This document shows positions 1-64,000 of a DNA stretch of 64,000 nt, piece after piece. Position 1 is the stretch's first letter, and each line of letters begins with the position of its first letter. The notes beneath the pieces were generated by a model. It was not told the DNA's origin and did no database searches. It saw nothing but the letters and a program-made list of their open reading frames with translations. The translations under genes and the position numbers were made by a program. Source of the stretch: an uncultured Bacteroidia bacterium (GTDB taxonomy: Bacteria > Bacteroidota > Bacteroidia > Bacteroidales > Prolixibacteraceae). The stretch spans positions 1-64,000 of the forward strand of contig CAINLJ010000137.1 in assembly GCA_903850335.1 (NCBI GenBank), read 5' to 3'.

Positions 1-133
1 ATGCACACTAAATTAGATTCTACAAAATAAGCATTTTTTTGAGACAGATATTTATTGGTTCGCGGAAATAGTAAATAAAACAGCATCTATTTAAAATTAG
101 TTAAGCAAATAATTACTTTCGTAGTCATAAAAA

Positions 134-931
134 ATGAATCGTGTGAATACAAGAAAAGAGCAAATTGAGTCTTTTAGCAGACTCCTCGACATAATGGATG
201 AATTACGGGAGAAATGCCCCTGGGACCAAAAACAAACCATGGAATCCTTGCGAAAACTGACTATTGAAGAGGTCTATGAATTGGGAGATGCCATACTTCG
301 TAAAAATGACCGTGAGATAAAGAAAGAACTTGGAGATCTTTTATTGCATATTGTTTTTTATGCAAAAATTGGATCAGAATCTGCTGGTTTTGATATTGGA
401 GATGTTATTAATAACTTAACTGACAAGCTGATATATCGTCATCCTCATGTATTTGGTGAAGTAAAGGCAGATACTGCTTTAGAAGTTGAACAGAATTGGG
501 AAGCCTTGAAACTATTAGAGAAGGGCAGGGGAAACAGAGTTCTGGAAGGTGTTCCGGATGCCCTTCCCGCATTGGTAAAGGCAAACCGTATCCAGGAGAA
601 GGTAAGAGGCGTTGGCTTTGATTGGGAGCAGAAGGAACAGGTTTGGGAAAAAGTGAAGGAGGAGTTAATGGAATTTGAGTCTGAAGTGCGGACAATGAAC
701 AATGAAAACATGGAGAATGAATTAGGTGATCTTATCTTTTCAATTGTTAATGCGGCCAGATTATACGATATTGATCCTGAGAGTGCACTTGAACGTACCA
801 ACCAGAAGTTCATCCGAAGATTTAATTACCTGGAAGAACAAACCTTATTAAAAGGAAAATCTCTGCACGATATGAGTCTGGCCGAAATGGACATTTATTG
901 GGAAGAGGCCAAAAGAGGGGAGAAGAAGTAA
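134..931 (+). CDS. mazG: Nucleoside triphosphate pyrophosphohydrolase MazG
   Basis: House-cleaning enzyme that hydrolyses (d)NTPs to NMPs and pyrophosphate in the cytoplasm. The 265-residue protein has the two-domain layout of long MazG. The N-terminal domain has the CPWDQ signature at residues 28-32 and the metal-binding acidic set E45, E46, E49, E65 and D68 (EEVYE then ELGD). A second ELGD helix lies near residue 200. Length matches the E. coli-type enzyme (about 263 residues). The ATG at 134 follows an AT-rich leader with no Shine-Dalgarno sequence, normal for Bacteroidota. The gene stands alone and converges on clpC, sharing a strong terminator hairpin with it. Confidence 0.95.
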   Translation: MNRVNTRKEQIESFSRLLDIMDELREKCPWDQKQTMESLRKLTIEEVYELGDAILRKNDREIKKELGDLLLHIVFYAKIGSESAGFDIGDVINNLTDKLIYRHPHVFGEVKADTALEVEQNWEALKLLEKGRGNRVLEGVPDALPALVKANRIQEKVRGVGFDWEQKEQVWEKVKEELMEFESEVRTMNNENMENELGDLIFSIVNAARLYDIDPESALERTNQKFIRRFNYLEEQTLLKGKSLHDMSLAEMDIYWEEAKRGEKK

Positions 932-933
932 TT

Positions 934-974
934 GATAAAGAAAAAAGCGGCTATTCGCCGCTTTTTTCTTTATC
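934..974. terminator. Bidirectional terminator shared by mazG and clpC
   Basis: A perfect 18-bp stem (934-951 with 957-974) and a 5-base loop, with A-rich left and T-rich right flanks, so it can end transcription in both directions. It starts 3 bases after the mazG stop codon and covers the last codons and stop of clpC. Confidence 0.85.
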
Positions 975-3500
975 TGTCAGGACAGATTCATTTGGAATGA
1001 TCCGTACAGCAATCTTCTCTTTCGATTCATCAAGATCAATAGTAATTGTATCTCCTTCATTAATTACGTTTCCAATTATTGTCTCTGCCATCTCATCTTC
1101 AAGGTATTTTTGTATTGCCCGTTTAAGCGGTCTGGCCCCAAACTGAGGATCAAACCCTTTATCCGCAATAAAATTCTTTGCCGGCTCGGTAATATTGAGC
1201 TTATATTTGAGTGTTTCCACCCGCTCGTATAAACCCTGAAGTTCAATATCAATAATTTGCTCAATATGACTTTTCTCGAGAGGATTAAAGATAATCACAT
1301 CGTCAACCCGGTTAAGAAATTCAGGTGCGAATGCACGTTTTAATGCTTTCTGAATGACAAATTTCGCATATTCATTTTCTTCATCAGCAGTTTTTCTTGT
1401 CGAAAAACCAACTCCCTGGCCAAACTCCTTTAATTGTCTGGTTCCAATATTAGAAGTCATGATAACTATAGTATTCCTAAAATCGATCTTACGACCAAGA
1501 CTGTCTGTCAGTCTTCCTTCATCCATAACCTGAAGCAGAATATTAAATACATCAGGATGGGCCTTTTCAATTTCATCAAGCAGGATTACTGCATAAGGTT
1601 TTCTACGAACTTTTTCAGTAAGCTGTCCCCCTTCTTCATAACCAACATATCCCGGAGGAGCACCAACCAGCCTTGAAACTGAAAATTTTTCCATGTATTC
1701 GCTCATATCAACACGGATTAGTGCGTCGGAAGTGTCAAACAGGTACTTAGCCAGGACTTTAGCAAGCTGAGTCTTACCTACGCCTGTAGGACCAAGGAAA
1801 ATAAAGGTGCCAATTGGTTTATTTGGATCTTTCAGGCCTGCACGGTTACGCTGGATTGCCTTCGTGATCTTGAGGACAGCATCATCCTGACCAATGATAT
1901 TTTGCTTCATATCAATGAACATATTCTGAAGCCGTTTTCCTTCAGCCTGAGCAATACGCTGAACCGGTATACCGGACATCATAGCCACGATATCTGCGAC
2001 CTGCTCTTCTCCAACTATTTCGCGATGGTTTTCAAGTTCCTTTTCCCAAATCTCTTTTTCTTTATCAACCAGAGCAAGGAGATTTTTTTCCTGATCCCTA
2101 AAACTGGCAGCGAGCTCGAAATTCTGGCTTTTTACGGCCTGGATCTTTTCACTTCTCGCTTCTTCGATTCTTTCTTCAAGTTTGATGATCCTTTCCGGAA
2201 CAGTAATATTTGTAATGTGTACCCTAGACCCTGCCTCATCGAGTGCATCGATGGCTTTATCCGGTAAATGTCGGTCTGATATATACCTGGTAGTCAGTCT
2301 TACACAAGCTTCAATTGCTTCAGTTGTGTAAGTCACATTATGATGATCCTCATACCTTTCTTTAATATTATGAAGAATTTCTATTGTCTCTTCAACGCTG
2401 GTTGGTTCTACCATTACCTTCTGGAAGCGCCTCTCAAGGGCACCGTCTTTTTCGATGTGCTGACGATATTCGTCAAGAGTTGTAGCTCCAATACATTGAA
2501 TATCACCGCGTGCGAGTGCAGGTTTAAGCATATTGGCTGCATCAAGGGACCCGGTTGCTCCCCCAGCTCCAACAATTGTATGGATTTCATCAATAAACAA
2601 TATAATATTATCCACCTTAGCCAGTTCATTGAGGATTGCCTTCATTCGTTCCTCAAACTGCCCTCTGTACTTAGTCCCGGCTACAATAGATGCAAGATCC
2701 AGACTGATAACACGTTTGTCGAATAGCACCCTCGAGACTTTCCTTTGGGATATTCGCAACGCAAGACCTTCAACAATTGCAGATTTACCCACTCCAGGTT
2801 CACCAATTAATACCGGATTATTCTTTTTTCTACGGCTGAGTATCTGTGCAATTCTTTGAATCTCCTTTTCTCTGCCAACTATCGGATCCAGGCTGCCTTC
2901 AATGGCTGCCTTGGTGATGTCTATTCCAAAATTGTCAAGAACCGGGGTATCTGTCTTTGGCGCTGATGTTCCCTTCGCACCAGATGACCCACTTCCTGAA
3001 CTACCACCTTTTCCAAACATATCATCACCTTCATCGCTATCTTCAGGAAAATCTGATTTGTTCTCAATTCGTGTCAGTTCTTCGATTTTTGCCTTGATCT
3101 CATCGTAACCTAAATTGTAGTATTTGAAAATAGAACTAATAAGACCTTGTTTTTCCTTTAAAATTGCCAAAAGCAAATGTCCGGTATTTACTGTACTTTC
3201 ATTCATGGCCCTGGCCTCAAGAAAAACAAGTTTTAAAGCCTTTTCAGTGTTTTTAAGTAAAGGTATGTTTGCTTCGAACTGGAGAGAATTGTCTTTACGC
3301 AGTTGAATTTCAAGGTCTCTGCGCATTGTCATATAATCAAGTTGCAATTTATTCATCACATCAATTGCAATTCCTTCTCCATCTCTGATTATCCCTAAGA
3401 AGAGATGTTCAGTACCAATATAATCGTTCCCCAATCTGATTGCCTCCTCACGACTGTAAGAAAGTACGTCTTTTATACGGGGAGAGAATTTTGAATCCAT
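951..3500 (-). CDS. clpC: ATP-dependent Clp protease ATP-binding subunit ClpC
   Basis: AAA+ unfoldase that feeds substrates to ClpP. The 849-residue protein has two N-terminal Clp repeats (about 1-140) and a Gly/Ser-rich acidic linker (about 150-185). The first ATPase domain has Walker A GEPGVGKS at 233-240 and Walker B LFIDE at 301-305. A UVR-like coiled middle domain covers about 430-490. The second ATPase domain has GPTGVGKT at 570-577, Walker B at 638-643 and a ClpP-docking VGF loop at 697-699. The middle domain identifies ClpC rather than ClpA or ClpB. It is transcribed divergently from gyrA across a 321-base gap. No mcsA, mcsB or ctsR partner is adjacent. The final codons lie inside the terminator hairpin shared with mazG. 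Confidence 0.95.
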   Translation of the reverse strand: MDSKFSPRIKDVLSYSREEAIRLGNDYIGTEHLFLGIIRDGEGIAIDVMNKLQLDYMTMRRDLEIQLRKDNSLQFEANIPLLKNTEKALKLVFLEARAMNESTVNTGHLLLAILKEKQGLISSIFKYYNLGYDEIKAKIEELTRIENKSDFPEDSDEGDDMFGKGGSSGSGSSGAKGTSAPKTDTPVLDNFGIDITKAAIEGSLDPIVGREKEIQRIAQILSRRKKNNPVLIGEPGVGKSAIVEGLALRISQRKVSRVLFDKRVISLDLASIVAGTKYRGQFEERMKAILNELAKVDNIILFIDEIHTIVGAGGATGSLDAANMLKPALARGDIQCIGATTLDEYRQHIEKDGALERRFQKVMVEPTSVEETIEILHNIKERYEDHHNVTYTTEAIEACVRLTTRYISDRHLPDKAIDALDEAGSRVHITNITVPERIIKLEERIEEARSEKIQAVKSQNFELAASFRDQEKNLLALVDKEKEIWEKELENHREIVGEEQVADIVAMMSGIPVQRIAQAEGKRLQNMFIDMKQNIIGQDDAVLKITKAIQRNRAGLKDPNKPIGTFIFLGPTGVGKTQLAKVLAKYLFDTSDALIRVDMSEYMEKFSVSRLVGAPPGYVGYEEGGQLTEKVRRKPYAVILLDEIEKAHPDVFNILLQVMDEGRLTDSLGRKIDFRNTIVIMTSNIGTRQLKEFGQGVGFSTRKTADEENEYAKFVIQKALKRAFAPEFLNRVDDVIIFNPLEKSHIEQIIDIELQGLYERVETLKYKLNITEPAKNFIADKGFDPQFGARPLKRAIQKYLEDEMAETIIGNVINEGDTITIDLDESKEKIAVRIIPNESVLTDKEKSGE

Positions 3501-3576
3501 AATATATCTTTTGACTAAAGTTTTATATTCAAGTAATATTTGGGCACTAAATTAATTAATAATTCACAATATATTA

Positions 3577-3584
3577 CAAATTTA
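3577..3584 (-). promoter_or_regulatory. Possible -7 box of clpC
   Basis: The minus strand reads TAAATTTG, matching TAnnTTTG, 77 bases upstream of the clpC start. No TTTG lies at the expected -33 distance, so support is weak. Confidence 0.25.
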
Positions 3585-3778
3585 CAAACATTTTTGTTTT
3601 CTTAAAAAGAATATAAGAATTGTATATATTATTAATACGCAACTATATAACCACGATTTTTTGAATTAAACCGGACCTTGTAAACCTGTAATCCGACTGG
3701 TTTTTCAACCTGTTAACCAAAGCTGTGTTTCACGTTTAGAAAATCAACAGATTGTGCTAAGTTTAAGTTTAAAATTAT

Positions 3779-3786
3779 TATTTTTG
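3779..3786 (+). promoter_or_regulatory. Possible -7 box of gyrA
   Basis: TATTTTTG matches TAnnTTTG, 36 bases before the gyrA ATG. The nearest TTG upstream (3752-3754) is 24 bases away, longer than the usual 19, so this is tentative. Confidence 0.3.
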
Positions 3787-3821
3787 TGTGACTTTTTACA
3801 AATTTAACGAATAAGACATAT

Positions 3822-6359
3822 ATGTCTGATTTAGAGAAAATTATACAGATTAATATTGAAGAGCAAATGAAAACGGCCTATATCGATTATTCGATGTCAG
3901 TCATTGTTTCACGGGCTCTTCCAGATGTCCGGGACGGACTTAAACCCGTGCATCGCAGGGTTTTATATGGTATGAGTGAATTAGGTAGCTCCTCCAACAG
4001 GCCTTATAAAAAATCGGCTAGAATAGTAGGAGAGGTGCTGGGGAAATTTCACCCTCATGGTGATTCATCTGTTTATTTTGCCATGGTCAGAATGGCTCAG
4101 GAATGGTCATTGCGCTACCCCCTGATAGATGGACAAGGCAACTTTGGATCTGTAGACGGCGACAGTCCTGCAGCAATGCGTTATACCGAAGCAAGATTAA
4201 AAAAACTCGCAGAGGAGGCTCTTGCTGATCTGGATAAAAATACAGTTGATTTTCGTCCCAATTTTGATGAGACACTTCAGGAACCAACGGTTTTACCAAC
4301 CAAGTTTCCTAATCTGCTTGTTAACGGAACTTCAGGAATCGCAGTTGGAATGGCAACAAATATGCCTCCTCACAATCTTTCCGACACAATTGATGCAATC
4401 GTAGCCTATATTGCTGATAATAATATTGAAATCAGTCAGTTAATTGATATTGTCAAAGCTCCGGATTTTCCAACGGGAGGTATAATATATGGGTACGCCG
4501 GAGTAAAAGAGGCTTTTGAAACAGGCAGAGGACGAATTGTTGTCAGGGGTAAGGCCGAGATAGAATCTGTAGAGCATGGACGTGAGAAGCTTATTATCAC
4601 GGAGATACCCTATATGGTCAATAAGGCGGAGTTGATTATCAAGATTGCCGAACTGGTAAATGAGAAGAAAATTGACGGAATTTCAAACATTAATGATGAG
4701 TCTGACCGCACCGGCATGCGTATTGTTGTGGATATTAAGCGCGATGAAATGGCCAGTGTAGTTTTAAACAAACTTTATAAATTCACTCAGCTTCAAACAG
4801 CCTTTAACGTTAATAACATTGCGCTTGTCAAGGGTCGGCCCCAAATGCTGAACCTTAAAGATTTGATTCATTATTTCGTTGAGCATCGTCATGAAGTGGT
4901 AATACGTCGCACTCAGTATGATCTTGAACAGGCTGAGAAAAAGGCCCATATCCTGCGCGGCCTGATCATTGCGATCGATAACCTTGATGCAGTTATTAAC
5001 CTGATTCGCAGTGCAAAAACACCGGAAGATGCCCGTGAAGGCCTGATTAATAATTTTGATCTGGATGAAATACAAGCCAGGGCCATTCTGGATCTGCGGC
5101 TTCAGCGACTTACAGGTCTTGAGAGAGATAAAATACACGCTGAATATGAAGAGCTGTGCAAACACATCGAATGGCTTAAAGAAATCCTCGCAAATGAGGA
5201 AATCAGAATGGGTATAATAAAGGATGAGTTGCTCGAGATCAAAGCCCAGTATGGTGATGCACGTAAAACTGAGATTGTGTATGCATCTGAGGAATTTAAT
5301 CCTGAGGATTTCTATGCCAATGATGATATGGTAATAACCATTTCGCACATGGGTTATATTAAGAGAACTCCGCTTACGGAATTCAGAACGCAGGCACGAG
5401 GTGGAACAGGGTCGAAAGGTTCCAGTACAAGGGATGAAGATTTCCTTGAACACATGTTTATTGCTACAATGCACAATACAATATTGTTGTTCACTGAAAA
5501 AGGTAAATGTTTCTGGCTCAAGGTTTATGAGATTCCTGAGGGAACTAAAGCTTCAAAGGGAAGAGCAATTCAGAACCTTCTTGGAATTGAAGCTGACGAC
5601 CAGGTAAGGGCTTACATAAATGTTACTTCTTTAAAAGATGAAGCCTACATTAATAATAATTTTATTATTCTTTGTACTAAGAAAGGTGTAATTAAAAAGA
5701 CTCCGTTGGAAGCGTATTCACGACCCAGACAAAACGGCGTTAATGCGATTACAATACGCGAAAATGACCAGTTGATAGAGGCCCGGCTGACAAATGGTAA
5801 CAATGAGATACTTTTGGCTATCCGGTCAGGAAAAGCTATTCGGTTTCATGAAAAACATGCACGGGCTATTGGCCGGACTGCTTCAGGGGTGCGTGGCATA
5901 AGCTTGTCTGATGAAAATGATGAATTGGTTGGCATGATTTGTGTCGAAAATGATTCTGAAGATGTCTTGGTTGTATCCGAAAATGGCTACGGTAAACGTT
6001 CTCAAATTGAAGATTACAGGGTGACTAATCGTGGTGGGAAAGGGGTGAAAACCATTAATGTCACCGAAAAAACCGGATCGTTGGTAGCGATAAAAAATGT
6101 AACCGATACTGATGACCTCATGATCATTACACAGGCAGGAGTTACAATAAGATTACCTGTTTCTAAAATACGGATGACAGGTCGTGCTGCACAAGGTGTT
6201 AAGCTTATTAATTTACGCGATGATGATTCTATTGCATCTGTTGCACGGGTAGAAATCGAAGAGGTAGACGAAATTTCATCAGAAGAGATTAATCCGGTCA
6301 CAGATGAAGCTGAAGATGATATAATTGAAGGCGAAATAACTGATAATGAACTCGATTAA
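3822..6359 (+). CDS. gyrA: DNA gyrase subunit A
   Basis: Breakage-reunion subunit of gyrase; with GyrB it introduces negative supercoils. The 845-residue protein has the catalytic tyrosine at Y121 (in RYTEAR) and the quinolone-determining segment [10 protein letters not shown] at 77-86. Ser82 equals E. coli Ser83, and Phe86 occupies the E. coli Asp87 position. The C-terminal beta-pinwheel carries a divergent GyrA box (NRGGKG instead of QRRGGKG), and the tail after about residue 805 is strongly acidic. The start at 3822 gives the standard family N terminus. A TPR-protein gene follows 36 bases downstream on the same strand and is probably cotranscribed. Confidence 0.97.
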
Positions 6360-6395
6360 ATAGTTGCATTAATTTTTAACACAAAATTCACAAAC

Positions 6396-7562
6396 ATGAA
6401 AAAATTATTTTTCATAGCACTGCTGCTGTTGTCAGGCACTGCTATTTTTGCTCAGAAAGGAAAAGTTGCAAGTGCTCTTTCATACAAGGATGCCGGGAAA
6501 CTTGATAAGGCATGGGAAACTATAAAGGAGACTCTGGATCCAGCCAACCCAAAATCTGAAAAAACTCTGAATTGGCCGGACACGTGGCAGGCCCGCGGTG
6601 AGATTATCGAAGCGATCATCCTGACAAAAGATGAGAATTTTAAAAAACTGGTTCCAAATCCGGTTGAAGAAGCCTATAAATCATACATGAAAGCTCTTGA
6701 ACTGGATCCTAAGGGCGGTAACCCTGTCTTAAAGCTTAAACTTGTTGCATTTTCAAACACATTGATCAGTTCAGCAATAACAGCTTATCAAGCAAGTGAT
6801 TATGTAAGGGCAACCGACTACTTCGAGAAAAAATTATTCATTGACAAGACATCCTTGTTCAAAACTGAGGCTACTATTGATACAGCTATCATTTACAACA
6901 CAGGCCTTGCTGCAATGAATGCTAAATTATTCCCGAAGGCTATTCAGTATTTCACGGAATGTACAAAATACGGATACAATGGAGGATCAGCTTATGCACA
7001 GATTATCAGCGCATATCAGCAATTAGGTACTAAAGAGGATACAATTAAGGCTGTTGAAATAATGAAACAGGCATTTCAAAAATATCCGAATGATCAAAGC
7101 ATTAATGTCCAGTTGATTAACTATTATATTATGTCCGGTCAACCTAATGAAGCTATTGGTTACCTGGACAGGGCAATTGAAAAGGAAAAGGACAATGCCT
7201 CTTTTTATCTGGCAAAAGGCGTTGCTCTTGACCGTTTAGGCCGTCAGGATGAGGCCATTGAAGTGTACAAAAAGGCTACCGAGATCAAACCTGAAAATCC
7301 TGATGCTTATTATAACATCGGGGTTATCTATTTCAATCGTGGTGTAAAACAATTTGACGTTGCTAATGCTGTTCCAACCAACGACCAGGCACGATATGAA
7401 ACTGAAAAGAATAAGGCTGATGATTTTTTCAAGGCTGCTGTTCCTTTTCTGGAAAAAGCTGTGCAATATAATCCTAAGGATACTTATATTTTGGATCAAT
7501 TAAAGAACTTGTATTACAGGCTTAAAATGATGGATAAATTTGACGCTTTGAATAAAAAATAG
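6396..7562 (+). CDS. Exported TPR-repeat protein downstream of gyrA
   Basis: A 388-residue protein with a signal peptide (MKKLFFIALLLLSGTAIFAQ, cleavage around residue 20) followed by tetratricopeptide repeats across most of the mature chain. The clearest repeats are at about 215-310, with helix pairs such as ASFYLAKGVALDRLGRQDEA and PDAYYNIGVIYFNRG. TPRs are scaffold repeats, so the protein probably binds a partner in the periplasm. No catalytic domain is visible. It lies 36 bases after gyrA and ends in a good terminator, so the two genes probably form one transcript. The cellular role is not evident from sequence. Confidence 0.85.
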   Translation: MKKLFFIALLLLSGTAIFAQKGKVASALSYKDAGKLDKAWETIKETLDPANPKSEKTLNWPDTWQARGEIIEAIILTKDENFKKLVPNPVEEAYKSYMKALELDPKGGNPVLKLKLVAFSNTLISSAITAYQASDYVRATDYFEKKLFIDKTSLFKTEATIDTAIIYNTGLAAMNAKLFPKAIQYFTECTKYGYNGGSAYAQIISAYQQLGTKEDTIKAVEIMKQAFQKYPNDQSINVQLINYYIMSGQPNEAIGYLDRAIEKEKDNASFYLAKGVALDRLGRQDEAIEVYKKATEIKPENPDAYYNIGVIYFNRGVKQFDVANAVPTNDQARYETEKNKADDFFKAAVPFLEKAVQYNPKDTYILDQLKNLYYRLKMMDKFDALNKK

Positions 7563-7566
7563 ATAT

Positions 7567-7595
7567 AAAAAAGAGGGATCTGTTCCCTCTTTTTT
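7567..7595 (+). terminator. Terminator of the gyrA-TPR transcript
   Basis: A 12-bp stem (7567-7578 with 7584-7595) whose core is AAGAGGGA/TCCCTCTT, a 5-base loop and a T run, starting 5 bases after the TPR gene stop. Confidence 0.85.
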
Positions 7596-7703
7596 ATGCA
7601 TTCAATTATTAACATAATATTAATTATAAGACAAGCAAATAAGGCAAAATTTTAGGTAAAAATTCATTAAATAGTCTAAATACCGATTGATTACCCGGCC
7701 AGC

Positions 7704-8174
7704 TTAAACCTTCCTTGTAATATACTCCGAATAATCCTTTATAATTGGTTCATATTCGAGGTGAAACAAAGGTGATGAAATAATAAAATCGGCTGTTGAC
7801 CTGTTTGAAGCCGTTGGAATGTTGTATAATACTGCAATTCTAAGCAAAGCCTTAACATCCACGTCATGTGGTTGTGGCTGCATTGGATCCCAAAAGAAAA
7901 TCAAAAGATTGACATTTCCCTCACATATCATGGCTCCAAGCTGTTGATCACCACCTAAAGGTCCTGACTTTAATATAATTACCTGAGGTGGCATCGCATC
8001 AAATTCCTTGCATTTCTGACTTATGGTATCATCAACCATTTTACCTGTAGTACCTGTACAAACCAGTGTGTGGTGAGCCAGTTCCTTCCAATTGTATGCA
8101 ACCCATTCGGCCATATCCTTCTTACGGTTATCGTGCGCAACAATGGCGATGGTTTTCTTAATTTTCATTCTCAT
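7704..8174 (-). CDS. mgsA: Methylglyoxal synthase
   Basis: Converts dihydroxyacetone phosphate to methylglyoxal and phosphate, a bypass of lower glycolysis used under phosphate limitation or sugar excess. The protein keeps the family core: AIVAHDNRK near the N terminus, SGPLGGDQQLGA holding a catalytic Asp, FFWDP, and PHDVDVKALLR with the active-site His. The reading frame continues to a TTG at 8195, but a TAnnTTTG promoter box (8193-8200) overlaps that codon. The ATG at 8174 (156 residues) or 8168 also aligns better with known MgsA N termini. It is monocistronic, and neighbours do not suggest a pathway. Confidence 0.93.
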   Translation of the reverse strand: MRMKIKKTIAIVAHDNRKKDMAEWVAYNWKELAHHTLVCTGTTGKMVDDTISQKCKEFDAMPPQVIILKSGPLGGDQQLGAMICEGNVNLLIFFWDPMQPQPHDVDVKALLRIAVLYNIPTASNRSTADFIISSPLFHLEYEPIIKDYSEYITRKV

Positions 8175-8192
8175 TTTTTCAAATATTTTTGA

Positions 8193-8200
8193 CAAAGGTA
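8193..8200 (-). promoter_or_regulatory. Probable -7 box of mgsA
   Basis: The minus strand reads TACCTTTG, an exact TAnnTTTG. With initiation about 7 bases downstream, the 5' leader before the ATG at 8174 would be about 12 bases. The -33 position lacks a clear TTTG. Confidence 0.45.
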
Positions 8201-8244
8201 ATGCAACCTAAACATTTGAAATCATTTATTTGATTATCAAAATA

Positions 8245-9114
8245 TTAATATTTCATTAAGAATGATAAAAGTGAATATTTTTGCCTGTATCTGGCATCAA
8301 TTGTAATATTGTCATATTTCTTCAGGTTGTTAGTGGCTATGATCGACTGTGCCATTCCTGCATATTGTTGAGATCTGTCATGATATCGGCTTAAATAGCG
8401 TAGCAGTTGATTTGAAGCTCTTCCCTCCCATCGTTTTTGCCGGAACCGTTTGTAGGATGAAACTGTTGAAACAAGGAGAAAATAATGTTCAACAGATTCA
8501 TTCATAGTATTGTAGGTTCTCAAATATTGTTCTTCATCACCCTCTGTATATTGTATTACAGAACGTGAATCCTCACTCGAAAATGACATAATTCCGAATA
8601 GGTTATTCCCATTCCTGAAAATATTGGAAGTTCCCCATCCGGACTCGAGAATTGCCTGGGTTAAAGCAAGGCTAACAGGATGAGGATAAATACGTTTTCG
8701 TAATTCAACTAAAGAATCAGTTTCATACTTTACTTTCATGGAAGCCAGAAATAATGAATCAATCCCGGAGATTGATTTTCTCTGGTTGATGCGCTCCTCA
8801 ATATATTCAACATGGTGAAAATCATCCATTAATCGTTCTCTTGTAATTACGATTGCAGGAAGAATGTAGTTTATAAATAAATCTTTCCGGTGATCCTGAT
8901 CGACATAGCGGAAATCGATACAACCCTTGTAATTAACAGGTATTAAAGTGCTGTCTGTTTGAAGTATTATTGAGTCGGCACGGGTAAGGCTAACGCTTTT
9001 TATCCGAATTTCTTCCGGCCAGTAACCGGAATAGTAAATCTTTACCTTTATAGCTAAATATAAGGCAAAAAGTATAATAGAAACGTATATAACCTGCCTA
9101 ATGACTTTAAGCAT
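8245..9114 (-). CDS. Membrane-anchored glucosaminidase-domain protein (Bax-like)
   Basis: A 289-residue protein with an N-terminal membrane anchor (about residues 5-25) and an extracytoplasmic glucosaminidase-type domain. The conserved stretch LALTQAILESGWGTS contains the expected catalytic Glu, followed by NLFGIMSF, typical of the Bax/FlgJ/LytD group that cleaves beta-N-acetylglucosaminyl bonds in peptidoglycan. The middle region (about 60-135) is predicted helical from its composition. No LysM or SH3 cell-wall binding repeat is visible. It probably works in wall turnover at the inner membrane. The gene is separate from its neighbours (82 bases to the flavodoxin gene) and no promoter could be assigned. 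Confidence 0.8.
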   Translation of the reverse strand: MLKVIRQVIYVSIILFALYLAIKVKIYYSGYWPEEIRIKSVSLTRADSIILQTDSTLIPVNYKGCIDFRYVDQDHRKDLFINYILPAIVITRERLMDDFHHVEYIEERINQRKSISGIDSLFLASMKVKYETDSLVELRKRIYPHPVSLALTQAILESGWGTSNIFRNGNNLFGIMSFSSEDSRSVIQYTEGDEEQYLRTYNTMNESVEHYFLLVSTVSSYKRFRQKRWEGRASNQLLRYLSRYHDRSQQYAGMAQSIIATNNLKKYDNITIDARYRQKYSLLSFLMKY

Positions 9115-9196
9115 AAAAACGCATGGTTAAAATGCCAATAACTATATACAGCGAGTTATTGTGTATTGAGCAAATTGTAAAGAGCCAAAGGGTAAT

Positions 9197-9703
9197 TCAA
9201 CTGAATTCCTTTTTGAGTATCTCCACCCAACTTTCAATTCGCTTATGAGTTAGTCTTGCCTGATTTTCCTGATCTAAAGGTAATCCTCTGAACAGACCAT
9301 CTTTAACTGCCTTTGATCTTTCGAAAGTATACCCTTCAACTGGTACACTTCCAATTATTAAGGCACCTTTGTCTTCAAAAAATGTCGCCATAATTCCGAT
9401 AGCATCACAAAAATTTTCTGAATATCCTTTTTGATCCCCTAAACCGAAGACTGCTATTTTCTTATGACTAAAATCAACCTCCTCCAGGGCGGGTAGTAAT
9501 TCATCCCAGTAATTTGGTAATTCACCATCAAACCACGTTGGAACGCCGAAAACCATCTGATCAAATTCGAGAAAGTGCTCCTCGTGAACATCGTCTACAT
9601 TAACCAGCTGCACCTCAATACCTGAGAAAGCATTGTGAATAATACCGGCAATCTTTGCCGTTTTTTTTGACTTAAAACTATAAAAAAGGCCTATTTTTCC
9701 CAT
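9197..9703 (-). CDS. Flavodoxin-fold protein with altered FMN-phosphate loop
   Basis: A 168-residue protein with the long-chain flavodoxin fold, a one-electron carrier family that binds FMN. The two flavin-ring loops are conserved: VPTWFDGELPNYWDE (about 55-69) and FGLGDQKGYSENFCDA (about 93-108). The phosphate-binding loop is not. At residues 8-15 the sequence is YSFKSKKT where flavodoxins have G-S-x-T-G-x-T, so the conserved Gly is Lys. FMN might bind with a different phosphate contact, or the protein might bind another flavin form. No ferredoxin or reductase gene is adjacent. Family assignment is firm; electron-transfer activity is inferred. Confidence 0.82.
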   Translation of the reverse strand: MGKIGLFYSFKSKKTAKIAGIIHNAFSGIEVQLVNVDDVHEEHFLEFDQMVFGVPTWFDGELPNYWDELLPALEEVDFSHKKIAVFGLGDQKGYSENFCDAIGIMATFFEDKGALIIGSVPVEGYTFERSKAVKDGLFRGLPLDQENQARLTHKRIESWVEILKKEFS

Positions 9704-9797
9704 TCGAATTTCTTTAAAATATGGCGGATATATCTTTTTTGGAAAGAAACTGATCCGTTTGTTTCACGAATATAATATTTTTATAAAACTTAAATTA

Positions 9798-11864
9798 TCA
9801 ATACTTAAGCAAATCAAGTGCTGCCGTGTAAATTTTTTCTTCATTAATTAAAATTGCTGCTTCGAGAATCCGGTTGAATCCAACAGGTGTGAATGCCGAT
9901 CCAACCCTGCGAACGGGTGCGTCGAGATATTCAAAAGCCTCTTCGCCAATAATACCCGCAAGTTCTCCACCAAAACCACCAAAGACCTTGTCTTCATGAA
10001 CAACTAAGACCCGCCCTGTTTTCTTAACAGAATTTAGAATTGCTTCCTTATCCAAAGGAATCAGGGATCGTATATCCATAACCTCCACATTGAAGCCCTC
10101 ACGGGAAAGACGTTCCGCGGCTTTAAGAGAAAGATGAGTTGTATTACCATAAGTTATTAAACTTAAATCACTTCCTTCACGGCGAATTCTTGCCTTTCCA
10201 AAAGGAACCTCGAAATCGTCAGGTATTGGTGTCGCTGCAGTTGGTGAATTGTAAAGCGCTTTTGGTTCCAGAAATAAGGTTGGACCCTTTGATCTTAAAG
10301 AAGTTCTTAACAATCCAGCGGCATCGTCAGCAAATGAAGGGTAAACGATTCTTATTCCCGGGAATGTAGCCAACGTACCTTCTGTTGTTTGTGAATGGTA
10401 TAATCCACCACCAATATATCCGCCTGAAGCCAGACGAATAGTTACATTTGGACTGAATTTCCCGTTTGTTCGCCAATATTCATGCGTCATTTCAACATAC
10501 TGTTCCATTGCAGGCCAAAAATAATCAGCAAATTCAGCTCCCTCTACAACGATTCTGATTTTGTCATTAAAACGGGACATTCCATTTGCCGTTCCCGTAA
10601 TGAAATCTTCTGCAATTGGACCATTAAATACTCTTGCCGGACCAAATTCCTGCTGTAAACCCTTTGATACATTAAATATCCCGCCCTTCTCCTTATTTGC
10701 AATATCCTGTCCCCAGATAAAAGTATCTGGATTAAGACGGAATTCTGCCTTAAGTGTTTCATTTATACCTTCAATAAGCTTTTTCTTTTCTCCTGAGGAG
10801 TCATGTATTCCTTCTGGGTATTTAGAGGCCTCGTAAGGTTCGGGTATAATAAAATCATAAATTGAGGCCGGATCAGGATCGGGAGAAGCCATGGCTGATT
10901 TATGAGCAAGTTTAACTTCTTCCCTGGCCCTGTCTTCAATACCATGAATCTCATCCTTTGTGAGACGTTCATATCGTAAAAGTAACCGTTTGAATTTAGC
11001 AAGAGGATCAGATTCAAGCACATATCCTAATTCTGCCTCATTCCGGTAAAGATCATGCCTGTCTGAGTTTGAGTGCGAATGTATCCGTATGCAATTTGCC
11101 TGAAGGATACAAGGTTGCTGATTTTCGAGTGACCATTTTTTAGCCTCGGTCATCGCATTCATTGAGTCGAAAACATCCTTTCCGTTACAATGAATGACCC
11201 TTAGATTTTTAAATCCCGTGAAATTATTAGCGACTTTTCTGTTAGCCGTCTGATCCTTTTTGGGTACTGAGATACCATATCCATTATCCTGAAAAACAAA
11301 AATAACAGGCAGCTCCTCCGTAGATGCGCCATTAATGGCCTCATATACATATCCTTCAGATACGGACGATTCACCTTGAGAGCTAATTGCAACCCCTTTT
11401 CCCTTATAATACTTAATTGCACGTGCAACTCCAACCGCATGCAACGTGTGGTTACCGGTTGCAGATGAAACATTGTGTATATTCCATTCTGGTTTGCCTA
11501 TGTGGTTCGACATATGCCTCCCACCCGAGGTTACATCAGCAGCCTTTGAAATACCATTTAAAATAATCTCTTCAGCTGTCAGACCAGCAGAGATATTTGT
11601 GAGCATATCACGATAATAAGGGAACAAATGATCCTCTTCCCGTTTAAATACCTGTCCAATTGCAAGCTGAATGCCATCATGACCTGCATAAGGTGCGTGG
11701 TATGACCAGCCAATTGCCTGTTTTAAATAATTAGGAGCCTTCTCGTCAATAATACGTCCGACAGTCATCAGATATAGCCATTTTTCGAGAAGCTCTTTAT
11801 CTGTGTTTTTAATTGTAAAGACTTTTTGTACGGGTATATCGTGTAATACTTTCATAATATGCAT
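9798..11864 (-). CDS. 2-oxo acid dehydrogenase E1, fused alpha and beta subunits
   Basis: Thiamine-diphosphate enzyme that decarboxylates a 2-oxo acid and acylates the lipoyl group of E2. The N-terminal half is an E1-alpha domain with the ThDP motif spread over SSQGESSVSEGYVYEAING and ending in FQDNGYGIS. The C-terminal half (from about residue 370) is an E1-beta transketolase-like domain. Fused E1 proteins of this kind are common in Bacteroidota and often annotated as branched-chain (2-oxoisovalerate) type, but substrate cannot be read from sequence. The frame opens with a TTG at 11879. I chose the ATG at 11864 (688 residues), just downstream of the E2 stop codon; an ATG at 11855 is also possible. 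It is cotranscribed with the E2 gene; no E3 gene is present. Confidence 0.88.
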   Translation of the reverse strand: MHIMKVLHDIPVQKVFTIKNTDKELLEKWLYLMTVGRIIDEKAPNYLKQAIGWSYHAPYAGHDGIQLAIGQVFKREEDHLFPYYRDMLTNISAGLTAEEIILNGISKAADVTSGGRHMSNHIGKPEWNIHNVSSATGNHTLHAVGVARAIKYYKGKGVAISSQGESSVSEGYVYEAINGASTEELPVIFVFQDNGYGISVPKKDQTANRKVANNFTGFKNLRVIHCNGKDVFDSMNAMTEAKKWSLENQQPCILQANCIRIHSHSNSDRHDLYRNEAELGYVLESDPLAKFKRLLLRYERLTKDEIHGIEDRAREEVKLAHKSAMASPDPDPASIYDFIIPEPYEASKYPEGIHDSSGEKKKLIEGINETLKAEFRLNPDTFIWGQDIANKEKGGIFNVSKGLQQEFGPARVFNGPIAEDFITGTANGMSRFNDKIRIVVEGAEFADYFWPAMEQYVEMTHEYWRTNGKFSPNVTIRLASGGYIGGGLYHSQTTEGTLATFPGIRIVYPSFADDAAGLLRTSLRSKGPTLFLEPKALYNSPTAATPIPDDFEVPFGKARIRREGSDLSLITYGNTTHLSLKAAERLSREGFNVEVMDIRSLIPLDKEAILNSVKKTGRVLVVHEDKVFGGFGGELAGIIGEEAFEYLDAPVRRVGSAFTPVGFNRILEAAILINEEKIYTAALDLLKY

Positions 11865-11875
11865 TTTATATCTAA

Positions 11876-13216
11876 TCAAATATTTTTTGGTTGTTCAAAT
11901 TGTTCCAGAATATCGGCAATCCTACGTAGAAATTTACCGCCTAACATACCATCTACGACCCGATGGTCATAGGAAAGTGACAAGAACATTTTATGACGAA
12001 CAACAATTGCATCCCCAGTAGGAGTTTCCATTACTGCCGGCTTTTTTTCAATAATTCCGACTGCAAGAATTGCTACCTGAGGCTGATTAATAATTGGAGT
12101 TCCAATTAGCCCTCCAAATGACCCAAAATTGGTAATTGTAAATGTTCCTCCCTGAAGATCATCAGGATTGAGTTTATTCTCACGTCCAGCCTTACCAAAT
12201 GCATTTACTTCCCTTGCAATACCTACAAGATTCTTTGAATCAGCATCTTTAATGACTGGAACTACAAGATTGCCATCATTTGTCGCCACAGCAATGGCAA
12301 TATTGATGTGTTTCCGAAGTATAATTGAATCTTCATCAACTGAGGCATTTACCTGACGAAATTCTGAAAGTGCCTTAGCTGTGGCTTCTACAAATATTGG
12401 CATAAAAGTGAGCTTTTGTCCATATTTCAGTTCAAAGTCATCTTTTACTGCGTTACGCCAAAGTACAATATTTGTTACATCTGCCTCGACAACTGATGTA
12501 ACATGGGGTGAAACCTGTTTGGACATCACCATATGATTAGCAATCAACTTCCTGATCCGGTCCATTTTTAATATTGTATCCTCTGATCCAATCGATACAG
12601 ACACTTTAGGTCTCTCTGCCACAGTGTTAACCACAACATTCTGAACCGTACTTGTCTGAATTGGCTGCGAAGGGACACCTGTCTTATTATTTCGTCGTTG
12701 TTCGACATATTGAATGATGTCATTCTTTTGTACTCTGCCCCCAAGACCACTCCCTGGTAACGAATCGAGTTCGGATAGTGTGACTCCTTCTTTTGAAGCT
12801 ATACCCTTTACAAGCGGTGAATAAAATCTGCCATTCGCCGAATTTCTAAGTTCGTCCTTAACTGCTGCCACCTCCGGAGATTTTATTTCTTTTAGAGGAA
12901 TCAGTTCAGGAATATTTTCGGTTACAGTGACAGTAACAGCTTCAATACCTGGCTCAGAAACTGATATTTCTTCATTTTCCAGGCTGATGACAATTACAAC
13001 CTGACCTACAGGAATCAAATCATTCTCAGAACATCTAATCTCTTTTATGGTCCCGGCTACAGGTGATGGAATTTCTGAATCGACTTTATCCGTAGCAATT
13101 TCAAAAAGAATATCATCTTCAATTACTGTATCTCCTTGTTTAACAAATAATTTAGTTATGGTAGCTTCCTGGATGCTCTCACCCAATTTTGGTATTAGTA
13201 CTTGAAAATCAGACAT
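11876..13216 (-). CDS. 2-oxo acid dehydrogenase E2, dihydrolipoyl acyltransferase
   Basis: Core of a 2-oxo acid dehydrogenase complex; transfers the acyl group from E1 to CoA. The 446-residue protein has one lipoyl domain (1-78) with the lipoylated lysine K44 in ATDKVD. It then has a peripheral-subunit-binding domain (about 135-175, with YSPLVKGIASKEGVTLSELD) and a catalytic domain ending in the active-site motif SYDHRVVDG. The linker between lipoyl and binding domains is Val/Glu/Pro-rich. It lies directly upstream of the fused E1 gene on the minus strand, so the pair forms one complex. The acyl specificity (branched-chain, pyruvate or 2-oxoglutarate) is undecided; the fused E1 argues against 2-oxoglutarate. 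Confidence 0.9.
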   Translation of the reverse strand: MSDFQVLIPKLGESIQEATITKLFVKQGDTVIEDDILFEIATDKVDSEIPSPVAGTIKEIRCSENDLIPVGQVVIVISLENEEISVSEPGIEAVTVTVTENIPELIPLKEIKSPEVAAVKDELRNSANGRFYSPLVKGIASKEGVTLSELDSLPGSGLGGRVQKNDIIQYVEQRRNNKTGVPSQPIQTSTVQNVVVNTVAERPKVSVSIGSEDTILKMDRIRKLIANHMVMSKQVSPHVTSVVEADVTNIVLWRNAVKDDFELKYGQKLTFMPIFVEATAKALSEFRQVNASVDEDSIILRKHINIAIAVATNDGNLVVPVIKDADSKNLVGIAREVNAFGKAGRENKLNPDDLQGGTFTITNFGSFGGLIGTPIINQPQVAILAVGIIEKKPAVMETPTGDAIVVRHKMFLSLSYDHRVVDGMLGGKFLRRIADILEQFEQPKNI

Positions 13217-13327
13217 TGTTTATTATTTACATTATATTAGCAATTAAAGAAAAAGACACGATTTCGTGTGAATATTAATAACTAACAAAAAGATTAAAAT
13301 TTAGTTTAAATATAGTACATAATTAGT

Positions 13328-14614
13328 TTAATTTCCTAAAAATGAAAAAAGATTATAATCTGGCCATTTATCAATTTTTTGAAGAATATGCGCCATAACA
13401 CGATCCATCTCAATGGCTAAATGGGGTCCTTTATAATTGCTTGTATTAGAAAGAATTACCCAGGAAACCCCGTCCGGCAATCGCTTGACAAGTGCCGAAG
13501 ACCCTGGCAAGGTTCCGGTTCTCCACCATTCGCCCTTCTCATTTGTACCTCTCCATCCCAGTGGATCAAGCCGCAAAGAATCTATCCGTGTCATTTCATT
13601 AATACTTTCCGCGGAGAGAATATCCTTAACATTTGGTTCATTATCTATCACAACAATCAATTTCATCAGGTCAATTGGTGAGGCAAGCCAACCGCCTGCA
13701 GATCCTAAAAGGTGAATATCATTACCTCCATAAATTTTTGACACCATACGTCCACTTCCATCAAAGGATTCAACTGGCTGACCATCTTCGGGCTGGTAAT
13801 ATTTTACCTCATTAGGCTGAGCTTCTTCCTGAAAACTCCCGCCTAGACGCATATCCGTAATTCCAGCCGGTTCAAGAACTTCCTTTTTTACAAATGATTC
13901 ATAATCCATACCCGAAACTTGCGAAATTACCTTTCCTAATATCAGATAACCAAGATTTGAATAGACACTGCTTGATCCGGGCTCAAAATGCACTCTGTGA
14001 GTCGTGACAAATTTTATGTATGAATCAATTGTAACCGGAAGAGGATCGCCGACGCCTTTTGACACGGTCTTCGGTAAAAAAGCAAGATCACCCCAGTGCT
14101 GTGTCCAGCCGCCAGAATGATTGAGAAGGTTACGAACTGTTATTTTCTCCAGCCGCTTATCTTTTATATCCAGAAATCTTTCATCGTTGAGAATCCCGTA
14201 TTTACCAAAGACTTTAGAATCAAGTGAAATTTTCGATTTCTCAACGAGTTTCATAACAGCAACTGCTGTGATTAACTTTGAAACACTGGCAAGTCTAAAA
14301 AGGTTATTTGGTGTTACAGGAACATGGTCTTCCTCGTTTGAATTGCCATAACCCTTGGCGAAAACAAGCTTCTCATCCTTTACAACTGCCAGGGCGACAC
14401 CTTTTAGTCCGTTCTGAATTCTGAACTTTTCGATGTACCCATCAATGATACCGCTATTCTGTTCTTCAATTAACTTATTGATTACCAATTTATTAAATGA
14501 CTCATTAAGAGGTGACAAAAGTGAATTACGAATAGAGAAAGAAGCTTGTCTGAACGGGCTTAACAGGAATATAATGAAAAAAACGATAAATAACCGATCC
14601 CGAAAACTAAACAT
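13328..14614 (-). CDS. Exported serine hydrolase, beta-lactamase class C / PBP4* family
   Basis: A 428-residue exported protein with an N-terminal hydrophobic signal (about 7-25). It has the three active-site elements of the family: SxxK as SVSK in LASVSKLITAVAV, YxN as YSN in VYSNLGYLILG, and a C-terminal WRTGTLPG box in the place of KTG. The family contains D-aminopeptidases, esterases and cell-wall DD-peptidases besides beta-lactamases, so antibiotic hydrolysis should not be assumed. It lies 76 bases downstream of pyrD on the same strand; two TTACATTTGTAA inverted repeats sit between them. No functional link with pyrimidine synthesis is apparent. Confidence 0.82.
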   Translation of the reverse strand: MFSFRDRLFIVFFIIFLLSPFRQASFSIRNSLLSPLNESFNKLVINKLIEEQNSGIIDGYIEKFRIQNGLKGVALAVVKDEKLVFAKGYGNSNEEDHVPVTPNNLFRLASVSKLITAVAVMKLVEKSKISLDSKVFGKYGILNDERFLDIKDKRLEKITVRNLLNHSGGWTQHWGDLAFLPKTVSKGVGDPLPVTIDSYIKFVTTHRVHFEPGSSSVYSNLGYLILGKVISQVSGMDYESFVKKEVLEPAGITDMRLGGSFQEEAQPNEVKYYQPEDGQPVESFDGSGRMVSKIYGGNDIHLLGSAGGWLASPIDLMKLIVVIDNEPNVKDILSAESINEMTRIDSLRLDPLGWRGTNEKGEWWRTGTLPGSSALVKRLPDGVSWVILSNTSNYKGPHLAIEMDRVMAHILQKIDKWPDYNLFSFLGN

Positions 14615-14677
14615 AGAGATTCAATTTTTTTAAAATTTTAGTTGATATTGATTATATTTTGGGAGGAAATAATTAAA

Positions 14678-14702
14678 TTACATTTGTAATTTACATTTGT
14701 AA
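14678..14702. repeat. Tandem 12-bp inverted repeats at the pyrD 3' end
   Basis: Two identical copies of TTACATTTGTAA (14678-14689 and 14691-14702), each an inverted repeat of TTACA around two bases. The second overlaps the pyrD stop codon. The same motif recurs at the XRE gene promoter and in the gap at 17.5 kb. Confidence 0.6.
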
Positions 14703-15602
14703 CTCACCTACAATATTTGATATACTGCTGTAATTATGGCGATTAAGATAAGAATCTATGCCGTCAATTATTTTCAGCGTAATTAGTGGATCAATATAGT
14801 TTGCGGTTCCGACCTGAATTGCGGAGGCTCCGGCAAGAAAAAACTCAATGGCATCCGTCGCATTCATTATTCCACCAATACCTATAATTGGAACATTAAC
14901 AGCTTTTGCAACTTCCCAAACCATTCGGAGAGCGACAGGCTTTATTGCAGGTCCGGAGAGGCCTCCTGTTACAGTGGCAAGAACAGGTTTTCTGGTCTCT
15001 GCATTTATAGCCATGCCCAGCAATGTATTTATCAGTGAAAGACCATCTGCGCCGCCTGAAACTGCCGCTTTGGCCAATTCGCCAATATCCGTAACATTTG
15101 GGGATAATTTAACAATCATCGTTTTATTATAGACCGACCTGACCGCGCTAACTACTGCGTCGATGGATGCACAACTTGTTCCAAAGGCCATTCCGCCCTC
15201 CTTGACATTTGGGCACGAAATATTTAATTCAATGCCGGATATATGATCCAGCTCGTTAATGATCTCAGCACAGGATATATACTCCTCTATTGTTGAGCCT
15301 GAAACATTTACAAGAATATTTGTATTATATTTGGTTAACACCGGGTAAATATCCGAAGCGAAGTATTTTGCACCTTTATTTTGGAGGCCAACAGAATTAA
15401 GCATTCCTGAAGCTGTCTCAGCCATTCTTGGATACTGGTTGCCTTGTCTTGGATGAATGGTGGTTCCCTTTACAACGATGCCTCCCAGCATGCTAACATC
15501 CAGAAAATCATCAAATTCAACTCCATATCCAAAGGTTCCGGAAGCAGTTAAAACAGGGTTTTTAAGTTTTAACTTATGAATTGTAGTACTTAGATCTGCC
15601 AT
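14691..15602 (-). CDS. pyrD: Dihydroorotate dehydrogenase (NAD+) catalytic subunit, class 1B
   Basis: Oxidises dihydroorotate to orotate, the fourth step of pyrimidine synthesis. The 303-residue TIM-barrel protein has the class-1 active-site stretch [11 protein letters not shown] with the catalytic Cys. It also has [10 protein letters not shown], the FMN phosphate-binding [14 protein letters not shown] region, and the N-terminal [14 protein letters not shown]. Class 1B enzymes pass electrons through PyrK to NAD+, and pyrK lies directly upstream and overlaps this gene by 13 bases, so the subunits are translationally linked. Length matches the family. No other pyrimidine gene is in the window. 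Confidence 0.96.
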
Positions 15603-16375
15603 TTTAAATCATTTATATTAAAAACCGGTCCGTCTGTACAAACACATTTGTGACCCTGCGTGGTATCTGTTATGCAGCACAGGCAGACTCCAAAGCCGCA
15701 TGCCATTGTATTTTCAAGTGACACCTCACACACAATCGAATTTAAATTTGCTCTTTGGGCGACGGCCTTCATCATTGGCTCAGGACCGCAGGTATAAATT
15801 CGGCTAAATCTGCCTATTTGAGCCCCGAGAAGCGGATGGTCTGTAACATACCCTTTCAGTCCGGAACTACCGTCTTCTGTAGTGGTAAATACCTCCCCAT
15901 ATCTTGAAAACTGATCAAGGCTGACAATGTCGGTTGAGGACCGTGCACCAATTAAAATTGAAACTTCATTTGAATTATCGCAAAGTGCCTGAGATAAGAT
16001 CATTAATGAGGCAACACCACTTCCACCGCCCACAACAAGAATTTTCTCTCTTTCGTTTGGAATCGTAAAGCTATTTCCAAGTGGAAACATCGTACTGATG
16101 AAATTACCAACCGGTGAATTTGCAAGAACCCTGGTTCCTTCACCAATGATTTTAATGAAAAAAGATACTGTATTCTCTTTATAATCAACAGAATATATAG
16201 AAAATGGTCTTCGCAGAAGTACAATTGCTGAATTTTCGACAAGCAAATTAGCAAATTGTCCCGGAAAAATTGTTTCCAGTGGTTCAGATGATTGCAATTG
16301 TATTAAATGATGATTGTCGTTGAGTCGCAGGTTAGAAATAACCTTTAGATTCCGGACAGTTTTTCTCATTTGCAT
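15590..16375 (-). CDS. pyrK: Dihydroorotate dehydrogenase electron-transfer subunit PyrK
   Basis: FAD and [2Fe-2S] subunit that passes electrons from PyrD to NAD+. The 261-residue protein has the FAD-binding [10 protein letters not shown] motif, a ferredoxin-reductase NAD-binding part with [12 protein letters not shown], and a C-terminal cysteine cluster [10 protein letters not shown] followed by CVC, which ligates the iron-sulphur centre. It is first in a two-gene operon with pyrD. The ATG at 16375 was used; an ATG two codons later (16369) is equally possible. No attenuator-like hairpin or pyrimidine-responsive leader was recognised upstream. Confidence 0.95.
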
Positions 16376-16467
16376 GAATTTTAGTATTAATTTCTACCCG
16401 ATCTCATAATTCAGTACTAATTCATACCGTGAAACCTGACAAATTTCATGCAAAGATAGGTCAAATT

Positions 16468-16971
16468 CTATTTTGAAGGGGTATACACACCAAAAGTTTT
16501 ATCTTCATAAAACAAGACAATACGTTCAATAACCTTATTATCAATAGAATAATTATTCAAATCCAGGATAGAGGCTGCACTTTTAGAGGCTTGTGTTTGT
16601 TCTTTAACATCATTTGCAGAATACTTTACCGCCTGGGTTTTAATATTTTGATCTAAAACAGTTTCAGATACAAGATTGTCGTGAATTTGTACCCGGTTTT
16701 CACGTATTTCAGGTTCCAATGGTTGATTAAAAAGTGAAGAATCTTTAACAAAAGGTAGCTTCCCTTCAAATACGGGTCCCTCCCCCAAAAGCAACCAACG
16801 GGAATTTAAAGATTTATATGCACTTAGCATCTTTTGAATAAATGAAGCACTTGGAAAATTCCTGCCATTCAATACATGCGAGACACTTGACCGCTGTACC
16901 CCAATTTTGTCTGCAAATTCTGCTGGTGTAATCCCTTCTCTCTTTAAAAATTCGGTAATACGATCTTTCAT
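16468..16971 (-). CDS. XRE-family helix-turn-helix regulator
   Basis: A 167-residue protein with an N-terminal XRE/Cro helix-turn-helix (about residues 1-60). The motif ITPAEFADKIGVQRSSVSHV gives the two DNA-contact helices, and WLLLGEGP closes the domain. The rest (about 75-167) is polar, with no recognised ligand or peptidase domain, so it is not a LexA-like repressor. Its own promoter region carries an inverted repeat overlapping the -7 box, and related repeats occur in the upstream gap and at the pyrD 3' end, so autoregulation is likely. No phage or toxin gene is adjacent. The target genes are unknown. Confidence 0.85.
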   Translation of the reverse strand: MKDRITEFLKREGITPAEFADKIGVQRSSVSHVLNGRNFPSASFIQKMLSAYKSLNSRWLLLGEGPVFEGKLPFVKDSSLFNQPLEPEIRENRVQIHDNLVSETVLDQNIKTQAVKYSANDVKEQTQASKSAASILDLNNYSIDNKVIERIVLFYEDKTFGVYTPSK

Positions 16972-16990
16972 TACGATGTTTTGATAAGTT

Positions 16991-17011
16991 TATACACATT
17001 ACAAATGTATA
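16991..17011 (-). promoter_or_regulatory. XRE gene promoter with overlapping operator
   Basis: TATACA at 16991-16996 and TGTATA at 17006-17011 form a perfect 6-bp inverted repeat. Within it TTACAAATGTAT (16999-17010) is a copy of the 12-bp motif. On the minus strand it contains TACATTTG (17002-17009), an exact TAnnTTTG -7 box about 30 bases upstream of the XRE start. No TTTG is visible at -33. Confidence 0.5.
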
Positions 17012-17482
17012 TAATTTAAAATTAATATTTGTAATTTCTATAAATTTTATTTTTGTTCACATAAGTAATTCGCGACAAATCGTTTACATTTTTCAATGCC
17101 CACAGTGGATTACAAATATGATCTGACAAAAATCCATAATTAATTTGAATAATCAATAATTAATTGAATTATAATGATATAGATTTAAAAAGCAAAACTT
17201 TTGACTTTTATTCAGCATTTAGCCACTAACATGAACCTTCAATTTATTTAAACGGCATATATGTCTGATATATAAGAATATAACTTAATAAATATCGATC
17301 ATTTTTCGAATTATATTTTAAAAATAACATATGTAACTAATTATTTGAAACTAATTATTTAGTAATAATTATTAATATACTGATTATGTCTACGTTATGA
17401 ATATAATTTGAACGTATTTTCTTTGATTTTATGGTTAGATTATTTTGCTCTGAATCCCATCTTTTTCTCATAAGAATTGAAC

Positions 17483-17548
17483 TTACAAATGTCATAGATG
17501 GTATGAAAGTTACATTTGTACCTTTATTGTAATTGAATACATTTGTAT
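17483..17548 (+). promoter_or_regulatory. Consensus promoter overlaid by three evenly spaced inverted repeats
   Basis: TTTG at 17515-17518, a 19-base spacer and TACATTTG at 17538-17545 match the Bacteroidota primary promoter exactly. Three 12-bp motif copies start at 17483 (TTACAAATGTCA), 17510 (TTACATTTGTAC) and 17537 (ATACATTTGTAT), spaced 27 bases apart. The last two cover the -33 and -7 elements. No gene of normal length follows on the plus strand. Confidence 0.55.
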
Positions 17549-17804
17549 TATTCAGGAGTTTTGATGAAATATAACCTCTAACGACATATTTAAGAAGTTC
17601 AATCTATTTGGCATTTTTTCCCAAACCAGATATATGCCCGATTTATTCCTATAACCTATTAAATATAAACATTATAGATTTAGTACCTTTCGTTTTTTGT
17701 CTCTTGAGAATTTAACGAAAGAAATTCGCTAGCTAACTATGCATATAATTTCAATTCTTAAAGCGATATGAAGAAAGAAATTTTGATTTTGAAAAATTCA
17801 AACA

Positions 17805-20684
17805 TTACAGGGATCCGAAATTAATTGAAAAGAGAAATTCGTAGTTAAATTTTTTCTGTCCGGTAAGATATGATGTTCGAAATCCCATTTTGGCAGGAAC
17901 ATACAACCTGAGAAAATTTATATCTGCATAAATTTCATTTCCAAAGGATTCAAAATTGAAATCATAATGCAGGTTCTGGTGGACGATAGGGACAATAGCC
18001 CACGCCTGATCATAAAAAATTCTGATTGAGATCCTTTTTATGTAGGTCGCTCGCCCCAGACTGAGATCCGGATAGGCAATCGGTAGGACATAGTCAGTTC
18101 TAAGGGTGAACAATTGATTATTTGTAATATTTGAATATCCTCTCGGGTAGTTAATGTAATCGGTCAGCGTATTGGCAGTTAATGGTTTATGCTGAAATCC
18201 ACTGTAAATCCTTATTCCATGATGACGGAATATTCCCGGGAAATACAATTTTCCTTCGACTGTCCATATTGGACTGGACCGACTATACGAGAAAGGCGAA
18301 TAATGATAATTCAAATCAATTACCTGTCCAATCGCTGGCTGTTGATCCCGTAATCCTGATTCAAGCAAATTATGGACATATAGCCTGTAGGTTAACCAGG
18401 TACTATTTTGATTGGCAAAAGGAGTTGAAGATTCCTGCCAGGTTTGCCGGTATCCTGCCTGAAATTCGGGTTGAACTAATCTGTTCCATTTCCCTTGCGA
18501 TAAATTTAGGGGTAAATTGATGATTCCATTGATATTTAATATCTTATATGAAAAGAACACCTGTTGAGTATCTTTTCTTATGGTATTCGTTAATGGATTA
18601 TTATGAGTTGTGACCATGAAATAATCTGACTTTTCCTGACCATAATTTGCATTGAGTTTAAGTACCGGAAACCATCCTGTATAATCAAATTCAGCAACCC
18701 ATTTACCTGTTTTATTGATGGTTGAATAATCATAACCAAGCTGCGTTATCGCTGTACCAAGCAAATTCTGTGACATTAAAGAAAAACCTGGCCTGATCTC
18801 CTCGTTTGCGGCATCAATATGAACCGGAGACCAGCTATGGAAATTAAATAGATGATTAAACCGGGAATAGGGACGGGATTTATATTTTAAGGAATCATTA
18901 ACTGAAAAATCAACAATACTCTGCTCCTGTTCGGATATCTTATCTGCCAACAAATTACTATATGATAACAAACTGTTTGCATTAACAAAATCTGACTGGC
19001 GTAATGGCATTTTGACGATCCTGAAACCATCTGAACTGAAACTGCTGTAGATTAAATTTCGTTTGTCTGGCATTGGTCTTGCGTCCCTGACACCAAACCT
19101 TGACTGAGTAAGACGATAGTTTATTTTATTCTTCAAATCGAAAGCATACAATTCGTCATTGCCACTAAAGGCAGCGGTATAGAAGACGAAATTTCCGGAT
19201 TGGACTGGCCTTGACAGCTCGTTGTACGAAAAAGGGAGTAAAAGGTCTGTTTGGCCTGTAAATGGGTCTATTTTAGCCAATGATTTACCTTTATTGCCAA
19301 GCACAATGGCAAAAAGTTCTTTCCCGTTTTCTGACCATGAGGGTGTTAAAATGAATAACTTTTCTCTCAGGCTGGTCTCCTTTTCAATTTCTCCTGTTTC
19401 TGGAGAAATAATTACAATGGAAGAACGATCTTCATTATTAATTTTGACAGCAACAAGGTGTGTTCCATCTGAATTTAAACATGGAGCATATATTTTTTCC
19501 ATATATTTTCTTTGGATAAGCAACCTATTGTTAATATTCAGAATTCGCAGTAGTGAAAATTCGCGGTGCGCCCATCGGATATCCGGCTTTGACTCTATCC
19601 AAAATATCTTATCCTGTCCATAAGTTATTGATTCTTCGAAAAATGAACCTGGTGTAAAGAGTACCTTCTCCTCACCTTTTTGACCTAATTCTACAAACCT
19701 TGTGAGGTCATCCATAGAATATTTTACTGCGAAGAAGGTTGAATCTGTTTTTGGATATGGATACCTATAACTTACATATCCCTTTTGTTTTTTAGTAAGA
19801 TACTCAAAGGGTGTTAATTTTAAACCCTTGTCGTTATTGGTCCATCCTTTTTTTAAACCGGAAAATATTGTATCATACAATTGAATCTGATTCATCCCTG
19901 TGACCTCTCTTAACCCCCTTGAAAACGGATTTAAAGAAAATGGTTTTCGCGCGACACGATTAAGTACCTTTGCCCACGTATCAGATCCGTACCGGGCTCG
20001 TGTTCCCGCTACTAATTGATATCCTAACTGATAATAATCCGGAACATAATCTTTATATGAACCCAAATATGCTTTATCATAGGAGTATATTCCCTTGTCA
20101 AGACTCTGCGCTTTTAATTCCATTTCAAAATTAGGGACTCTTCCCCTTCCTGTATGACTCAATGCTGTTTCGGTAGTTACAGCATCACCTTCAAGAAACC
20201 AAAATGGTAAATAAAGTCCGGTTACTAAAGCAGCTACCTGTTCACCAAATAATATTTTAAGCACATCAGGTAACTCTGAATCTATTTTACCAATTTGAAC
20301 GACATGCCTGAATTCGTGGATAGCCAACTGCTCAAGCCAATCCTGCGCATAGATCTCCTGGTGAGGTGTTGTGAAGAGCTCGACGCGCGAAGGAGCCCAA
20401 GCAACAAAGCCATTAGAGCGAACAGAGCTTGTATGAAGTAAAACTGATATTTTGGATGGACTAAATTTCAATGAATTTCCTGCGAATGAATACACCTTTC
20501 TCAAAAGATTTGCCATTCGCATTCCTTCTTTTTCACATTCAGATGGATATATTACCTGAAATTTATCCGTATTAATTTGCTTCCAATGAATTCCGGAAGG
20601 ATCATCCCCAAGTACATAGTATTGAGCTACTATAATATATGGACAAAATATAATATATATAATAAGCAATATGCGTCTGATCAT
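17805..20684 (-). CDS. Exported zinc-peptidase / beta-propeller / outer-membrane barrel protein
   Basis: A 959-residue envelope protein. A signal peptide (1-21, ending IIVAQ) precedes a metallopeptidase-like domain with a zinc motif HEFRH at 123-127 and a likely third ligand in FLEGDAVTTE about 50 residues later, as in gluzincin (peptidase MA-like) families. The middle (about 300-600) has TolB/WD40-like repeats with sequences such as APCLNSDGTHLVAV and TPSWSENGKELFAI. The last 300 residues have alternating beta-strand character typical of an outer-membrane barrel. The N-terminal domain is probably periplasmic or surface exposed. Substrate is unknown; activity is inferred from the motif only. 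It is 20 bases downstream of the aminopeptidase gene on the same strand. Confidence 0.72.
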   Translation of the reverse strand: MIRRILLIIYIIFCPYIIVAQYYVLGDDPSGIHWKQINTDKFQVIYPSECEKEGMRMANLLRKVYSFAGNSLKFSPSKISVLLHTSSVRSNGFVAWAPSRVELFTTPHQEIYAQDWLEQLAIHEFRHVVQIGKIDSELPDVLKILFGEQVAALVTGLYLPFWFLEGDAVTTETALSHTGRGRVPNFEMELKAQSLDKGIYSYDKAYLGSYKDYVPDYYQLGYQLVAGTRARYGSDTWAKVLNRVARKPFSLNPFSRGLREVTGMNQIQLYDTIFSGLKKGWTNNDKGLKLTPFEYLTKKQKGYVSYRYPYPKTDSTFFAVKYSMDDLTRFVELGQKGEEKVLFTPGSFFEESITYGQDKIFWIESKPDIRWAHREFSLLRILNINNRLLIQRKYMEKIYAPCLNSDGTHLVAVKINNEDRSSIVIISPETGEIEKETSLREKLFILTPSWSENGKELFAIVLGNKGKSLAKIDPFTGQTDLLLPFSYNELSRPVQSGNFVFYTAAFSGNDELYAFDLKNKINYRLTQSRFGVRDARPMPDKRNLIYSSFSSDGFRIVKMPLRQSDFVNANSLLSYSNLLADKISEQEQSIVDFSVNDSLKYKSRPYSRFNHLFNFHSWSPVHIDAANEEIRPGFSLMSQNLLGTAITQLGYDYSTINKTGKWVAEFDYTGWFPVLKLNANYGQEKSDYFMVTTHNNPLTNTIRKDTQQVFFSYKILNINGIINLPLNLSQGKWNRLVQPEFQAGYRQTWQESSTPFANQNSTWLTYRLYVHNLLESGLRDQQPAIGQVIDLNYHYSPFSYSRSSPIWTVEGKLYFPGIFRHHGIRIYSGFQHKPLTANTLTDYINYPRGYSNITNNQLFTLRTDYVLPIAYPDLSLGRATYIKRISIRIFYDQAWAIVPIVHQNLHYDFNFESFGNEIYADINFLRLYVPAKMGFRTSYLTGQKKFNYEFLFSINFGSL

Positions 20685-20704
20685 ACCGAAGATTTACTTC
20701 ATTT

Positions 20705-22480
20705 TTATATTGGTGCACATTGATTGGATAACCATTTCAAAACATCTGACTTCAACAATGGTTTTAAGCTGTTCGATATCTTTTTATGATAGTTATTAAC
20801 CCATCTGATTTCATCCTTATTCAAAAGTTTCGTGTTTATCATCCTCCGGTCAAGCGGACATAAGGTCAAAGTTTCAAACGACAAAAATTGTCCGAATGAG
20901 GATTCCTTATCCTGCCTGCATAATAGAATATTTTCGATCCTGATCCCATACTTACCCTCTCTGTACAAGCCTGGTTCATCAGAAATAATTTGTCCGTTTC
21001 TGATTGGCTGATCATTAATTTCTTGTCTGATACTCATTGGGCCCTCATGGACCGAAAGATAATGACCTACTCCATGTCCAGTTCCATGACCATAGTTCAA
21101 GTAATTATTCCATAAATCATTGCGTGCAAGAATATCAAGCGAATGCCCTTTTGTGCCTTTTGGAAATTTTGCATTCGCAAGTTTAATCATCCCCTTTAAT
21201 ACTAATGTGTAATCATTTTTGGTGATTGACTCAACTTTTCCGGTAGAAATGGTCCTTGTGATATCTGTTGTACCGTCAAGGTAATGGGCACCTGAATCAA
21301 TCAGCAAAATACCATTGGAAAATATCTGCCTGTCCGTTTCTGGTGTTGCACTATAGTGAACGATTGCGCCATTTGAACCAAATCCTACTATTGAATTAAA
21401 ACTTTCACCTTTAAAAAATCCTTGTTCCGAGCGAAACTGGCGAAGTTTTTCTGCCAAGGATAGTTCTGTTATTATTTCACTTTGCGAACGGGTATAAAAC
21501 CAGTATAGAAAATTTACCATCGCAGCCCCGTCGCGTCTGTGTGAAGCTTTCATTCCTGATATTTCAACCTTGTTTTTGATTGATTTTAGAAGCGTAGGAA
21601 TTGCTACCCCTTCGACTACCCAACAATTCTCACGAAAATAAGAGTATATAATTGAATTTGTTCTATTTGGATCAAGGTATACCGATTTTGGCGAATTCTT
21701 TTCAATTTGTTTTAATAGAGAGCCATAGTCCATTACTTCTATTTTATCCTTCTTTAAATTCCCAATTAACGTTGGACTTAGTCTCTCCTTTCCGACAAAT
21801 AAGTACGCATTCTCTTCATCTATATATCCAAAACCGGTAAAGACAGGATTTAAACTCCCTTCGTTACCTCTTAAATTAAAGCACCAGGCCAAATCGTCTA
21901 ACTGACAGATCAAAGTGGAATTTACACTAAAATCCCTCAGTTTTGTCCGGATAGCCGAAAGCTTTTCAACACGTGTCTGCCCAGCAAAACGAACTGGATA
22001 GTCGACGACAGGAGTACTTAGTTGCCGGGGTCTGTTTTCCCATATTATCGAGAGCAGATCCTGATTTTCGATTAAAGATATACCATTCGCACCTAATTTC
22101 TGCTTTAAAACATTTGATTCGGTTGCTGTAAACGTTTTCCCGTCAATCGCAAGCTTGTCACCTGGTATGAGCTCTGATACAAGCCACTGCTCCAGAGTGA
22201 TACTTTCCGGCAGACGATCTTTAATTATTTGATATTCTGTCCCCTTTAACTGTAATTCAGCTTGAATAAAATATCTTGAATCAGTCCACAGGACCGCCCT
22301 GCTTTTTGTGATTACCACTTTTCCATAGGATCCTGTGAAGCCACTTATCCATTCTATTGTTCTCCAATGAGGTGTAACGTATTCACTCAGATGCGGATCA
22401 GTACAATTAATAACAATGCCTTTAAGATCATTAAAGTCCATTAAATTACGCAGAGAGGTAAGCTTATCATTAATATTCAT
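20705..22480 (-). CDS. Xaa-Pro aminopeptidase, M24 family
   Basis: Dimetal cytoplasmic peptidase that removes N-terminal residues preceding proline. The 591-residue protein has two creatinase-like N-terminal domains (about 1-310) and an M24 pita-bread catalytic domain. Metal ligands are visible: the two Asp residues of LLIDSGAHYLDGTTDITRT, the His in GHGTGHGVGHYLSVHEGP, and the Glu residues in ISDEPGLYREG and GIRIEN. Length fits the large, three-domain aminopeptidase P type found in eukaryotes and many Bacteroidota rather than the 440-residue PepP. Its start overlaps the NUDIX gene stop by 4 bases, so the two are cotranscribed. Confidence 0.92.
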   Translation of the reverse strand: MNINDKLTSLRNLMDFNDLKGIVINCTDPHLSEYVTPHWRTIEWISGFTGSYGKVVITKSRAVLWTDSRYFIQAELQLKGTEYQIIKDRLPESITLEQWLVSELIPGDKLAIDGKTFTATESNVLKQKLGANGISLIENQDLLSIIWENRPRQLSTPVVDYPVRFAGQTRVEKLSAIRTKLRDFSVNSTLICQLDDLAWCFNLRGNEGSLNPVFTGFGYIDEENAYLFVGKERLSPTLIGNLKKDKIEVMDYGSLLKQIEKNSPKSVYLDPNRTNSIIYSYFRENCWVVEGVAIPTLLKSIKNKVEISGMKASHRRDGAAMVNFLYWFYTRSQSEIITELSLAEKLRQFRSEQGFFKGESFNSIVGFGSNGAIVHYSATPETDRQIFSNGILLIDSGAHYLDGTTDITRTISTGKVESITKNDYTLVLKGMIKLANAKFPKGTKGHSLDILARNDLWNNYLNYGHGTGHGVGHYLSVHEGPMSIRQEINDQPIRNGQIISDEPGLYREGKYGIRIENILLCRQDKESSFGQFLSFETLTLCPLDRRMINTKLLNKDEIRWVNNYHKKISNSLKPLLKSDVLKWLSNQCAPI

Positions 22481-23013
22481 TTTCTAATGTTTATATAATA
22501 TTTTATTATTTTAAACATACTTTCCGAACACAATTCTTCCTTTTGGATCTTTTCTGGAAATTTAAATTCAACAGCAGAAACATCGTCGTCAGGAACTAAT
22601 TCCGCGATATTATCAACGGTACAGATAAAGGCAAGGTCAACTGTAAAAACCGAGAAGCCTGAGTAGACATATTCGTTAGGGAATGAAACCAGGTATTCTG
22701 ATTTTGTTATATTCACTCCGAGTTCTTCCCGAATTTCGCGAATAACAGCATCCTCTGCCCTCTCCATTTGGTTTACAAATCCACCTGGCAGATCAAGCAT
22801 CCCCTTTGCAGGATTTATCGCACGTCTTGTTAAAAGTAATTCTCCTTTTTCATTGAAAATAAGACATGCTACAGCTGCCGAATTATTTATATAATAGTCG
22901 AACCGGCACTCTTCGCAATTGAATGACTGACCTTCATTAGTGGTTTTAAAGTCTTTACTTCCGCATCTTGGGCAATAACCAATTACATTTCTGGGATGAG
23001 TTTCGCTTGTCAT
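22477..23013 (-). CDS. NUDIX hydrolase with N-terminal zinc ribbon
   Basis: A 178-residue NUDIX enzyme that cleaves a nucleoside diphosphate linked to another moiety. The N terminus is a four-cysteine zinc ribbon (CPRC near residue 14 and CEEC near 33). The catalytic NUDIX box is complete: GFVNQME followed by the RE-I-REELGV helix, matching G-x5-E-x7-REUxEExGU. This layout resembles the NADH pyrophosphatase NudC, but the chain is shorter and lacks the NudC C-terminal signature, so the substrate is not assigned. It is the first gene of an operon with the M24 aminopeptidase, overlapping it by 4 bases (ATGA). Confidence 0.85.
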   Translation of the reverse strand: MTSETHPRNVIGYCPRCGSKDFKTTNEGQSFNCEECRFDYYINNSAAVACLIFNEKGELLLTRRAINPAKGMLDLPGGFVNQMERAEDAVIREIREELGVNITKSEYLVSFPNEYVYSGFSVFTVDLAFICTVDNIAELVPDDDVSAVEFKFPEKIQKEELCSESMFKIIKYYINIRK

Positions 23014-23181
23014 GAAATTATAGGTAACTTTGTGTATTAAAAGTATGATGCATTATTGGACATGTTGGTAATGTATTCTGTAAACTTCGTTGTCGTAAAA
23101 GTAGAAAATATCAGGGCTAATTATAACTTTGTCGATCAATTTTGAATATCTAAATCATAAATATCAGCTATATTTACCTGC

Positions 23182-23814
23182 ATGAGTTTTAAATTATTAT
23201 GGGAAGGTTTTATGATTGGAATGGCAGTGTCGGTTCCATTAGGCCCTTTAGGGATGTTATGCATAAAACGGACGGTAAATAAGGATTGGAAATCAGGATT
23301 CTTATCCGGATTGGGAATTGCTGCCTCAGATGCTATCTATGCCATTATTGCAGGATTCAGTCTCACAATTATCATTAATTTCATACACCAATATGAAATC
23401 CATTTCAAAATCCTTGGAGCTACGATGGTTGTGATTCTTGGGCTTTACATTTTTTTGTCTAATCCTGCGAAGGAAATTCAAAAATATAAACAAAAAGGGA
23501 CTTCGTATCTTCAGGATTTTTTTACTGCTTTTCTTCTGACAGTCACAAATCCTCTTTCAGTTTTTATTTTTATTGCAATATTTACCAGTTATAGTCTTGT
23601 TCTTCAGTTATCTCAAATATTTGAAGCCCTTTTAATCGTTGGCGGAATTTTTATTGGTGGTGCCACCTGGTGGTTTATAATTACAGGATTGGCTTATCTT
23701 TTTAAGCATAAGCTAACTATAAATACCTTATGGTGGGCTAACAAGATTATTGGCCTTGGAGTGATATTAATAGCTATAAGCTTGTTTCTCCTGCTGCTGT
23801 TAAAAGAAATCTAG
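23182..23814 (+). CDS. LysE/RhtB-family exporter
   Basis: A 210-residue inner-membrane protein with about six hydrophobic segments and the family N terminus GFMIGMAVSVPLGPLGMLCI. The LysE superfamily exports amino acids such as lysine, threonine or homoserine. The substrate cannot be read from sequence and there is no adjacent LysR-type regulator to suggest one. The ATG at 23182 gives the expected membrane-facing N terminus. The gene is single and converges on the thioesterase gene; the two stop codons share one CTAG palindrome. Confidence 0.85.
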   Translation: MSFKLLWEGFMIGMAVSVPLGPLGMLCIKRTVNKDWKSGFLSGLGIAASDAIYAIIAGFSLTIIINFIHQYEIHFKILGATMVVILGLYIFLSNPAKEIQKYKQKGTSYLQDFFTAFLLTVTNPLSVFIFIAIFTSYSLVLQLSQIFEALLIVGGIFIGGATWWFIITGLAYLFKHKLTINTLWWANKIIGLGVILIAISLFLLLLLKEI

Positions 23815-24230
23815 ACCCCTGCGAATAGTTTGGTTTCTTGAAGGATGATGAGAAACTCCTCAGGGGCTTTACAGGGTTTACCTGCTTTTGCGTCCATAAA
23901 TCCAAGCACAACTTCTCCCTCATTAATTAGTTCTCCTTTCTCGTTATAGATCTCTGAGAACACCCTGAATTTTACTTTTGGAATTTCTTTAATAATTGTT
24001 CGTATTGTTAGTACCTCATCATAAATGGCTGGTTTATGATAAACTGAACTTAATGATCTGACCGGAAGTATTACTCCACTCTCCTCAACTTCCCTGTATG
24101 ATTTCCATATTTCCCTGATCAGGTCCGTTCTTCCAATTTCATATAAACGAGGATAATTTCCGTAGTACATGATTCCCATCCTATCTGTATCGCCATAACA
24201 AACTCTATATTTTGAATCGAAAATCAACAT
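23811..24230 (-). CDS. Acyl-CoA thioesterase, 4-hydroxybenzoyl-CoA thioesterase (YbgC-like) family
   Basis: A hotdog-fold thioesterase that hydrolyses acyl-CoA. The signature YGDTDRMGIMYYGNYPRLYE has the catalytic Asp and the helix start of the family, and the C-terminal part (EGEVVLGFMDAKAGKPCKAP) fits. The frame extends upstream to 24272, but the ATG at 24230 (139 residues, MLIFDSKYRVCYGDTD) gives the usual family length. Short-chain acyl-CoA is a common substrate of this group, but this is not certain here. No Tol-Pal genes lie nearby, although ybgC often sits with them in Proteobacteria. Confidence 0.85.
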   Translation of the reverse strand: MLIFDSKYRVCYGDTDRMGIMYYGNYPRLYEIGRTDLIREIWKSYREVEESGVILPVRSLSSVYHKPAIYDEVLTIRTIIKEIPKVKFRVFSEIYNEKGELINEGEVVLGFMDAKAGKPCKAPEEFLIILQETKLFAGV

Positions 24231-24298
24231 GGTTTTATGATTAAAAGTTTTATTTATCCTACAAATTGCCACTGAAGAAGAGGCAAAAAATCATTGAT

Positions 24299-24336
24299 TA
24301 AAAAAGCCTGATAATCGATTGATTAACAGGCTTTTT
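24299..24336 (-). terminator. Terminator of tRNA-Lys(UUU)
   Basis: Minus-strand hairpin with a 10-bp stem (24301-24310 with 24327-24336), a 16-base loop and a T run. It begins right at the encoded CCA end of the tRNA. Confidence 0.8.
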
Positions 24337-24411
24337 GGTGACCCAGCTGGGATTCGGACCCAGGACCCCATCCTTAAAAGGGATGTGCTCTACCAGCTGA
24401 GCTACTGAGTC
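24336..24411 (-). tRNA. tRNA-Lys (anticodon UUU), CCA encoded
   Basis: The minus strand folds into a 76-base cloverleaf. The acceptor stem GACTCAG pairs with CTGGGTC (one G-U). The D arm is GCTC-AGCTGGTA-GAGC, the anticodon stem CATCC/GGATG encloses CTTTTAA, and the T arm is CTGGG/CCCAG with TCCGAAT in the loop. The anticodon TTT reads AAA and AAG lysine codons. The discriminator is A, and the 3' CCA is encoded at 24336-24338. A promoter lies 35 bases upstream and a terminator follows directly. Confidence 0.97.
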
Positions 24412-24445
24412 ATCATTATATTGCCTATGTTTTTCAAAGGCGGTG

Positions 24446-24475
24446 CAAAGATAAGGTTTTTTTAATTTATACAAA
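24446..24475 (-). promoter_or_regulatory. Promoter of tRNA-Lys(UUU)
   Basis: On the minus strand, TTTG (24472-24475), an 18-base spacer and TATCTTTG (24446-24453) match the Bacteroidota -33/-7 consensus. The -7 box is identical to that of the second tRNA-Lys gene. Confidence 0.6.
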
Positions 24476-24490
24476 TACCTTTAACCTAAA

Positions 24491-24523
24491 TTTGCATAAA
24501 GTTTGGTTTTATTTGTAGATTTG
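24491..24523 (+). promoter_or_regulatory. Promoter candidate of the short-chain dehydrogenase gene
   Basis: TTTG at 24491-24494, a 21-base spacer and TAGATTTG at 24516-24523. Initiation near 24530 would fit the internal ATG at 24581 better than the first ATG at 24536. Confidence 0.45.
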
Positions 24524-24580
24524 TCATATTAAATAATGATATGTTGCTTAGAAAGAGGCATATCGACAAACATTTTTTTT

Positions 24581-25399
24581 ATGACTGGTAAGGTTGTTGT
24601 TATAACTGGTGCTTCCTCAGGGATTGGAAGAGCTCTTGCTATTGAATTTCATAGAAAGGGAGCCCTGCTTGCCTTAGGTGCACGACGGCTCGATCAGCTT
24701 GAAATACTGAAAATGGAACTTGGAAGTACCGGAATTTTGTGTGTCAGGACTGATGTCTCTATTGAATTGGAGTGCAAAAATTTGATTGATAAAACCATAA
24801 CTGAATTTGGCCGGATTGATATTCTGATTAATAATGCAGGTATTTCAATGCGTGCACTTTTCAATAATTTAGATCTTGAAGTGATACATCGGGTAATGGA
24901 TGTAAATTTCTACGGTACTGTTTATTGCACCAAATTTGCGTTACCTCACCTTTTGGCTTCCAGGGGTTCATTGGTTGGTATAATTTCTATAGCAGGGTAT
25001 ATAGGATTGCCTTGCAGGTCAGCATACTCTGCTTCTAAATTTGCAATAAGAGGATTTCTTGACACGATAAGAATCGAACATTTGCATAATGGTCTGCATG
25101 TCCTTGTCGCTGCTCCCGGATTTACTTCCTCTGAGATCCGAAGGGTTGCCCTGATTGAAGATGGATCATTACAAGGCGAAACCCCCCGGGACGAATCTTC
25201 TATGATGAGTTCCCAAAGATGTGCAGGTTTGATTGTGAATGCTGTAAAAAAAAGGAAAAGGACTTTAATTTTAACCTTTATTGAAGGAAAATTTTCGGTT
25301 TTTCTTGGGAAGTTTTTCCCTTCATTACTTGATCAATTGACGTACAATCATATGTCCAAAGAGCCCGATTCCCCTTTAAAACAGCAACTTAATATTTGA
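24581..25399 (+). CDS. Short-chain dehydrogenase/reductase
   Basis: A 272-residue NAD(P)-dependent oxidoreductase with a Rossmann fold. Visible motifs are the cofactor loop ITGASSGIGRA near the N terminus, the structural NNAG, the catalytic Ser in IISIAGYIG, and YSASK, which supplies the active-site Tyr and Lys. The basic residues in GARRLDQ after the second strand suggest NADP(H). Substrate is unknown; the layout matches classical SDRs of the DltE/YqjQ-like group. The frame extends to an ATG at 24536, but the ATG at 24581 starts directly before the first strand (MTGKVVVITGASSG) and agrees with the promoter. It lies between two tRNA-Lys genes. Confidence 0.9.
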   Translation: MTGKVVVITGASSGIGRALAIEFHRKGALLALGARRLDQLEILKMELGSTGILCVRTDVSIELECKNLIDKTITEFGRIDILINNAGISMRALFNNLDLEVIHRVMDVNFYGTVYCTKFALPHLLASRGSLVGIISIAGYIGLPCRSAYSASKFAIRGFLDTIRIEHLHNGLHVLVAAPGFTSSEIRRVALIEDGSLQGETPRDESSMMSSQRCAGLIVNAVKKRKRTLILTFIEGKFSVFLGKFFPSLLDQLTYNHMSKEPDSPLKQQLNI

Positions 25400-25431
25400 A
25401 TTAATAATAAATACTTATTTGTTAAAATCAA

Positions 25432-25462
25432 TTTGTCATTAACGAAAATGAGGTTATCTTTG
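25432..25462 (+). promoter_or_regulatory. Promoter of tRNA-Lys(CUU)
   Basis: TTTG (25432-25435), a 19-base spacer and TATCTTTG (25455-25462) are a full match to the Bacteroidota consensus. Initiation near 25469 leaves about a 20-base leader before the tRNA. Confidence 0.65.
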
Positions 25463-25490
25463 CTGTGCTTTTGAAAAAAGGCAAACAAAA

Positions 25491-25563
25491 GACTCTGTAG
25501 CTCAGCTGGTAGAGCAATTGACTCTTAATCAATGGGTCGAGGGTTCGAATCCCTCCGGGGTCA
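25491..25563 (+). tRNA. tRNA-Lys (anticodon CUU), CCA not encoded
   Basis: A 73-base cloverleaf. The acceptor stem GACTCTG pairs with CGGGGTC (two G-U). The D arm is GCTC-AGCTGGTA-GAGC, the anticodon stem ATTGA/TCAAT encloses CTCTTAA, and the T arm is GAGGG/CCCTC with TTCGAAT. The anticodon CTT reads AAG. The discriminator is A, and the following bases are CTT rather than CCA, so a CCA-adding enzyme is needed. A consensus promoter lies upstream and a terminator 13 bases downstream. Confidence 0.97.
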
Positions 25564-25576
25564 CTTTTGAAAACAT

Positions 25577-25612
25577 AAAAACCGCTATAAATATTATTTT
25601 ATAGCGGTTTTT
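25577..25612. terminator. Terminator after tRNA-Lys(CUU), likely bidirectional
   Basis: Stem of about 15 bp built from AAAACCGCTATAAA and its complement, a short AT loop, and T runs on both strands. It can also serve the ECF sigma gene, which ends 64 bases further on from the opposite strand. Confidence 0.8.
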
Positions 25613-25676
25613 ACGTTTTTACTGATTATACTCTTACTGACTTAATGATCTAATGTTTTAATCATAAGCTCTATAT

Positions 25677-26183
25677 CTAATTAATATATTCACTAAGCCA
25701 TTTGCCTAGTTTTTTGCGGGTGAAGAATATTCGGCTTTTTACAGTCCCTAATGGTAAATCAAGTTTCTCTGCAATTTCCTTATATTTAAAACCACTCAAA
25801 AAGAGTTGAAAGGGTTCCCTAAATTCATCTTCAAGCATTTCGATTTTCTTGTAAATCTCCTTCTCAGCATGAATTGAATCTGCCGCCGGGGAGTAATCAT
25901 CCTTTGAGAAAGAAATTTGAAGCTTGTGGGAGGAACTTTCCAGGGTTGTCTTTGCTTTTACATTTCTCCTGTAATCGTTTATGAATGTATTTTTCATGAT
26001 TGTATAAACCCACGCCATCAAATTTGTATCCGCAGAAAACTTATCACGATAAGTTAATGCCTTCAGATAAGTTTCCTGAACAAGATCGTGCGCCTTGTCT
26101 GAATCACTGGTTAAACTTAAAGCAAAGTAATATAATTTACTGTGTAGGCTGGTCAGAGAATTCTGAAATTGTATTTGTGTCAT
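25677..26183 (-). CDS. ECF-family RNA polymerase sigma factor
   Basis: A 168-residue sigma-70 family protein with only regions 2 and 4, the ECF (group 4) layout. Region 2 has LTSDSDKAHDLVQETYLKAL with the conserved helix contacting core polymerase and the -10 element. Region 4 has YKEIAEKLDLPLGTVKSRIF, the helix-turn-helix for the -35 element. A typical linker (about 85-115) separates them. No FecR-type or zinc-binding anti-sigma gene is adjacent, so control of its activity is not visible here. It has a good housekeeping-type promoter upstream, and the start ATG at 26183 gives a normal N terminus. The regulon is unknown. Confidence 0.9.
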   Translation of the reverse strand: MTQIQFQNSLTSLHSKLYYFALSLTSDSDKAHDLVQETYLKALTYRDKFSADTNLMAWVYTIMKNTFINDYRRNVKAKTTLESSSHKLQISFSKDDYSPAADSIHAEKEIYKKIEMLEDEFREPFQLFLSGFKYKEIAEKLDLPLGTVKSRIFFTRKKLGKWLSEYIN

Positions 26184-26242
26184 AGCATGTATATTTCAAA
26201 ATAAATGATCAAATAAAGGTTTTCAATTATCAAACAACAATT

Positions 26243-26273
26243 CAAAGATATCAAACACACTATTAAAAAGCAA
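26243..26273 (-). promoter_or_regulatory. Promoter of the ECF sigma gene
   Basis: On the minus strand, TTG (26271-26273), a 20-base spacer and TATCTTTG (26243-26250). This is the primary-sigma consensus, so the ECF gene need not depend on its own product for basal expression. Confidence 0.6.
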
Positions 26274-26531
26274 TAGCAATTCTTGTTTCAGGCGCAAATC
26301 AGCCTGATTATATTAATTTATTCTAAATAAGAAAAACATAATTACCAATATCACAATGCACTTCACGAAAAAATGTAATTCATTATAAATTAGCATTGAT
26401 GAAAAATATTTTTAAGTTTAATGATTCTAAATAGGACAAATCGATCTTTTAATATCGATCTGACTTAAAGAGTCTTATTCCTTTGTATTAAAAAGGTGAA
26501 ACCTCAACCCTGAGAGTCCGACAATTTTGCC

Positions 26532-26539
26532 TATTTTTG
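26532..26539 (+). promoter_or_regulatory. Possible -7 box of the nucleotide-sugar dehydrogenase gene
   Basis: TATTTTTG matches TAnnTTTG. Initiation near 26546 supports the ATG at 26605. No clear -33 TTTG is present. Confidence 0.35.
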
Positions 26540-26604
26540 CACCAATTAAAGGTCATTATTTTATGACTTTTTTAGCCATTGACTTTGTACATTTATATTT
26601 TATT

Positions 26605-27900
26605 ATGAATAATATACGTATTGCCGTAATAGGTCTTGGATATGTTGGCCTTCCTCTGGCGCGCCTTTTTGCCACTAAATTTCCGGTAGTTGGATTTGAC
26701 TTGAATCATAAACGAGTACTTGAGATTAATCAGGGTGAGGATTTGACACTTGAAGTAGAAAAGAAACTTCTCCTTGAAGTTTTGGTTTCTTTAAATCCTG
26801 CTATTTCAGGTGAGAATGGGCTTTATTGTTCGGCAGATCAAAATGACATGGCAAGCTGCAACTTCTACATTGTTACGGTTCCAACTCCTGTTGATAAGAA
26901 TAACAGACCAGACCTTACACCACTTCTTAAAGCTTCGGAAACCCTTGGAAAAGTGATTTCAAATGGTGATATCGTTGTTTATGAATCTACTGTATATCCG
27001 GGCGCAACTGAAGACGATTGTTTGCCAGTAATTGAGAAGGTATCAGGACTGAAATACAATATTGATTTTTTTGCAGGATACAGTCCGGAAAGAATAAACC
27101 CTGGAGATAAAGAGCATACAGTTGAGAAAATAAAGAAAGTCACTTCGGGATCTAATCCGAAAATTGCTGAAATTGTCGATTCAACCTATCGTTCAGTAAT
27201 TCAGGCCGGAACATTTAAGGCTTCTTCAATTCGGGTTGCCGAGGCAGCAAAAGTAATTGAAAATAGTCAGCGTGACATTAATATTGCCTTTGTTAATGAG
27301 TTATCAAAGATTTTCAACGCGATGAAAATTGATACACTCGATGTTCTTGAAGCCGCAGGTACAAAATGGAACTTCCTGAATTTCAAGCCTGGTTTGGTTG
27401 GAGGTCATTGTATTGGTGTCGATCCATATTATCTGGCCCAAAAATCACAGGAAGCAGGTTATCATCCTGAAATAATATTAGCTGGCAGGAGATTGAATGA
27501 CAGTATGGGAAAGTATGTTGCTACTGAAGTCGTTAAGCTGATGATAAGAAATGAGATTCCGGTCAAAAATTCGAAGGTTTTAATGTTAGGAATCACATTT
27601 AAGGAAAATTGTCCGGACATCCGAAATACCAAAGCCACAGATATTTATCATGAGTTAATTAGTTATGGGATCGAGGTTGATATTTTCGATCCATGGGCTT
27701 CTCCTTCGGAAGTGATCCATGAATATAATATTGAAATTAGTAACGAATTGAATAAATCAGAGCAATACGGAGCTGTGATTCTTGCTGTTGCGCATCAGCA
27801 ATTTAAAGAAATTGACATAAGTGGGTACAAGGATAACGGAGCTATTATTTATGATGTTAAGGGTATTTTACCCAGGGATTTGATTCATGCAAGACTTTAA
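26605..27900 (+). CDS. Nucleotide-sugar dehydrogenase, UDP-HexNAc 6-dehydrogenase (TviB/WbpO-like)
   Basis: Oxidises C6 of a UDP-sugar to the uronic acid in two NAD-dependent steps, supplying acidic sugars for surface polysaccharide. The 431-residue protein has the N-terminal Rossmann motif [14 protein letters not shown], the conserved VPTPVD loop, [10 protein letters not shown], and the catalytic-cysteine motif [15 protein letters not shown]. The last is diagnostic of the UDP-N-acetylhexosamine (Vi antigen) branch more than of UDP-glucose dehydrogenase. The frame extends to 26527, but the ATG at 26605 begins right before the Rossmann strand. No glycosyltransferase genes adjoin, so it is apart from a polysaccharide cluster. 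A HAD-like gene follows after 32 bases. Confidence 0.9.
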
Positions 27901-27932
27901 CTCATTTAAGATGTCTTCAAAAAAATAAAATT

Positions 27933-28295
27933 ATGATTATTGCAATAGATTTTGACGGAACTATAGTTGAACACAAGTATCCCGCAATCGGGAAAGAACT
28001 TCCTTTTGCGCTTGAAACTATAAAAGCACTTCAGAAAAAACAGCACCAGATTATTTTATGGACATTCCGTTCAGGGAAGACACTGGAGGAAGCAGTAGAA
28101 TTTTGCAAAAAAGGTGGAGTGGAATTTTATGCCGTTAACAGAAGTTACCCTGAGGAACGTTTCGACTTTTCAATAAGCAGAAAAATTCATGCTGACCTTT
28201 TTATTGATGACCGGAATATCGGAGGTTTTCCCGGCTGGGGAGAAATATATTATATGATCTGTCCGGAAGAATCAGGAGAAAAAAGGAAGAGGTAA
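27933..28295 (+). CDS. Small HAD-superfamily hydrolase-like protein
   Basis: A 120-residue protein starting with IAIDFDGTIVEH, motif I of the HAD superfamily with the nucleophile and acid aspartates. LWTFRSG serves as motif II (Thr/Ser) and ADLFIDDRN as motif IV. It has no cap domain and resembles the short BT0820-type proteins of Bacteroidota, thought to be phosphatases of small sugar phosphates or nucleotides. The substrate is unknown. It lies 32 bases after the nucleotide-sugar dehydrogenase on the same strand, so they are probably cotranscribed. Its stop codon is inside the terminator hairpin. Confidence 0.8.
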   Translation: MIIAIDFDGTIVEHKYPAIGKELPFALETIKALQKKQHQIILWTFRSGKTLEEAVEFCKKGGVEFYAVNRSYPEERFDFSISRKIHADLFIDDRNIGGFPGWGEIYYMICPEESGEKRKR

Positions 28296-28320
28296 TTTCG
28301 CCACTGAAAAATTACCTCTT
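28287..28320. terminator. Convergent terminator between HAD-like gene and carboxy(nor)spermidine synthase
   Basis: A 12-bp stem (AAGAGGTAATTT at 28287-28298 with 28309-28320) and a 10-base loop. The stem includes the HAD gene stop codon; T-rich sequence follows in each direction, though the runs are short. Confidence 0.6.
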
Positions 28321-28330
28321 TCTGAGTAAC

Positions 28331-29527
28331 TTAATCCATCTCAAGCCTTACATCATGTAGCTCCCACCATGGAAGTCCATGAATATTAAGTTGTTCCATA
28401 AATGGATCCGGGTTAAATTCTTCAACATTATAAACTCCCGGCTTTTTCCACTCCCCTTTAAGAAACATCATGGCACCTATCATGGCCGGCACACCGGTTG
28501 TATAGCTTACGGCTTGTGTACCAGTCTCTGCGTATGCCGCCTCGTGACTGCAGTTATTATAAATATAGTATGTCTTTTTCTTTTTATCTTTAATTCCTTT
28601 GATTCTGCATCCTATGGAAGTTTCACCAATATAATTAGCGCCTAATTCTTCAGGAGCCGGTAGGACTGCCTTAAGAAACTGTATTGGTACAATTTCAATT
28701 CCCTGGTACATAATCGGTTTAATTCCTGCCATTCCGATATTTTGAATAACTCGTAAATGAGTCAGGTATTCCTGCCCGAATGTCATCCAAAACCTTGCTT
28801 TTTTAAGCGTTGGAAAGTTTTTCACCAAAGACTCCAACTCTTCATGGTAAATAACATAGGATTCACGTTCTCCAATGTGCGGATAAGTCAGGGGCTTGTG
28901 AATTTCGTGTGGTTCGGTTTCAACCCATGAACCGTTCTCCCAGTATTTTCCTCTTTGTGTAACTTCTCTGATATTAATCTCAGGATTGAAATTTGTTGCA
29001 AACGGTTTTCCATGATCCCCTGCATTACAATCCACTATATCAAGGTATTGAATCTCGTCAAAGACATATTTTGCTGCCCAGGCCGTGAAGATACTTGTCA
29101 CTCCGGGATCAAAACCACAACCCAGTATAGCTGTTAGGCCAGCCTCCTTAAACCGGTCCTGATAAGCCCATTGCCAGCTATATTCGAATTTTGCCACTTC
29201 CTTTGGTTCATAATTAGCAGTATCAAGATAGGAAACTCCCGTCGCGAGACAAGCATCCATAATTGTCAGGTCTTGATATGGAAGAGCCACATTTACAACA
29301 AGATCAGGGTGAAAGGATTCAATTAATGATACAAGTTGTTTCACACCATCGGCATCAACCTGTGCAGTAGTAATCCTGTTACCACCAATTCGTTTTGCGA
29401 TTGCATCACATTTCGATTTGGTTCGGCTTGCAAGCATTATTTCTGTAAAAACTTCAGGTAATCCTGCCATTTTGTGTGCAACGACAGTCCCTACACCACC
29501 AGCGCCTATAATCAATACCTTTCCCAT
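28331..29527 (-). CDS. Carboxynorspermidine/carboxyspermidine synthase (saccharopine dehydrogenase family)
   Basis: A 398-residue NAD(P)H-dependent reductase. In this subfamily it condenses aspartate semialdehyde with putrescine or diaminopropane to give carboxy(nor)spermidine, the alternative bacterial route to spermidine. The N-terminal Rossmann motif is VLIIGAGGVGTVVAHKMA. The middle has GCGFDPGVTSIFTAWAA, and the C-terminal half the IGCRIKGIKDKKKKTYYIYN region and TGVPAMIGAM seen in this group. The frame reaches 29557 but the ATG at 29527 begins directly before the Rossmann strand. It lies 3 kb from aguB/aguA, which supply putrescine, and that supports the polyamine role over lysine metabolism. 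The decarboxylase partner (NspC type) is not in the window. Confidence 0.85.
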   Translation of the reverse strand: MGKVLIIGAGGVGTVVAHKMAGLPEVFTEIMLASRTKSKCDAIAKRIGGNRITTAQVDADGVKQLVSLIESFHPDLVVNVALPYQDLTIMDACLATGVSYLDTANYEPKEVAKFEYSWQWAYQDRFKEAGLTAILGCGFDPGVTSIFTAWAAKYVFDEIQYLDIVDCNAGDHGKPFATNFNPEINIREVTQRGKYWENGSWVETEPHEIHKPLTYPHIGERESYVIYHEELESLVKNFPTLKKARFWMTFGQEYLTHLRVIQNIGMAGIKPIMYQGIEIVPIQFLKAVLPAPEELGANYIGETSIGCRIKGIKDKKKKTYYIYNNCSHEAAYAETGTQAVSYTTGVPAMIGAMMFLKGEWKKPGVYNVEEFNPDPFMEQLNIHGLPWWELHDVRLEMD

Positions 29528-29738
29528 GTCAAATATCAATAAATTAGGATTAAACAATAAACCAGCTCACAAAATAACCATATTTTTTTGATGCTTTTAA
29601 TGACTTTCTTCTGTAAACGAAATTAATTTGTATTTTTATTCTTCTGACTAATATATCTCTTATATCAATCCATTGATTGGTTTGATAAAATACAATTATA
29701 CAGATTATTATGATTTGTCAACCTTTATCCTGTTTCCT

Positions 29739-32459
29739 GTGAAAAAGATTTTTATAATCCTGCTTATGCTATGGAAAGCATTGGATGTCAATTCACAACC
29801 AGTAAGTAAACCTGTAATAAATACAGCTTCTCCATGGACTTACTGGTGGTGGCAGGGAAATGCTGTTAACAAATCAGACATTTTATCACAACTTGAACGG
29901 TTTAAAACCATTGGTATTGGAGGTGCACATATTATTCCAATATATGGGGTAAAGGGCGAAGAATCGCATTTTCTTTCATACCTGAGCAATGATTGGATCG
30001 ATATTTTCAATTTCACCTGTTCCGAAGCAACAAAACTTGGAATAGGTATTGACCTTTCAACCGGAACTGGCTGGCCATTTGGCGGACCAAAGGTAACTAT
30101 TCAAAATTGTGCCAAACAAATTGTATTTCACGATTTTTCATTTGCTGACACTTTAAAAATTAATGAAATACTGGAAAGAAGTATCTATAAAAAGGCTGAT
30201 ATTTTTATTTGTAATTCGCCAACTGAATTTAAACCAATTAAAAAGGTTATTTTATATAACAATCTAAAAAACAAGAGGTTAAATAAATATCTCATTGTAA
30301 CTTACGAACCAACAAATCAAATGGTTAAGAGAGCAGCACCTGGCGGCGAAGGTTTGGTTGTAGACCATTTTGATGCTAATGCTATTTCTCAATATCTAAG
30401 TGCTTTCGATTTAACCCTGTTGGCAAAAGATTCGAATTGTCATCCCAGAGCCATGTACAATGACTCCTATGAGGTCTATAAAGCCAACTGGACAACAAGT
30501 CTTTTCAGTGTTTTCAAACTCCAGCATAACTATGATATTGAAAAAATAATTTATGTTGTCAGTCCCGGATACCCTGCATGTCAATTTAAAGAAAAAGTAA
30601 TAACTGATTTCCGTGAAACGCTTTCATTCCTATTGTATAACAGTCAGAAAAAATGGGCAGATTGGATAAACCACCATAAAATGATATCAAGGTATCAGGC
30701 ACATGGAGCCCCAGGAAATTTGCTTGACCTCTATGCGTTGGCTGATATCCCTGAAACTGAATCATTTGGTTCGAGTAGTTTTAATATTCCAAATGTAAGG
30801 ACTGATCCGGATTATTCGGAAAAAAATTTTGGCAGACCTCATCCGCTGATGATGAAGTTCGCCTCCTCACCCGCTAATTTCTTAGGGAAAAAATTAGTGG
30901 CTTCAGAATCAACTACATGGCTTGGAAACCATTTTAAGGTTGCCTTGTCTCAAATTAAGCCTCAGCTGGACGAATTATTCATTGCTGGCATTAACCACAT
31001 ATATTTTCATGGAACAACCTATTCACCTAAAAATGAACCTTTTCCGGGCTGGCTATTTTACGCTTCCACAAATTATGGCTCCCATTCTCATTTCAATAAC
31101 GAGTTACCATTGCTAAATTCTTATATAAAAAATTGTCAGGAACTTTTACAGGAATCTCAGCCGGATAACGATCTGTTACTATACCTGCCTATTTTTGATT
31201 ATTGGTCAGATATATTGAAGCCCCTATTACTTCAATTTTCGGTTCATCATGCAGGAGATTGGTTTCTAAAAACTCCATGTGGAAAATTGTCATCCGGTCT
31301 TTGGGAAGCCGGGTTCTCATTCGACTACGTATCCGATTTACAAATCCGAAATTTAAATGTCAATTCCGACCATCTTCTTTCAGCCGGCAAAAACAATTAC
31401 CAAACCATAATTATACCAAGCTCAAAGTACATGACATTAGAGACTCTATCATATCTCTACGCCCTTTCCGTGCAAGGAGGGCATATAATTTTTGATAAAT
31501 CTCTTCCACTTGATTTGCCAGGGATTGGGCGCAATTCCCAGAAATCACAATTTGATAAACTGAAGAAAAAACTGGCAAACAATCCGAATGTTTACATTGG
31601 AAATGCAGATTCTATTTTAATTAATTTGAATATCAGGCATGAAACACTAATAGCCTCTGGTCTTAATTTTATTCGAAAGAAATCCGGAAATGAGAAAATG
31701 TGGTTTATAACGAACCTATCCAACAGGTTTTTAGCTGATTCAATCTCACTAACCGGAAATGCCGGATCACTCGAATATTATAATCCTATGAACAATGACA
31801 GTGGTTTTATAAGTTTTGAGAATTCAGCAAATTGCATTAAAACAAAAATTTATTTGCCTCCCGGGAGTTCATGTTTTTTAAGATCATCCACTCAGGTAAA
31901 GGAGGGAAAACCCTTTGCATTCCACTACCCTACTAAAGATTCAATTGAATTAACAAATTGGAATGTTAAGTTTTTGAGCGGTTTACCTTCAATTCCTGCT
32001 GGTGTCTATCGTCCTAAAGTTCTCACTAGCTGGACAACCTGGTCTGATTCGACTTTACAATCTTTCAATGGTTACGGCAGCTATTCTGCGAATTTTGAAT
32101 TACCACCTTCGTGGATTAATTCGAAAGGAGTTTATCTGAATATTGAAGATTTACGTGAAACGGCAAATGTCACAATTAACAACAAGGAAATTGGAACCAT
32201 TTGGGCGGTTCCTTACCAAATTTTCATACCCGCAAGTAGGTTAGACTTTAATGCCAGGAATACTGTAATCCTAAATGTTAGAAACCTTTCCGCAAATCAA
32301 ATCAGGAACATGGATTTGCAACACAGATACTGGAAAAAGTTTTATGATGCTAATATTTTGGATATCAACTATAAGCCGTTTGATGCTTCAAAATGGGAAC
32401 CTGTACCTTCAGGAATTCTTGGAAAGATTAAAATTATAAACGCTGATAATCAATACTAA
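29739..32459 (+). CDS. Exported GH106-like glycosidase (alpha-L-rhamnosidase family)
   Basis: A protein of about 906 residues whose N-terminal part (WTYWWWQGNAVNKSDILSQL, then GIDLSTGTGWPFGGPKV) matches the GH106-type glycoside hydrolase family, known for alpha-L-rhamnosidases. The C terminus (about 770-900) is a jelly-roll, galactose-binding-like domain with LNIEDLRETANVTINNKEIG. The GTG at 29739 is chosen as start because it opens a signal peptide (VKKIFIILLMLWKALDVNSQ); the frame also runs back to a TTG at 29673. It probably removes rhamnose or a similar sugar from plant or bacterial polysaccharide outside the inner membrane. No SusC/SusD pair or regulator adjoins, so it is not part of a standard polysaccharide utilisation locus here. 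Confidence 0.75.
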   Translation: MKKIFIILLMLWKALDVNSQPVSKPVINTASPWTYWWWQGNAVNKSDILSQLERFKTIGIGGAHIIPIYGVKGEESHFLSYLSNDWIDIFNFTCSEATKLGIGIDLSTGTGWPFGGPKVTIQNCAKQIVFHDFSFADTLKINEILERSIYKKADIFICNSPTEFKPIKKVILYNNLKNKRLNKYLIVTYEPTNQMVKRAAPGGEGLVVDHFDANAISQYLSAFDLTLLAKDSNCHPRAMYNDSYEVYKANWTTSLFSVFKLQHNYDIEKIIYVVSPGYPACQFKEKVITDFRETLSFLLYNSQKKWADWINHHKMISRYQAHGAPGNLLDLYALADIPETESFGSSSFNIPNVRTDPDYSEKNFGRPHPLMMKFASSPANFLGKKLVASESTTWLGNHFKVALSQIKPQLDELFIAGINHIYFHGTTYSPKNEPFPGWLFYASTNYGSHSHFNNELPLLNSYIKNCQELLQESQPDNDLLLYLPIFDYWSDILKPLLLQFSVHHAGDWFLKTPCGKLSSGLWEAGFSFDYVSDLQIRNLNVNSDHLLSAGKNNYQTIIIPSSKYMTLETLSYLYALSVQGGHIIFDKSLPLDLPGIGRNSQKSQFDKLKKKLANNPNVYIGNADSILINLNIRHETLIASGLNFIRKKSGNEKMWFITNLSNRFLADSISLTGNAGSLEYYNPMNNDSGFISFENSANCIKTKIYLPPGSSCFLRSSTQVKEGKPFAFHYPTKDSIELTNWNVKFLSGLPSIPAGVYRPKVLTSWTTWSDSTLQSFNGYGSYSANFELPPSWINSKGVYLNIEDLRETANVTINNKEIGTIWAVPYQIFIPASRLDFNARNTVILNVRNLSANQIRNMDLQHRYWKKFYDANILDINYKPFDASKWEPVPSGILGKIKIINADNQY

Positions 32460-32477
32460 ATAAAAATTCTCCTACAA

Positions 32478-33368
32478 TCAATCTATAAATCGTTTCAAAA
32501 GATCGCTGTACATATCAATACGGCGATCCCGTAAAAAGGGCCACCACCTTCGGACTGATTCGGATCTCTCCAGATCGATTTCTACAATCAGGTTAGCCTC
32601 CTCTGATTGAGGCGCGACCGACAATAATTCACCCTGAGGTCCCGAGACGAAACTGTTGCCCCAGAAATTAATCCCGTTTGTCATACCTGAAGGATCCGGT
32701 TCATAACCAATTCTGTTTACTGAAACTAAGGGTAATCCATTTGCGATTGAATGTCCCCTCTGTGAAATCATCCATGCTTCGCATTGTCTTTTCTTTTCAT
32801 CGTCAGGGTCAGTAGATTCATATCCTATAGCCGTGGGATAAATTAACAGATCGGCACCAGCCAGAGCCATTAGTCTTGCTGCCTCAGGATACCATTGATC
32901 CCAGCAAACAAGTACACCCAGTTTTCCAACAGAAGTCTGAATCGGTTTAAATCCAAGATCCCCGGGTGTGAAATAAAATTTCTCATAATAGGCAGGGTCA
33001 TCAGGGATATGCATTTTGCGATATTTTCCTGCAATTGATCCGTCATTTTCAAAAACAACTGCTGTATTATGATAAATACCTGCTGACCGTCTTTCGAATA
33101 GTGATGTTACAATGACGACTCCATATTTCTTTGCCAGCGCGCTAAAAAAAGAAGTGGAATATCCTGGAATTTGTTCTGCAAGGTCAAAGACTGACGGATC
33201 CTCTGTTTGACAAAAATATAGATTATTATGAAGCTCCTGTAAAACAATTAGTTTAGCTCCTTTAGAAGCACAAAATCCAATACTCGAGGCTAATTTCGAC
33301 ATATTCGCCTCCTTATCATCAGAATTGGATTGTTGAATTAATCCCGTGATCAATTTCGTAGATGCCAT
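32478..33368 (-). CDS. aguB: N-carbamoylputrescine amidohydrolase
   Basis: Hydrolyses N-carbamoylputrescine to putrescine, CO2 and ammonia. The 296-residue nitrilase-superfamily protein has all three catalytic residues: Glu in VLQELHNNLYF, Lys in KYRKMHIPDD, and Cys in VLVCWDQWYPEAARLMAL. The segments around them (FYFTPGDLGF, PTAIGYEST) are those of AguB rather than of beta-ureidopropionase. The agmatine deiminase gene lies 50 bases upstream on the same strand, which gives the pathway. A minus-strand TACATTTG (33401-33408) between the two genes might add an internal promoter. Confidence 0.94.
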   Translation of the reverse strand: MASTKLITGLIQQSNSDDKEANMSKLASSIGFCASKGAKLIVLQELHNNLYFCQTEDPSVFDLAEQIPGYSTSFFSALAKKYGVVIVTSLFERRSAGIYHNTAVVFENDGSIAGKYRKMHIPDDPAYYEKFYFTPGDLGFKPIQTSVGKLGVLVCWDQWYPEAARLMALAGADLLIYPTAIGYESTDPDDEKKRQCEAWMISQRGHSIANGLPLVSVNRIGYEPDPSGMTNGINFWGNSFVSGPQGELLSVAPQSEEANLIVEIDLERSESVRRWWPFLRDRRIDMYSDLLKRFID

Positions 33369-33418
33369 TGATATATCTTTTCAATTATTATTGTGTCAAA
33401 CAAATGTAGTCAAATAGA

Positions 33419-34447
33419 TTATAAAACACCTTTGGGAAATTGCATGGTCACACAATGTAACGATCCATTTTGTTTGATTAATGCCTGACAATCAATACCA
33501 ATAATTTCCCTATCCGGAAATGCATTTTGCAACTGAACTTTAGCAATATTATCTTTGGAAGAATTGTATGTTGGAACAAGAACTGCACCGTTAATGATAA
33601 GAAAGTTTGCATAAGTTGACGGTAACCTTAGATCCCCATCGTATGTTGGATCAGCCATAGGAAGGGGAATGAGATTGTAGTATTTACCATCAGGTGTTTT
33701 AAGCATAAACAATTCCTCCTCCATCCTCTTTAGTGCCTCATAATGTTCATCAAATTTATTATCACATTTAACATAGGCAATTGTTTCAGGTCCACAAAAC
33801 CTTGCTAAGGTATCAATATGGCTATCTGTGTCATCTCCCTCAAGGTAGCCTGACGACAACCAATGAATTTGCAGAAGTCCAAAATGTTTTTTTAGTCTGT
33901 TTTCAATTTGTTCTTCAGTTAGATATTGATTTCTATTCTGTGACAACAAACATTCCCTGGTTGTCAGAAGAGTTCCCTCACCATTCGATTCTATACTTCC
34001 GCCCTCTAAGACAAGATTTTGCATGTCACAAAAATCTACTTCGCTACTAAAAAATCTCTTCTGATACAGTAACCGGGTGATTTGGTTATCTAGATTTGAG
34101 GCGAATTTCATTCCCCATCCATTGAAAGTAAAATCGTAAAGAGTTATCTTATCATCAATTACAACCGAAATGGCACCATGGTCACGTGCCCAGGTATCAT
34201 TTGAAGGGAGTTCGGCGAAAATGATGTTTTTAAGATTACACTCTTTTAATTTAATTGAAAGTAATTGTTTGCTTTGGCAGACAATTAAAACTTTTTCCCG
34301 TTCAGAAATGGCCTTAGTAATTTCTATAAAACAACTCTCTACCTCGTTAAGCATAAAGGCCCAGTCAGTATTTTCATGAGGCCAGGTAAGCATTACTCCA
34401 CTTTGTTCTTCCCACTCCGCCGGAAATCTGATAATTTGTTTACTCAT
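33419..34447 (-). CDS. aguA: Agmatine deiminase
   Basis: Converts agmatine to N-carbamoylputrescine and ammonia. The 342-residue protein has the pentein-fold signatures of the family: SNDTWARDHGAISV, LEGGSIESNGEGTLLTT, EGDDTDSHIDTLARF with the catalytic His/Asp, and the C-terminal nucleophile in GSLHCVTMQFPKG. The usual GG(G) before the Cys box is NGS here, a mild variation. It is first in a two-gene operon with aguB, so agmatine is turned into putrescine. Arginine decarboxylase, the source of agmatine, is not in the window. Confidence 0.94.
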   Translation of the reverse strand: MSKQIIRFPAEWEEQSGVMLTWPHENTDWAFMLNEVESCFIEITKAISEREKVLIVCQSKQLLSIKLKECNLKNIIFAELPSNDTWARDHGAISVVIDDKITLYDFTFNGWGMKFASNLDNQITRLLYQKRFFSSEVDFCDMQNLVLEGGSIESNGEGTLLTTRECLLSQNRNQYLTEEQIENRLKKHFGLLQIHWLSSGYLEGDDTDSHIDTLARFCGPETIAYVKCDNKFDEHYEALKRMEEELFMLKTPDGKYYNLIPLPMADPTYDGDLRLPSTYANFLIINGAVLVPTYNSSKDNIAKVQLQNAFPDREIIGIDCQALIKQNGSLHCVTMQFPKGVL

Positions 34448-34531
34448 TAAAATATAAATATTTAGACAGGTTTATTGGAGTGATAAATCAGGTTACGAAT
34501 TCACTTTAGAATCAATTATTGTTTAATGCAC

Positions 34532-35896
34532 TTAATTTAACTTTTTAATCGAAGCCAGTATTTCTTTAAGGAACTCATTATGGTCAAACCCTTCTTCAGA
34601 ATATCCCAAACGAACAACAACAACATTTCGCGATGGGATTATAAATATTCTTTGTCCCCTGTGACCATCACAGAAAAACATATCTTCAGGAACATCAGGT
34701 AAACTGAGTGAGGAATTCAACCAAAACTGTGCCCCATACTCTCCTTTAGAATCTGATGCCGGTGTACGTGTATAGTTAACCCATCCTTTTGGAAAAATTG
34801 TATCCCCCAGACAAATACCGTCATTAAAATAAAGTAATCCAAACCTTGCCCAATCACGTGCAGTGGCATTACTGTACGAAGAACCAACAAAATTCCCGGC
34901 CGCATCTGTCTCAAGGATCATTGATGAAATCCCTGCTTTAGAAAATATTTCACTATATGGAAATTCATGGTACTTCCTATCATCGTGGATTAGATTTCTT
35001 ATAATACCCGAAAGAATATTTGATGTTCCGGAAGAATATTCCCATTTAGTTCCCGCTTTTGTCGAATAAGGAACATTGATTGCATCCGCATAACAATTTG
35101 CCGATTTGTACAACATATTTGTTACTGAAGAGACTGAACCATAATCCTCATCCCACTTTAATCCACTGCTCATATGCATTAAATCATTGATTGTAATATC
35201 TCTTCTTTTGTCTTTAATCCATTGATTAACAGGAGCCAATGAATTAATATTGAGCTTGTTTTGCTTTGCTAAAACTCCTGCCATGGCATTAATGATACTC
35301 TTAGTCATCGACCATCCCCAAATTCTTGTATCCTGGCTAACTCCTAAATCTTTTGAATATTTCTCCGCCAGAAGTTCTCCTTTGTACAATACGACAACTG
35401 CTGCAGTCCATCTTTTATCTGAATCAGGTTGACCAAATGCGTTACCAATAGCCTTTTTAAGTTGTAGGGTATCAACTTCCGGAAATAGAGTGTCTTTTTT
35501 TAGGTCACCTGCTGGCCATGGTACCCTCCAGATGCTCTGCCGTTTAACTCCAGGAGGTAAAAATGAATCTTTCTGAATGGAATCGATTGTACTCTCTCCA
35601 AGAAGGCAACAACCGAAACCTTCGCGATAAACTGCCGTCTGTTTAGCTAGACCCCAAAGAGATGTGGTCACAGATTTATTTTTAAAATCTACTGTGCTCC
35701 TTGTATATTTGACAATTGAATAATTTAAGTCAACCCTTTGAACAAGCTGGGGATCCCTGTTCGAAACAAAAACTGCAGTAGCCATTGCCTTTGCTCCGTA
35801 ACCGGTGGCTATAAAGAGTTTCGGATATTGTGATTTCAAAATGATTGCCAAAACCAGCACAACAGAAATTACAAAAAGAATTCCACGTTTTTTCAT
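34532..35896 (-). CDS. Exported serine hydrolase, beta-lactamase class C family
   Basis: A 454-residue protein with an N-terminal signal or anchor (about 5-22) and a class C beta-lactamase-like domain. SxxK is SMTK in WGWSMTKSIINAM, the second element is YSSG in WEYSSGTSN, and the third is HRG in CDGHRGQRIF. This set is typical of the EstB/6-aminohexanoate-dimer hydrolase-like branch (NylB group), which are esterases or amidases, so resistance is not implied. The middle contains GLKWDEDYG and GAQFWLN motifs of that branch. It lies 34 bases downstream of the yebC stop-proximal end on the same strand and may be cotranscribed. Substrate unknown. It is unrelated in detail to the other serine hydrolase at 13-14.6 kb. 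Confidence 0.82.
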   Translation of the reverse strand: MKKRGILFVISVVLVLAIILKSQYPKLFIATGYGAKAMATAVFVSNRDPQLVQRVDLNYSIVKYTRSTVDFKNKSVTTSLWGLAKQTAVYREGFGCCLLGESTIDSIQKDSFLPPGVKRQSIWRVPWPAGDLKKDTLFPEVDTLQLKKAIGNAFGQPDSDKRWTAAVVVLYKGELLAEKYSKDLGVSQDTRIWGWSMTKSIINAMAGVLAKQNKLNINSLAPVNQWIKDKRRDITINDLMHMSSGLKWDEDYGSVSSVTNMLYKSANCYADAINVPYSTKAGTKWEYSSGTSNILSGIIRNLIHDDRKYHEFPYSEIFSKAGISSMILETDAAGNFVGSSYSNATARDWARFGLLYFNDGICLGDTIFPKGWVNYTRTPASDSKGEYGAQFWLNSSLSLPDVPEDMFFCDGHRGQRIFIIPSRNVVVVRLGYSEEGFDHNEFLKEILASIKKLN

Positions 35897-35930
35897 TTCC
35901 TGAGAGTATTAAAATTATATATTCCAACAG

Positions 35931-36683
35931 CTATTCATTTTCAAGAGATTGTTCGAGTTCATCGGTCATTTCCAGGTTGTGATAGACATTCTGTACGTCT
36001 TCATTTTCTTCAAGTTCGTCGATCATGCGTAACAATACCCTGGCTTCTGAGATTTGAAGTCGTTTATCAACTCTCGGAATACGCTGTAATTCTGCCCTTT
36101 GTGGCTCAATGCCAAGGGATTCCAATTTTCGGTTAAATTTCCCAAAATCTTCAAGTGCTGTAGTGACGGTAATAATTTCCTCTTCTATTTCAATATCCTC
36201 TGCTCCTGCTTCGATAAACTCAAGTTCTAACTGTTCAGAATTGAATTGTTCATGTATTGGAATATTGAAAATGCCCTTTCTGTCAAAAATAAAATTTAAT
36301 GAACCCTTTGTTGCTAAAGCTCCTCCTCTTTTGGTAAAGATATGTCGGATATCTGCAACTGTCCTGTTGTTATTGTCACTTAAGCATTCTACGAACACAG
36401 CCACTCTCCCGGTTCCATATCCCTCGAGAAAAATTTCCTGCAGATCACTTCCATCTTTTTCACCTCTGCTTATTGCCCTGTCTATATTTTCCTTTGGCAT
36501 ATTCTGTCCTTTCGCGTTCAGAACAGCGATCCTAAGTCGTGCATTCATTGAGGGATCCCCAATTCCCCCCTCCTTTACTGCAACCGTAATCTCTTTAGCC
36601 AACCTTGAAAATATGTTTGACCTTTTGGCATCAAGTGCACCTTTTTTTCTCTTAATCTTTGACCATTTGCTATGTCCGGACAT
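35931..36683 (-). CDS. yebC: YebC/PmpR/TACO1-family protein
   Basis: A 250-residue cytoplasmic protein with the family N terminus SGHSKWSKIKRKKGALDAKR, then the conserved PKENIDRAISRGEK segment and the GGALATKGSLNFIF stretch. YebC-like proteins are conserved across bacteria and organelles. Older work describes some as DNA-binding regulators; more recent work links the family to translation of difficult peptide sequences. Which applies here cannot be told from sequence. The C-terminal tail is acidic. It is transcribed divergently from the acyl ligase fusion and is upstream of the serine hydrolase. Confidence 0.93.
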   Translation of the reverse strand: MSGHSKWSKIKRKKGALDAKRSNIFSRLAKEITVAVKEGGIGDPSMNARLRIAVLNAKGQNMPKENIDRAISRGEKDGSDLQEIFLEGYGTGRVAVFVECLSDNNNRTVADIRHIFTKRGGALATKGSLNFIFDRKGIFNIPIHEQFNSEQLELEFIEAGAEDIEIEEEIITVTTALEDFGKFNRKLESLGIEPQRAELQRIPRVDKRLQISEARVLLRMIDELEENEDVQNVYHNLEMTDELEQSLENE

Positions 36684-36810
36684 AATTCTGCAATTTTCTT
36701 ACTTTGCAAAATTAATAAATGAATTGAAGGTTAGACTACCTGTCAAATTTCGTTTTTTTAGTTGTACTTATTAGTTTATATTGATCCCTTTTATTTTATT
36801 AAAACATTAT

Positions 36811-36818
36811 TATCTTTG
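36811..36818 (+). promoter_or_regulatory. Possible -7 box of the ligase-ACP-acyltransferase gene
   Basis: TATCTTTG is identical to the -7 boxes of both tRNA-Lys genes and lies 70 bases before the start codon. The -33 region is T-rich without a clear TTTG. Confidence 0.35.
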
Positions 36819-36887
36819 AGAAACTGACTAAATTAAATGATACTTCATACTATTTAAAAAGATATTAATAAAACTCATTAAAAGCTA

Positions 36888-39353
36888 ATGATTGAACCAA
36901 TTATAGATAGATCAAACCTTGACAAAACATTATTGATCACTCATAATCAACAAATAACCGGAAATGAGTTTTTGAGAAACGCGCAATATTATTCACTTTT
37001 AACGGGCAATAACGGCTACGAGAAGGTGGGGATTTACTCGGAAAACAGAGTTGAATGGTTATATTCATTTTATGGTGCGCTACAAAATAATTGTGTTGTC
37101 GTTCCCATCGACTATATGGCTTCAGATGAAGATGTTGCGTATATAATTGATGATTGCAGACCCGAACTTTTATTTATAAGTACTGCAATGGCTGAAACTT
37201 ATGATAAAGTTGCTCTTAAAACCAGGTTTCAACCTAAAGTCGTAATTTTTGAAGATTGTGTTATTCCTGAACAAGTGCCTGAAAACCTTTGGATTGGGCC
37301 TGATGACAATGAGTCCACCGCTGTTATTATTTATACTTCAGGAACCACTGGGAGTCCAAAAGGTGTTATGCTTTCTTACACAAACATTCTTGCGAACATG
37401 AAAGCAGTTATAGAAGCCGGTATTTTCCATTCTGAAAGTCAGGTTCTTATTCTACTTCCTTTGCATCACGTCTTTCCGCTTATTGGATCCTTAATGGTAC
37501 CAATTTATGCAGGTGGAACGGTTGTAATCTGTCCGTCAATGCAAACTGCGGATCTGATGAAAACACTTGCAAATAACAAAATAACAGTAATTATTGGCGT
37601 TCCAAGGCTGTACGATTTAATTTTCCGCGGCCTAATGGTTAAAATCAGTTCAAGCCCTATCGCCCGCTTTTTTTTGAAACTTGTTTATTTGACCAAAAGT
37701 CGCAGACTTGGTAAAATTTTATTTAAAAAGGTCCATGCTGGTTTGGGTGGAAGCATAGAGTATATGATTGCAGGAGGTGCAGCTTTAAATAGGGAAGTCG
37801 GAAAGTTTTTCTATTCAATTGGTTTTGATATACTTGAAGGATTTGGAATGACTGAGGCTGCACCAATGATTACCTTTCCAAGGCCAGGAAAAATAATTAT
37901 AGGCTCCACTGGGCAGGCATTACCCGGTTTAAGTCTGGAAATCAGGGATGGAGAAATTGTTGCGAAGGGACCAAATATTATGAAAGGGTATTACAATCGG
38001 CCGGACGAGACTGCTGAGGTAATCAAGGACGGATGGCTTTACACTGGTGATCTCGGAAGAATTGAGAAGGGTGGTTTTCTCTATATTACCGGAAGAAAAA
38101 AAGAAATAATTGTATTGCCAAATGGGAAAAATATTAACCCGGTAGAACTTGAAATGAAACTTGAGAGTACTTTTGTGGCTATAAAGGAGGTAGGAATATT
38201 TATGTATAAGGATTTGTTGCATGCCGTGATATACCCAGATTATAAATATTTGTCGGACAACAATATAGATAATATTCAGACTTTTTTTAGAGATTCGGTA
38301 ATTACTCCGTTTAATGCTGGAACAAGTTCTTCAAAGCAAATAAAAAAATTTACTTTGGTCAATCAGGAATTGCCGCGTACCCGCCTTTCTAAACTTCAAA
38401 GGTTTAAACTCGAGGAATTGATTCAAAATAAAGCTGTTCCTAAAATTAAATTAAATGAACCTGAAACGTTGGAATATAAGGCTTTAAAATCCTTTATTCA
38501 AGCGCAGGTTGAGATGGAAATCAACCCGGAGGACCATTTGGTCTTTGATATTGCACTCGACTCATTAGGGAAGTTAGGTCTTATTGATTTTATTGAGAAA
38601 ACATTTGGAGTAAAAATTAGTGAAGAGCAATTAATTCAGTTTACATCAGTAAAGGCTATTTCTGAATATATAAATCTGCATAAACAATTCTATCGGGAGG
38701 ATAATGATACCTGGTTGGGGAGTCTAAATGAGGAAACAAAGGTTGACCTTCCTAAACCATCATTTTTATTGAGACTTATAGTTAACTCTGTACGGTCTAT
38801 TTCAAATCTTTTTATAAAAACTGAAGGCAAAGGATTTGAAAATATTCCTGATGGCCCTTGCTTTTTTACTGCGAACCATCAAAGCAAGTTGGACGCTTTT
38901 CTTATTCTGTCTTATCTTGATTCAGTAACACTTGGAAATACCTATGCGTATGCGAAGAAAGACCATGTTAACGACTTTATTCGTAGATATATAGCGCACC
39001 ATTCAAATGTGATTGTTATGGATTTGTCGAAAGATCTGAAAGGTTCTATACATAAGATGGCTGAGGTTGTAAAACTCGGAAAAAAGGTTTTAATTTTCCC
39101 TGAAGGCACCAGAACATTAACAGGTCAAATCGGCCATTTCAAAAAAACCTATGCCATATTAAGTGCCGAATTAAATATTCCAATCGTTCCCGTTGCTATT
39201 TCAGGTGCATATTTTGGCGACCCATCTGACCGATTTAGGGTTAGACGAACTAAAATTACTGTGGAATTTCTTCCGGCCATTAATCCAGCAGGGTTATTGC
39301 CTGATGAGTTAAATACGCTTGTCAGACAAAAAATCGAAACTTCAACGAAATAA
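36888..39353 (+). CDS. Fused AMP-ligase / acyl carrier / PlsC-type acyltransferase
   Basis: An 821-residue three-domain protein. Residues 1 to about 505 are an acyl-adenylating ligase with YTSGTTGSPKGVML near 150, GFGMTEAAPM, and YTGDLGRIEKG. Residues about 520-600 are an acyl-carrier domain with the phosphopantetheine serine S559 in IALDSLGKLG. Residues about 640-821 are a PlsC-like acyltransferase with the H664-x4-D669 motif (NHQSKLD) and FPEGTRTLTG. The logical reaction is activation of a free fatty acid, loading onto the built-in carrier and transfer to a lysophospholipid or related acceptor. E. coli Aas has the acyltransferase first and the ligase last; the order here is reversed with a carrier between. 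Acceptor is unknown. The gene is monocistronic. Confidence 0.85.
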   Translation: MIEPIIDRSNLDKTLLITHNQQITGNEFLRNAQYYSLLTGNNGYEKVGIYSENRVEWLYSFYGALQNNCVVVPIDYMASDEDVAYIIDDCRPELLFISTAMAETYDKVALKTRFQPKVVIFEDCVIPEQVPENLWIGPDDNESTAVIIYTSGTTGSPKGVMLSYTNILANMKAVIEAGIFHSESQVLILLPLHHVFPLIGSLMVPIYAGGTVVICPSMQTADLMKTLANNKITVIIGVPRLYDLIFRGLMVKISSSPIARFFLKLVYLTKSRRLGKILFKKVHAGLGGSIEYMIAGGAALNREVGKFFYSIGFDILEGFGMTEAAPMITFPRPGKIIIGSTGQALPGLSLEIRDGEIVAKGPNIMKGYYNRPDETAEVIKDGWLYTGDLGRIEKGGFLYITGRKKEIIVLPNGKNINPVELEMKLESTFVAIKEVGIFMYKDLLHAVIYPDYKYLSDNNIDNIQTFFRDSVITPFNAGTSSSKQIKKFTLVNQELPRTRLSKLQRFKLEELIQNKAVPKIKLNEPETLEYKALKSFIQAQVEMEINPEDHLVFDIALDSLGKLGLIDFIEKTFGVKISEEQLIQFTSVKAISEYINLHKQFYREDNDTWLGSLNEETKVDLPKPSFLLRLIVNSVRSISNLFIKTEGKGFENIPDGPCFFTANHQSKLDAFLILSYLDSVTLGNTYAYAKKDHVNDFIRRYIAHHSNVIVMDLSKDLKGSIHKMAEVVKLGKKVLIFPEGTRTLTGQIGHFKKTYAILSAELNIPIVPVAISGAYFGDPSDRFRVRRTKITVEFLPAINPAGLLPDELNTLVRQKIETSTK

Positions 39354-39564
39354 GTTATTCCATTAAAGAATTAAATATCTATTATTTAACAGCCTGATTT
39401 TGTATCTTCATCCTCGCTCTTCCTTCATTTATAGTTTTCAACAGACATTGAATTAAACTTTTTTATGCTGGTTGTTGTTAAATTATTTAACTGACCGTAA
39501 TCACAAATTTGTTTATGTTTTAAATTGTACCTCTGTCTAAAGTTGTACTCGTAACTAATAAAAA

Positions 39565-40590
39565 ATGGAAAGAAGATCTTTTTTGAAAAATTCAGCTTTA
39601 TCGGCTGCTGGCTTATTGATTTCCAAGGACCTGTTTAGTAAACCTAAAGGGCGAATTTATGGTCATAATGAAATGACTTATCGCTTAAACACCTCCTGGG
39701 GTAGCCTTAATCCTAATAAAACCCCTGTAAATGATTGTCACGAGATGATTCAGGATGTAAAAGGACGCATTTTGTTACTTACAAATGAGACGAAGAATAA
39801 CATTATCATTTACAATAAAAGTGGCAGATTAATTGATAAGTGGGGTAAAGAATTTCCAGGAGCTCATGGACTTACAGTACAGCATACAGGTATAGAAGAT
39901 TTTTTATTCATTACAGATACTGTTAAGCATCAGGTTTACAAAACAACCATTGATGGGAAAATTCTTCTGACTATAGATGCTCCGTCTGATATTCCGGCAT
40001 ACAGTAAAAAAGATGCATTTATTCCTACTGAAACTACTGTTCTCGATAATGGCGATTTTTACATCGCCGATGGTTACGGAGCGCAGCATATCCTGCATTA
40101 TGATGAAAAGGGACAGCTTAAAAATTCTTTTGGCGGACGCGGAGAGGGTGATGAACATTTTGATAATGCCCATGGGATTTGTCTTGACAATCGTTCCGGA
40201 GTTTCAACATTACTCATAACTGACAGAACGAGGAATGCATTTAAAAGGTTTTCACTAGACGGTAAGTTACTGGAAGTAATACATCTGCCTGGAGCCTGCG
40301 TTTGCAGACCTGTCATCAAAGGTGATTATTTGTATGCTGCGGTATTACGGTCCCCGAGTCTGGAAAATGCTAAATCAGGATTTGTAACTATTCTGAATAA
40401 AGAGAATAAAGTTGTTTCAAATCTTGGCGGGTCAGAACCTGTTTACGAAAACAATAAATTACAACCATTATCACAAACTGACAAAATTTTCATTCATCCT
40501 CATGATGTATGCATTGATGATGAAGGTAGCTTATATGTAGCTCAATGGGCGTCCGGGAAGGTTTATCCTTACAAATTTACAAAAGTCTGA
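39565..40590 (+). CDS. Exported NHL-repeat beta-propeller protein, twin-arginine-like signal
   Basis: A 341-residue protein starting MERRSFLKNSALSAAGLLIS, which fits the twin-arginine (Tat) pattern RRxFLK. The mature part has NHL-type propeller blades such as HGLTVQHTGIEDFLFITD, DNGDFYIADGYGAQHI, HGICLDN and HPHDVCIDDEGSLYVAQW, resembling the lyase domain of peptidylglycine amidating enzymes. No catalytic assignment is safe. It is first of four tightly spaced genes (gaps of 5, 9 and 2 bases) with DUF1549/1553, DUF1501 and PSCyt1 proteins, so it belongs to that exported set. In Bacteroidota and Planctomycetes such propellers are often found with these families. Confidence 0.78.
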   Translation: MERRSFLKNSALSAAGLLISKDLFSKPKGRIYGHNEMTYRLNTSWGSLNPNKTPVNDCHEMIQDVKGRILLLTNETKNNIIIYNKSGRLIDKWGKEFPGAHGLTVQHTGIEDFLFITDTVKHQVYKTTIDGKILLTIDAPSDIPAYSKKDAFIPTETTVLDNGDFYIADGYGAQHILHYDEKGQLKNSFGGRGEGDEHFDNAHGICLDNRSGVSTLLITDRTRNAFKRFSLDGKLLEVIHLPGACVCRPVIKGDYLYAAVLRSPSLENAKSGFVTILNKENKVVSNLGGSEPVYENNKLQPLSQTDKIFIHPHDVCIDDEGSLYVAQWASGKVYPYKFTKV

Positions 40591-40595
40591 TTTTT

Positions 40596-42926
40596 ATGAT
40601 AAAAAAGAAGTATGCTTATATTATATTCATAATCTGCATAATTGGAATTTTTCTGTTTGGATTTAACCATTTTCTAAATCACAAAAGAAATCAGAAAGAC
40701 AATGAGGTTTCCTATAACCGTGATATAAGGCCTGTTCTTTCTGATAAATGTTTCGCTTGTCACGGTCCGGATGCGAACAAACGTAAAGCTGGATTAAGAC
40801 TTGATCAACAGATCGGGGCTTATTCGGAATTGAAAAAAAATAAAGGCCATTACGCTATAGTTCCCGGGTCACCTGAGAAGAGTGAGGTAATTAGTCGAAT
40901 TGAATCCAACGATCCCTCAATTGTGATGCCAATTCCGGAAAGTCATCTTACAAGGCTCAGTCGCGATGAGATTAACCTGTTCAGAAAATGGATTAAAGAG
41001 GGTGCAAAATACGAAAAACACTGGGCATTTGTCTCTCCGGTGAAAGCAGGGATTCCTGAGGTCAGTGATAAAAGTTGGGTGAAAAATGAAATTGATAATT
41101 TTATTCTCCATAAATTAGATCTAAAAGGATTTAATCACAACGACGAAGCTTCGAAAGAAACCCTTATTAAGCGGGCATTTTCAGATATTACCGGACTTCC
41201 ACCAAACTATAATGAGATTAAGAAGTGGACTAATCTAACGGATAAAGAATGGTATAGTCAACTTTTAGATACGCTTCTGCAAAAGCCGTCATATGGAGAA
41301 AAAATGGCCATATTTTGGTGTGATTTAGCACGTTATGCAGATTCTTTTGGTTTTCAGGATGATAATATCAGGTCACAGTGGCCTTGGAGGGATTGGGTAA
41401 TAAATGCCTTCAATAAAAATCTTTCCTACGATAAATTTCTTACAGAACAACTCGCCGGTGATTTACTTCCAAATGCAACCAAGGAAAACATTCTGGCTAC
41501 TGCATTTCTGCGAAACCACAAATACACCGAAGAGGGAGGAATCATTGACGAAGAATACAGAGTCTCCTATAACATAGATAAAACCCGCACCTATGGGAAA
41601 GCAGTACTGGGCGTCACAATTGAATGTGCTCAATGCCATGATCACAAATATGATCCATTTTCAAACAAAGATTATTATCAGTTATATGCATTCTTCAATA
41701 TTAGTAAGGAAAAGGGGTTTGAGGGAGACGTAAGTACCTCTACACCAGCCAAGGCACCCAAGCTTTTTATCAGCAGTGATGAGATAAAAAAATCAATGTC
41801 ATATATTAATCCTTTAGATACCAATACAATACAGGTTTCAGTAATGGCAGATGATTCAATTAAGAAACACACCTATATACTTAGCAGAGGAAGATACGAC
41901 GCTCCTTCATCTATTGAAGTAAAGCCTTCAGCACTTGAGTCAATTATGCCTTTTGATACTCTTGCTTACCCAAGAAACAGGCTCGGATTAGCAAAATGGA
42001 CCATTAATAAGAATAATCCCTTAACAGCCCGCGTTTTTGTGAATTTTATCTGGCAAGAGATTTTTGGAAAAGGTATAGTCAAAACTTCCAGCGATTATGG
42101 TTTACAGGGAGAATTACCTACACATCCTGAATTACTTGATTGGCTTGCAGTAGACTTTATGGAGCATAACTGGGACATCAAATATCTGATTAAAAAGATT
42201 CTTACAAGTAATACTTATTGCCAATCCAGTGTAACCAGTAAAAAACAACATGAGCTTGATCCCGAGAATATTTATTATTCCAGATCACCCAGGTTAAGAT
42301 TTAAAGCTGAGATAATACGTGACTGGGTATTGAGTAGCAGTGGATTACTGAATCCAAGAATAGGCGGACCAAGTGTTAAACCTTACCAGCCTAAAGGAGT
42401 CTGGGAAAGCACATCATCAGGCAGAGGAGTACTTGCAACATACAAGCAAGATCATGGACCAATGATTTATAGAAGAGGTTTGTATACCATTTTCAAGCTT
42501 ACTGCACCTCCCCCTGGCCTCATGATATTTGATGCCAGCAGCAGAGACCAATGTGAGACAAGACGGGTAAGTACAAACACACCTCTTCAGGCCTTAACAA
42601 TGCTAAATGACCCGACTGTTCTTGAAGCAGCAAGAGTATTGGCTGAGAAAATATCCTTGGATAAGAAAAATATTGATGAAAAAATCGAACAGGCCTTTGA
42701 ATTAATTCTTGTACGAAAACCCTCGAAATTTGAGAAAAATAAACTTTTGGATTATTTCAGAAATCAACTGGAATACTTCAGTAAACATTCTGATTTATTA
42801 AAATTATCTTTAAAGGTCGGAGAATATAATCATCCCAAAGGAGACATTAATAGGATAGAAGCCGGAGCATTAATGAAAACGATTCTCATCATATATAATT
42901 TGGAAGAAGCGATCACAAAATCATAA
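40596..42926 (+). CDS. PSCyt1-DUF1549-DUF1553 c-type cytochrome protein
   Basis: A 776-residue protein with an N-terminal membrane anchor (about 5-25). A planctomycete-type cytochrome c domain (PSCyt1) follows, with the haem motif CFACHGPDANKRKAGLRL at about 50-67. DUF1549 covers the region with WCDLARYADSFGFQDDN and ECAQCHDHKYDPFSNKDYY, the latter a second CxxCH. DUF1553 is in the C-terminal half, with NRLGLAKWTINKNNPLTARV and SRDQCETRRVSTNTPLQALT. The ATG at 40596 is used, 5 bases after the previous stop; upstream codons overlap that gene. The families are predicted to be extracytoplasmic and redox-linked but have no established reaction. It is nearly always found next to DUF1501, as here. 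Confidence 0.88.
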   Translation: MIKKKYAYIIFIICIIGIFLFGFNHFLNHKRNQKDNEVSYNRDIRPVLSDKCFACHGPDANKRKAGLRLDQQIGAYSELKKNKGHYAIVPGSPEKSEVISRIESNDPSIVMPIPESHLTRLSRDEINLFRKWIKEGAKYEKHWAFVSPVKAGIPEVSDKSWVKNEIDNFILHKLDLKGFNHNDEASKETLIKRAFSDITGLPPNYNEIKKWTNLTDKEWYSQLLDTLLQKPSYGEKMAIFWCDLARYADSFGFQDDNIRSQWPWRDWVINAFNKNLSYDKFLTEQLAGDLLPNATKENILATAFLRNHKYTEEGGIIDEEYRVSYNIDKTRTYGKAVLGVTIECAQCHDHKYDPFSNKDYYQLYAFFNISKEKGFEGDVSTSTPAKAPKLFISSDEIKKSMSYINPLDTNTIQVSVMADDSIKKHTYILSRGRYDAPSSIEVKPSALESIMPFDTLAYPRNRLGLAKWTINKNNPLTARVFVNFIWQEIFGKGIVKTSSDYGLQGELPTHPELLDWLAVDFMEHNWDIKYLIKKILTSNTYCQSSVTSKKQHELDPENIYYSRSPRLRFKAEIIRDWVLSSSGLLNPRIGGPSVKPYQPKGVWESTSSGRGVLATYKQDHGPMIYRRGLYTIFKLTAPPPGLMIFDASSRDQCETRRVSTNTPLQALTMLNDPTVLEAARVLAEKISLDKKNIDEKIEQAFELILVRKPSKFEKNKLLDYFRNQLEYFSKHSDLLKLSLKVGEYNHPKGDINRIEAGALMKTILIIYNLEEAITKS

Positions 42927-42935
42927 GCTAATAGT

Positions 42936-44381
42936 ATGAAAGAATTTCTGGAACACGGGTTAAATCAAAACAGACGTAAATTTTTATCAAAGCTAAGTCT
43001 TGGTATTGGTGGACTTGCACTAGGTTCACTTATGGTACCTGGCATTTTTGACGGGAAAAATGAGGATGAACTTTTTTCAAATGTCCTACCCCATTTTGCA
43101 CCTAAGGCGAAGCGAATAATCTATTTATTTCAGAATGGAGCCCCGTCGCAGTTGGATCTATTTGATTATAAGCCTTTACTGCAAAAAATGCAGGGAGAAG
43201 ATTTACCCGCAAGTATCAGAATGGGTCAAAGGTTAACGGGCATGACCGCCAATCAGGCAAAGTTCCCACTTGCAGGAACAAAGTTCAATTTTTCACAACA
43301 TGGCCAAAGTGGTGCCTGGTTCAGTGAAACATTGCCTCATTTAGCCACGGTTAGTGATGATTTGTGTTTCGTGCGCTCGGTTTATACGGAGGCAATAAAT
43401 CATGATCCCGCCCTTACATTCTTCCAGACTGGTGCACAGGTAGGAAACCGTCCAAGTATGGGATCCTGGATTAGTTATGGATTGGGAAGCGAAAATAAAA
43501 ATCTACCTGCATTTTGTGTTTTACTTAGCAAAGGAAAAGGAAATGGACAGGGAGTTTATTCAAAATTGTGGTCAAATGGATTTTTAGATTCCATTCATCA
43601 GGGTGTACAGTTCAGTAGTGGTGAAGAACCTGTAAAATATCTGACAGATCCTGAATTTATAAACCGATCGGATAAGAGAGCAATGCTTGATCAGATCTCA
43701 GCCTTGAACGAAGCTGCCTACAAAAATATTGGAGATCAGGAAATTGTTACTAAAATTCAGCAATACGAATTAGCTTACAGAATGCAAATGGCCGTTCCAG
43801 AGCTCACTTCGCTTCAAAATGAACCAGAGTCAATCATAAAAATGTATGGACCAGACTGTCTGATCCCGGGAACTTATGCAGCTAATTGTTTATTGGCAAG
43901 AAAATTGTCTGAAAATGGAGTCCGTTTTGTGCAGCTTTACCACCAGGGTTGGGATACGCATGGAAACCTTCCAAAAGAAATTGAAGGACAATGTAAGGAC
44001 GTAGATCAATCTTCCGCTGCTTTAATTAAAGATTTAAAACAACGTGGATTACTGGATGAAACACTGATTATTTGGGGTGGCGAATTTGGCAGAACCAATT
44101 ACTGTCAGGGAGCACTCACTAAGGATAATTACGGGCGGGACCACCACCCACGTTGCTTTACAATTTTTATGGCAGGTGGCGGGATCAAACCCGGTGTGTT
44201 TGGCGAAACCGATGAATTTGGATATAACATTACTAAACTTCCGGTTCATGTTCATGACTTTCATGCCACAGTGATGCATTTAATGGGAATTGACCACGAA
44301 AGATTCACATTCAAACATCAGGGGAGACGCTATAAATTAACCGATGTTGCAGGGAATGTTGTTCATGATATAATCAGCTAA
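42936..44381 (+). CDS. DUF1501 protein (alkaline-phosphatase/sulfatase-like fold), twin-arginine-like signal
   Basis: A 481-residue protein with a Tat-like N terminus (NQNRRKFLSKLSLGIGGLAL) and the DUF1501 domain. Characteristic segments are KRIIYLFQNGAPSQLDLFDY, the metal-site-like QLYHQGWDTHGNLPKE, IWGGEFGRTNYCQG and DHHPRCFTIFMAGGG near the C terminus, followed by HDFHATVMHLMGIDH. DUF1501 belongs to the alkaline phosphatase-like superfamily, so a metal-dependent hydrolase is possible, but no member has a proven substrate that I know of. It is the third gene of the four-gene operon, 9 bases after the cytochrome gene and 2 bases before the next. Confidence 0.88.
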   Translation: MKEFLEHGLNQNRRKFLSKLSLGIGGLALGSLMVPGIFDGKNEDELFSNVLPHFAPKAKRIIYLFQNGAPSQLDLFDYKPLLQKMQGEDLPASIRMGQRLTGMTANQAKFPLAGTKFNFSQHGQSGAWFSETLPHLATVSDDLCFVRSVYTEAINHDPALTFFQTGAQVGNRPSMGSWISYGLGSENKNLPAFCVLLSKGKGNGQGVYSKLWSNGFLDSIHQGVQFSSGEEPVKYLTDPEFINRSDKRAMLDQISALNEAAYKNIGDQEIVTKIQQYELAYRMQMAVPELTSLQNEPESIIKMYGPDCLIPGTYAANCLLARKLSENGVRFVQLYHQGWDTHGNLPKEIEGQCKDVDQSSAALIKDLKQRGLLDETLIIWGGEFGRTNYCQGALTKDNYGRDHHPRCFTIFMAGGGIKPGVFGETDEFGYNITKLPVHVHDFHATVMHLMGIDHERFTFKHQGRRYKLTDVAGNVVHDIIS

Positions 44382-44383
44382 TT

Positions 44384-46513
44384 ATGACTGAAAAAAGAAT
44401 CAGCCAAATCCTTGAATTGTCTTTATGGGCACTTAATCCTTTAATCCTTATTCTTGCCATCTTTAATCAGGAAATTCAACCTGGACTTTTCTTTCTGTGG
44501 ATAGGTAAACTTCATCCTTTAGTTTTACATTTCCCGGTTGTTTTTGGGATGTTGATAGTGATTTACTTTCTTTTTTTTCAAAAAAGAAGGTTTCCAAATG
44601 AGACCGAGAAATTGCTTTTATCCATCAATGCCTTTATTGCTGGTGGTGTTGTCATTTGTGGGATTTTACTTTCCAAACAGACTGCATATGATAACGATCT
44701 TTTGAATTTTCACAAATGGGGTGGTATTGGGATCTCTCTTTTGAGCTGGTTACTCCTTTATATTCTGGATCTTAACTTAATGACCAAGAGGACAATCGCT
44801 ATCCTGTTCCTTACAGTACTTATAGGATCCACACATAAAGGAGCACAGCTTACTCATGGGATAAATGCTTTAAGTTTTCCTCAATCAAAACCTGAATTAA
44901 AAGTCTCAGGAGATGTTAACTCCACTGTCTTTGAGTCAATTGTAGCTCCTATAATTGCCCAAAAATGTATAGGTTGTCATGGACCCGACAAAGTAAAAGG
45001 GGATCTACAACTAAATACACCTGAGAATATTCTGAAGGGAGGTAAGGAAGGTGATATCTTAAAGAGCACTAAAAATAAATCGTCACTATTTTATGAAAGG
45101 ATTCATTTGCCGGTTTCTGATGAAAAGCACATGCCTCCCGATGGAAAATTACAACTTACTTCTGACGAAATTACTATTCTAAACAAATGGTTATTGACCG
45201 GAGGTAACTTCAAAATTAAACCTAACGAATTGGCAAGTACAGACAGTTTATTGGTCTTGATCCATAAAATCAAACCTGTATCACCTCAAAAAGCTGATTC
45301 TAAAAGTAATTTGCCTGATCTTTCAGAATTTAACTCCAATTATTGTACAGCTAATTATTTATTTCATGGATCTGATGAAGTAGAGGTTATTTTTTTCCAA
45401 GGGTCATTTTACAACCATGAAAATCTTAAAAGGTTGGAAAAAATAAAAACCAGGATTGCTATTTTAAATATGCAGGGAATGCCTTTGAAAAAGGAGGATT
45501 TGGATGTTATTGTTCAGTTTAAGAATCTTCAAAAGTTGAACCTTAACAATACTAAACTTGATCCTGGATCGCTTGAGGTTCTAAAATCTTTATCAGCATT
45601 AAAAGTAATTTCAATTTGTGGAATTGAATTTGATGATAGGTCGTTAGATAAGTTTCTTGAGAAAGCCAGTTTCGCGGAACTTCATATTTGGACAAAAGAA
45701 GGATCAGAGAAAAAATTCGCAAAAATCATTTCAAAATATCCTGATATTAAAATTATTGCGGGCGATAATATGGAGGATCAAATCCTGAAAATCAGTAATC
45801 CATCCATTGAACAGGATTCATTGATTATTCCTGATCATGTGGATATAAAACTAAAGCATTTGCTTAAAGGAGTCATTATCAGATATACTACCGACGGCAG
45901 TGATCCTGATAGTTTGAAAAGCCCGGAATACAAAGATGTTTTCAGGCTTTCACAAAATACAATGCTGAAGATTAAGGCTTTTAGATCTGGATGGAAGAGC
46001 AGCGATATTGTTCAGCGTACCTACTTTAAATCTGAAATTCATCCGGACTCAATTTTGTTGCTCACTCAACCCGATGCAAAACATCGTGGAAACGGCTCTA
46101 AGACATTAATCGATTATGATTTAGGAGAAAACAACAGGTATACAGACAAATGGCTGGGTTACAGAGAATCCAATATGGATGTGCTTATTGGTTTTAATGA
46201 AGTAAGGCCTTTAAATTCGGTTTATTTTAATGCTTATGTTGAATTGGGAGCCGAGATATTCCCTATTTCAGGAATTGCTGCGCAAGGGAGTAATGATGGA
46301 AAACAATTTAAGAAGATAAGTGAAGTTAAATTTCCGATACCGCTAAAAGATGACCCCTCTGGTGCGAGAACATTTAAATGTACTTTCCCTAAAGGTACTT
46401 CCTACAAATTTTATAAATTCAGTGTTGAAAATTTCAAGAAGATGCCGGTATGGCGAAAAGAGAGAAAAGGGAAACCAGCGTGGATCTTTGTAGACGAATT
46501 ATTTCTCAACTGA
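44384..46513 (+). CDS. Membrane-anchored PSCyt1 cytochrome with LRR and chitobiase-type domains
   Basis: A 709-residue composite protein. The N-terminal 150 residues contain about four membrane segments (including LHPLVLHFPVVFGMLIVIYF), a DUF2231-like region. A PSCyt1 domain with haem motif CIGCHGPDKVKGDLQL lies at about 198-215, followed by DEKHMPPDGKL. Leucine-rich repeat-like sequence (LNMQGMPLKKEDLD, LQKLNLNNTKLDPGSLEVL) covers about 360-430. A chitobiase C-terminal-type segment (IRYTTDGSDPDS) is at about 505, and the last 140 residues resemble a galactose-binding/F5-8 type domain. This looks like a membrane-bound electron-transfer and binding component of the operon. Its end shares a terminator with the convergent transketolase gene. 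Confidence 0.8.
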   Translation: MTEKRISQILELSLWALNPLILILAIFNQEIQPGLFFLWIGKLHPLVLHFPVVFGMLIVIYFLFFQKRRFPNETEKLLLSINAFIAGGVVICGILLSKQTAYDNDLLNFHKWGGIGISLLSWLLLYILDLNLMTKRTIAILFLTVLIGSTHKGAQLTHGINALSFPQSKPELKVSGDVNSTVFESIVAPIIAQKCIGCHGPDKVKGDLQLNTPENILKGGKEGDILKSTKNKSSLFYERIHLPVSDEKHMPPDGKLQLTSDEITILNKWLLTGGNFKIKPNELASTDSLLVLIHKIKPVSPQKADSKSNLPDLSEFNSNYCTANYLFHGSDEVEVIFFQGSFYNHENLKRLEKIKTRIAILNMQGMPLKKEDLDVIVQFKNLQKLNLNNTKLDPGSLEVLKSLSALKVISICGIEFDDRSLDKFLEKASFAELHIWTKEGSEKKFAKIISKYPDIKIIAGDNMEDQILKISNPSIEQDSLIIPDHVDIKLKHLLKGVIIRYTTDGSDPDSLKSPEYKDVFRLSQNTMLKIKAFRSGWKSSDIVQRTYFKSEIHPDSILLLTQPDAKHRGNGSKTLIDYDLGENNRYTDKWLGYRESNMDVLIGFNEVRPLNSVYFNAYVELGAEIFPISGIAAQGSNDGKQFKKISEVKFPIPLKDDPSGARTFKCTFPKGTSYKFYKFSVENFKKMPVWRKERKGKPAWIFVDELFLN

Positions 46514-46530
46514 AAAAATAGTAACAAAAT

Positions 46531-46560
46531 AAAAACGGGTTCTTTTCAGGACCCGTTTTT
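46531..46560. terminator. Bidirectional terminator between the cytochrome operon and transketolase
   Basis: A 10-bp perfect stem AAAAACGGGT/ACCCGTTTTT with a 10-base loop and A/T runs at both sides. Confidence 0.85.
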
Positions 46561-46577
46561 ATTTTGAAAATTATATT

Positions 46578-48605
46578 TTAAGACAATAGTGTCTTCACCT
46601 GAATATAAATATTTTCAGCTGTAAAGCCAAGCTGCTTGTCAAGTACATCATACGGAGCAGAAAAGCCAAAAGAACTTAATCCCCAGATTGCACCTGAGTC
46701 ACCTACAAGTCCTCGTAAAGTCACAGGTAATCCGGCAGTTAGTCCAAATTTAGGCACACCTGCAGGAAGGACTCCTTCCTGATAAGATTTTTCCTGTTCA
46801 CGGAACAGACCTTCTGAAGGAGCAGATACGATCCTTACGTTTAATCCGTCGCGTTCACGCAAAAGAGCAGCTCCTTCAACTAATGAAGCAACTTCGGAAC
46901 CTGATGCTATGAGAATTACATTCGGATTAAAGCAATCTTCTACAATGTAAGCCCCTTTAGCTGCCTGTTTAGCCTCTTCATATCTATTTGATTTTGCAGG
47001 CAAGTCCTTAATGTTTTGTCTTGAAAGTATTAATGCAGTAGGAGTTGTTATGTTTTCCATCGCGAGTTGCCATGCAACAGTAGTTTCCTGTGCATCAGCG
47101 GGTCGGAGTACAAGTGTTGAATTTTCACCGTGGTGATTTTTAAGATTTTCCATTAGACGGAGTTGAGCTTCATGTTCAACCGGCTGATGTGTAGGCCCAT
47201 CCTCCCCTACCCTGAACGCGTCGTGTGTCCAGATATATTTAACCGGTAGCTCCATAAGGGCTGCCATCCTTAATGCAGGTTTCATATAATCTGAAAACAC
47301 AAAGAATGTTCCACAGGCTGCGACAATACCTCCATGGAGTGCAATACCATTCATGATTGCAGCCATTGTTAATTCACATACCCCAGCCTGCAGGAAAGCA
47401 CCTGTAAAATCTCCGTTTTTAAATGCCCTGGAATTATTTAAAAATCCATCAGTCTTATCAGAGTTGGAAAGATCAGCTGAAGAGACGATCATATTTTCAA
47501 TCTCTTTCGCAAACGAAGCAAGTACAGTTGCTGAAGCATTACGGGTAGCAGCTCCGGATTTTTGAATAATTTTAGAGTAATCAAATTCAGGTACATCGCC
47601 TGAAAGAAATTTCTCAAGCTTGCCTGCAAGTTCAGGATTAGCTTCTGCCCAGACATCTTCTTCGTCATTTTTTGAATTTGCCCATTCTATAAGTGTCTCA
47701 CGTCGTTTGGCATACAGCTCAGCAACATCAGGAAAGATCACGAATGGATTTTCAGGATCACCCCCAAGATTTGAAATAGTCTTTTTAAATGATGCGCCAG
47801 CATGTGTCAAGGGTTGTCCATGAGTGGAACATTGCCTTTCAAAATTAGAACCATCTTCCTTTATTGCTCCTTTACCCATTATTGTTTTTCCAATAATCAG
47901 GGTAGGTCGCGATTTTTCACTTACTGCAATCCGAAGTGCATCGCGGATTGCTTCAGCATCATTACCAGCAATAGTAAGTACATTCCATCCCCAGGCCTCA
48001 TATTTCATCCTGGTATCCTCAGATGTAACAGATTCAGTACCAGTAGAAAGTTGAATATCATTCGAGTCATAAAACATAATAAGATTGTTCAGCCCGAGAT
48101 ATCCGGCCAAACGTCCTGCACCTTGTGAAATCTCCTCCTGAATGCCACCGTCTGAAATAAAAGTATACGTCTTATGAGCCATCCATTCACCGAAGCGTGC
48201 AACGAGAAAGCGTTCGGCAATTGCTGCTCCTACTGCCATTGTATGACCTTGGCCCAGTGGTCCGGAGGTGTTTTCTACTCCACGTTCAACATCAACTTCA
48301 GGATGCCCTGGAGTTACTGACCCCCATTGCCTGAATTCCTTTAAGTCGCTCGTAGAATAGTTGCCGGCAAGTGCCAAAACTGAATAAAGCATGGGAGACA
48401 TGTGCCCCGGATCTAGAAAGAACCTATCCCGAAATGGCCATGTCATTTCACTTGGATCATAATTTAAAAATTCTGTGAATAGAATATTCACAAAATCGGC
48501 CCCACCCATAGCCCCTCCAGGATGACCTGAATTCGCTTTTTCTACCATGGCGGCAGAAAGGATCCGAATATTATCTGCTGCTCTGTTTGTTGCTGAACTT
48601 ACCAT
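46578..48605 (-). CDS. tkt: Transketolase
   Basis: Thiamine-diphosphate enzyme moving two-carbon units between sugar phosphates in the pentose phosphate pathway. The 675-residue protein has the N-terminal NSGHPGGAMGGADF, HGQPLTHAG and the ThDP motif in the form SDGGIQEEISQGAGRLAGYL, where most bacterial enzymes have GDGCLMEGIS. The pyrimidine-domain part has WTHDAFRVGEDGPTHQPVEH with the catalytic glutamate region. Length is the standard full-length form. It follows the serA gene on the same strand at a 107-base gap that contains a 16-bp tandem duplication, so it may have its own promoter there. Confidence 0.95.
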   Translation of the reverse strand: MVSSATNRAADNIRILSAAMVEKANSGHPGGAMGGADFVNILFTEFLNYDPSEMTWPFRDRFFLDPGHMSPMLYSVLALAGNYSTSDLKEFRQWGSVTPGHPEVDVERGVENTSGPLGQGHTMAVGAAIAERFLVARFGEWMAHKTYTFISDGGIQEEISQGAGRLAGYLGLNNLIMFYDSNDIQLSTGTESVTSEDTRMKYEAWGWNVLTIAGNDAEAIRDALRIAVSEKSRPTLIIGKTIMGKGAIKEDGSNFERQCSTHGQPLTHAGASFKKTISNLGGDPENPFVIFPDVAELYAKRRETLIEWANSKNDEEDVWAEANPELAGKLEKFLSGDVPEFDYSKIIQKSGAATRNASATVLASFAKEIENMIVSSADLSNSDKTDGFLNNSRAFKNGDFTGAFLQAGVCELTMAAIMNGIALHGGIVAACGTFFVFSDYMKPALRMAALMELPVKYIWTHDAFRVGEDGPTHQPVEHEAQLRLMENLKNHHGENSTLVLRPADAQETTVAWQLAMENITTPTALILSRQNIKDLPAKSNRYEEAKQAAKGAYIVEDCFNPNVILIASGSEVASLVEGAALLRERDGLNVRIVSAPSEGLFREQEKSYQEGVLPAGVPKFGLTAGLPVTLRGLVGDSGAIWGLSSFGFSAPYDVLDKQLGFTAENIYIQVKTLLS

Positions 48606-48650
48606 TCAAAAAATATTTATAACTATTTAAATTTTAATACCTTTTATCAT

Positions 48651-48682
48651 CATTTACACTGTCGGCCATTTAAACTGTCGGC
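48651..48682. repeat. 16-bp tandem duplication upstream of transketolase
   Basis: CATTTACACTGTCGGC (48651-48666) is followed directly by CATTTAAACTGTCGGC (48667-48682), differing at one base. It lies in the serA-tkt gap, 46-77 bases upstream of the tkt start. Confidence 0.7.
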
Positions 48683-48712
48683 GAGACTAAAAGAAAGTAC
48701 ACTTTCGTATAA

Positions 48713-49888
48713 CTACCTGGCATTTAGCGTACGAACCATAAAGACTCCTTCAATAGCCGCTACTTTATCTACTAATTCTTCGGAAAGACTGCTTGTGCTG
48801 GCATCAATAATATTGTAGGCAATATCCCCTTTATTCTTATTCAGCATATTATCAATATTGATACCAGCCTGTGCCAGAATCGTCGTAATCTGACTAATTA
48901 TATTCGGAACGTTTTTATTAGTAACAAGCAGTCGCGCTCCATTATTTCGCTCAAGCTCTGCAGCCGGAAAATTGACTGAATTACGGATATTTCCATTTTC
49001 GAAAAAATTTCGTATTTGTTCTGCAGCCATTATTGCACAGTTAACTTCTGATTCATTTGTAGAAGCGCCAAGATGAGGAATTGCAATAACCTTATTTGAT
49101 TTAAGAAGTTCGGCATTTGGGAAATCAGTAAGATATGCCCCTACTTTTCCGGTTTCAAGTGCAGATAAAAGATCAGAATCATTGACTAGCTCTCCACGTG
49201 CAAAGTTTAATATCTTCACTCCGTTTTTCATTAATTTTATCTTGTCTGAATTAATAAAACCCTTTGTCTCTGCCATTAATGGTATTTGCAACGTGATAAA
49301 ATCAGCCTTTGAAAGCATTGATTCAACACCGAATGCACGAATAATATCATGATGGAGATTCCATGCATGATCTATTGAAATATATGGATCATAACCAATT
49401 ACGTTCATTCCAAGAGATTGAGCTGAATTGGCAACCAACACACCAATAGCGCCAAGTCCTATAACTGCAAGAGTTTTTCCTTTAATCTCGAAACCACCAA
49501 AATTCGCCTTCCCCTTTTCAACAAGAGCAGGAACTTTATCACCCTCTTCAACAAGTGTCTTAGCCCATTGAACACCTCCGATCAGATCGCGGGATGCAAG
49601 TAACAGACCCGCGATAACCAATTCCTTTACTCCATTGGCATTGGCACCCGGTGTATTAAAAACGACAATACCTTTTTCAGTGCATTTAGCAATTGGAATA
49701 TTGTTAACCCCGGCACCTGCCCTGGCTATGGCTTTTACCGATTGCGGTATTTCCATATCATGCATACTAAAACTGCGCAAAACGATTGCATCAGGATTCG
49801 AAATTTCATTGGAAATTTCATAATTGTCAGTTGGAAATACCTGAAGACCCTCGGCATCGATCTTGTTAAGTGTCTGAATTTTATACAT
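48713..49888 (-). CDS. serA: D-3-phosphoglycerate dehydrogenase
   Basis: First step of serine synthesis: oxidises 3-phosphoglycerate with NAD+. The 391-residue protein has the D-2-hydroxyacid dehydrogenase core: the NAD-binding VIGLGAIGVLVANSAQSLGM, LQIPLMAETKGFIN, the catalytic Arg in NFARGELVN, and the catalytic His in IPHLGASTNESE. A C-terminal ACT domain (about 315-391, with NVPNIISQITTILAQAGINI) can allow serine feedback. It lacks the long intervening ASB domain of larger SerA proteins. A serC gene often adjoins in Bacteroidota, but is not within this window. It is transcribed divergently from pta. Confidence 0.93.
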   Translation of the reverse strand: MYKIQTLNKIDAEGLQVFPTDNYEISNEISNPDAIVLRSFSMHDMEIPQSVKAIARAGAGVNNIPIAKCTEKGIVVFNTPGANANGVKELVIAGLLLASRDLIGGVQWAKTLVEEGDKVPALVEKGKANFGGFEIKGKTLAVIGLGAIGVLVANSAQSLGMNVIGYDPYISIDHAWNLHHDIIRAFGVESMLSKADFITLQIPLMAETKGFINSDKIKLMKNGVKILNFARGELVNDSDLLSALETGKVGAYLTDFPNAELLKSNKVIAIPHLGASTNESEVNCAIMAAEQIRNFFENGNIRNSVNFPAAELERNNGARLLVTNKNVPNIISQITTILAQAGINIDNMLNKNKGDIAYNIIDASTSSLSEELVDKVAAIEGVFMVRTLNAR

Positions 49889-50043
49889 ATTAAACTGTTT
49901 AAGAGTTTGATTGTTTAGCGTACAAATATCATAAAAAGTGATGGTTTTTCCTTTTTTTCAAAGGTTAATTTTTGATTATTTTATTGTTTGATGAGAAAAA
50001 TCGAAATAAATACGTTTTTAAACCCTTTTGTTGCAATTATCTG

Positions 50044-50051
50044 TAATTTTG
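50044..50051 (+). promoter_or_regulatory. Possible -7 box of pta
   Basis: TAATTTTG matches TAnnTTTG, 43 bases before the pta ATG. TTTG at 50027-50030 is only 13 bases away, so the -33 element is unclear. Confidence 0.35.
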
Positions 50052-50094
50052 CATATATTTTGAATGATAAGTTGAAAAGTTTTAAATCTTCGGA

Positions 50095-51087
50095 ATGGAA
50101 TTACTTGAACAAATAAAAGAGAAGGCCCGTAGCCTTCAAAAACGGATTGTGTTAGCTGAAGGTTCTGAGTTGAGAACACTCCGGGCAACTGAGATATTGC
50201 TTCGGGAGAATCTTGCTAAGATAATATTACTAGGTGATCCTCAAGAGATTAAAGATATTGCTGCCAAAGAAAATATATCCATCTCGGGAGCTGAAATAAT
50301 TAATCCGAGATCAGATGAAAAAAGAGAATATTATGCTGGTCTGATGGTTGAAGCAAGAAAAAATAAGGGATTAACCCATAGTGATGCACTGGAATTATTA
50401 AACGATCCGCTGACTTTTGGACCCTTAATGATTAAAGCAGGAGATGCTGACGGAGAAATTGCCGGGGCGATTAATTCAACCGGGGATGTTCTTCGCCCAG
50501 CCTTACAATATGTTAAAACCATGCCTGGTGTGAGTGTTGTGTCAGGTGTATTTTTTATGCTTTTTCAAAATAAATCAATTGGAGATCAGGGTATTTTGGT
50601 CTTTGCAGATTGCGCCGTGATGCCGGACCCGAATGAGCAGCAGTTGGCAGAAATAGCAATAACTACTGCGAAAACTGCCAAATCTATTGCTAATCTGGAG
50701 CCCCGTATTGCGATGCTATCTTTTTCAACAAAGGGAAGTGCTCAGCATTTGCTTGTTAACAAGGTCGCTAATGCAACAAAATTGGCTCAGGAATTGGCAC
50801 CGGATTTAATGATTGATGGTGAAATGCAGCTGGATGCTGCTCTTGATATAGATGTGGGTAAATTAAAGGCGCCTGGAAGCAAGGTTGCGGGAAGGGCAAA
50901 TGTACTTGTTTTTCCCGGTCTTGAAGCTGCCAACATCGGGTACAAATTAGTACAAAGGTTAGGAGGTGCCGAAGCAATCGGACCCGTGCTTCAGGGAATG
51001 GCAGCACCGATAAATGACTTATCCAGAGGCTGTTCAGTCAGTGATATTGTTAACATGGTTGCGATAACTGCAACCCAGGCTGAATAA
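50095..51087 (+). CDS. pta: Phosphate acetyltransferase
   Basis: Converts acetyl-CoA and phosphate to acetyl phosphate and CoA. The 330-residue protein is the short catalytic-domain form of Pta. It has KRIVLAEGSELRTLRATEIL near the N terminus, the conserved GDADGEIAGAINSTGDVLRP, and FADCAVMPDPNEQQLAEIA. The C-terminal signature runs PGLEAANIGYKLVQRLGGAE then GPVLQGMAAPINDLSRGCS. It opens a three-gene operon with a hydroxyacyl-CoA dehydrogenase-like gene (87-base gap) and ackA, the acetate fermentation and ATP-generating pair. Phosphate butyryltransferase is related but lacks these exact C-terminal residues, so acetate is the likely product. Confidence 0.95.
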   Translation: MELLEQIKEKARSLQKRIVLAEGSELRTLRATEILLRENLAKIILLGDPQEIKDIAAKENISISGAEIINPRSDEKREYYAGLMVEARKNKGLTHSDALELLNDPLTFGPLMIKAGDADGEIAGAINSTGDVLRPALQYVKTMPGVSVVSGVFFMLFQNKSIGDQGILVFADCAVMPDPNEQQLAEIAITTAKTAKSIANLEPRIAMLSFSTKGSAQHLLVNKVANATKLAQELAPDLMIDGEMQLDAALDIDVGKLKAPGSKVAGRANVLVFPGLEAANIGYKLVQRLGGAEAIGPVLQGMAAPINDLSRGCSVSDIVNMVAITATQAE

Positions 51088-51174
51088 GAGCCGGGTACAT
51101 AAATTATAAATGGGTGTCATCGGCAGAAAAGATTAAACTAAGAATGAAAAAAATAATTAAAGGAATTTTCACCA

Positions 51175-52152
51175 ATGGAAGAGCTTATAATAGAACCTAT
51201 TGAAGAATTCGGATTAAGCAAAAAACAGCAACAAAGAACTCTTTTCTCAAAAATTGGTATTGTTGGGTGTGGAAAAGACGGACAAAATATTGCTCGGATT
51301 GCAAGTGCAAATGGAATTGAAGTTGTCTTTATTGAACTTTCGGAGGACCGCATTCAAAATGCATATAACAGGTTAGGCATTGTTCTAGACAGGCGAATAG
51401 ATAACTGGGGAATGACTCAGGGAGAAAAGAAATTGATTCTCTCCAGAATAAAAGGGAGCTTAAATTACAAGGATTTAAAGGATTGCGACTTTGTTATCGA
51501 GGCTATCAGAGCCGAATCAAGTGAACGCAAAATTACTCAGCGCAAGGAAGTTTTCAGGAAAATCGAAGAGGTCGTGTCACCAGAATGTATAATAGCCACA
51601 AATTCAACGACTATAATCATAACAGAACTTTCTTCTGAATTGAAATACAGGGACAGGTGTGTGAGCCTCCATTTCTTTGTACAGTCGCCGGAAGCCAGAG
51701 TATGTGAAGTTGTAAAGGGATTGTATACGACTGAGGAAGTTTACAATAAGGTTTTGAAATTTGTCAAAATGGTAAACAGACAGGCTATTCCAGTCGAAGA
51801 GTCTGCGGGGTTGATTTCAATTCGATTATATACTGCACTTCTGAACGAGGCATGTGAGGTTCTTCTCGAAGGAGTTGGATCAATGGTTGATATTGATACT
51901 GTTTGGAAAGTAGGGTTTGGCATGCGATTTGGTCCTTTTGAATTAGCAGATATTTTGGGAATTGACAAAATAAACCGCTGGATGGAAAACCTTTATTCAG
52001 AGTTTGGTGATCCCCGGTATATGGCTTCTCCGGTGATAAAAAAATTAGTTCGCGCACGTCGTTTTGGGGTTCATGTCTGCTGCGGCTTTTACACATACGA
52101 TAAAAATGGGAAAATTATAGGGAACAGCCCGATGTCTACTGAAAGGGTATAA
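51175..52152 (+). CDS. 3-hydroxyacyl-CoA dehydrogenase-like protein
   Basis: A 325-residue protein of the short-chain L-3-hydroxyacyl-CoA (3-hydroxybutyryl-CoA) dehydrogenase family, which interconverts 3-hydroxyacyl-CoA and 3-ketoacyl-CoA with NAD. The Rossmann loop is GCGKDG at 31-36. The catalytic dyad appears intact as H166 (in SLHFFVQSPEARV) and E178, 12 residues apart as in known enzymes, but the usual HFFNPxP is HFFVQSP. The C-terminal domain (LNEACEVLLEGVGSMVDID, then GMRFGPFELADILGID) is standard. A 25-residue N-terminal extension precedes the fold. It sits between pta and ackA, an uncommon place, and may link crotonyl/butyryl-CoA metabolism to acid production. Confidence 0.8.
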   Translation: MEELIIEPIEEFGLSKKQQQRTLFSKIGIVGCGKDGQNIARIASANGIEVVFIELSEDRIQNAYNRLGIVLDRRIDNWGMTQGEKKLILSRIKGSLNYKDLKDCDFVIEAIRAESSERKITQRKEVFRKIEEVVSPECIIATNSTTIIITELSSELKYRDRCVSLHFFVQSPEARVCEVVKGLYTTEEVYNKVLKFVKMVNRQAIPVEESAGLISIRLYTALLNEACEVLLEGVGSMVDIDTVWKVGFGMRFGPFELADILGIDKINRWMENLYSEFGDPRYMASPVIKKLVRARRFGVHVCCGFYTYDKNGKIIGNSPMSTERV

Positions 52153-52182
52153 ACCCTTACAAAGAATTTTAAATTTAATGTT

Positions 52183-53388
52183 ATGAAAATATTAGTTATA
52201 AACTGTGGAAGTTCATCAATAAAATATCAGTTATATTCGCTCGAAAGGCACCATATACTCGCAAAAGGTATTGTTGAAAAGATAGGAATGAAAGGCTCAT
52301 TCTTAAAGCATGAAAAAGAAACCGGACAAAAGGTTCTTTTCGAAGGTGAAATACTCGATCATAAAATTGGAATTGAATATGTTCTGGGTGTTTTGTCGAG
52401 TGAAAAACATGGTTGCATTAATTCCCTGGAGGAAATAAACGCAGTAGGCCATCGGGTAGTTCATGGAGGTGAAGAATTTAGTGAAAGTGTATTAATTACA
52501 GATGAGATTATTCACAAGCTCGAGAAATTCATTGACCTTGCGCCTTTACATAACCCTCCTAATCTTAAAGGAATATACGCTCTTAAAGCACTTATTCCGG
52601 ATATTCCTCAGGTTGCAGTATTTGATACCGCTTTTCACCACACAATTCCACAGCATTCATTTATGTATGCAATTCCTTATGCTTTGTACAAAAAATATGG
52701 GATTCGGCGTTATGGCTTTCATGGCACCAGTCACAAATATGTTTCAAACCGTGCATGTGAGTTACTTGATATTGATCCATCTTCGGCAAAAATTGTTACC
52801 TGCCATTTAGGGAATGGAGCGTCGGCCTGTGCCATCAAAAATGGAAAATCAATTGATACATCGATGGGATTCACCCCCGTTGAAGGTCTGATAATGGGTA
52901 CAAGATCGGGTGATATAGACATGGGCGCTGTGGCGTATATTATGGATAAGGAGAGGATCGGAACCAAATCAGCCTCTACCCTATTCAATAAACATAGTGG
53001 CTTATTAGGAATTTCAGGAATTTCATCTGATTCGCGTGAAATACGTGCAGCTGCTGATAAAGGCGACGAACGCTGTTTACTGGCAATAAAAATGTTTGAC
53101 TACCGCATTAAAAAATATATTGGAAGCTATGCTGCAGTAATGGGTGGTATAGATTTGCTTGTTTTTACAGGTGGGATTGGTGAAAATTCAGATGTATCGA
53201 GAGCTGGAATTTGCGAAGGCCTTGAATTTCTGGGGATTGAAATTGATCAAAACTTAAATGAAGGATTAAAAGGAGAAGAAAGATTAATCAGTAAGGCAGG
53301 TGCTAAAGTAAAAGTGATCGTAGTACCAACTAACGAGGAGTTAATGATTGCGATTGACACACAAAACATAGTCTGTGAAAAAATTTAA
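52183..53388 (+). CDS. ackA: Acetate kinase
   Basis: Makes ATP and acetate from acetyl phosphate. The 401-residue protein has the family signatures VINCGSSSIKYQLY at the N terminus, GHRVVHGGEEFSES, GFHGTSHKYVS with an active-site His, and HLGNGASACAIKNGKSIDTS. MGFTPVEGLIMGTRSGDID and GGIGENS follow at the nucleotide site. Butyrate kinase is related but distinct in these motifs. It is 30 bases after the hydroxyacyl-CoA dehydrogenase-like gene and completes the pta operon, and converges on the MBL gene with only 19 bases between the stops. Confidence 0.96.
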   Translation: MKILVINCGSSSIKYQLYSLERHHILAKGIVEKIGMKGSFLKHEKETGQKVLFEGEILDHKIGIEYVLGVLSSEKHGCINSLEEINAVGHRVVHGGEEFSESVLITDEIIHKLEKFIDLAPLHNPPNLKGIYALKALIPDIPQVAVFDTAFHHTIPQHSFMYAIPYALYKKYGIRRYGFHGTSHKYVSNRACELLDIDPSSAKIVTCHLGNGASACAIKNGKSIDTSMGFTPVEGLIMGTRSGDIDMGAVAYIMDKERIGTKSASTLFNKHSGLLGISGISSDSREIRAAADKGDERCLLAIKMFDYRIKKYIGSYAAVMGGIDLLVFTGGIGENSDVSRAGICEGLEFLGIEIDQNLNEGLKGEERLISKAGAKVKVIVVPTNEELMIAIDTQNIVCEKI

Positions 53389-53407
53389 TTTGCTCGGGAA
53401 CGTGAAA

Positions 53408-54169
53408 TTAAATTGTAAATGTTAATCCATCGTAACCAGGTTCGACGTTTGGCGGAAGTTCCTTCAATAGATCTGAATGCTTACCAATTTCATGACTCAT
53501 GTGAGTGAAGTAAGCAGTTTTAGGATTTATTCTTTGAATCAACTCAATTGCACCTGAAAGATTGAGATGAGAAATATGAGGAGATTTGCGTAAAGCACAT
53601 ATAACCAAGATCTTAATTCCATGTAGTTTTTCTAACTCACTATCTTCAATTAAATTAAAATCAGTGAGATAGGCAAAATTACCAAAACGAAAACCATAAA
53701 CCGGCAACTTAAAATGATAAACCCTGATAGGGATTACAGAAATACTTCCGATTTTAAATGCTCTGCTATCCAAATCTATTAATTCCATTTGTGGTATACC
53801 CGGATATTTATTAGTATCAAAAACATAATTAAAAATGGAACGCAGATTTTTTTGCACCCTGGGTTCGCAATAAACATCCATAGGTGATTTTCTTATCCAA
53901 TTAAAACTTCGGATATCATCAAGCCCGAAAATATGATCTGCATGTTCATGGGTAAGTAATATGGCATCTAAGTTATCTACCTTATGACGTAACATTTGTT
54001 GTCTGAAATCGGGACCAACATCCACTACTATTCGTGTTGCCCCCTCCTCAATCATCAAAGCACTCCGTAGTCTTTTGTCCTTTGAATCATCAGACTGACA
54101 CACATCACAATTACAAGCTATTACAGGAACACCTTGAGAGGTGCCGGTTCCCAAAAGGGTAATTCTCAT
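53408..54169 (-). CDS. MBL-fold metallohydrolase, PhnP-like
   Basis: A 253-residue metallo-beta-lactamase-fold protein with the dimetal motif LTHEHADHIFGLDD, VVDVGPDFRQQ before it and the later ligands in YLTDFN and FTHMSHEIGKH. The N-terminal GTGTSQGVPVIACNCDVCQS has a cysteine pair like the structural zinc site of PhnP, the cyclic ribose-phosphate phosphodiesterase. No phn genes are present, so the substrate may be another cyclic phosphodiester. The group is common as a single gene in Bacteroidota. A good promoter (54188-54217) lies just upstream on the minus strand. Confidence 0.85.
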   Translation of the reverse strand: MRITLLGTGTSQGVPVIACNCDVCQSDDSKDKRLRSALMIEEGATRIVVDVGPDFRQQMLRHKVDNLDAILLTHEHADHIFGLDDIRSFNWIRKSPMDVYCEPRVQKNLRSIFNYVFDTNKYPGIPQMELIDLDSRAFKIGSISVIPIRVYHFKLPVYGFRFGNFAYLTDFNLIEDSELEKLHGIKILVICALRKSPHISHLNLSGAIELIQRINPKTAYFTHMSHEIGKHSDLLKELPPNVEPGYDGLTFTI

Positions 54170-54187
54170 TTTCTACTTTTTGATGTT

Positions 54188-54217
54188 CAAACTTACTCAA
54201 AAATCGCTAATGGTCAA
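54188..54217 (-). promoter_or_regulatory. Promoter of the MBL hydrolase gene
   Basis: On the minus strand, TTG (54215-54217), a 19-base spacer and TAAGTTTG (54188-54195) match the consensus. The leader before the ATG would be about 12 bases. Confidence 0.6.
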
Positions 54218-54270
54218 TATTTAATTGACAATTCGAATTGAGAATCTGCGATATCTTCATCACTTAATAT

Positions 54271-54302
54271 TTTCTTAATTAGATATTATAAGCTTAACTT
54301 TG
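54271..54302 (+). promoter_or_regulatory. Promoter candidate of the RsmI-like gene
   Basis: TTTC (54271-54274), a 20-base spacer and TAACTTTG (54295-54302); the start codon is at 54317, giving a very short leader. Confidence 0.4.
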
Positions 54303-54316
54303 CCGAAATTTGAATT

Positions 54317-55027
54317 ATGGGAAATCTATACCTAATACCCACCACCCTGGGTGAATCAGGAACCAGTCATGTAATACCTTCCGATGTTTCAGTGATCATT
54401 AAGAATATAAAGTATTTTATAGTTGAAAATATTAGAACCTCGAGACGATTTCTTCGGAAACTGGATCCAAATATGAATATAGACGAATTACAATTCTTTG
54501 AATTAAATCAACATACAGATAGCCGGATTATTGAAACTTATCTGAATCCAACCCAGGATGGGCATGACGTTGGTATAATCTCGGAGGCCGGGTGTCCCGG
54601 AGTAGCTGATCCTGGTGCTGAGGTTGTTAGATATGCTCATATCCGAAAAATCCGGGTCATTCCTTTGGTTGGCCCCTCCTCTATTCTGCTTTCTTTGATG
54701 GCATCAGGGATGAATGGTCAGAATTTTGCTTTTATTGGATATATTCCCGTTAAACCCGTTGAAAGGATTAAGACGATCAAAGAAATTGAAAGAAGATCGG
54801 CTTTTGAAAATCAGACACAGATATTTATCGAAGCTCCTTATCGCAATAATCAATTATTTAGTGACTTAGTTAAAAATCTTGGTGAACAGACCAGACTATG
54901 CATAGCCTGCGATCTGACACTGGAGACTGAATTTGTAAAAACATTAACGGTTAGTCGCTGGATAAAGGAAGTTCCGGATTTAAATAAACGTCCGGCAATA
55001 TTCCTCTTGTCAGCAAACAAAGTCTAA
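54317..55027 (+). CDS. RsmI-like SAM-dependent methyltransferase (tetrapyrrole methylase fold)
   Basis: A 236-residue protein of the RsmI/YraL group. RsmI proper 2'-O-methylates cytidine 1402 of 16S rRNA; this shorter form lacks the usual C-terminal domain, as in many Bacteroidota. Motifs are NLYLIPTTLGESG at the N terminus in place of LYxVaTPIGN, GIISEAGCPGVADPGAEVV (the conserved SDAGxPgisDPG box), and GPSSILLSLMASGMNGQNFA. The IFIEAPYRN segment also matches. Function on rRNA is inferred from the family. A second, full-length rsmI elsewhere would suggest a different target. It is transcribed divergently from the MBL gene. Confidence 0.85.
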   Translation: MGNLYLIPTTLGESGTSHVIPSDVSVIIKNIKYFIVENIRTSRRFLRKLDPNMNIDELQFFELNQHTDSRIIETYLNPTQDGHDVGIISEAGCPGVADPGAEVVRYAHIRKIRVIPLVGPSSILLSLMASGMNGQNFAFIGYIPVKPVERIKTIKEIERRSAFENQTQIFIEAPYRNNQLFSDLVKNLGEQTRLCIACDLTLETEFVKTLTVSRWIKEVPDLNKRPAIFLLSANKV

Positions 55028-55054
55028 CCTGTTAAACAATTCAAATATTCCCGA

Positions 55055-56149
55055 CTAAGGCCTTAATTTATTCTTCAGCAAATTGTATTCGAATTCAAAA
55101 TTAGGTGTAAAAATATCCTGGCCAAGATGTTTTTCTATATTTGTTGGGCTCCAGAATCTCCCCTCCTTAACCTCGTCACTATGTAATTTTATCTTTTTAT
55201 AATCATAAGACAGGAAGCAATATACAAGCTCACTCTCTATTTCGGAATCCCATTTGTAATTACCAAGAGACCTGGCACTAAAATCATGAAGTCCAATTTC
55301 CTCGAATGCTTCGCGACGCAGGGCTGTTTCAAGATCTTCACCGTAGGATATATGTCCGCCGACTGAAGTGTCCCATTTCCCGGGTTGAACTAATTTTTCC
55401 AGCGGTCTTTTTTGGAGGTAAATGTGACCATTGGGGTTTACTACATGTAAATGGACAACCGGATGAAGGATTTTTTCTCCCATGTGACATGAAGATCTTG
55501 AAGCTTTTCCAATTATTCTTCCATTCTCTGCAACTACTGGTAACCATTCTTCATGCTCATTTAACAAAGTTGCATTATCGATTTCTACGCGTTTTACATT
55601 GTTTCGGTTTTTAAAGAATTCGTAAATGAAATAAACAACAAAAACAAGATAAAAAAGTCCACCGCTGATAAATGCCCATGCTTCTTTACTCATAAAGAAA
55701 GCAGAATAAAAAACTAATCCTGTATGAATAAGAACGATATAAAAAAGGTTTCGTAAATTTCGCTTGAACAGATTAGCCTGACTGTCATTCATCTCAATCC
55801 CGTTCATATATTTGCGGGTCATAGTCCCGACAATGTCGATTGACGAATAAACCGAGACTCCCAGGATGATGCATAAAATTGACTCAATTAGTGCAGGCTT
55901 TAATTTGAAAAATATATCATTTTCCAATAAAATCGAGATTCCTGATAAGGCTACCAGCATAGCAGTGTCCAATAATACAAAACGATCGAGTCGTTTTTCA
56001 CGAATCCAGGTATAGCCCATTTCGCCTACTCCTATAATCAAGGCTACAACTAAACCAACTTTCATCCCCCAATATTCGTCGGCAATGATAAAGACGAAAA
56101 GTGGCACGAAACCTGGAAGCAACTTTTTAATTAGTTCTGACTTTTTCAT
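55055..56149 (-). CDS. YciB/IspA-like membrane domain fused to a NUDIX hydrolase
   Basis: A 364-residue two-part protein. Residues 1 to about 178 form five or six membrane segments resembling intracellular septation protein A (YciB), including TWIREKRLDRFVLLDTAMLV and FFKLKPALIESILCIILG. Residues about 195-364 are a cytoplasmic NUDIX domain. Its catalytic box is complete: GHISYGE, then seven residues, then REAFEEIGL (265-287). The preamble VNPNGHIYLQKRPLEK, PGKWDTS is that of the YfcD/IPP-isomerase-like NUDIX branch. YciB-like proteins act in envelope synthesis, so the fusion may hydrolyse a lipid-linked or envelope pyrophosphate at the membrane. That is inference. Confidence 0.82.
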   Translation of the reverse strand: MKKSELIKKLLPGFVPLFVFIIADEYWGMKVGLVVALIIGVGEMGYTWIREKRLDRFVLLDTAMLVALSGISILLENDIFFKLKPALIESILCIILGVSVYSSIDIVGTMTRKYMNGIEMNDSQANLFKRNLRNLFYIVLIHTGLVFYSAFFMSKEAWAFISGGLFYLVFVVYFIYEFFKNRNNVKRVEIDNATLLNEHEEWLPVVAENGRIIGKASRSSCHMGEKILHPVVHLHVVNPNGHIYLQKRPLEKLVQPGKWDTSVGGHISYGEDLETALRREAFEEIGLHDFSARSLGNYKWDSEIESELVYCFLSYDYKKIKLHSDEVKEGRFWSPTNIEKHLGQDIFTPNFEFEYNLLKNKLRP

Positions 56150-56234
56150 ACTAATTTATCTCAAATTGTAATGCAGACATCTAATTGCATAATAATCAAC
56201 TGCTTATTATAAATAGCTTTGATATAAAGATAGT

Positions 56235-57263
56235 TTAGTCAGTTTCTAATTGCAGGGCATACTTAGGCAATAAAGATCTGAAAAGTTCAAGGGCTTCCTT
56301 AATTGAAAGTTTTGTTTCACCTCCTGAAGCATTGCGGTGTCCGCCTCCGTGAAAATGCTCTCCCGAAAACTCATTCGTTGCGAAATTCCCTTTGGAACGA
56401 AAGGATACTTTTACAATTCCATTTTTCTCCATAAAAAAGGCAGAAAAAACAATCCCTTTTATTGAAAGTGGATAATTAACAAATCCTTCCGTATCACCGG
56501 GCTGAAAATCATATTTTTTTAATTCATTGGCCGTAAGCCATATAACGGCTGAGCGGTATTGGGGAAAAATCTCCATCTTCTCAGAAAGACAATAGCCCAA
56601 AAGTCGCATTCTTTTCTCGGAAAAATTATTAAACAATGAATCATTAATACGCTCTTTATCAGCACCTTTATTTATAAGCTCTCCAACAATCCGGTAAGTC
56701 GAATGGCGTGAGGCATTATGACTGAAAGAACCTGTGTCTGCAATGATTCCAGTCAGTAAAGCATTCGAGCCAACGCGTCCAATATGTTCTAACATACCTA
56801 GTGCCTCGACAAAGTCATAAACCAATTCTGCAGTTGAGCTAACATCTGTATCTGAAAAAATATATTCGGCATTAATCTTAGGGTCGGGATGATGGTCGAT
56901 TAAAACAATTGGTTTTTTCATAAAATGCAAATATTCTTCAATCTTTCCCAATCTTTTAAGATCATTGAAGTCGAGAAAAAATAATGCATCGGTCTTAGCT
57001 AGTATATTCTGGCATAGCTTGGTATTGTTTTCATATACCAAAGGGTGATGATGGTTATCCAACCAATTTAAGTATCCGGGAAAATCATTTGGAACAATAA
57101 CACAGGAATCGAATCCGGCATTTATGAATATGTCATTTAATCCAATTGAAGCGCCAATTGCGTCACCATCAGGATTTACATGAGGAATGATAACCACCTT
57201 TTTTACAGATCCTTTAAGCCAGTCACTCACTCTTGCGCAGGTATTTTTATCAAATCTATTCAA
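56235..57263 (-). CDS. DHH/DHHA1 phosphoesterase, NrnA-like
   Basis: A 342-residue manganese-dependent phosphoesterase of the NrnA group, which degrades nano-RNA and dephosphorylates 3'-phosphoadenosine 5'-phosphate. Metal motifs are HVNPDGDAIGASIGL, DFNDLKRL, the name motif in VLIDHHPDPKIN and DTGSFSHNASRHSTY. The DHHA1 domain ends with GEHFHGGGHRNASGGET. The only available start is the TTG at 57263, since an in-frame stop lies two codons upstream. The two activities cannot be separated by sequence. It is transcribed divergently from ndk. Confidence 0.9.
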   Translation of the reverse strand: MNRFDKNTCARVSDWLKGSVKKVVIIPHVNPDGDAIGASIGLNDIFINAGFDSCVIVPNDFPGYLNWLDNHHHPLVYENNTKLCQNILAKTDALFFLDFNDLKRLGKIEEYLHFMKKPIVLIDHHPDPKINAEYIFSDTDVSSTAELVYDFVEALGMLEHIGRVGSNALLTGIIADTGSFSHNASRHSTYRIVGELINKGADKERINDSLFNNFSEKRMRLLGYCLSEKMEIFPQYRSAVIWLTANELKKYDFQPGDTEGFVNYPLSIKGIVFSAFFMEKNGIVKVSFRSKGNFATNEFSGEHFHGGGHRNASGGETKLSIKEALELFRSLLPKYALQLETD

Positions 57264-57357
57264 CGAATTTCATGTTTTTGGTGAACACGCAAAGATATTT
57301 TAATTACATTTATATCGTTCATTTTAAAGAAATTATTTATCAAAAAAACGTTCCAAA

Positions 57358-57777
57358 ATGAGTGGAAATATCACATTTACAATGATTAAGCCTGATGCGG
57401 TAAGAAATAACTTCATCGGCCCTATTCTTAAGATTATTAACGAAAATGGATTTCGAATCAAAGCCATAAAAATGACCCATTTTACTCGCGAACGTGCTGA
57501 GGCTTTTTATGGTGTTCATGCAGGTAAGTTCTTCTTCGACGGTCTGGTTGATTTCATGTCTTCGGGACCAATTATTGCAGCAATACTCGAAAAAGAAAAT
57601 GCAATTGAAAATTACAGAGAATTAATAGGCAATACAAATCCTGAAAAAGCTGCAGAAGGAACGATCAGAAGGCTTTTTGCCGAATCTTTTACTGCAAATG
57701 CAGTGCATGGTGCTGATAGTGATGAAAATGCGATTCGTGAGGGATCTTTCTTTTTCTCCGAAATGGAACAATTTTGA
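57358..57777 (+). CDS. ndk: Nucleoside diphosphate kinase
   Basis: Transfers the gamma phosphate between nucleoside triphosphates and diphosphates. The 139-residue protein has [15 protein letters not shown] at the N terminus, the nucleotide-binding residues in [15 protein letters not shown], and the active-site histidine in [15 protein letters not shown]. Length and all key residues are normal. The gene is single; its stop codon is one base from the stop of the convergent lactonase-fold gene, so there is no space for a separate terminator. Confidence 0.97.
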
Positions 57778-57778
57778 G

Positions 57779-58927
57779 TTATTTACAAAAAAGGAGACAA
57801 ACCGGTTTTAATGCCTTTATTTGATCAGCATATTCTAGTTTACCAGTTTCTTGATTCCGTCGAAACGAAACAATATTCTGAGAATTTTGATTTGCGACCA
57901 ATAAAAAATCTTCATTTGGCGATAAGGTGAAGTTTCTGGGGATTTCACCTCTCGTGGGTTCTTGTCCGATTAGTCTAATGTTTCCCTTTTGTGGATCTAC
58001 AGAAAATATAGCTATAGTGTTAATGCCCCTGTTTGAGGCATACAAAAACCGACCATCTTTCGAGATATGAATATCTGCACAATTATTAGTTGTGGATGTT
58101 TTATCCGGAAGTGTCGATATAGTTTCAATTGTTGTAAATGAACCATCCTTATTTAAATTCACTACCGATATACTGTTTGATATTTCATTTACAATATATA
58201 CGAATTTCAGGGATGGATGAAATACAAGATGCCTTGGACCGCTTCCAGGGATTAGGTTAATTGATTGAATTTCTGATTTTTCAAGTTTCGTACCCCCCTC
58301 CGGAAGATTATATAAAGCCACTTTGTCTGTCCCAAGGTCAGCAACAAATATTCGGTTGGAATTTGGTTCAAAGTATGAGCTGTGGACATGTGGCTGGCTT
58401 TGTCTTTGCTTAATCGGGCCTTCCCCAAAATGTTGTTGAATATCGCAGGGAGGACTTAATTCACCAGTCTTATTTAAATGAAATAGTGCAACATTTCCCC
58501 CTGAATAGTTTGCTGTCAGAACATTTCCGGCCTGATTAACTGAAATAAAACATGGATCAGCCCCGCCGCTTACTACCTTGCTAACCGGCCTAAGCATATG
58601 ATCATTGCTGTTTGTTGCAAATGATTGTATATAACCCATATTACTATTTTTCCCATCTGCGATTTCATTCACAGCAAGTAAATACATTCCATCAGGGGTT
58701 AATGCCAAAAAAGATGGGTTAGTAGATTCTGCGGCTAATCCGAGATCGGAAAGCTTTCCGTTCATTGGGTTTAGACTAAAGGAATAAATCCCTTTACTTC
58801 CTGAATTCGTGTAGGTTCCAACATAAAAATGCTGAGGTTCGCCAGACTTGGTTGCTCCTGCAATTATAGGGTTACTATGACAAAACATTAAAATAATTAA
58901 CAAATTATTAAATACGTTCTTATGCAT
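57779..58927 (-). CDS. Exported lactonase-fold seven-bladed beta-propeller (Pgl/YbhE-like)
   Basis: A 382-residue protein with an N-terminal signal (about 1-24) and the lactonase family (PF10282-type) propeller. Blades are seen in FYVGTYTNSGSKGIYSF, HVHSSYFEPNSNRIFVADLG, GPRHLVFHPSLKFVYIVNE, ISKDGRFLYASNRG and NFTLSPNEDFLLVANQNS. Members include the cytoplasmic 6-phosphogluconolactonase YbhE, but an exported form is unlikely to use phosphogluconolactone; the substrate may be another sugar lactone. It lies 42 bases from the start-proximal side of an outer-membrane protein gene, in the same direction. Confidence 0.84.
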   Translation of the reverse strand: MHKNVFNNLLIILMFCHSNPIIAGATKSGEPQHFYVGTYTNSGSKGIYSFSLNPMNGKLSDLGLAAESTNPSFLALTPDGMYLLAVNEIADGKNSNMGYIQSFATNSNDHMLRPVSKVVSGGADPCFISVNQAGNVLTANYSGGNVALFHLNKTGELSPPCDIQQHFGEGPIKQRQSQPHVHSSYFEPNSNRIFVADLGTDKVALYNLPEGGTKLEKSEIQSINLIPGSGPRHLVFHPSLKFVYIVNEISNSISVVNLNKDGSFTTIETISTLPDKTSTTNNCADIHISKDGRFLYASNRGINTIAIFSVDPQKGNIRLIGQEPTRGEIPRNFTLSPNEDFLLVANQNSQNIVSFRRNQETGKLEYADQIKALKPVCLLFCK

Positions 58928-58969
58928 CTTATTACATTATTTCAGCTTTATGATTTTTCTTCGGCCAGT

Positions 58970-59719
58970 TTAATTCAAATAGTATACAAATCCAATTGTA
59001 CCTGAAATCATCTTAATAGATATGAGATCATTACCAGATCCAAGTGTTTCTGTCAGGACTGATTCGGCTTGTTGTGAGATTCTTGTTTGCTGGTACTTTA
59101 TCCTGGCAGACGAAAGGTAATAGTCAATACCAGCTTTAAGATTTAACCGTTCAGAAATTGGGAACCTAAAAGCAGTTCCGCAAAGAACGCCCCAGGAAAG
59201 GTCTGTAGCGGTTGTGTTTTTATCAGTGTAATACCATTTATTCTGAGGGTCGTTATACTGAAGTTTCTGTTGTGGCAGGTATGTAAGGTTAAGTCCGCCA
59301 AGTAGTTGCAGATCCCAGTAAAACCGGCCTATGGGAACTGTGAATACTGGGCCAACGAGTAAGGCATTCCACATCCAAGGATTAGAAGTGTATGATAAAT
59401 AACTGGAATTTGTGACAATGACAGAGGGGTCAATCCTGTTTTTAATCATGGATTCCATAGCAGGATTATCCACTGAATTCGCATTAATATATGCAAGCCC
59501 TTTAAATCCCCAATGGTTAGTTAATGGATAGGTCCCATCCAACATGATTGCGAACCCTTTTTGGGCATATCCTGAAGATTTGGCGTTTTTATCTGATTGA
59601 CCAAAGGCCCCGTCTGGCCAGGAACCTCCCATTGTAAAAGAGAAATACCAGTTATCTGTTTGAGCTATACTGCTAATTGACAACATGATGAACACAAAAA
59701 GAACTGATATTTTTTTCAT
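58970..59719 (-). CDS. Predicted outer-membrane beta-barrel protein
   Basis: A 249-residue protein with a signal peptide (MKKISVLFVFIMLSISSIAQ) and alternating hydrophobic strands ending near GTIGFVYYLN, like small OmpW/OmpA-type eight-stranded barrels. Aromatic girdle residues are frequent (GGSWPDGAFGQ, WGFKGLAYIN, RFYWDLQLLGGLNLTYL). I do not recognise the specific family. It is probably in the outer membrane; any role is unknown. The neighbouring genes on the same strand are a lactonase-fold protein and an unknown membrane protein. Confidence 0.7.
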   Translation of the reverse strand: MKKISVLFVFIMLSISSIAQTDNWYFSFTMGGSWPDGAFGQSDKNAKSSGYAQKGFAIMLDGTYPLTNHWGFKGLAYINANSVDNPAMESMIKNRIDPSVIVTNSSYLSYTSNPWMWNALLVGPVFTVPIGRFYWDLQLLGGLNLTYLPQQKLQYNDPQNKWYYTDKNTTATDLSWGVLCGTAFRFPISERLNLKAGIDYYLSSARIKYQQTRISQQAESVLTETLGSGNDLISIKMISGTIGFVYYLN

Positions 59720-59793
59720 TTCCAGAATATTTTTTTAATTACAATTTCGTCTTTCCTTACCGGAAGAATTACTTCCCTGAAAGAAGACAATAA

Positions 59794-60630
59794 TCAGTTC
59801 AGAAAAGTTGCAATATAAGGAATAATATTGCCCTGAATAATTTTTCCTGTTTCAACATTTAGCTGGCTGCCATGCAGACTATGTGGAATAGAGAACACAA
59901 TAATAGTTACCAGTGAGGCAGCAATTATCCAAATATTTGCATTTTTTTTGCGAATCATAACAATTGCAACAAGCCAGGCAACGATTGCAATCAAAGTTTT
60001 ATTGTCTGTAAGGTCCCATCCAAATGGTGCCCCCGTCCAATAGTGATCAAATGCATATTTTTGAACAATCGGTCCCAAAACAAAGCCGCCTGCAATAAGG
60101 ACAATAAATGTCACAACTGCCATATTTTTATAGTTGGACATTTTAAACAAGGCTAAAAATCCAGAGATATTACTAAAAAACATGGCTAAAAACATGAGAA
60201 AAATATGGATGCCAAGGATTATTTTGGGCACATCTCCGGTAAATCTGATCACGACAGGAGAGTTAGCTGCTAATTTTAATTGTGATCCATTTCTTTCAAG
60301 ATCAACTTTATACTCAAGTTTACCTGCTGGTGGCTGGTGAGGAAGATAACCAACCAATTTATCTCCTTCACGTTTGAGATCTAATTTAGTCATCTCATCA
60401 CGGGTTGGATATTTACGGTAACTTAGTGTCCCTTTAACTGTAATATCGGAAATCTCCAGAATTACAGGACAATCTGTTGTAGTTGAATGAGAACGTAGAA
60501 ATTGGATCGAATAACTCTTAACCCCGGTATTAACTGAGGTCTTTAATGGATAGGTTGGACCAGTCATACGCTGATATACAGCGGCTGCAAGTGTTAATAT
60601 CAAGGCAAAAATCCACAGTAAAGTTTTCAT
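59794..60630 (-). CDS. Unknown membrane protein with extracytoplasmic beta domain
   Basis: A 278-residue protein I do not recognise. There is one N-terminal membrane segment (about 3-18), then a beta-rich soluble part (about 30-130, with CPVILEISDITVKGTLSYRK) probably outside the inner membrane. Four more membrane segments follow (about 135-155, 168-190, 210-227 and 230-247), and a short tail contains SIPHSLHGSQLN. The soluble part reads like an immunoglobulin-like or FixG-type domain, but this is only by look. No catalytic residues are evident. Its ATG is only 22 bases from the divergent downstream gene frame. Confidence 0.6.
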   Translation of the reverse strand: MKTLLWIFALILTLAAAVYQRMTGPTYPLKTSVNTGVKSYSIQFLRSHSTTTDCPVILEISDITVKGTLSYRKYPTRDEMTKLDLKREGDKLVGYLPHQPPAGKLEYKVDLERNGSQLKLAANSPVVIRFTGDVPKIILGIHIFLMFLAMFFSNISGFLALFKMSNYKNMAVVTFIVLIAGGFVLGPIVQKYAFDHYWTGAPFGWDLTDNKTLIAIVAWLVAIVMIRKKNANIWIIAASLVTIIVFSIPHSLHGSQLNVETGKIIQGNIIPYIATFLN

Positions 60631-60712
60631 AGGTCAGTATGTTTATTGATCCGTGAAAATAACAATAAATAACTATTTTTACAACCAGGACAATCTTAAA
60701 ACAAATAACGCG

Positions 60713-61771
60713 ATGAAGTTGACATCAATAGTAATAGTATTAACATGCTTTATATCACTTTACAATGTAAAAGCAGAAACAGGAAAAAAATCAGGTCTTA
60801 CTTTTCGATTTAATGTCAAGGAAGACGAAAAAAAAGTCGATGTTTTAATTGAGGGGAAATTATTTACCTCCTACCGTTGGCCTGACAATGTAATGAAACC
60901 AGTATTATATCCTGTCATGTCTTCTGAAGGAACAGAGATAACACGCGGTTATCCTATAAACCCAAGACCTGGCGAACGGGTAGATCACCCGCACCATGTT
61001 GGAATCTGGTTCAATTACGGAGATGTTAACGGGTTTGATTTCTGGAATAACTCTCCTGCAATTTCCCCGGATAAAAAAAATGGGTATGGAACTATTAAAC
61101 ATGTCAAAATTAATAGGTTAGAAGAAGGAAATGGGAAAGGATATCTGGAAACAACCTCAAGTTGGATCGATCCATCAGGGAAACAAATTATTGAGGAGAA
61201 GACTGAATTTCATTTCATTGCTGAAGGGAAAACAAGAATTATTGATAGAATTGCTACCCTTACTGCCACTGGTGGAGCCGTTATGATGAAAGATAACAAA
61301 GAGGGTGTTTTCGCGATACGTGTTGCCAGGCAGCTCGAACTACCCTCAAAGGATGAAGTAATCATGACTGACGCGCAGGGAAATCCGACAAATGTTAAGA
61401 AGATGACTAACGAAGGCGTGTCAGGAAGTTACAGAAGCAGCGAAGGAATAAAAGATGATGCAGTATGGTCTACGAGGGCAAAATGGATGGATCTTAATGG
61501 TATCATAGGTAACGAGAAAATTGCACTTATTATATGTGATCACCCTAAAAATCAAAGCTATCCAACTTTTTGGCATGCCAGAGGTTATGGTCTTTTTGCT
61601 GCTAACCCGCTTGGATGGAGTATTTTCACAAAGGGAAAAGAGTCTCTCAACTATATTGTTCCAGCAGGAAAATCAGTAATTTTCAGGTACAGGATTATCG
61701 TTTATTCAGGAGGAGATTTGAAAGATGCTGAGATTAATGCTTACTCAGATGATTTTGCAAAAAGATACTAA
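60713..61771 (+). CDS. DUF6807 ('PmoA-like') exported protein
   Basis: A 352-residue protein of the DUF6807 family, often labelled 'PmoA' although unrelated to methane monooxygenase. A signal peptide (MKLTSIVIVLTCFISLYNVKA) is followed by the diagnostic VDHPHHVGIWFNYGDVNGFD and, near the C terminus, HARGYGLFAANPLGWSIFTK. The frame extends to a GTG at 60653, but the ATG at 60713 gives a clean signal peptide. The family is abundant in Planctomycetes and Bacteroidota beside sugar-related genes; function is unproven. An SpmA/B-like gene follows after 17 bases on the same strand. Confidence 0.82.
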   Translation: MKLTSIVIVLTCFISLYNVKAETGKKSGLTFRFNVKEDEKKVDVLIEGKLFTSYRWPDNVMKPVLYPVMSSEGTEITRGYPINPRPGERVDHPHHVGIWFNYGDVNGFDFWNNSPAISPDKKNGYGTIKHVKINRLEEGNGKGYLETTSSWIDPSGKQIIEEKTEFHFIAEGKTRIIDRIATLTATGGAVMMKDNKEGVFAIRVARQLELPSKDEVIMTDAQGNPTNVKKMTNEGVSGSYRSSEGIKDDAVWSTRAKWMDLNGIIGNEKIALIICDHPKNQSYPTFWHARGYGLFAANPLGWSIFTKGKESLNYIVPAGKSVIFRYRIIVYSGGDLKDAEINAYSDDFAKRY

Positions 61772-61788
61772 AGTAATTTCTGCTCAGC

Positions 61789-63021
61789 ATGGCACTTAAT
61801 TACATTTGGATATTTTTCTTTCTGATTGCATTTGTAATTGGGATCGTAAAATTGGTATTTTTGGGTGATGCTGAAGTATTTCCGGAAATGATCAATTCCA
61901 CATTTGATATGGCAAAGAGTGGATTTGAAATTTCACTTGGTCTGACAGGTGTATTGACTTTATGGTCCGGAATCATGAAAATTGGAGAAAAGGGGGGAAT
62001 TGTAACGATTATTTCACGTCTGATAGGTCCCTTTTTCAACAAGCTTTTTCCTGAACTTGGAAAAAACCATCCTGCCTATGGCCCTATGATGATGAATTTT
62101 GCTGCTAACATGCTTGGATTGGATAATGCTGCTACTCCAATGGGATTACAGGCAATGGGCGAGATGCAAAAGTCGAATCCGAACCCAGGCATTGCTTCAA
62201 ACGCACAGATCATGTTCCTTGTTTTGAATGCCTCTGGATTAACAATAATTCCAATATCCATAATGGTTTACAGGGCTCAGCTTGGTGCCCATGATCCTTC
62301 GGATGTGTTCATTCCGATTTTGCTTGCCACTTTCTTTTCAACACTAACCGGACTAATTGGAGTGTCGGTCTACCAACGCATAAATCTGTGGGATAAAACG
62401 ATAATATCTTATTTATCAGGGATGTTTGTTTTTGTTTTTACCCTGATTTATTTAACGCATACTCTTTCTCCTACAAATCTTGCTCACTACTCAAAGGTAG
62501 TAAGCAATTTACTGTTGTTCTCAATTATCATCGGATTTTTATTACTTGGGCTTCGCAAAAAAATAAATGTTTACGAAACTTTCATTGATGGAGCTAAAGA
62601 AGGTTTTACAACAGCTATAAAAATTATTCCTTATCTTGTTGCAATACTTGTAGCCATTGGAGTTTTTAGAACCTCAGGCGCCATGGATTTTCTGATTGCT
62701 GGTTTTCGCAGGACGATCGAGGCAATTGGTGTTAACACCGATTTCATTGGAGCATTGCCAACTGCTTTAATGAAACCTCTCAGCGGCAGTGGATCACGGG
62801 GGATGATGGTTGATGTAATGAAAACGGCAGGAGCTGATTCCTTTATTGGAAGATTATCATGCATTGTGCAGGGAGCGGGTGACACTACTTTTTTCGTACT
62901 TGCAGTCTATTTTGGATCTGTTGGAATTAAAAATACCAGACATGCACTTGTTTGTGCCCTACTGGCTGATTTAGCAGGTCTTTTTGCTGCTATTTTAATC
63001 GGGTATTTATTTTTCCACTAA
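61789..63021 (+). CDS. SpmA/SpmB-like nucleoside-recognition (Gate) domain membrane protein
   Basis: A 410-residue inner-membrane protein in which the two halves match spore maturation proteins A and B fused in one chain. The first half has GIMKIGEKGGIVTIISRLIG and MMNFAANMLGLDNAATPMGL; the second half has GAKEGFTTAIKIIPYLVAIL and LPTALMKPLSGSGSRGMMVD. Gate domains are found in nucleoside transporters and in spore proteins; in non-sporulating bacteria the fused form is common and probably transports an unknown solute. Eight to ten membrane segments are visible. It lies 17 bases after the DUF6807 gene, probably one transcript. Confidence 0.88.
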   Translation: MALNYIWIFFFLIAFVIGIVKLVFLGDAEVFPEMINSTFDMAKSGFEISLGLTGVLTLWSGIMKIGEKGGIVTIISRLIGPFFNKLFPELGKNHPAYGPMMMNFAANMLGLDNAATPMGLQAMGEMQKSNPNPGIASNAQIMFLVLNASGLTIIPISIMVYRAQLGAHDPSDVFIPILLATFFSTLTGLIGVSVYQRINLWDKTIISYLSGMFVFVFTLIYLTHTLSPTNLAHYSKVVSNLLLFSIIIGFLLLGLRKKINVYETFIDGAKEGFTTAIKIIPYLVAILVAIGVFRTSGAMDFLIAGFRRTIEAIGVNTDFIGALPTALMKPLSGSGSRGMMVDVMKTAGADSFIGRLSCIVQGAGDTTFFVLAVYFGSVGIKNTRHALVCALLADLAGLFAAILIGYLFFH

Positions 63022-63036
63022 AATGTAAACATTAAA

Positions 63037-63070
63037 AATCCCCGTCAAAATCTTACTTTTTCCGGGGATT
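63037..63070 (-). terminator. Terminator of the Cys/Lys-rich protein gene
   Basis: An 8-bp stem AATCCCCG/CGGGGATT (63037-63044 with 63063-63070) with an 18-base loop. The minus strand has the T run (GGGGATTTTT), so it fits the small gene to the right, and may also help end the gene to the left. Confidence 0.6.
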
Positions 63071-63137
63071 GTCAAAAAATTATAAAAGAATCAAATATGG
63101 AAGCTAAGCAGCTAATTTGCAATTACTTATATTTGAT

Positions 63138-63338
63138 TTACTTTTTATCAGCATCTTTTTTTGTGCAAGCCTTGTCTCCACCTTTTTCACAAGCAGCTTT
63201 GTCTTTGCAGCAAGCTTTTTTGCAATCTTTTGAACAAGCAGTAGCAGCTTTAGGTTTGCTATCCTGAGCACTAACATTTACACCAGCAAGGGTCATCCCT
63301 GCTACCATCACGAATAAATAAATTAACTTTTTCATCAT
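63138..63338 (-). CDS. Small secreted Cys- and Lys-rich protein
   Basis: A 66-residue protein with a clear signal peptide (1-25, ending VNVSAQ). The mature chain of about 41 residues has six cysteines (35, 39, 43, 44, 50, 58) and about thirteen lysines, in a repeated pattern of Cys, Lys, Asp and Ala. I do not know the family. The spacing (CxxxCxxxCC, then Cx7C) could bind a metal or form disulphides in the periplasm. It has its own terminator and a 312-base upstream gap. Confidence that it is a gene rests on the signal peptide, codon use and terminator. Confidence 0.7.
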   Translation of the reverse strand: MMKKLIYLFVMVAGMTLAGVNVSAQDSKPKAATACSKDCKKACCKDKAACEKGGDKACTKKDADKK

Positions 63339-63650
63339 TAAAAATTTTATATAAATAATTAATCATTTTATGGTTTGGCTAAAACAATTTTCTAAAACCC
63401 TGACAAAACAGCGAAGCCAATTCCTACACAAATAACAATCAAATTTGGCAATTTTCATTCATTTTTCAACAAAATATTTTGAATTTTTTAAATGTCTATA
63501 ATTGTGATACTTATATGTATTCATTCTAAATAAAACTCACAAATTACTTAAAATAAGGTAAATAAAAATGTATATTGACGTTTACTTTAACCTGGGAATA
63601 CGTATCATTGTAAAATAAACCTTTAGCAACGCTTAAAAATAAATCAAAAG
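63339..63650. other. Intergenic gap with no recognised element
   Basis: A 312-base AT-rich region between two divergent genes. No reading frame, hairpin or full promoter match was seen on either strand, although promoters for both genes should be here. Confidence 0.5.
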
Positions 63651-64000
63651 ATGGTATCAAATGAATTGGTTTCAGCAATTGAAGCTGTTTATCAAAGGCT
63701 GGAGGAGCACATTCAGGAAACTACTACTAAAACTGGCATGAAATGCAAACATTTATGTAATGTATGTTGCAGAAAAACCAACATTGAGGCAAGTGCTGTG
63801 GAGTTTATTCCTCTTGCTGCATGGCTGTATGAGAATAAAATTGTAGATGAGTTCATGAGCAGACTGGACGAGAGTAATGAAACTGGCTATTGTCCTCTCT
63901 TTTTACCGGATGCATGGAAAGAGGGAAAAGGTGGATGTTTAAACTATGATAAAAGAGGCCTTGTATGCAGATTATTTGGTTTCGGTTACAGAATTGACCG
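63651..64000 (+). CDS. YkgJ-family cysteine-cluster protein, truncated by the window end
   Basis: The first 116 codons of a gene that runs off the right edge. The translation starts MVSNELVSAIEAVYQRLEEH and contains the cysteine cluster CKHLCNVCC (about 32-40), then CPLF and GCLNYDKRGLVCRLFGFG. This spacing fits the YkgJ (CxxxCxxC-type) zinc or iron-sulphur protein family, whose function is poorly known. The ATG at 63651 is chosen because an in-frame stop lies close upstream and the helical N terminus is normal. The remaining C terminus is not visible. Confidence 0.8.
   Translation, partial: MVSNELVSAIEAVYQRLEEHIQETTTKTGMKCKHLCNVCCRKTNIEASAVEFIPLAAWLYENKIVDEFMSRLDESNETGYCPLFLPDAWKEGKGGCLNYDKRGLVCRLFGFGYRID

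Follow-up and report, generated by a model that had tools for sequence, protein, structure and literature searches.

The stretch of DNA analysed here (the window, 64,000 nucleotides from an uncultured Bacteroidia bacterium of the Prolixibacteraceae) carries on its minus strand an open reading frame for 364 amino acids that begins with ATG and runs without internal stop or frameshift. Its closest named homologues are, by record title, entries for Bacteroidia, Mariniphaga and Prolixibacteraceae. In Pfam, PF04279 (IspA/YciB) matches residues 9–178 with 47.1 bits (cut-off 28.7) and PF00293 (NUDIX) matches residues 229–340 with 55.8 bits (cut-off 21.1), bearing out the original prediction that a YciB-like domain is joined here to a NUDIX domain with a complete catalytic box (G265–L287), and that positions 55055–56149 hold a single intact gene. 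The features of the locus are the following.

54317 to 55027, plus strand: RsmI-like methyltransferase, convergent neighbour (match to RsmI 5hw4, E 5e-24)
55055 to 56149, minus strand: YciB–NUDIX fusion gene
55595 to 56149, minus strand: N-terminal YciB/IspA membrane domain, residues 1–185 (PF04279, models, charge, hhalign)
55895 to 55921, minus strand: motif N77-D-I-F-F-K82-L-K84-P85 at the predicted outer turn of helices 3–4
55064 to 55552, minus strand: C-terminal NUDIX domain of the IDI/YfcD group, residues 200–362 (profiles, fold)
55463 to 55486, minus strand: codons H222 to H229, paired with IDI His25 and His32 (hhalign to E. coli IDI)
55289 to 55357, minus strand: Nudix box G265–L287 (sequence, PF00293)
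55229 to 55237, minus strand: codons E305-S-E307, paired with IDI Glu114 and Glu116 (hhalign)
56235 to 57263, minus strand: NrnA-like DHH/DHHA1 protein, upstream neighbour (PF01368, PF02272)

Both neighbours are named by likeness, the upstream gene scoring 91.2 bits against the NrnA profile (cut-off 350) and the convergent gene 105.9 bits against TIGR00096 (cut-off 167.9), with no Pfam family for the latter at E 0.01. At 18 loci (L001–L018) a same-strand NrnA-like gene stands upstream every time, and the RsmI-like gene is downstream and convergent at 17. Of 113 unique loci of the intact fusion (class A), 31 have an RsmI-like gene and 7 have NrnA no more than 400 bases away, and at some of them FKBP-like genes, as judged by eye, intervene. 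The active fusion showed no conserved operon from which a pathway could be read, the commonest neighbour occurring in 4 of 20 distant loci. A promoter and terminator scan around the gene gave no signal above shuffled sequence, and a repeat search there returned nothing beyond two short two-copy families. Elsewhere in the window, two tRNA-Lys genes lie on opposite strands (24336–24411, minus; 25491–25564, plus) and differ in their anticodons.

The joining of YciB and NUDIX is genuine and occurs widely within one bacterial order. A search for the same fusion, proposed along with the original prediction, found it at full length in all 18 genomes from the same genus (the window's own genome counted). 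In the family, a match spanning both halves at E ≤ 1e-160 is present in 113 of 140 genomes, one of these matches ending at a contig end and two carrying a stop codon in the matched stretch. Among loci with a match at E 1e-20 the fusion is full length in 111 of 119, a count that takes in the window and repeats of one gene, and PF04279 was found in 24 of 41 relatives, one match each and always at the fusion site. An order-wide search, in which a profile of 72 intact fusions was run against 295 genomes and the loci were then read, placed the intact fusion in 38 genomes of 20 families among the matches listed, including one genome (G377) where contig ends split it. Further afield, the fusion occurs in one genome of another class of the same phylum (G256, in a sample of 296) and in 3 of 99 genomes from the phylum of G611 (the genome of an Aminicenantes-titled record, L084), a count that includes G611 as its own centre and G648, where it lies at a contig end; in G697 it sits well inside a 224-kb contig. 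The same-genus and family counts rule out a frameshift, a misassembly or a fusion confined to one genome, and the worry that the joint might be restricted to this genome or produced by a frameshift falls away, the fusion being conserved and uninterrupted.

Models of the whole protein (AlphaFold2; pLDDT 88.8, pTM 0.55) and of the membrane half alone (pLDDT 82.7, pTM 0.71) agree on six long helices and a short one in the membrane half, with helix 6 continuing into the NUDIX domain. Basic residues concentrate on the N-terminus, the 2–3 loop, the 4–5 loop and the C-terminal linker: positive charge per sequence is 2.8, 3.7, 5.8 and 4.6 on the N-terminus and predicted inner stretches, and 0.8, 0.0 and 0.7 on the predicted outer loops. 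This distribution argues for an N-in orientation with a cytosolic NUDIX domain, and a topology of six predicted membrane helices with both the N-terminus and the NUDIX domain in the cytosol is likely on the models and the sequences. The outer halves of the helices are more conserved than the inner halves (0.78 vs 0.65; Mann–Whitney P 3e-4, in a test where neighbouring residues are not independent). Sixteen columns are invariant in 54 sequences, D24, D61, F80, F81, K84, P85, W158 and S162 among them, and within the motif at the predicted outer turn F80, F81, K84 and P85 are invariant in 72 homologues. On the strength of the higher outer-half conservation, the invariant residues and this motif, the membrane half seems to carry a conserved site of its own, facing outward on the far side from the NUDIX domain.

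The pattern N-D-x-F-x-K-x-K is common to the membrane half and E. coli YciB, with which it aligns in hhalign at a probability of 96.6 and 22% identity. Scores for narrower families stay below their cut-offs, at best 40.1 bits against 180 for the NCBIfam equivalog 'septation protein A' and 29.9 bits against 65 for the VC0807 family (NF041646). Searched with Foldseek, the membrane-only model matched no solved structure below E 1.7; in VIA-align it reached Z 7.3 at most, a range which the tool calls common and which does not imply a novel fold.

In the NUDIX half, the Nudix box GX5EX7REUXEEXGU can be read as G265-HISYG-E271-DLETALR-R279E280-A-F-E283E284-I-G286-L287, with Ala at the U position after RE and a good fit at the charged positions; E271, E280, E283 and E284 are each present in 113 of 113 unique intact fusions. 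The best-scoring NCBIfam profiles belong to the IDI/YfcD group, below every cut-off listed: 63.7 and 44.6 bits for the two IDI profiles (cut-offs 127 and 105.8, the latter that of TIGR02150) and 60.5 bits for YfcD (NF011922; cut-off 152). Fold comparison of the AlphaFold2 model gave the same group, led by YfcD (Z 23.4, rmsd 1.7 over 161 residues) and followed by human IDI (Z 21.1), E. coli IDI (Z 20.5) and DR0079 (Z 20.1), the remaining Nudix proteins matching at Z 17.6 and lower. The possibility, raised with the original prediction, that this is only a MutT-like housekeeping activity finds no support in family or fold: the MutT (8-oxo-dGTP diphosphatase) profile TIGR00586 scores 21.7 bits, far below its cut-off of 97.9, and with the fold nearer to IDI and YfcD a NUDIX domain of MutT type is disfavoured.

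The comparison with type 1 IDI is informative at the level of single residues. In E. coli IDI, His25, His32, His69, Glu114 and Glu116 are the metal-cage residues and Cys67 is the catalytic cysteine; a search of the open-access literature for the roles of these residues returned nothing. By hhalign, H25, H32, C67, H69, Y104, E114 and E116 of the E. coli enzyme pair with H222, H229, G264, H266, Y298, E305 and E307, so that all metal-cage positions are present in the fusion; MAFFT keeps H222, H229, G264, H266 and E307 in register and leaves Y298 and E305 out of it. H222 is conserved in 111 of the 113 unique intact fusions, H229 in 112, H266 in 113, E305 in 111 and E307 in 110; three sequences (L107, L157 and L158) lack part of the cage. 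Position 264, the Cys67 site, is Gly in 110, Ala in two, Thr in one and Cys in none. Taken with the fold and the Nudix glutamates, the kept cage and Gly264 make the NUDIX half look like an IDI-class domain with hydrolase chemistry. The genome holds five NUDIX genes in all; the second one within the window (22477–23013, minus strand) has an N-terminal CxxC...CxxC stretch resembling a zinc ribbon.

Our order-wide search also revealed that the two modules occur apart. Homologues were assigned to classes by score and coverage against the profile built from intact fusions, a choice to which some of the residue conservation in class A is due; full-length classes are separated by a score gap (at least 269 bits for class A, at most 133.7 for class C, described below), and seven sequences outside all classes were dropped, namely six distant NUDIX proteins and one shorter, class-C-like frame (L172). 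A stand-alone NUDIX protein (class B) was found in 55 of the 295 genomes among the matches listed, and the 22 unique sequences read retain every catalytic glutamate and cage residue; one of them (L195) is a fragment of a fusion at a contig end. Conversely, the membrane half stands alone in class T, which comprises three sequences: two complete genes (L177, 3996–4562; L178, 3236–3835) and a third (L194) that ends at a contig end. The two complete genes are of YciB type and closely resemble the fused form, and the stretch read around them contains no NUDIX domain.

Among the matches listed, and by statistics that ignore kinship between genomes, class A shares no genome with class B (7.1 expected; hypergeometric P 2e-4) or with class C (2.8 expected; P 0.04), and classes B and C share 17 (4.1 expected; P 5e-10). 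Four families hold both A and B, yet no genome among the matches listed does. In a tree of NUDIX sequences the class B rows are scattered inside class A, and its starred branches force at least five label changes; one outgroup row (L115) lies inside on a branch of 5.55, the bootstrap is not settled and one B row is a contig-end piece. From this scatter, the membrane half has probably been lost repeatedly. Judged by eye, two of the losses look recent: L226 (1336–1941) reads in a single frame from residues 1–19 of the membrane half into the NUDIX domain, as would result either from an internal deletion not long ago or from faulty assembly, and upstream of L225 there is a leftover stretch resembling the end of helix 6.

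The NUDIX domain has been lost as well. All four genomes of genus g332, which belongs to the same family as the window, retain the membrane half and continue it with about 130 residues without a recognisable NUDIX domain (L219, 2590–3543; L220, 2657–3640; L221, 2097–3059; L222, 2229–3239), the C-terminal stretch aligning with NUDIX at an hhalign probability of 12.7 and giving no Pfam NUDIX match in the two tested. In L219 and L220 the position of the gene is unchanged, following those for Ndk, NrnA and an FKBP-like protein. By its sequence this genus represents a second, separate loss, this time of NUDIX and within the family to which the window belongs.

The other case is class C, found in other families of the order, a full-length relative of both halves in which the NUDIX active site is lost (L116, L118, L120, L122, L159–L171 and L173–L176). 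It is present in at least 22 genomes, a lower bound because the order-wide matches extend to about E 2e-15. In hhalign against the intact fusion, class C reaches a probability of 96.9 over the membrane half and 99.9 over the NUDIX half. That the membrane halves are homologous is taken from this comparison, and the signal is weak for single sequences, the membrane-only profile failing to match 6 of 21 at E 10 and matching 5 more above E 0.1. E280, H222, H266, E305 and E307 are each absent from all 21 sequences, E283, E284 and E271 remain in 4, 2 and 10, and W333 (21/21), E354 (21/21), D260 (19/21) and H229 (18/21) are kept. With dN/dS of 0.21, 0.11 and 0.31 for the NUDIX part in the 3 of 6 pairs with unsaturated dS (1.2–2.0, close to saturation), class C is under purifying selection in these sequence comparisons and is not decaying junk. 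It is also unannotated, without a match in Pfam (two of two tested), NCBIfam (three of three) or the sequences of the PDB (one of one). Among the matches listed, 17 of the 22 class C genomes also hold a stand-alone NUDIX, and five are without class B.

Upstream, lipA precedes class C on the same strand at 10 of 21 loci, and at 7 of 21 loci in three families of the order (L165, L168, L171, L173, L174, L175 and L176) miaA follows directly on the same strand, the two ends overlapping if miaA is read from its first start codon; PF01715 confirms the identity of miaA in 2 of the 7. In the stretches covered, miaA lies within 400 bases of none of the 113 active fusions and none of the 22 stand-alone NUDIX genes. 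MiaA uses dimethylallyl diphosphate (DMAPP), and its adjacency is a hint, confined to the inactive class, that the YciB–NUDIX family deals with C5 diphosphates; a search of the open-access literature for MiaA together with IPP, DMAPP and Bacteroides returned nothing. At two loci (L116 and L118) class C stands tail to tail with an RsmI-like gene, as does the window's gene, which suggests that class C and the fusion share an ancestral place.

From the computed observations, namely the fusion itself, its conservation, its family assignment, its conserved residues and the separability of its modules, we infer topology, hydrolysis, substrate and the role of the fusion as follows. With a probability of roughly 40%, we postulate that the protein is a membrane-tethered, cytosol-facing pyrophosphohydrolase of the IDI class, for which a prenyl diphosphate would be the most likely substrate. 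The six-helix YciB domain would hold the NUDIX domain on the cytosolic face of the inner membrane and supply location as well as its own conserved outward-facing site. The NUDIX domain would bind the diphosphate through the Nudix-box glutamates and an additional His3–Glu2 metal site of IDI type, and the diphosphate, drawn from or near the membrane, would be cleaved and not isomerised by the IDI mechanism because the catalytic Cys is replaced by Gly. The fusion may thereby act as a valve on isoprenoid diphosphates, in the manner of the plant enzymes AtNudx1 and AtNudx3. Among the candidates, short prenyl diphosphates are ranked first, because a cytosolic role on undecaprenyl diphosphate would clash with a view, put forward in one source (PMC12826051), that places this step on the outer face.

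Several of our own results weigh against a prenyl diphosphate. The cage is not exclusive to the fusion, since a NUDIX protein from another family of the class (L112) keeps three of its five positions, and the pairing of Y298 and E305 hinges on where the alignment gaps are placed. The neighbours, NrnA-like, RsmI-like and Ndk, include no isoprenoid gene and fit a nucleotide substrate equally; miaA adjoins the inactive class only, in three families. The window's own genome contains IspH and a type-2-IDI-like gene (L208, outside the window at G000:C271:98778-99764; 187 bits vs a cut-off of 281), so that no isoprenoid step is obviously missing. And where the NUDIX domain occurs without the membrane domain, as it does in several lineages, a membrane-bound substrate cannot be a requirement. 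The main rival is a nucleotide housekeeping hydrolase of the DR0079/YfcD kind, with the membrane anchor serving for location only, which we regard as a serious possibility although we would not expect it to prove correct. It gains from YfcD being the closest fold and from DR0079, of the same structural group, which according to a 2008 paper reportedly prefers cytosine nucleotides; from the nucleotide genes next door (NrnA-like and Ndk); from the position of the stand-alone NUDIX after topB (8 of 22) or queA (2 of 22); and from the repeated loss of the membrane domain. A mere anchor, however, should not keep the 16 invariant columns, with D24, D61, K84 and W158 among them, nor occur as a stand-alone gene, as in L177 and L178, and YfcD and DR0079 are without most of the cage positions kept in the fusion.

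That class C retains its full length, W333, E354 and purifying selection despite a lost active site, and that g332 keeps the membrane half without a recognisable NUDIX domain, could also be understood if NUDIX were mainly a sensor or partner-binding domain regulating YciB, with hydrolysis secondary and the inactive lineages keeping a regulatory fold. This is unlikely in our view: four catalytic glutamates in 113 of 113 class A sequences are what one expects of an enzyme, and class C often shares its genome with a separate intact NUDIX (17 of 22 genomes). A true IDI, making DMAPP from IPP, would account for the fold and the metal cage; the Cys67 site is never Cys in the 113 unique intact fusions, however, the profiles remain under their cut-offs and the hydrolase glutamates are in place, so an isomerase is disfavoured and very improbable. 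Finally, the prenyl-diphosphate hydrolase might be one part of a larger scheme, in which the YciB domain itself handles prenyl (pyro)phosphates and is coupled to the cytosolic hydrolase, and in which duplication was followed by a split into a soluble active NUDIX and a membrane copy whose dead NUDIX senses DMAPP/IPP and is in some lineages translated with MiaA. We consider this scheme improbable as a whole; if it were true, the fusion would name the missing substrate class of the YciB family.

To our knowledge, YciB proteins have no assigned biochemical task; being covalently joined to a conserved partner of a narrow enzyme class points directly to what they handle. That the modules separate or lose activity in relatives provides a new handle on the role of YciB proteins, and the fusion ties the unannotated class C of the same order to a known domain pair. 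The original prediction that a pyrophosphate compound is hydrolysed at the membrane is supported in part, while still a prediction as to hydrolysis itself, by the YciB membrane domain, the predicted cytosolic NUDIX domain, the intact box and the clade-wide occurrence. As to the possible lipid-pyrophosphate substrate raised with it, a prenyl diphosphate appears more plausible than could be known at the time, because the IDI metal-cage positions are kept. The proposed link to the envelope and septation rests on the YciB name. Domain fusion as a kind, Nudix hydrolases and YciB proteins are already known; we found no description of a YciB–NUDIX fusion in the open-access literature, where papers that bring up YciB or a septation protein along with Nudix deal with B. 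subtilis 8-oxoG or, by their titles, with a fungus and Streptomyces. As far as that literature was searched, what is new is the pairing of YciB with a NUDIX of the IDI class, the conservation of this pairing and the way it has split into active and inactive forms.

Compared with known systems, the NUDIX half matches YfcD and DR0079 in fold (Z 23.4 and 20.1). Unlike the fusion, YfcD keeps one of the five cage positions (H32; MAFFT alignment), DR0079 has no His at the three cage His positions (in one alignment), and the matched chains of both are 161–180 residues long without a membrane half. It resembles E. coli Idi (type 1) in fold and metal-cage positions, and differs from it in having Gly in place of the catalytic Cys, a complete hydrolase Nudix box and scores that do not reach the IDI cut-offs. 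In its proposed working, the fusion would be analogous to AtNudx1 and AtNudx3, plant Nudix enzymes that, according to PMC6779861, dephosphorylate IPP and DMAPP, lower terpenoid output and, unlike the fusion, are cytosolic; the fold of AtNUDX1 matches our model at only Z 14.7–14.8, and AtNudx3 is likened by function alone. With E. coli YciB, the membrane half shares PF04279 above its cut-off and the N-D-x-F-x-K-x-K pattern, and is set apart by 22% identity, a score far below the septation-protein-A cut-off and the attached NUDIX domain. E. coli YciB is described as acting with DcrB in the maintenance of membrane fluidity, YciB proteins are linked to envelope integrity (PMC9487459), and E. coli YciB serves as a receptor for CDI toxins (PMC11630599).
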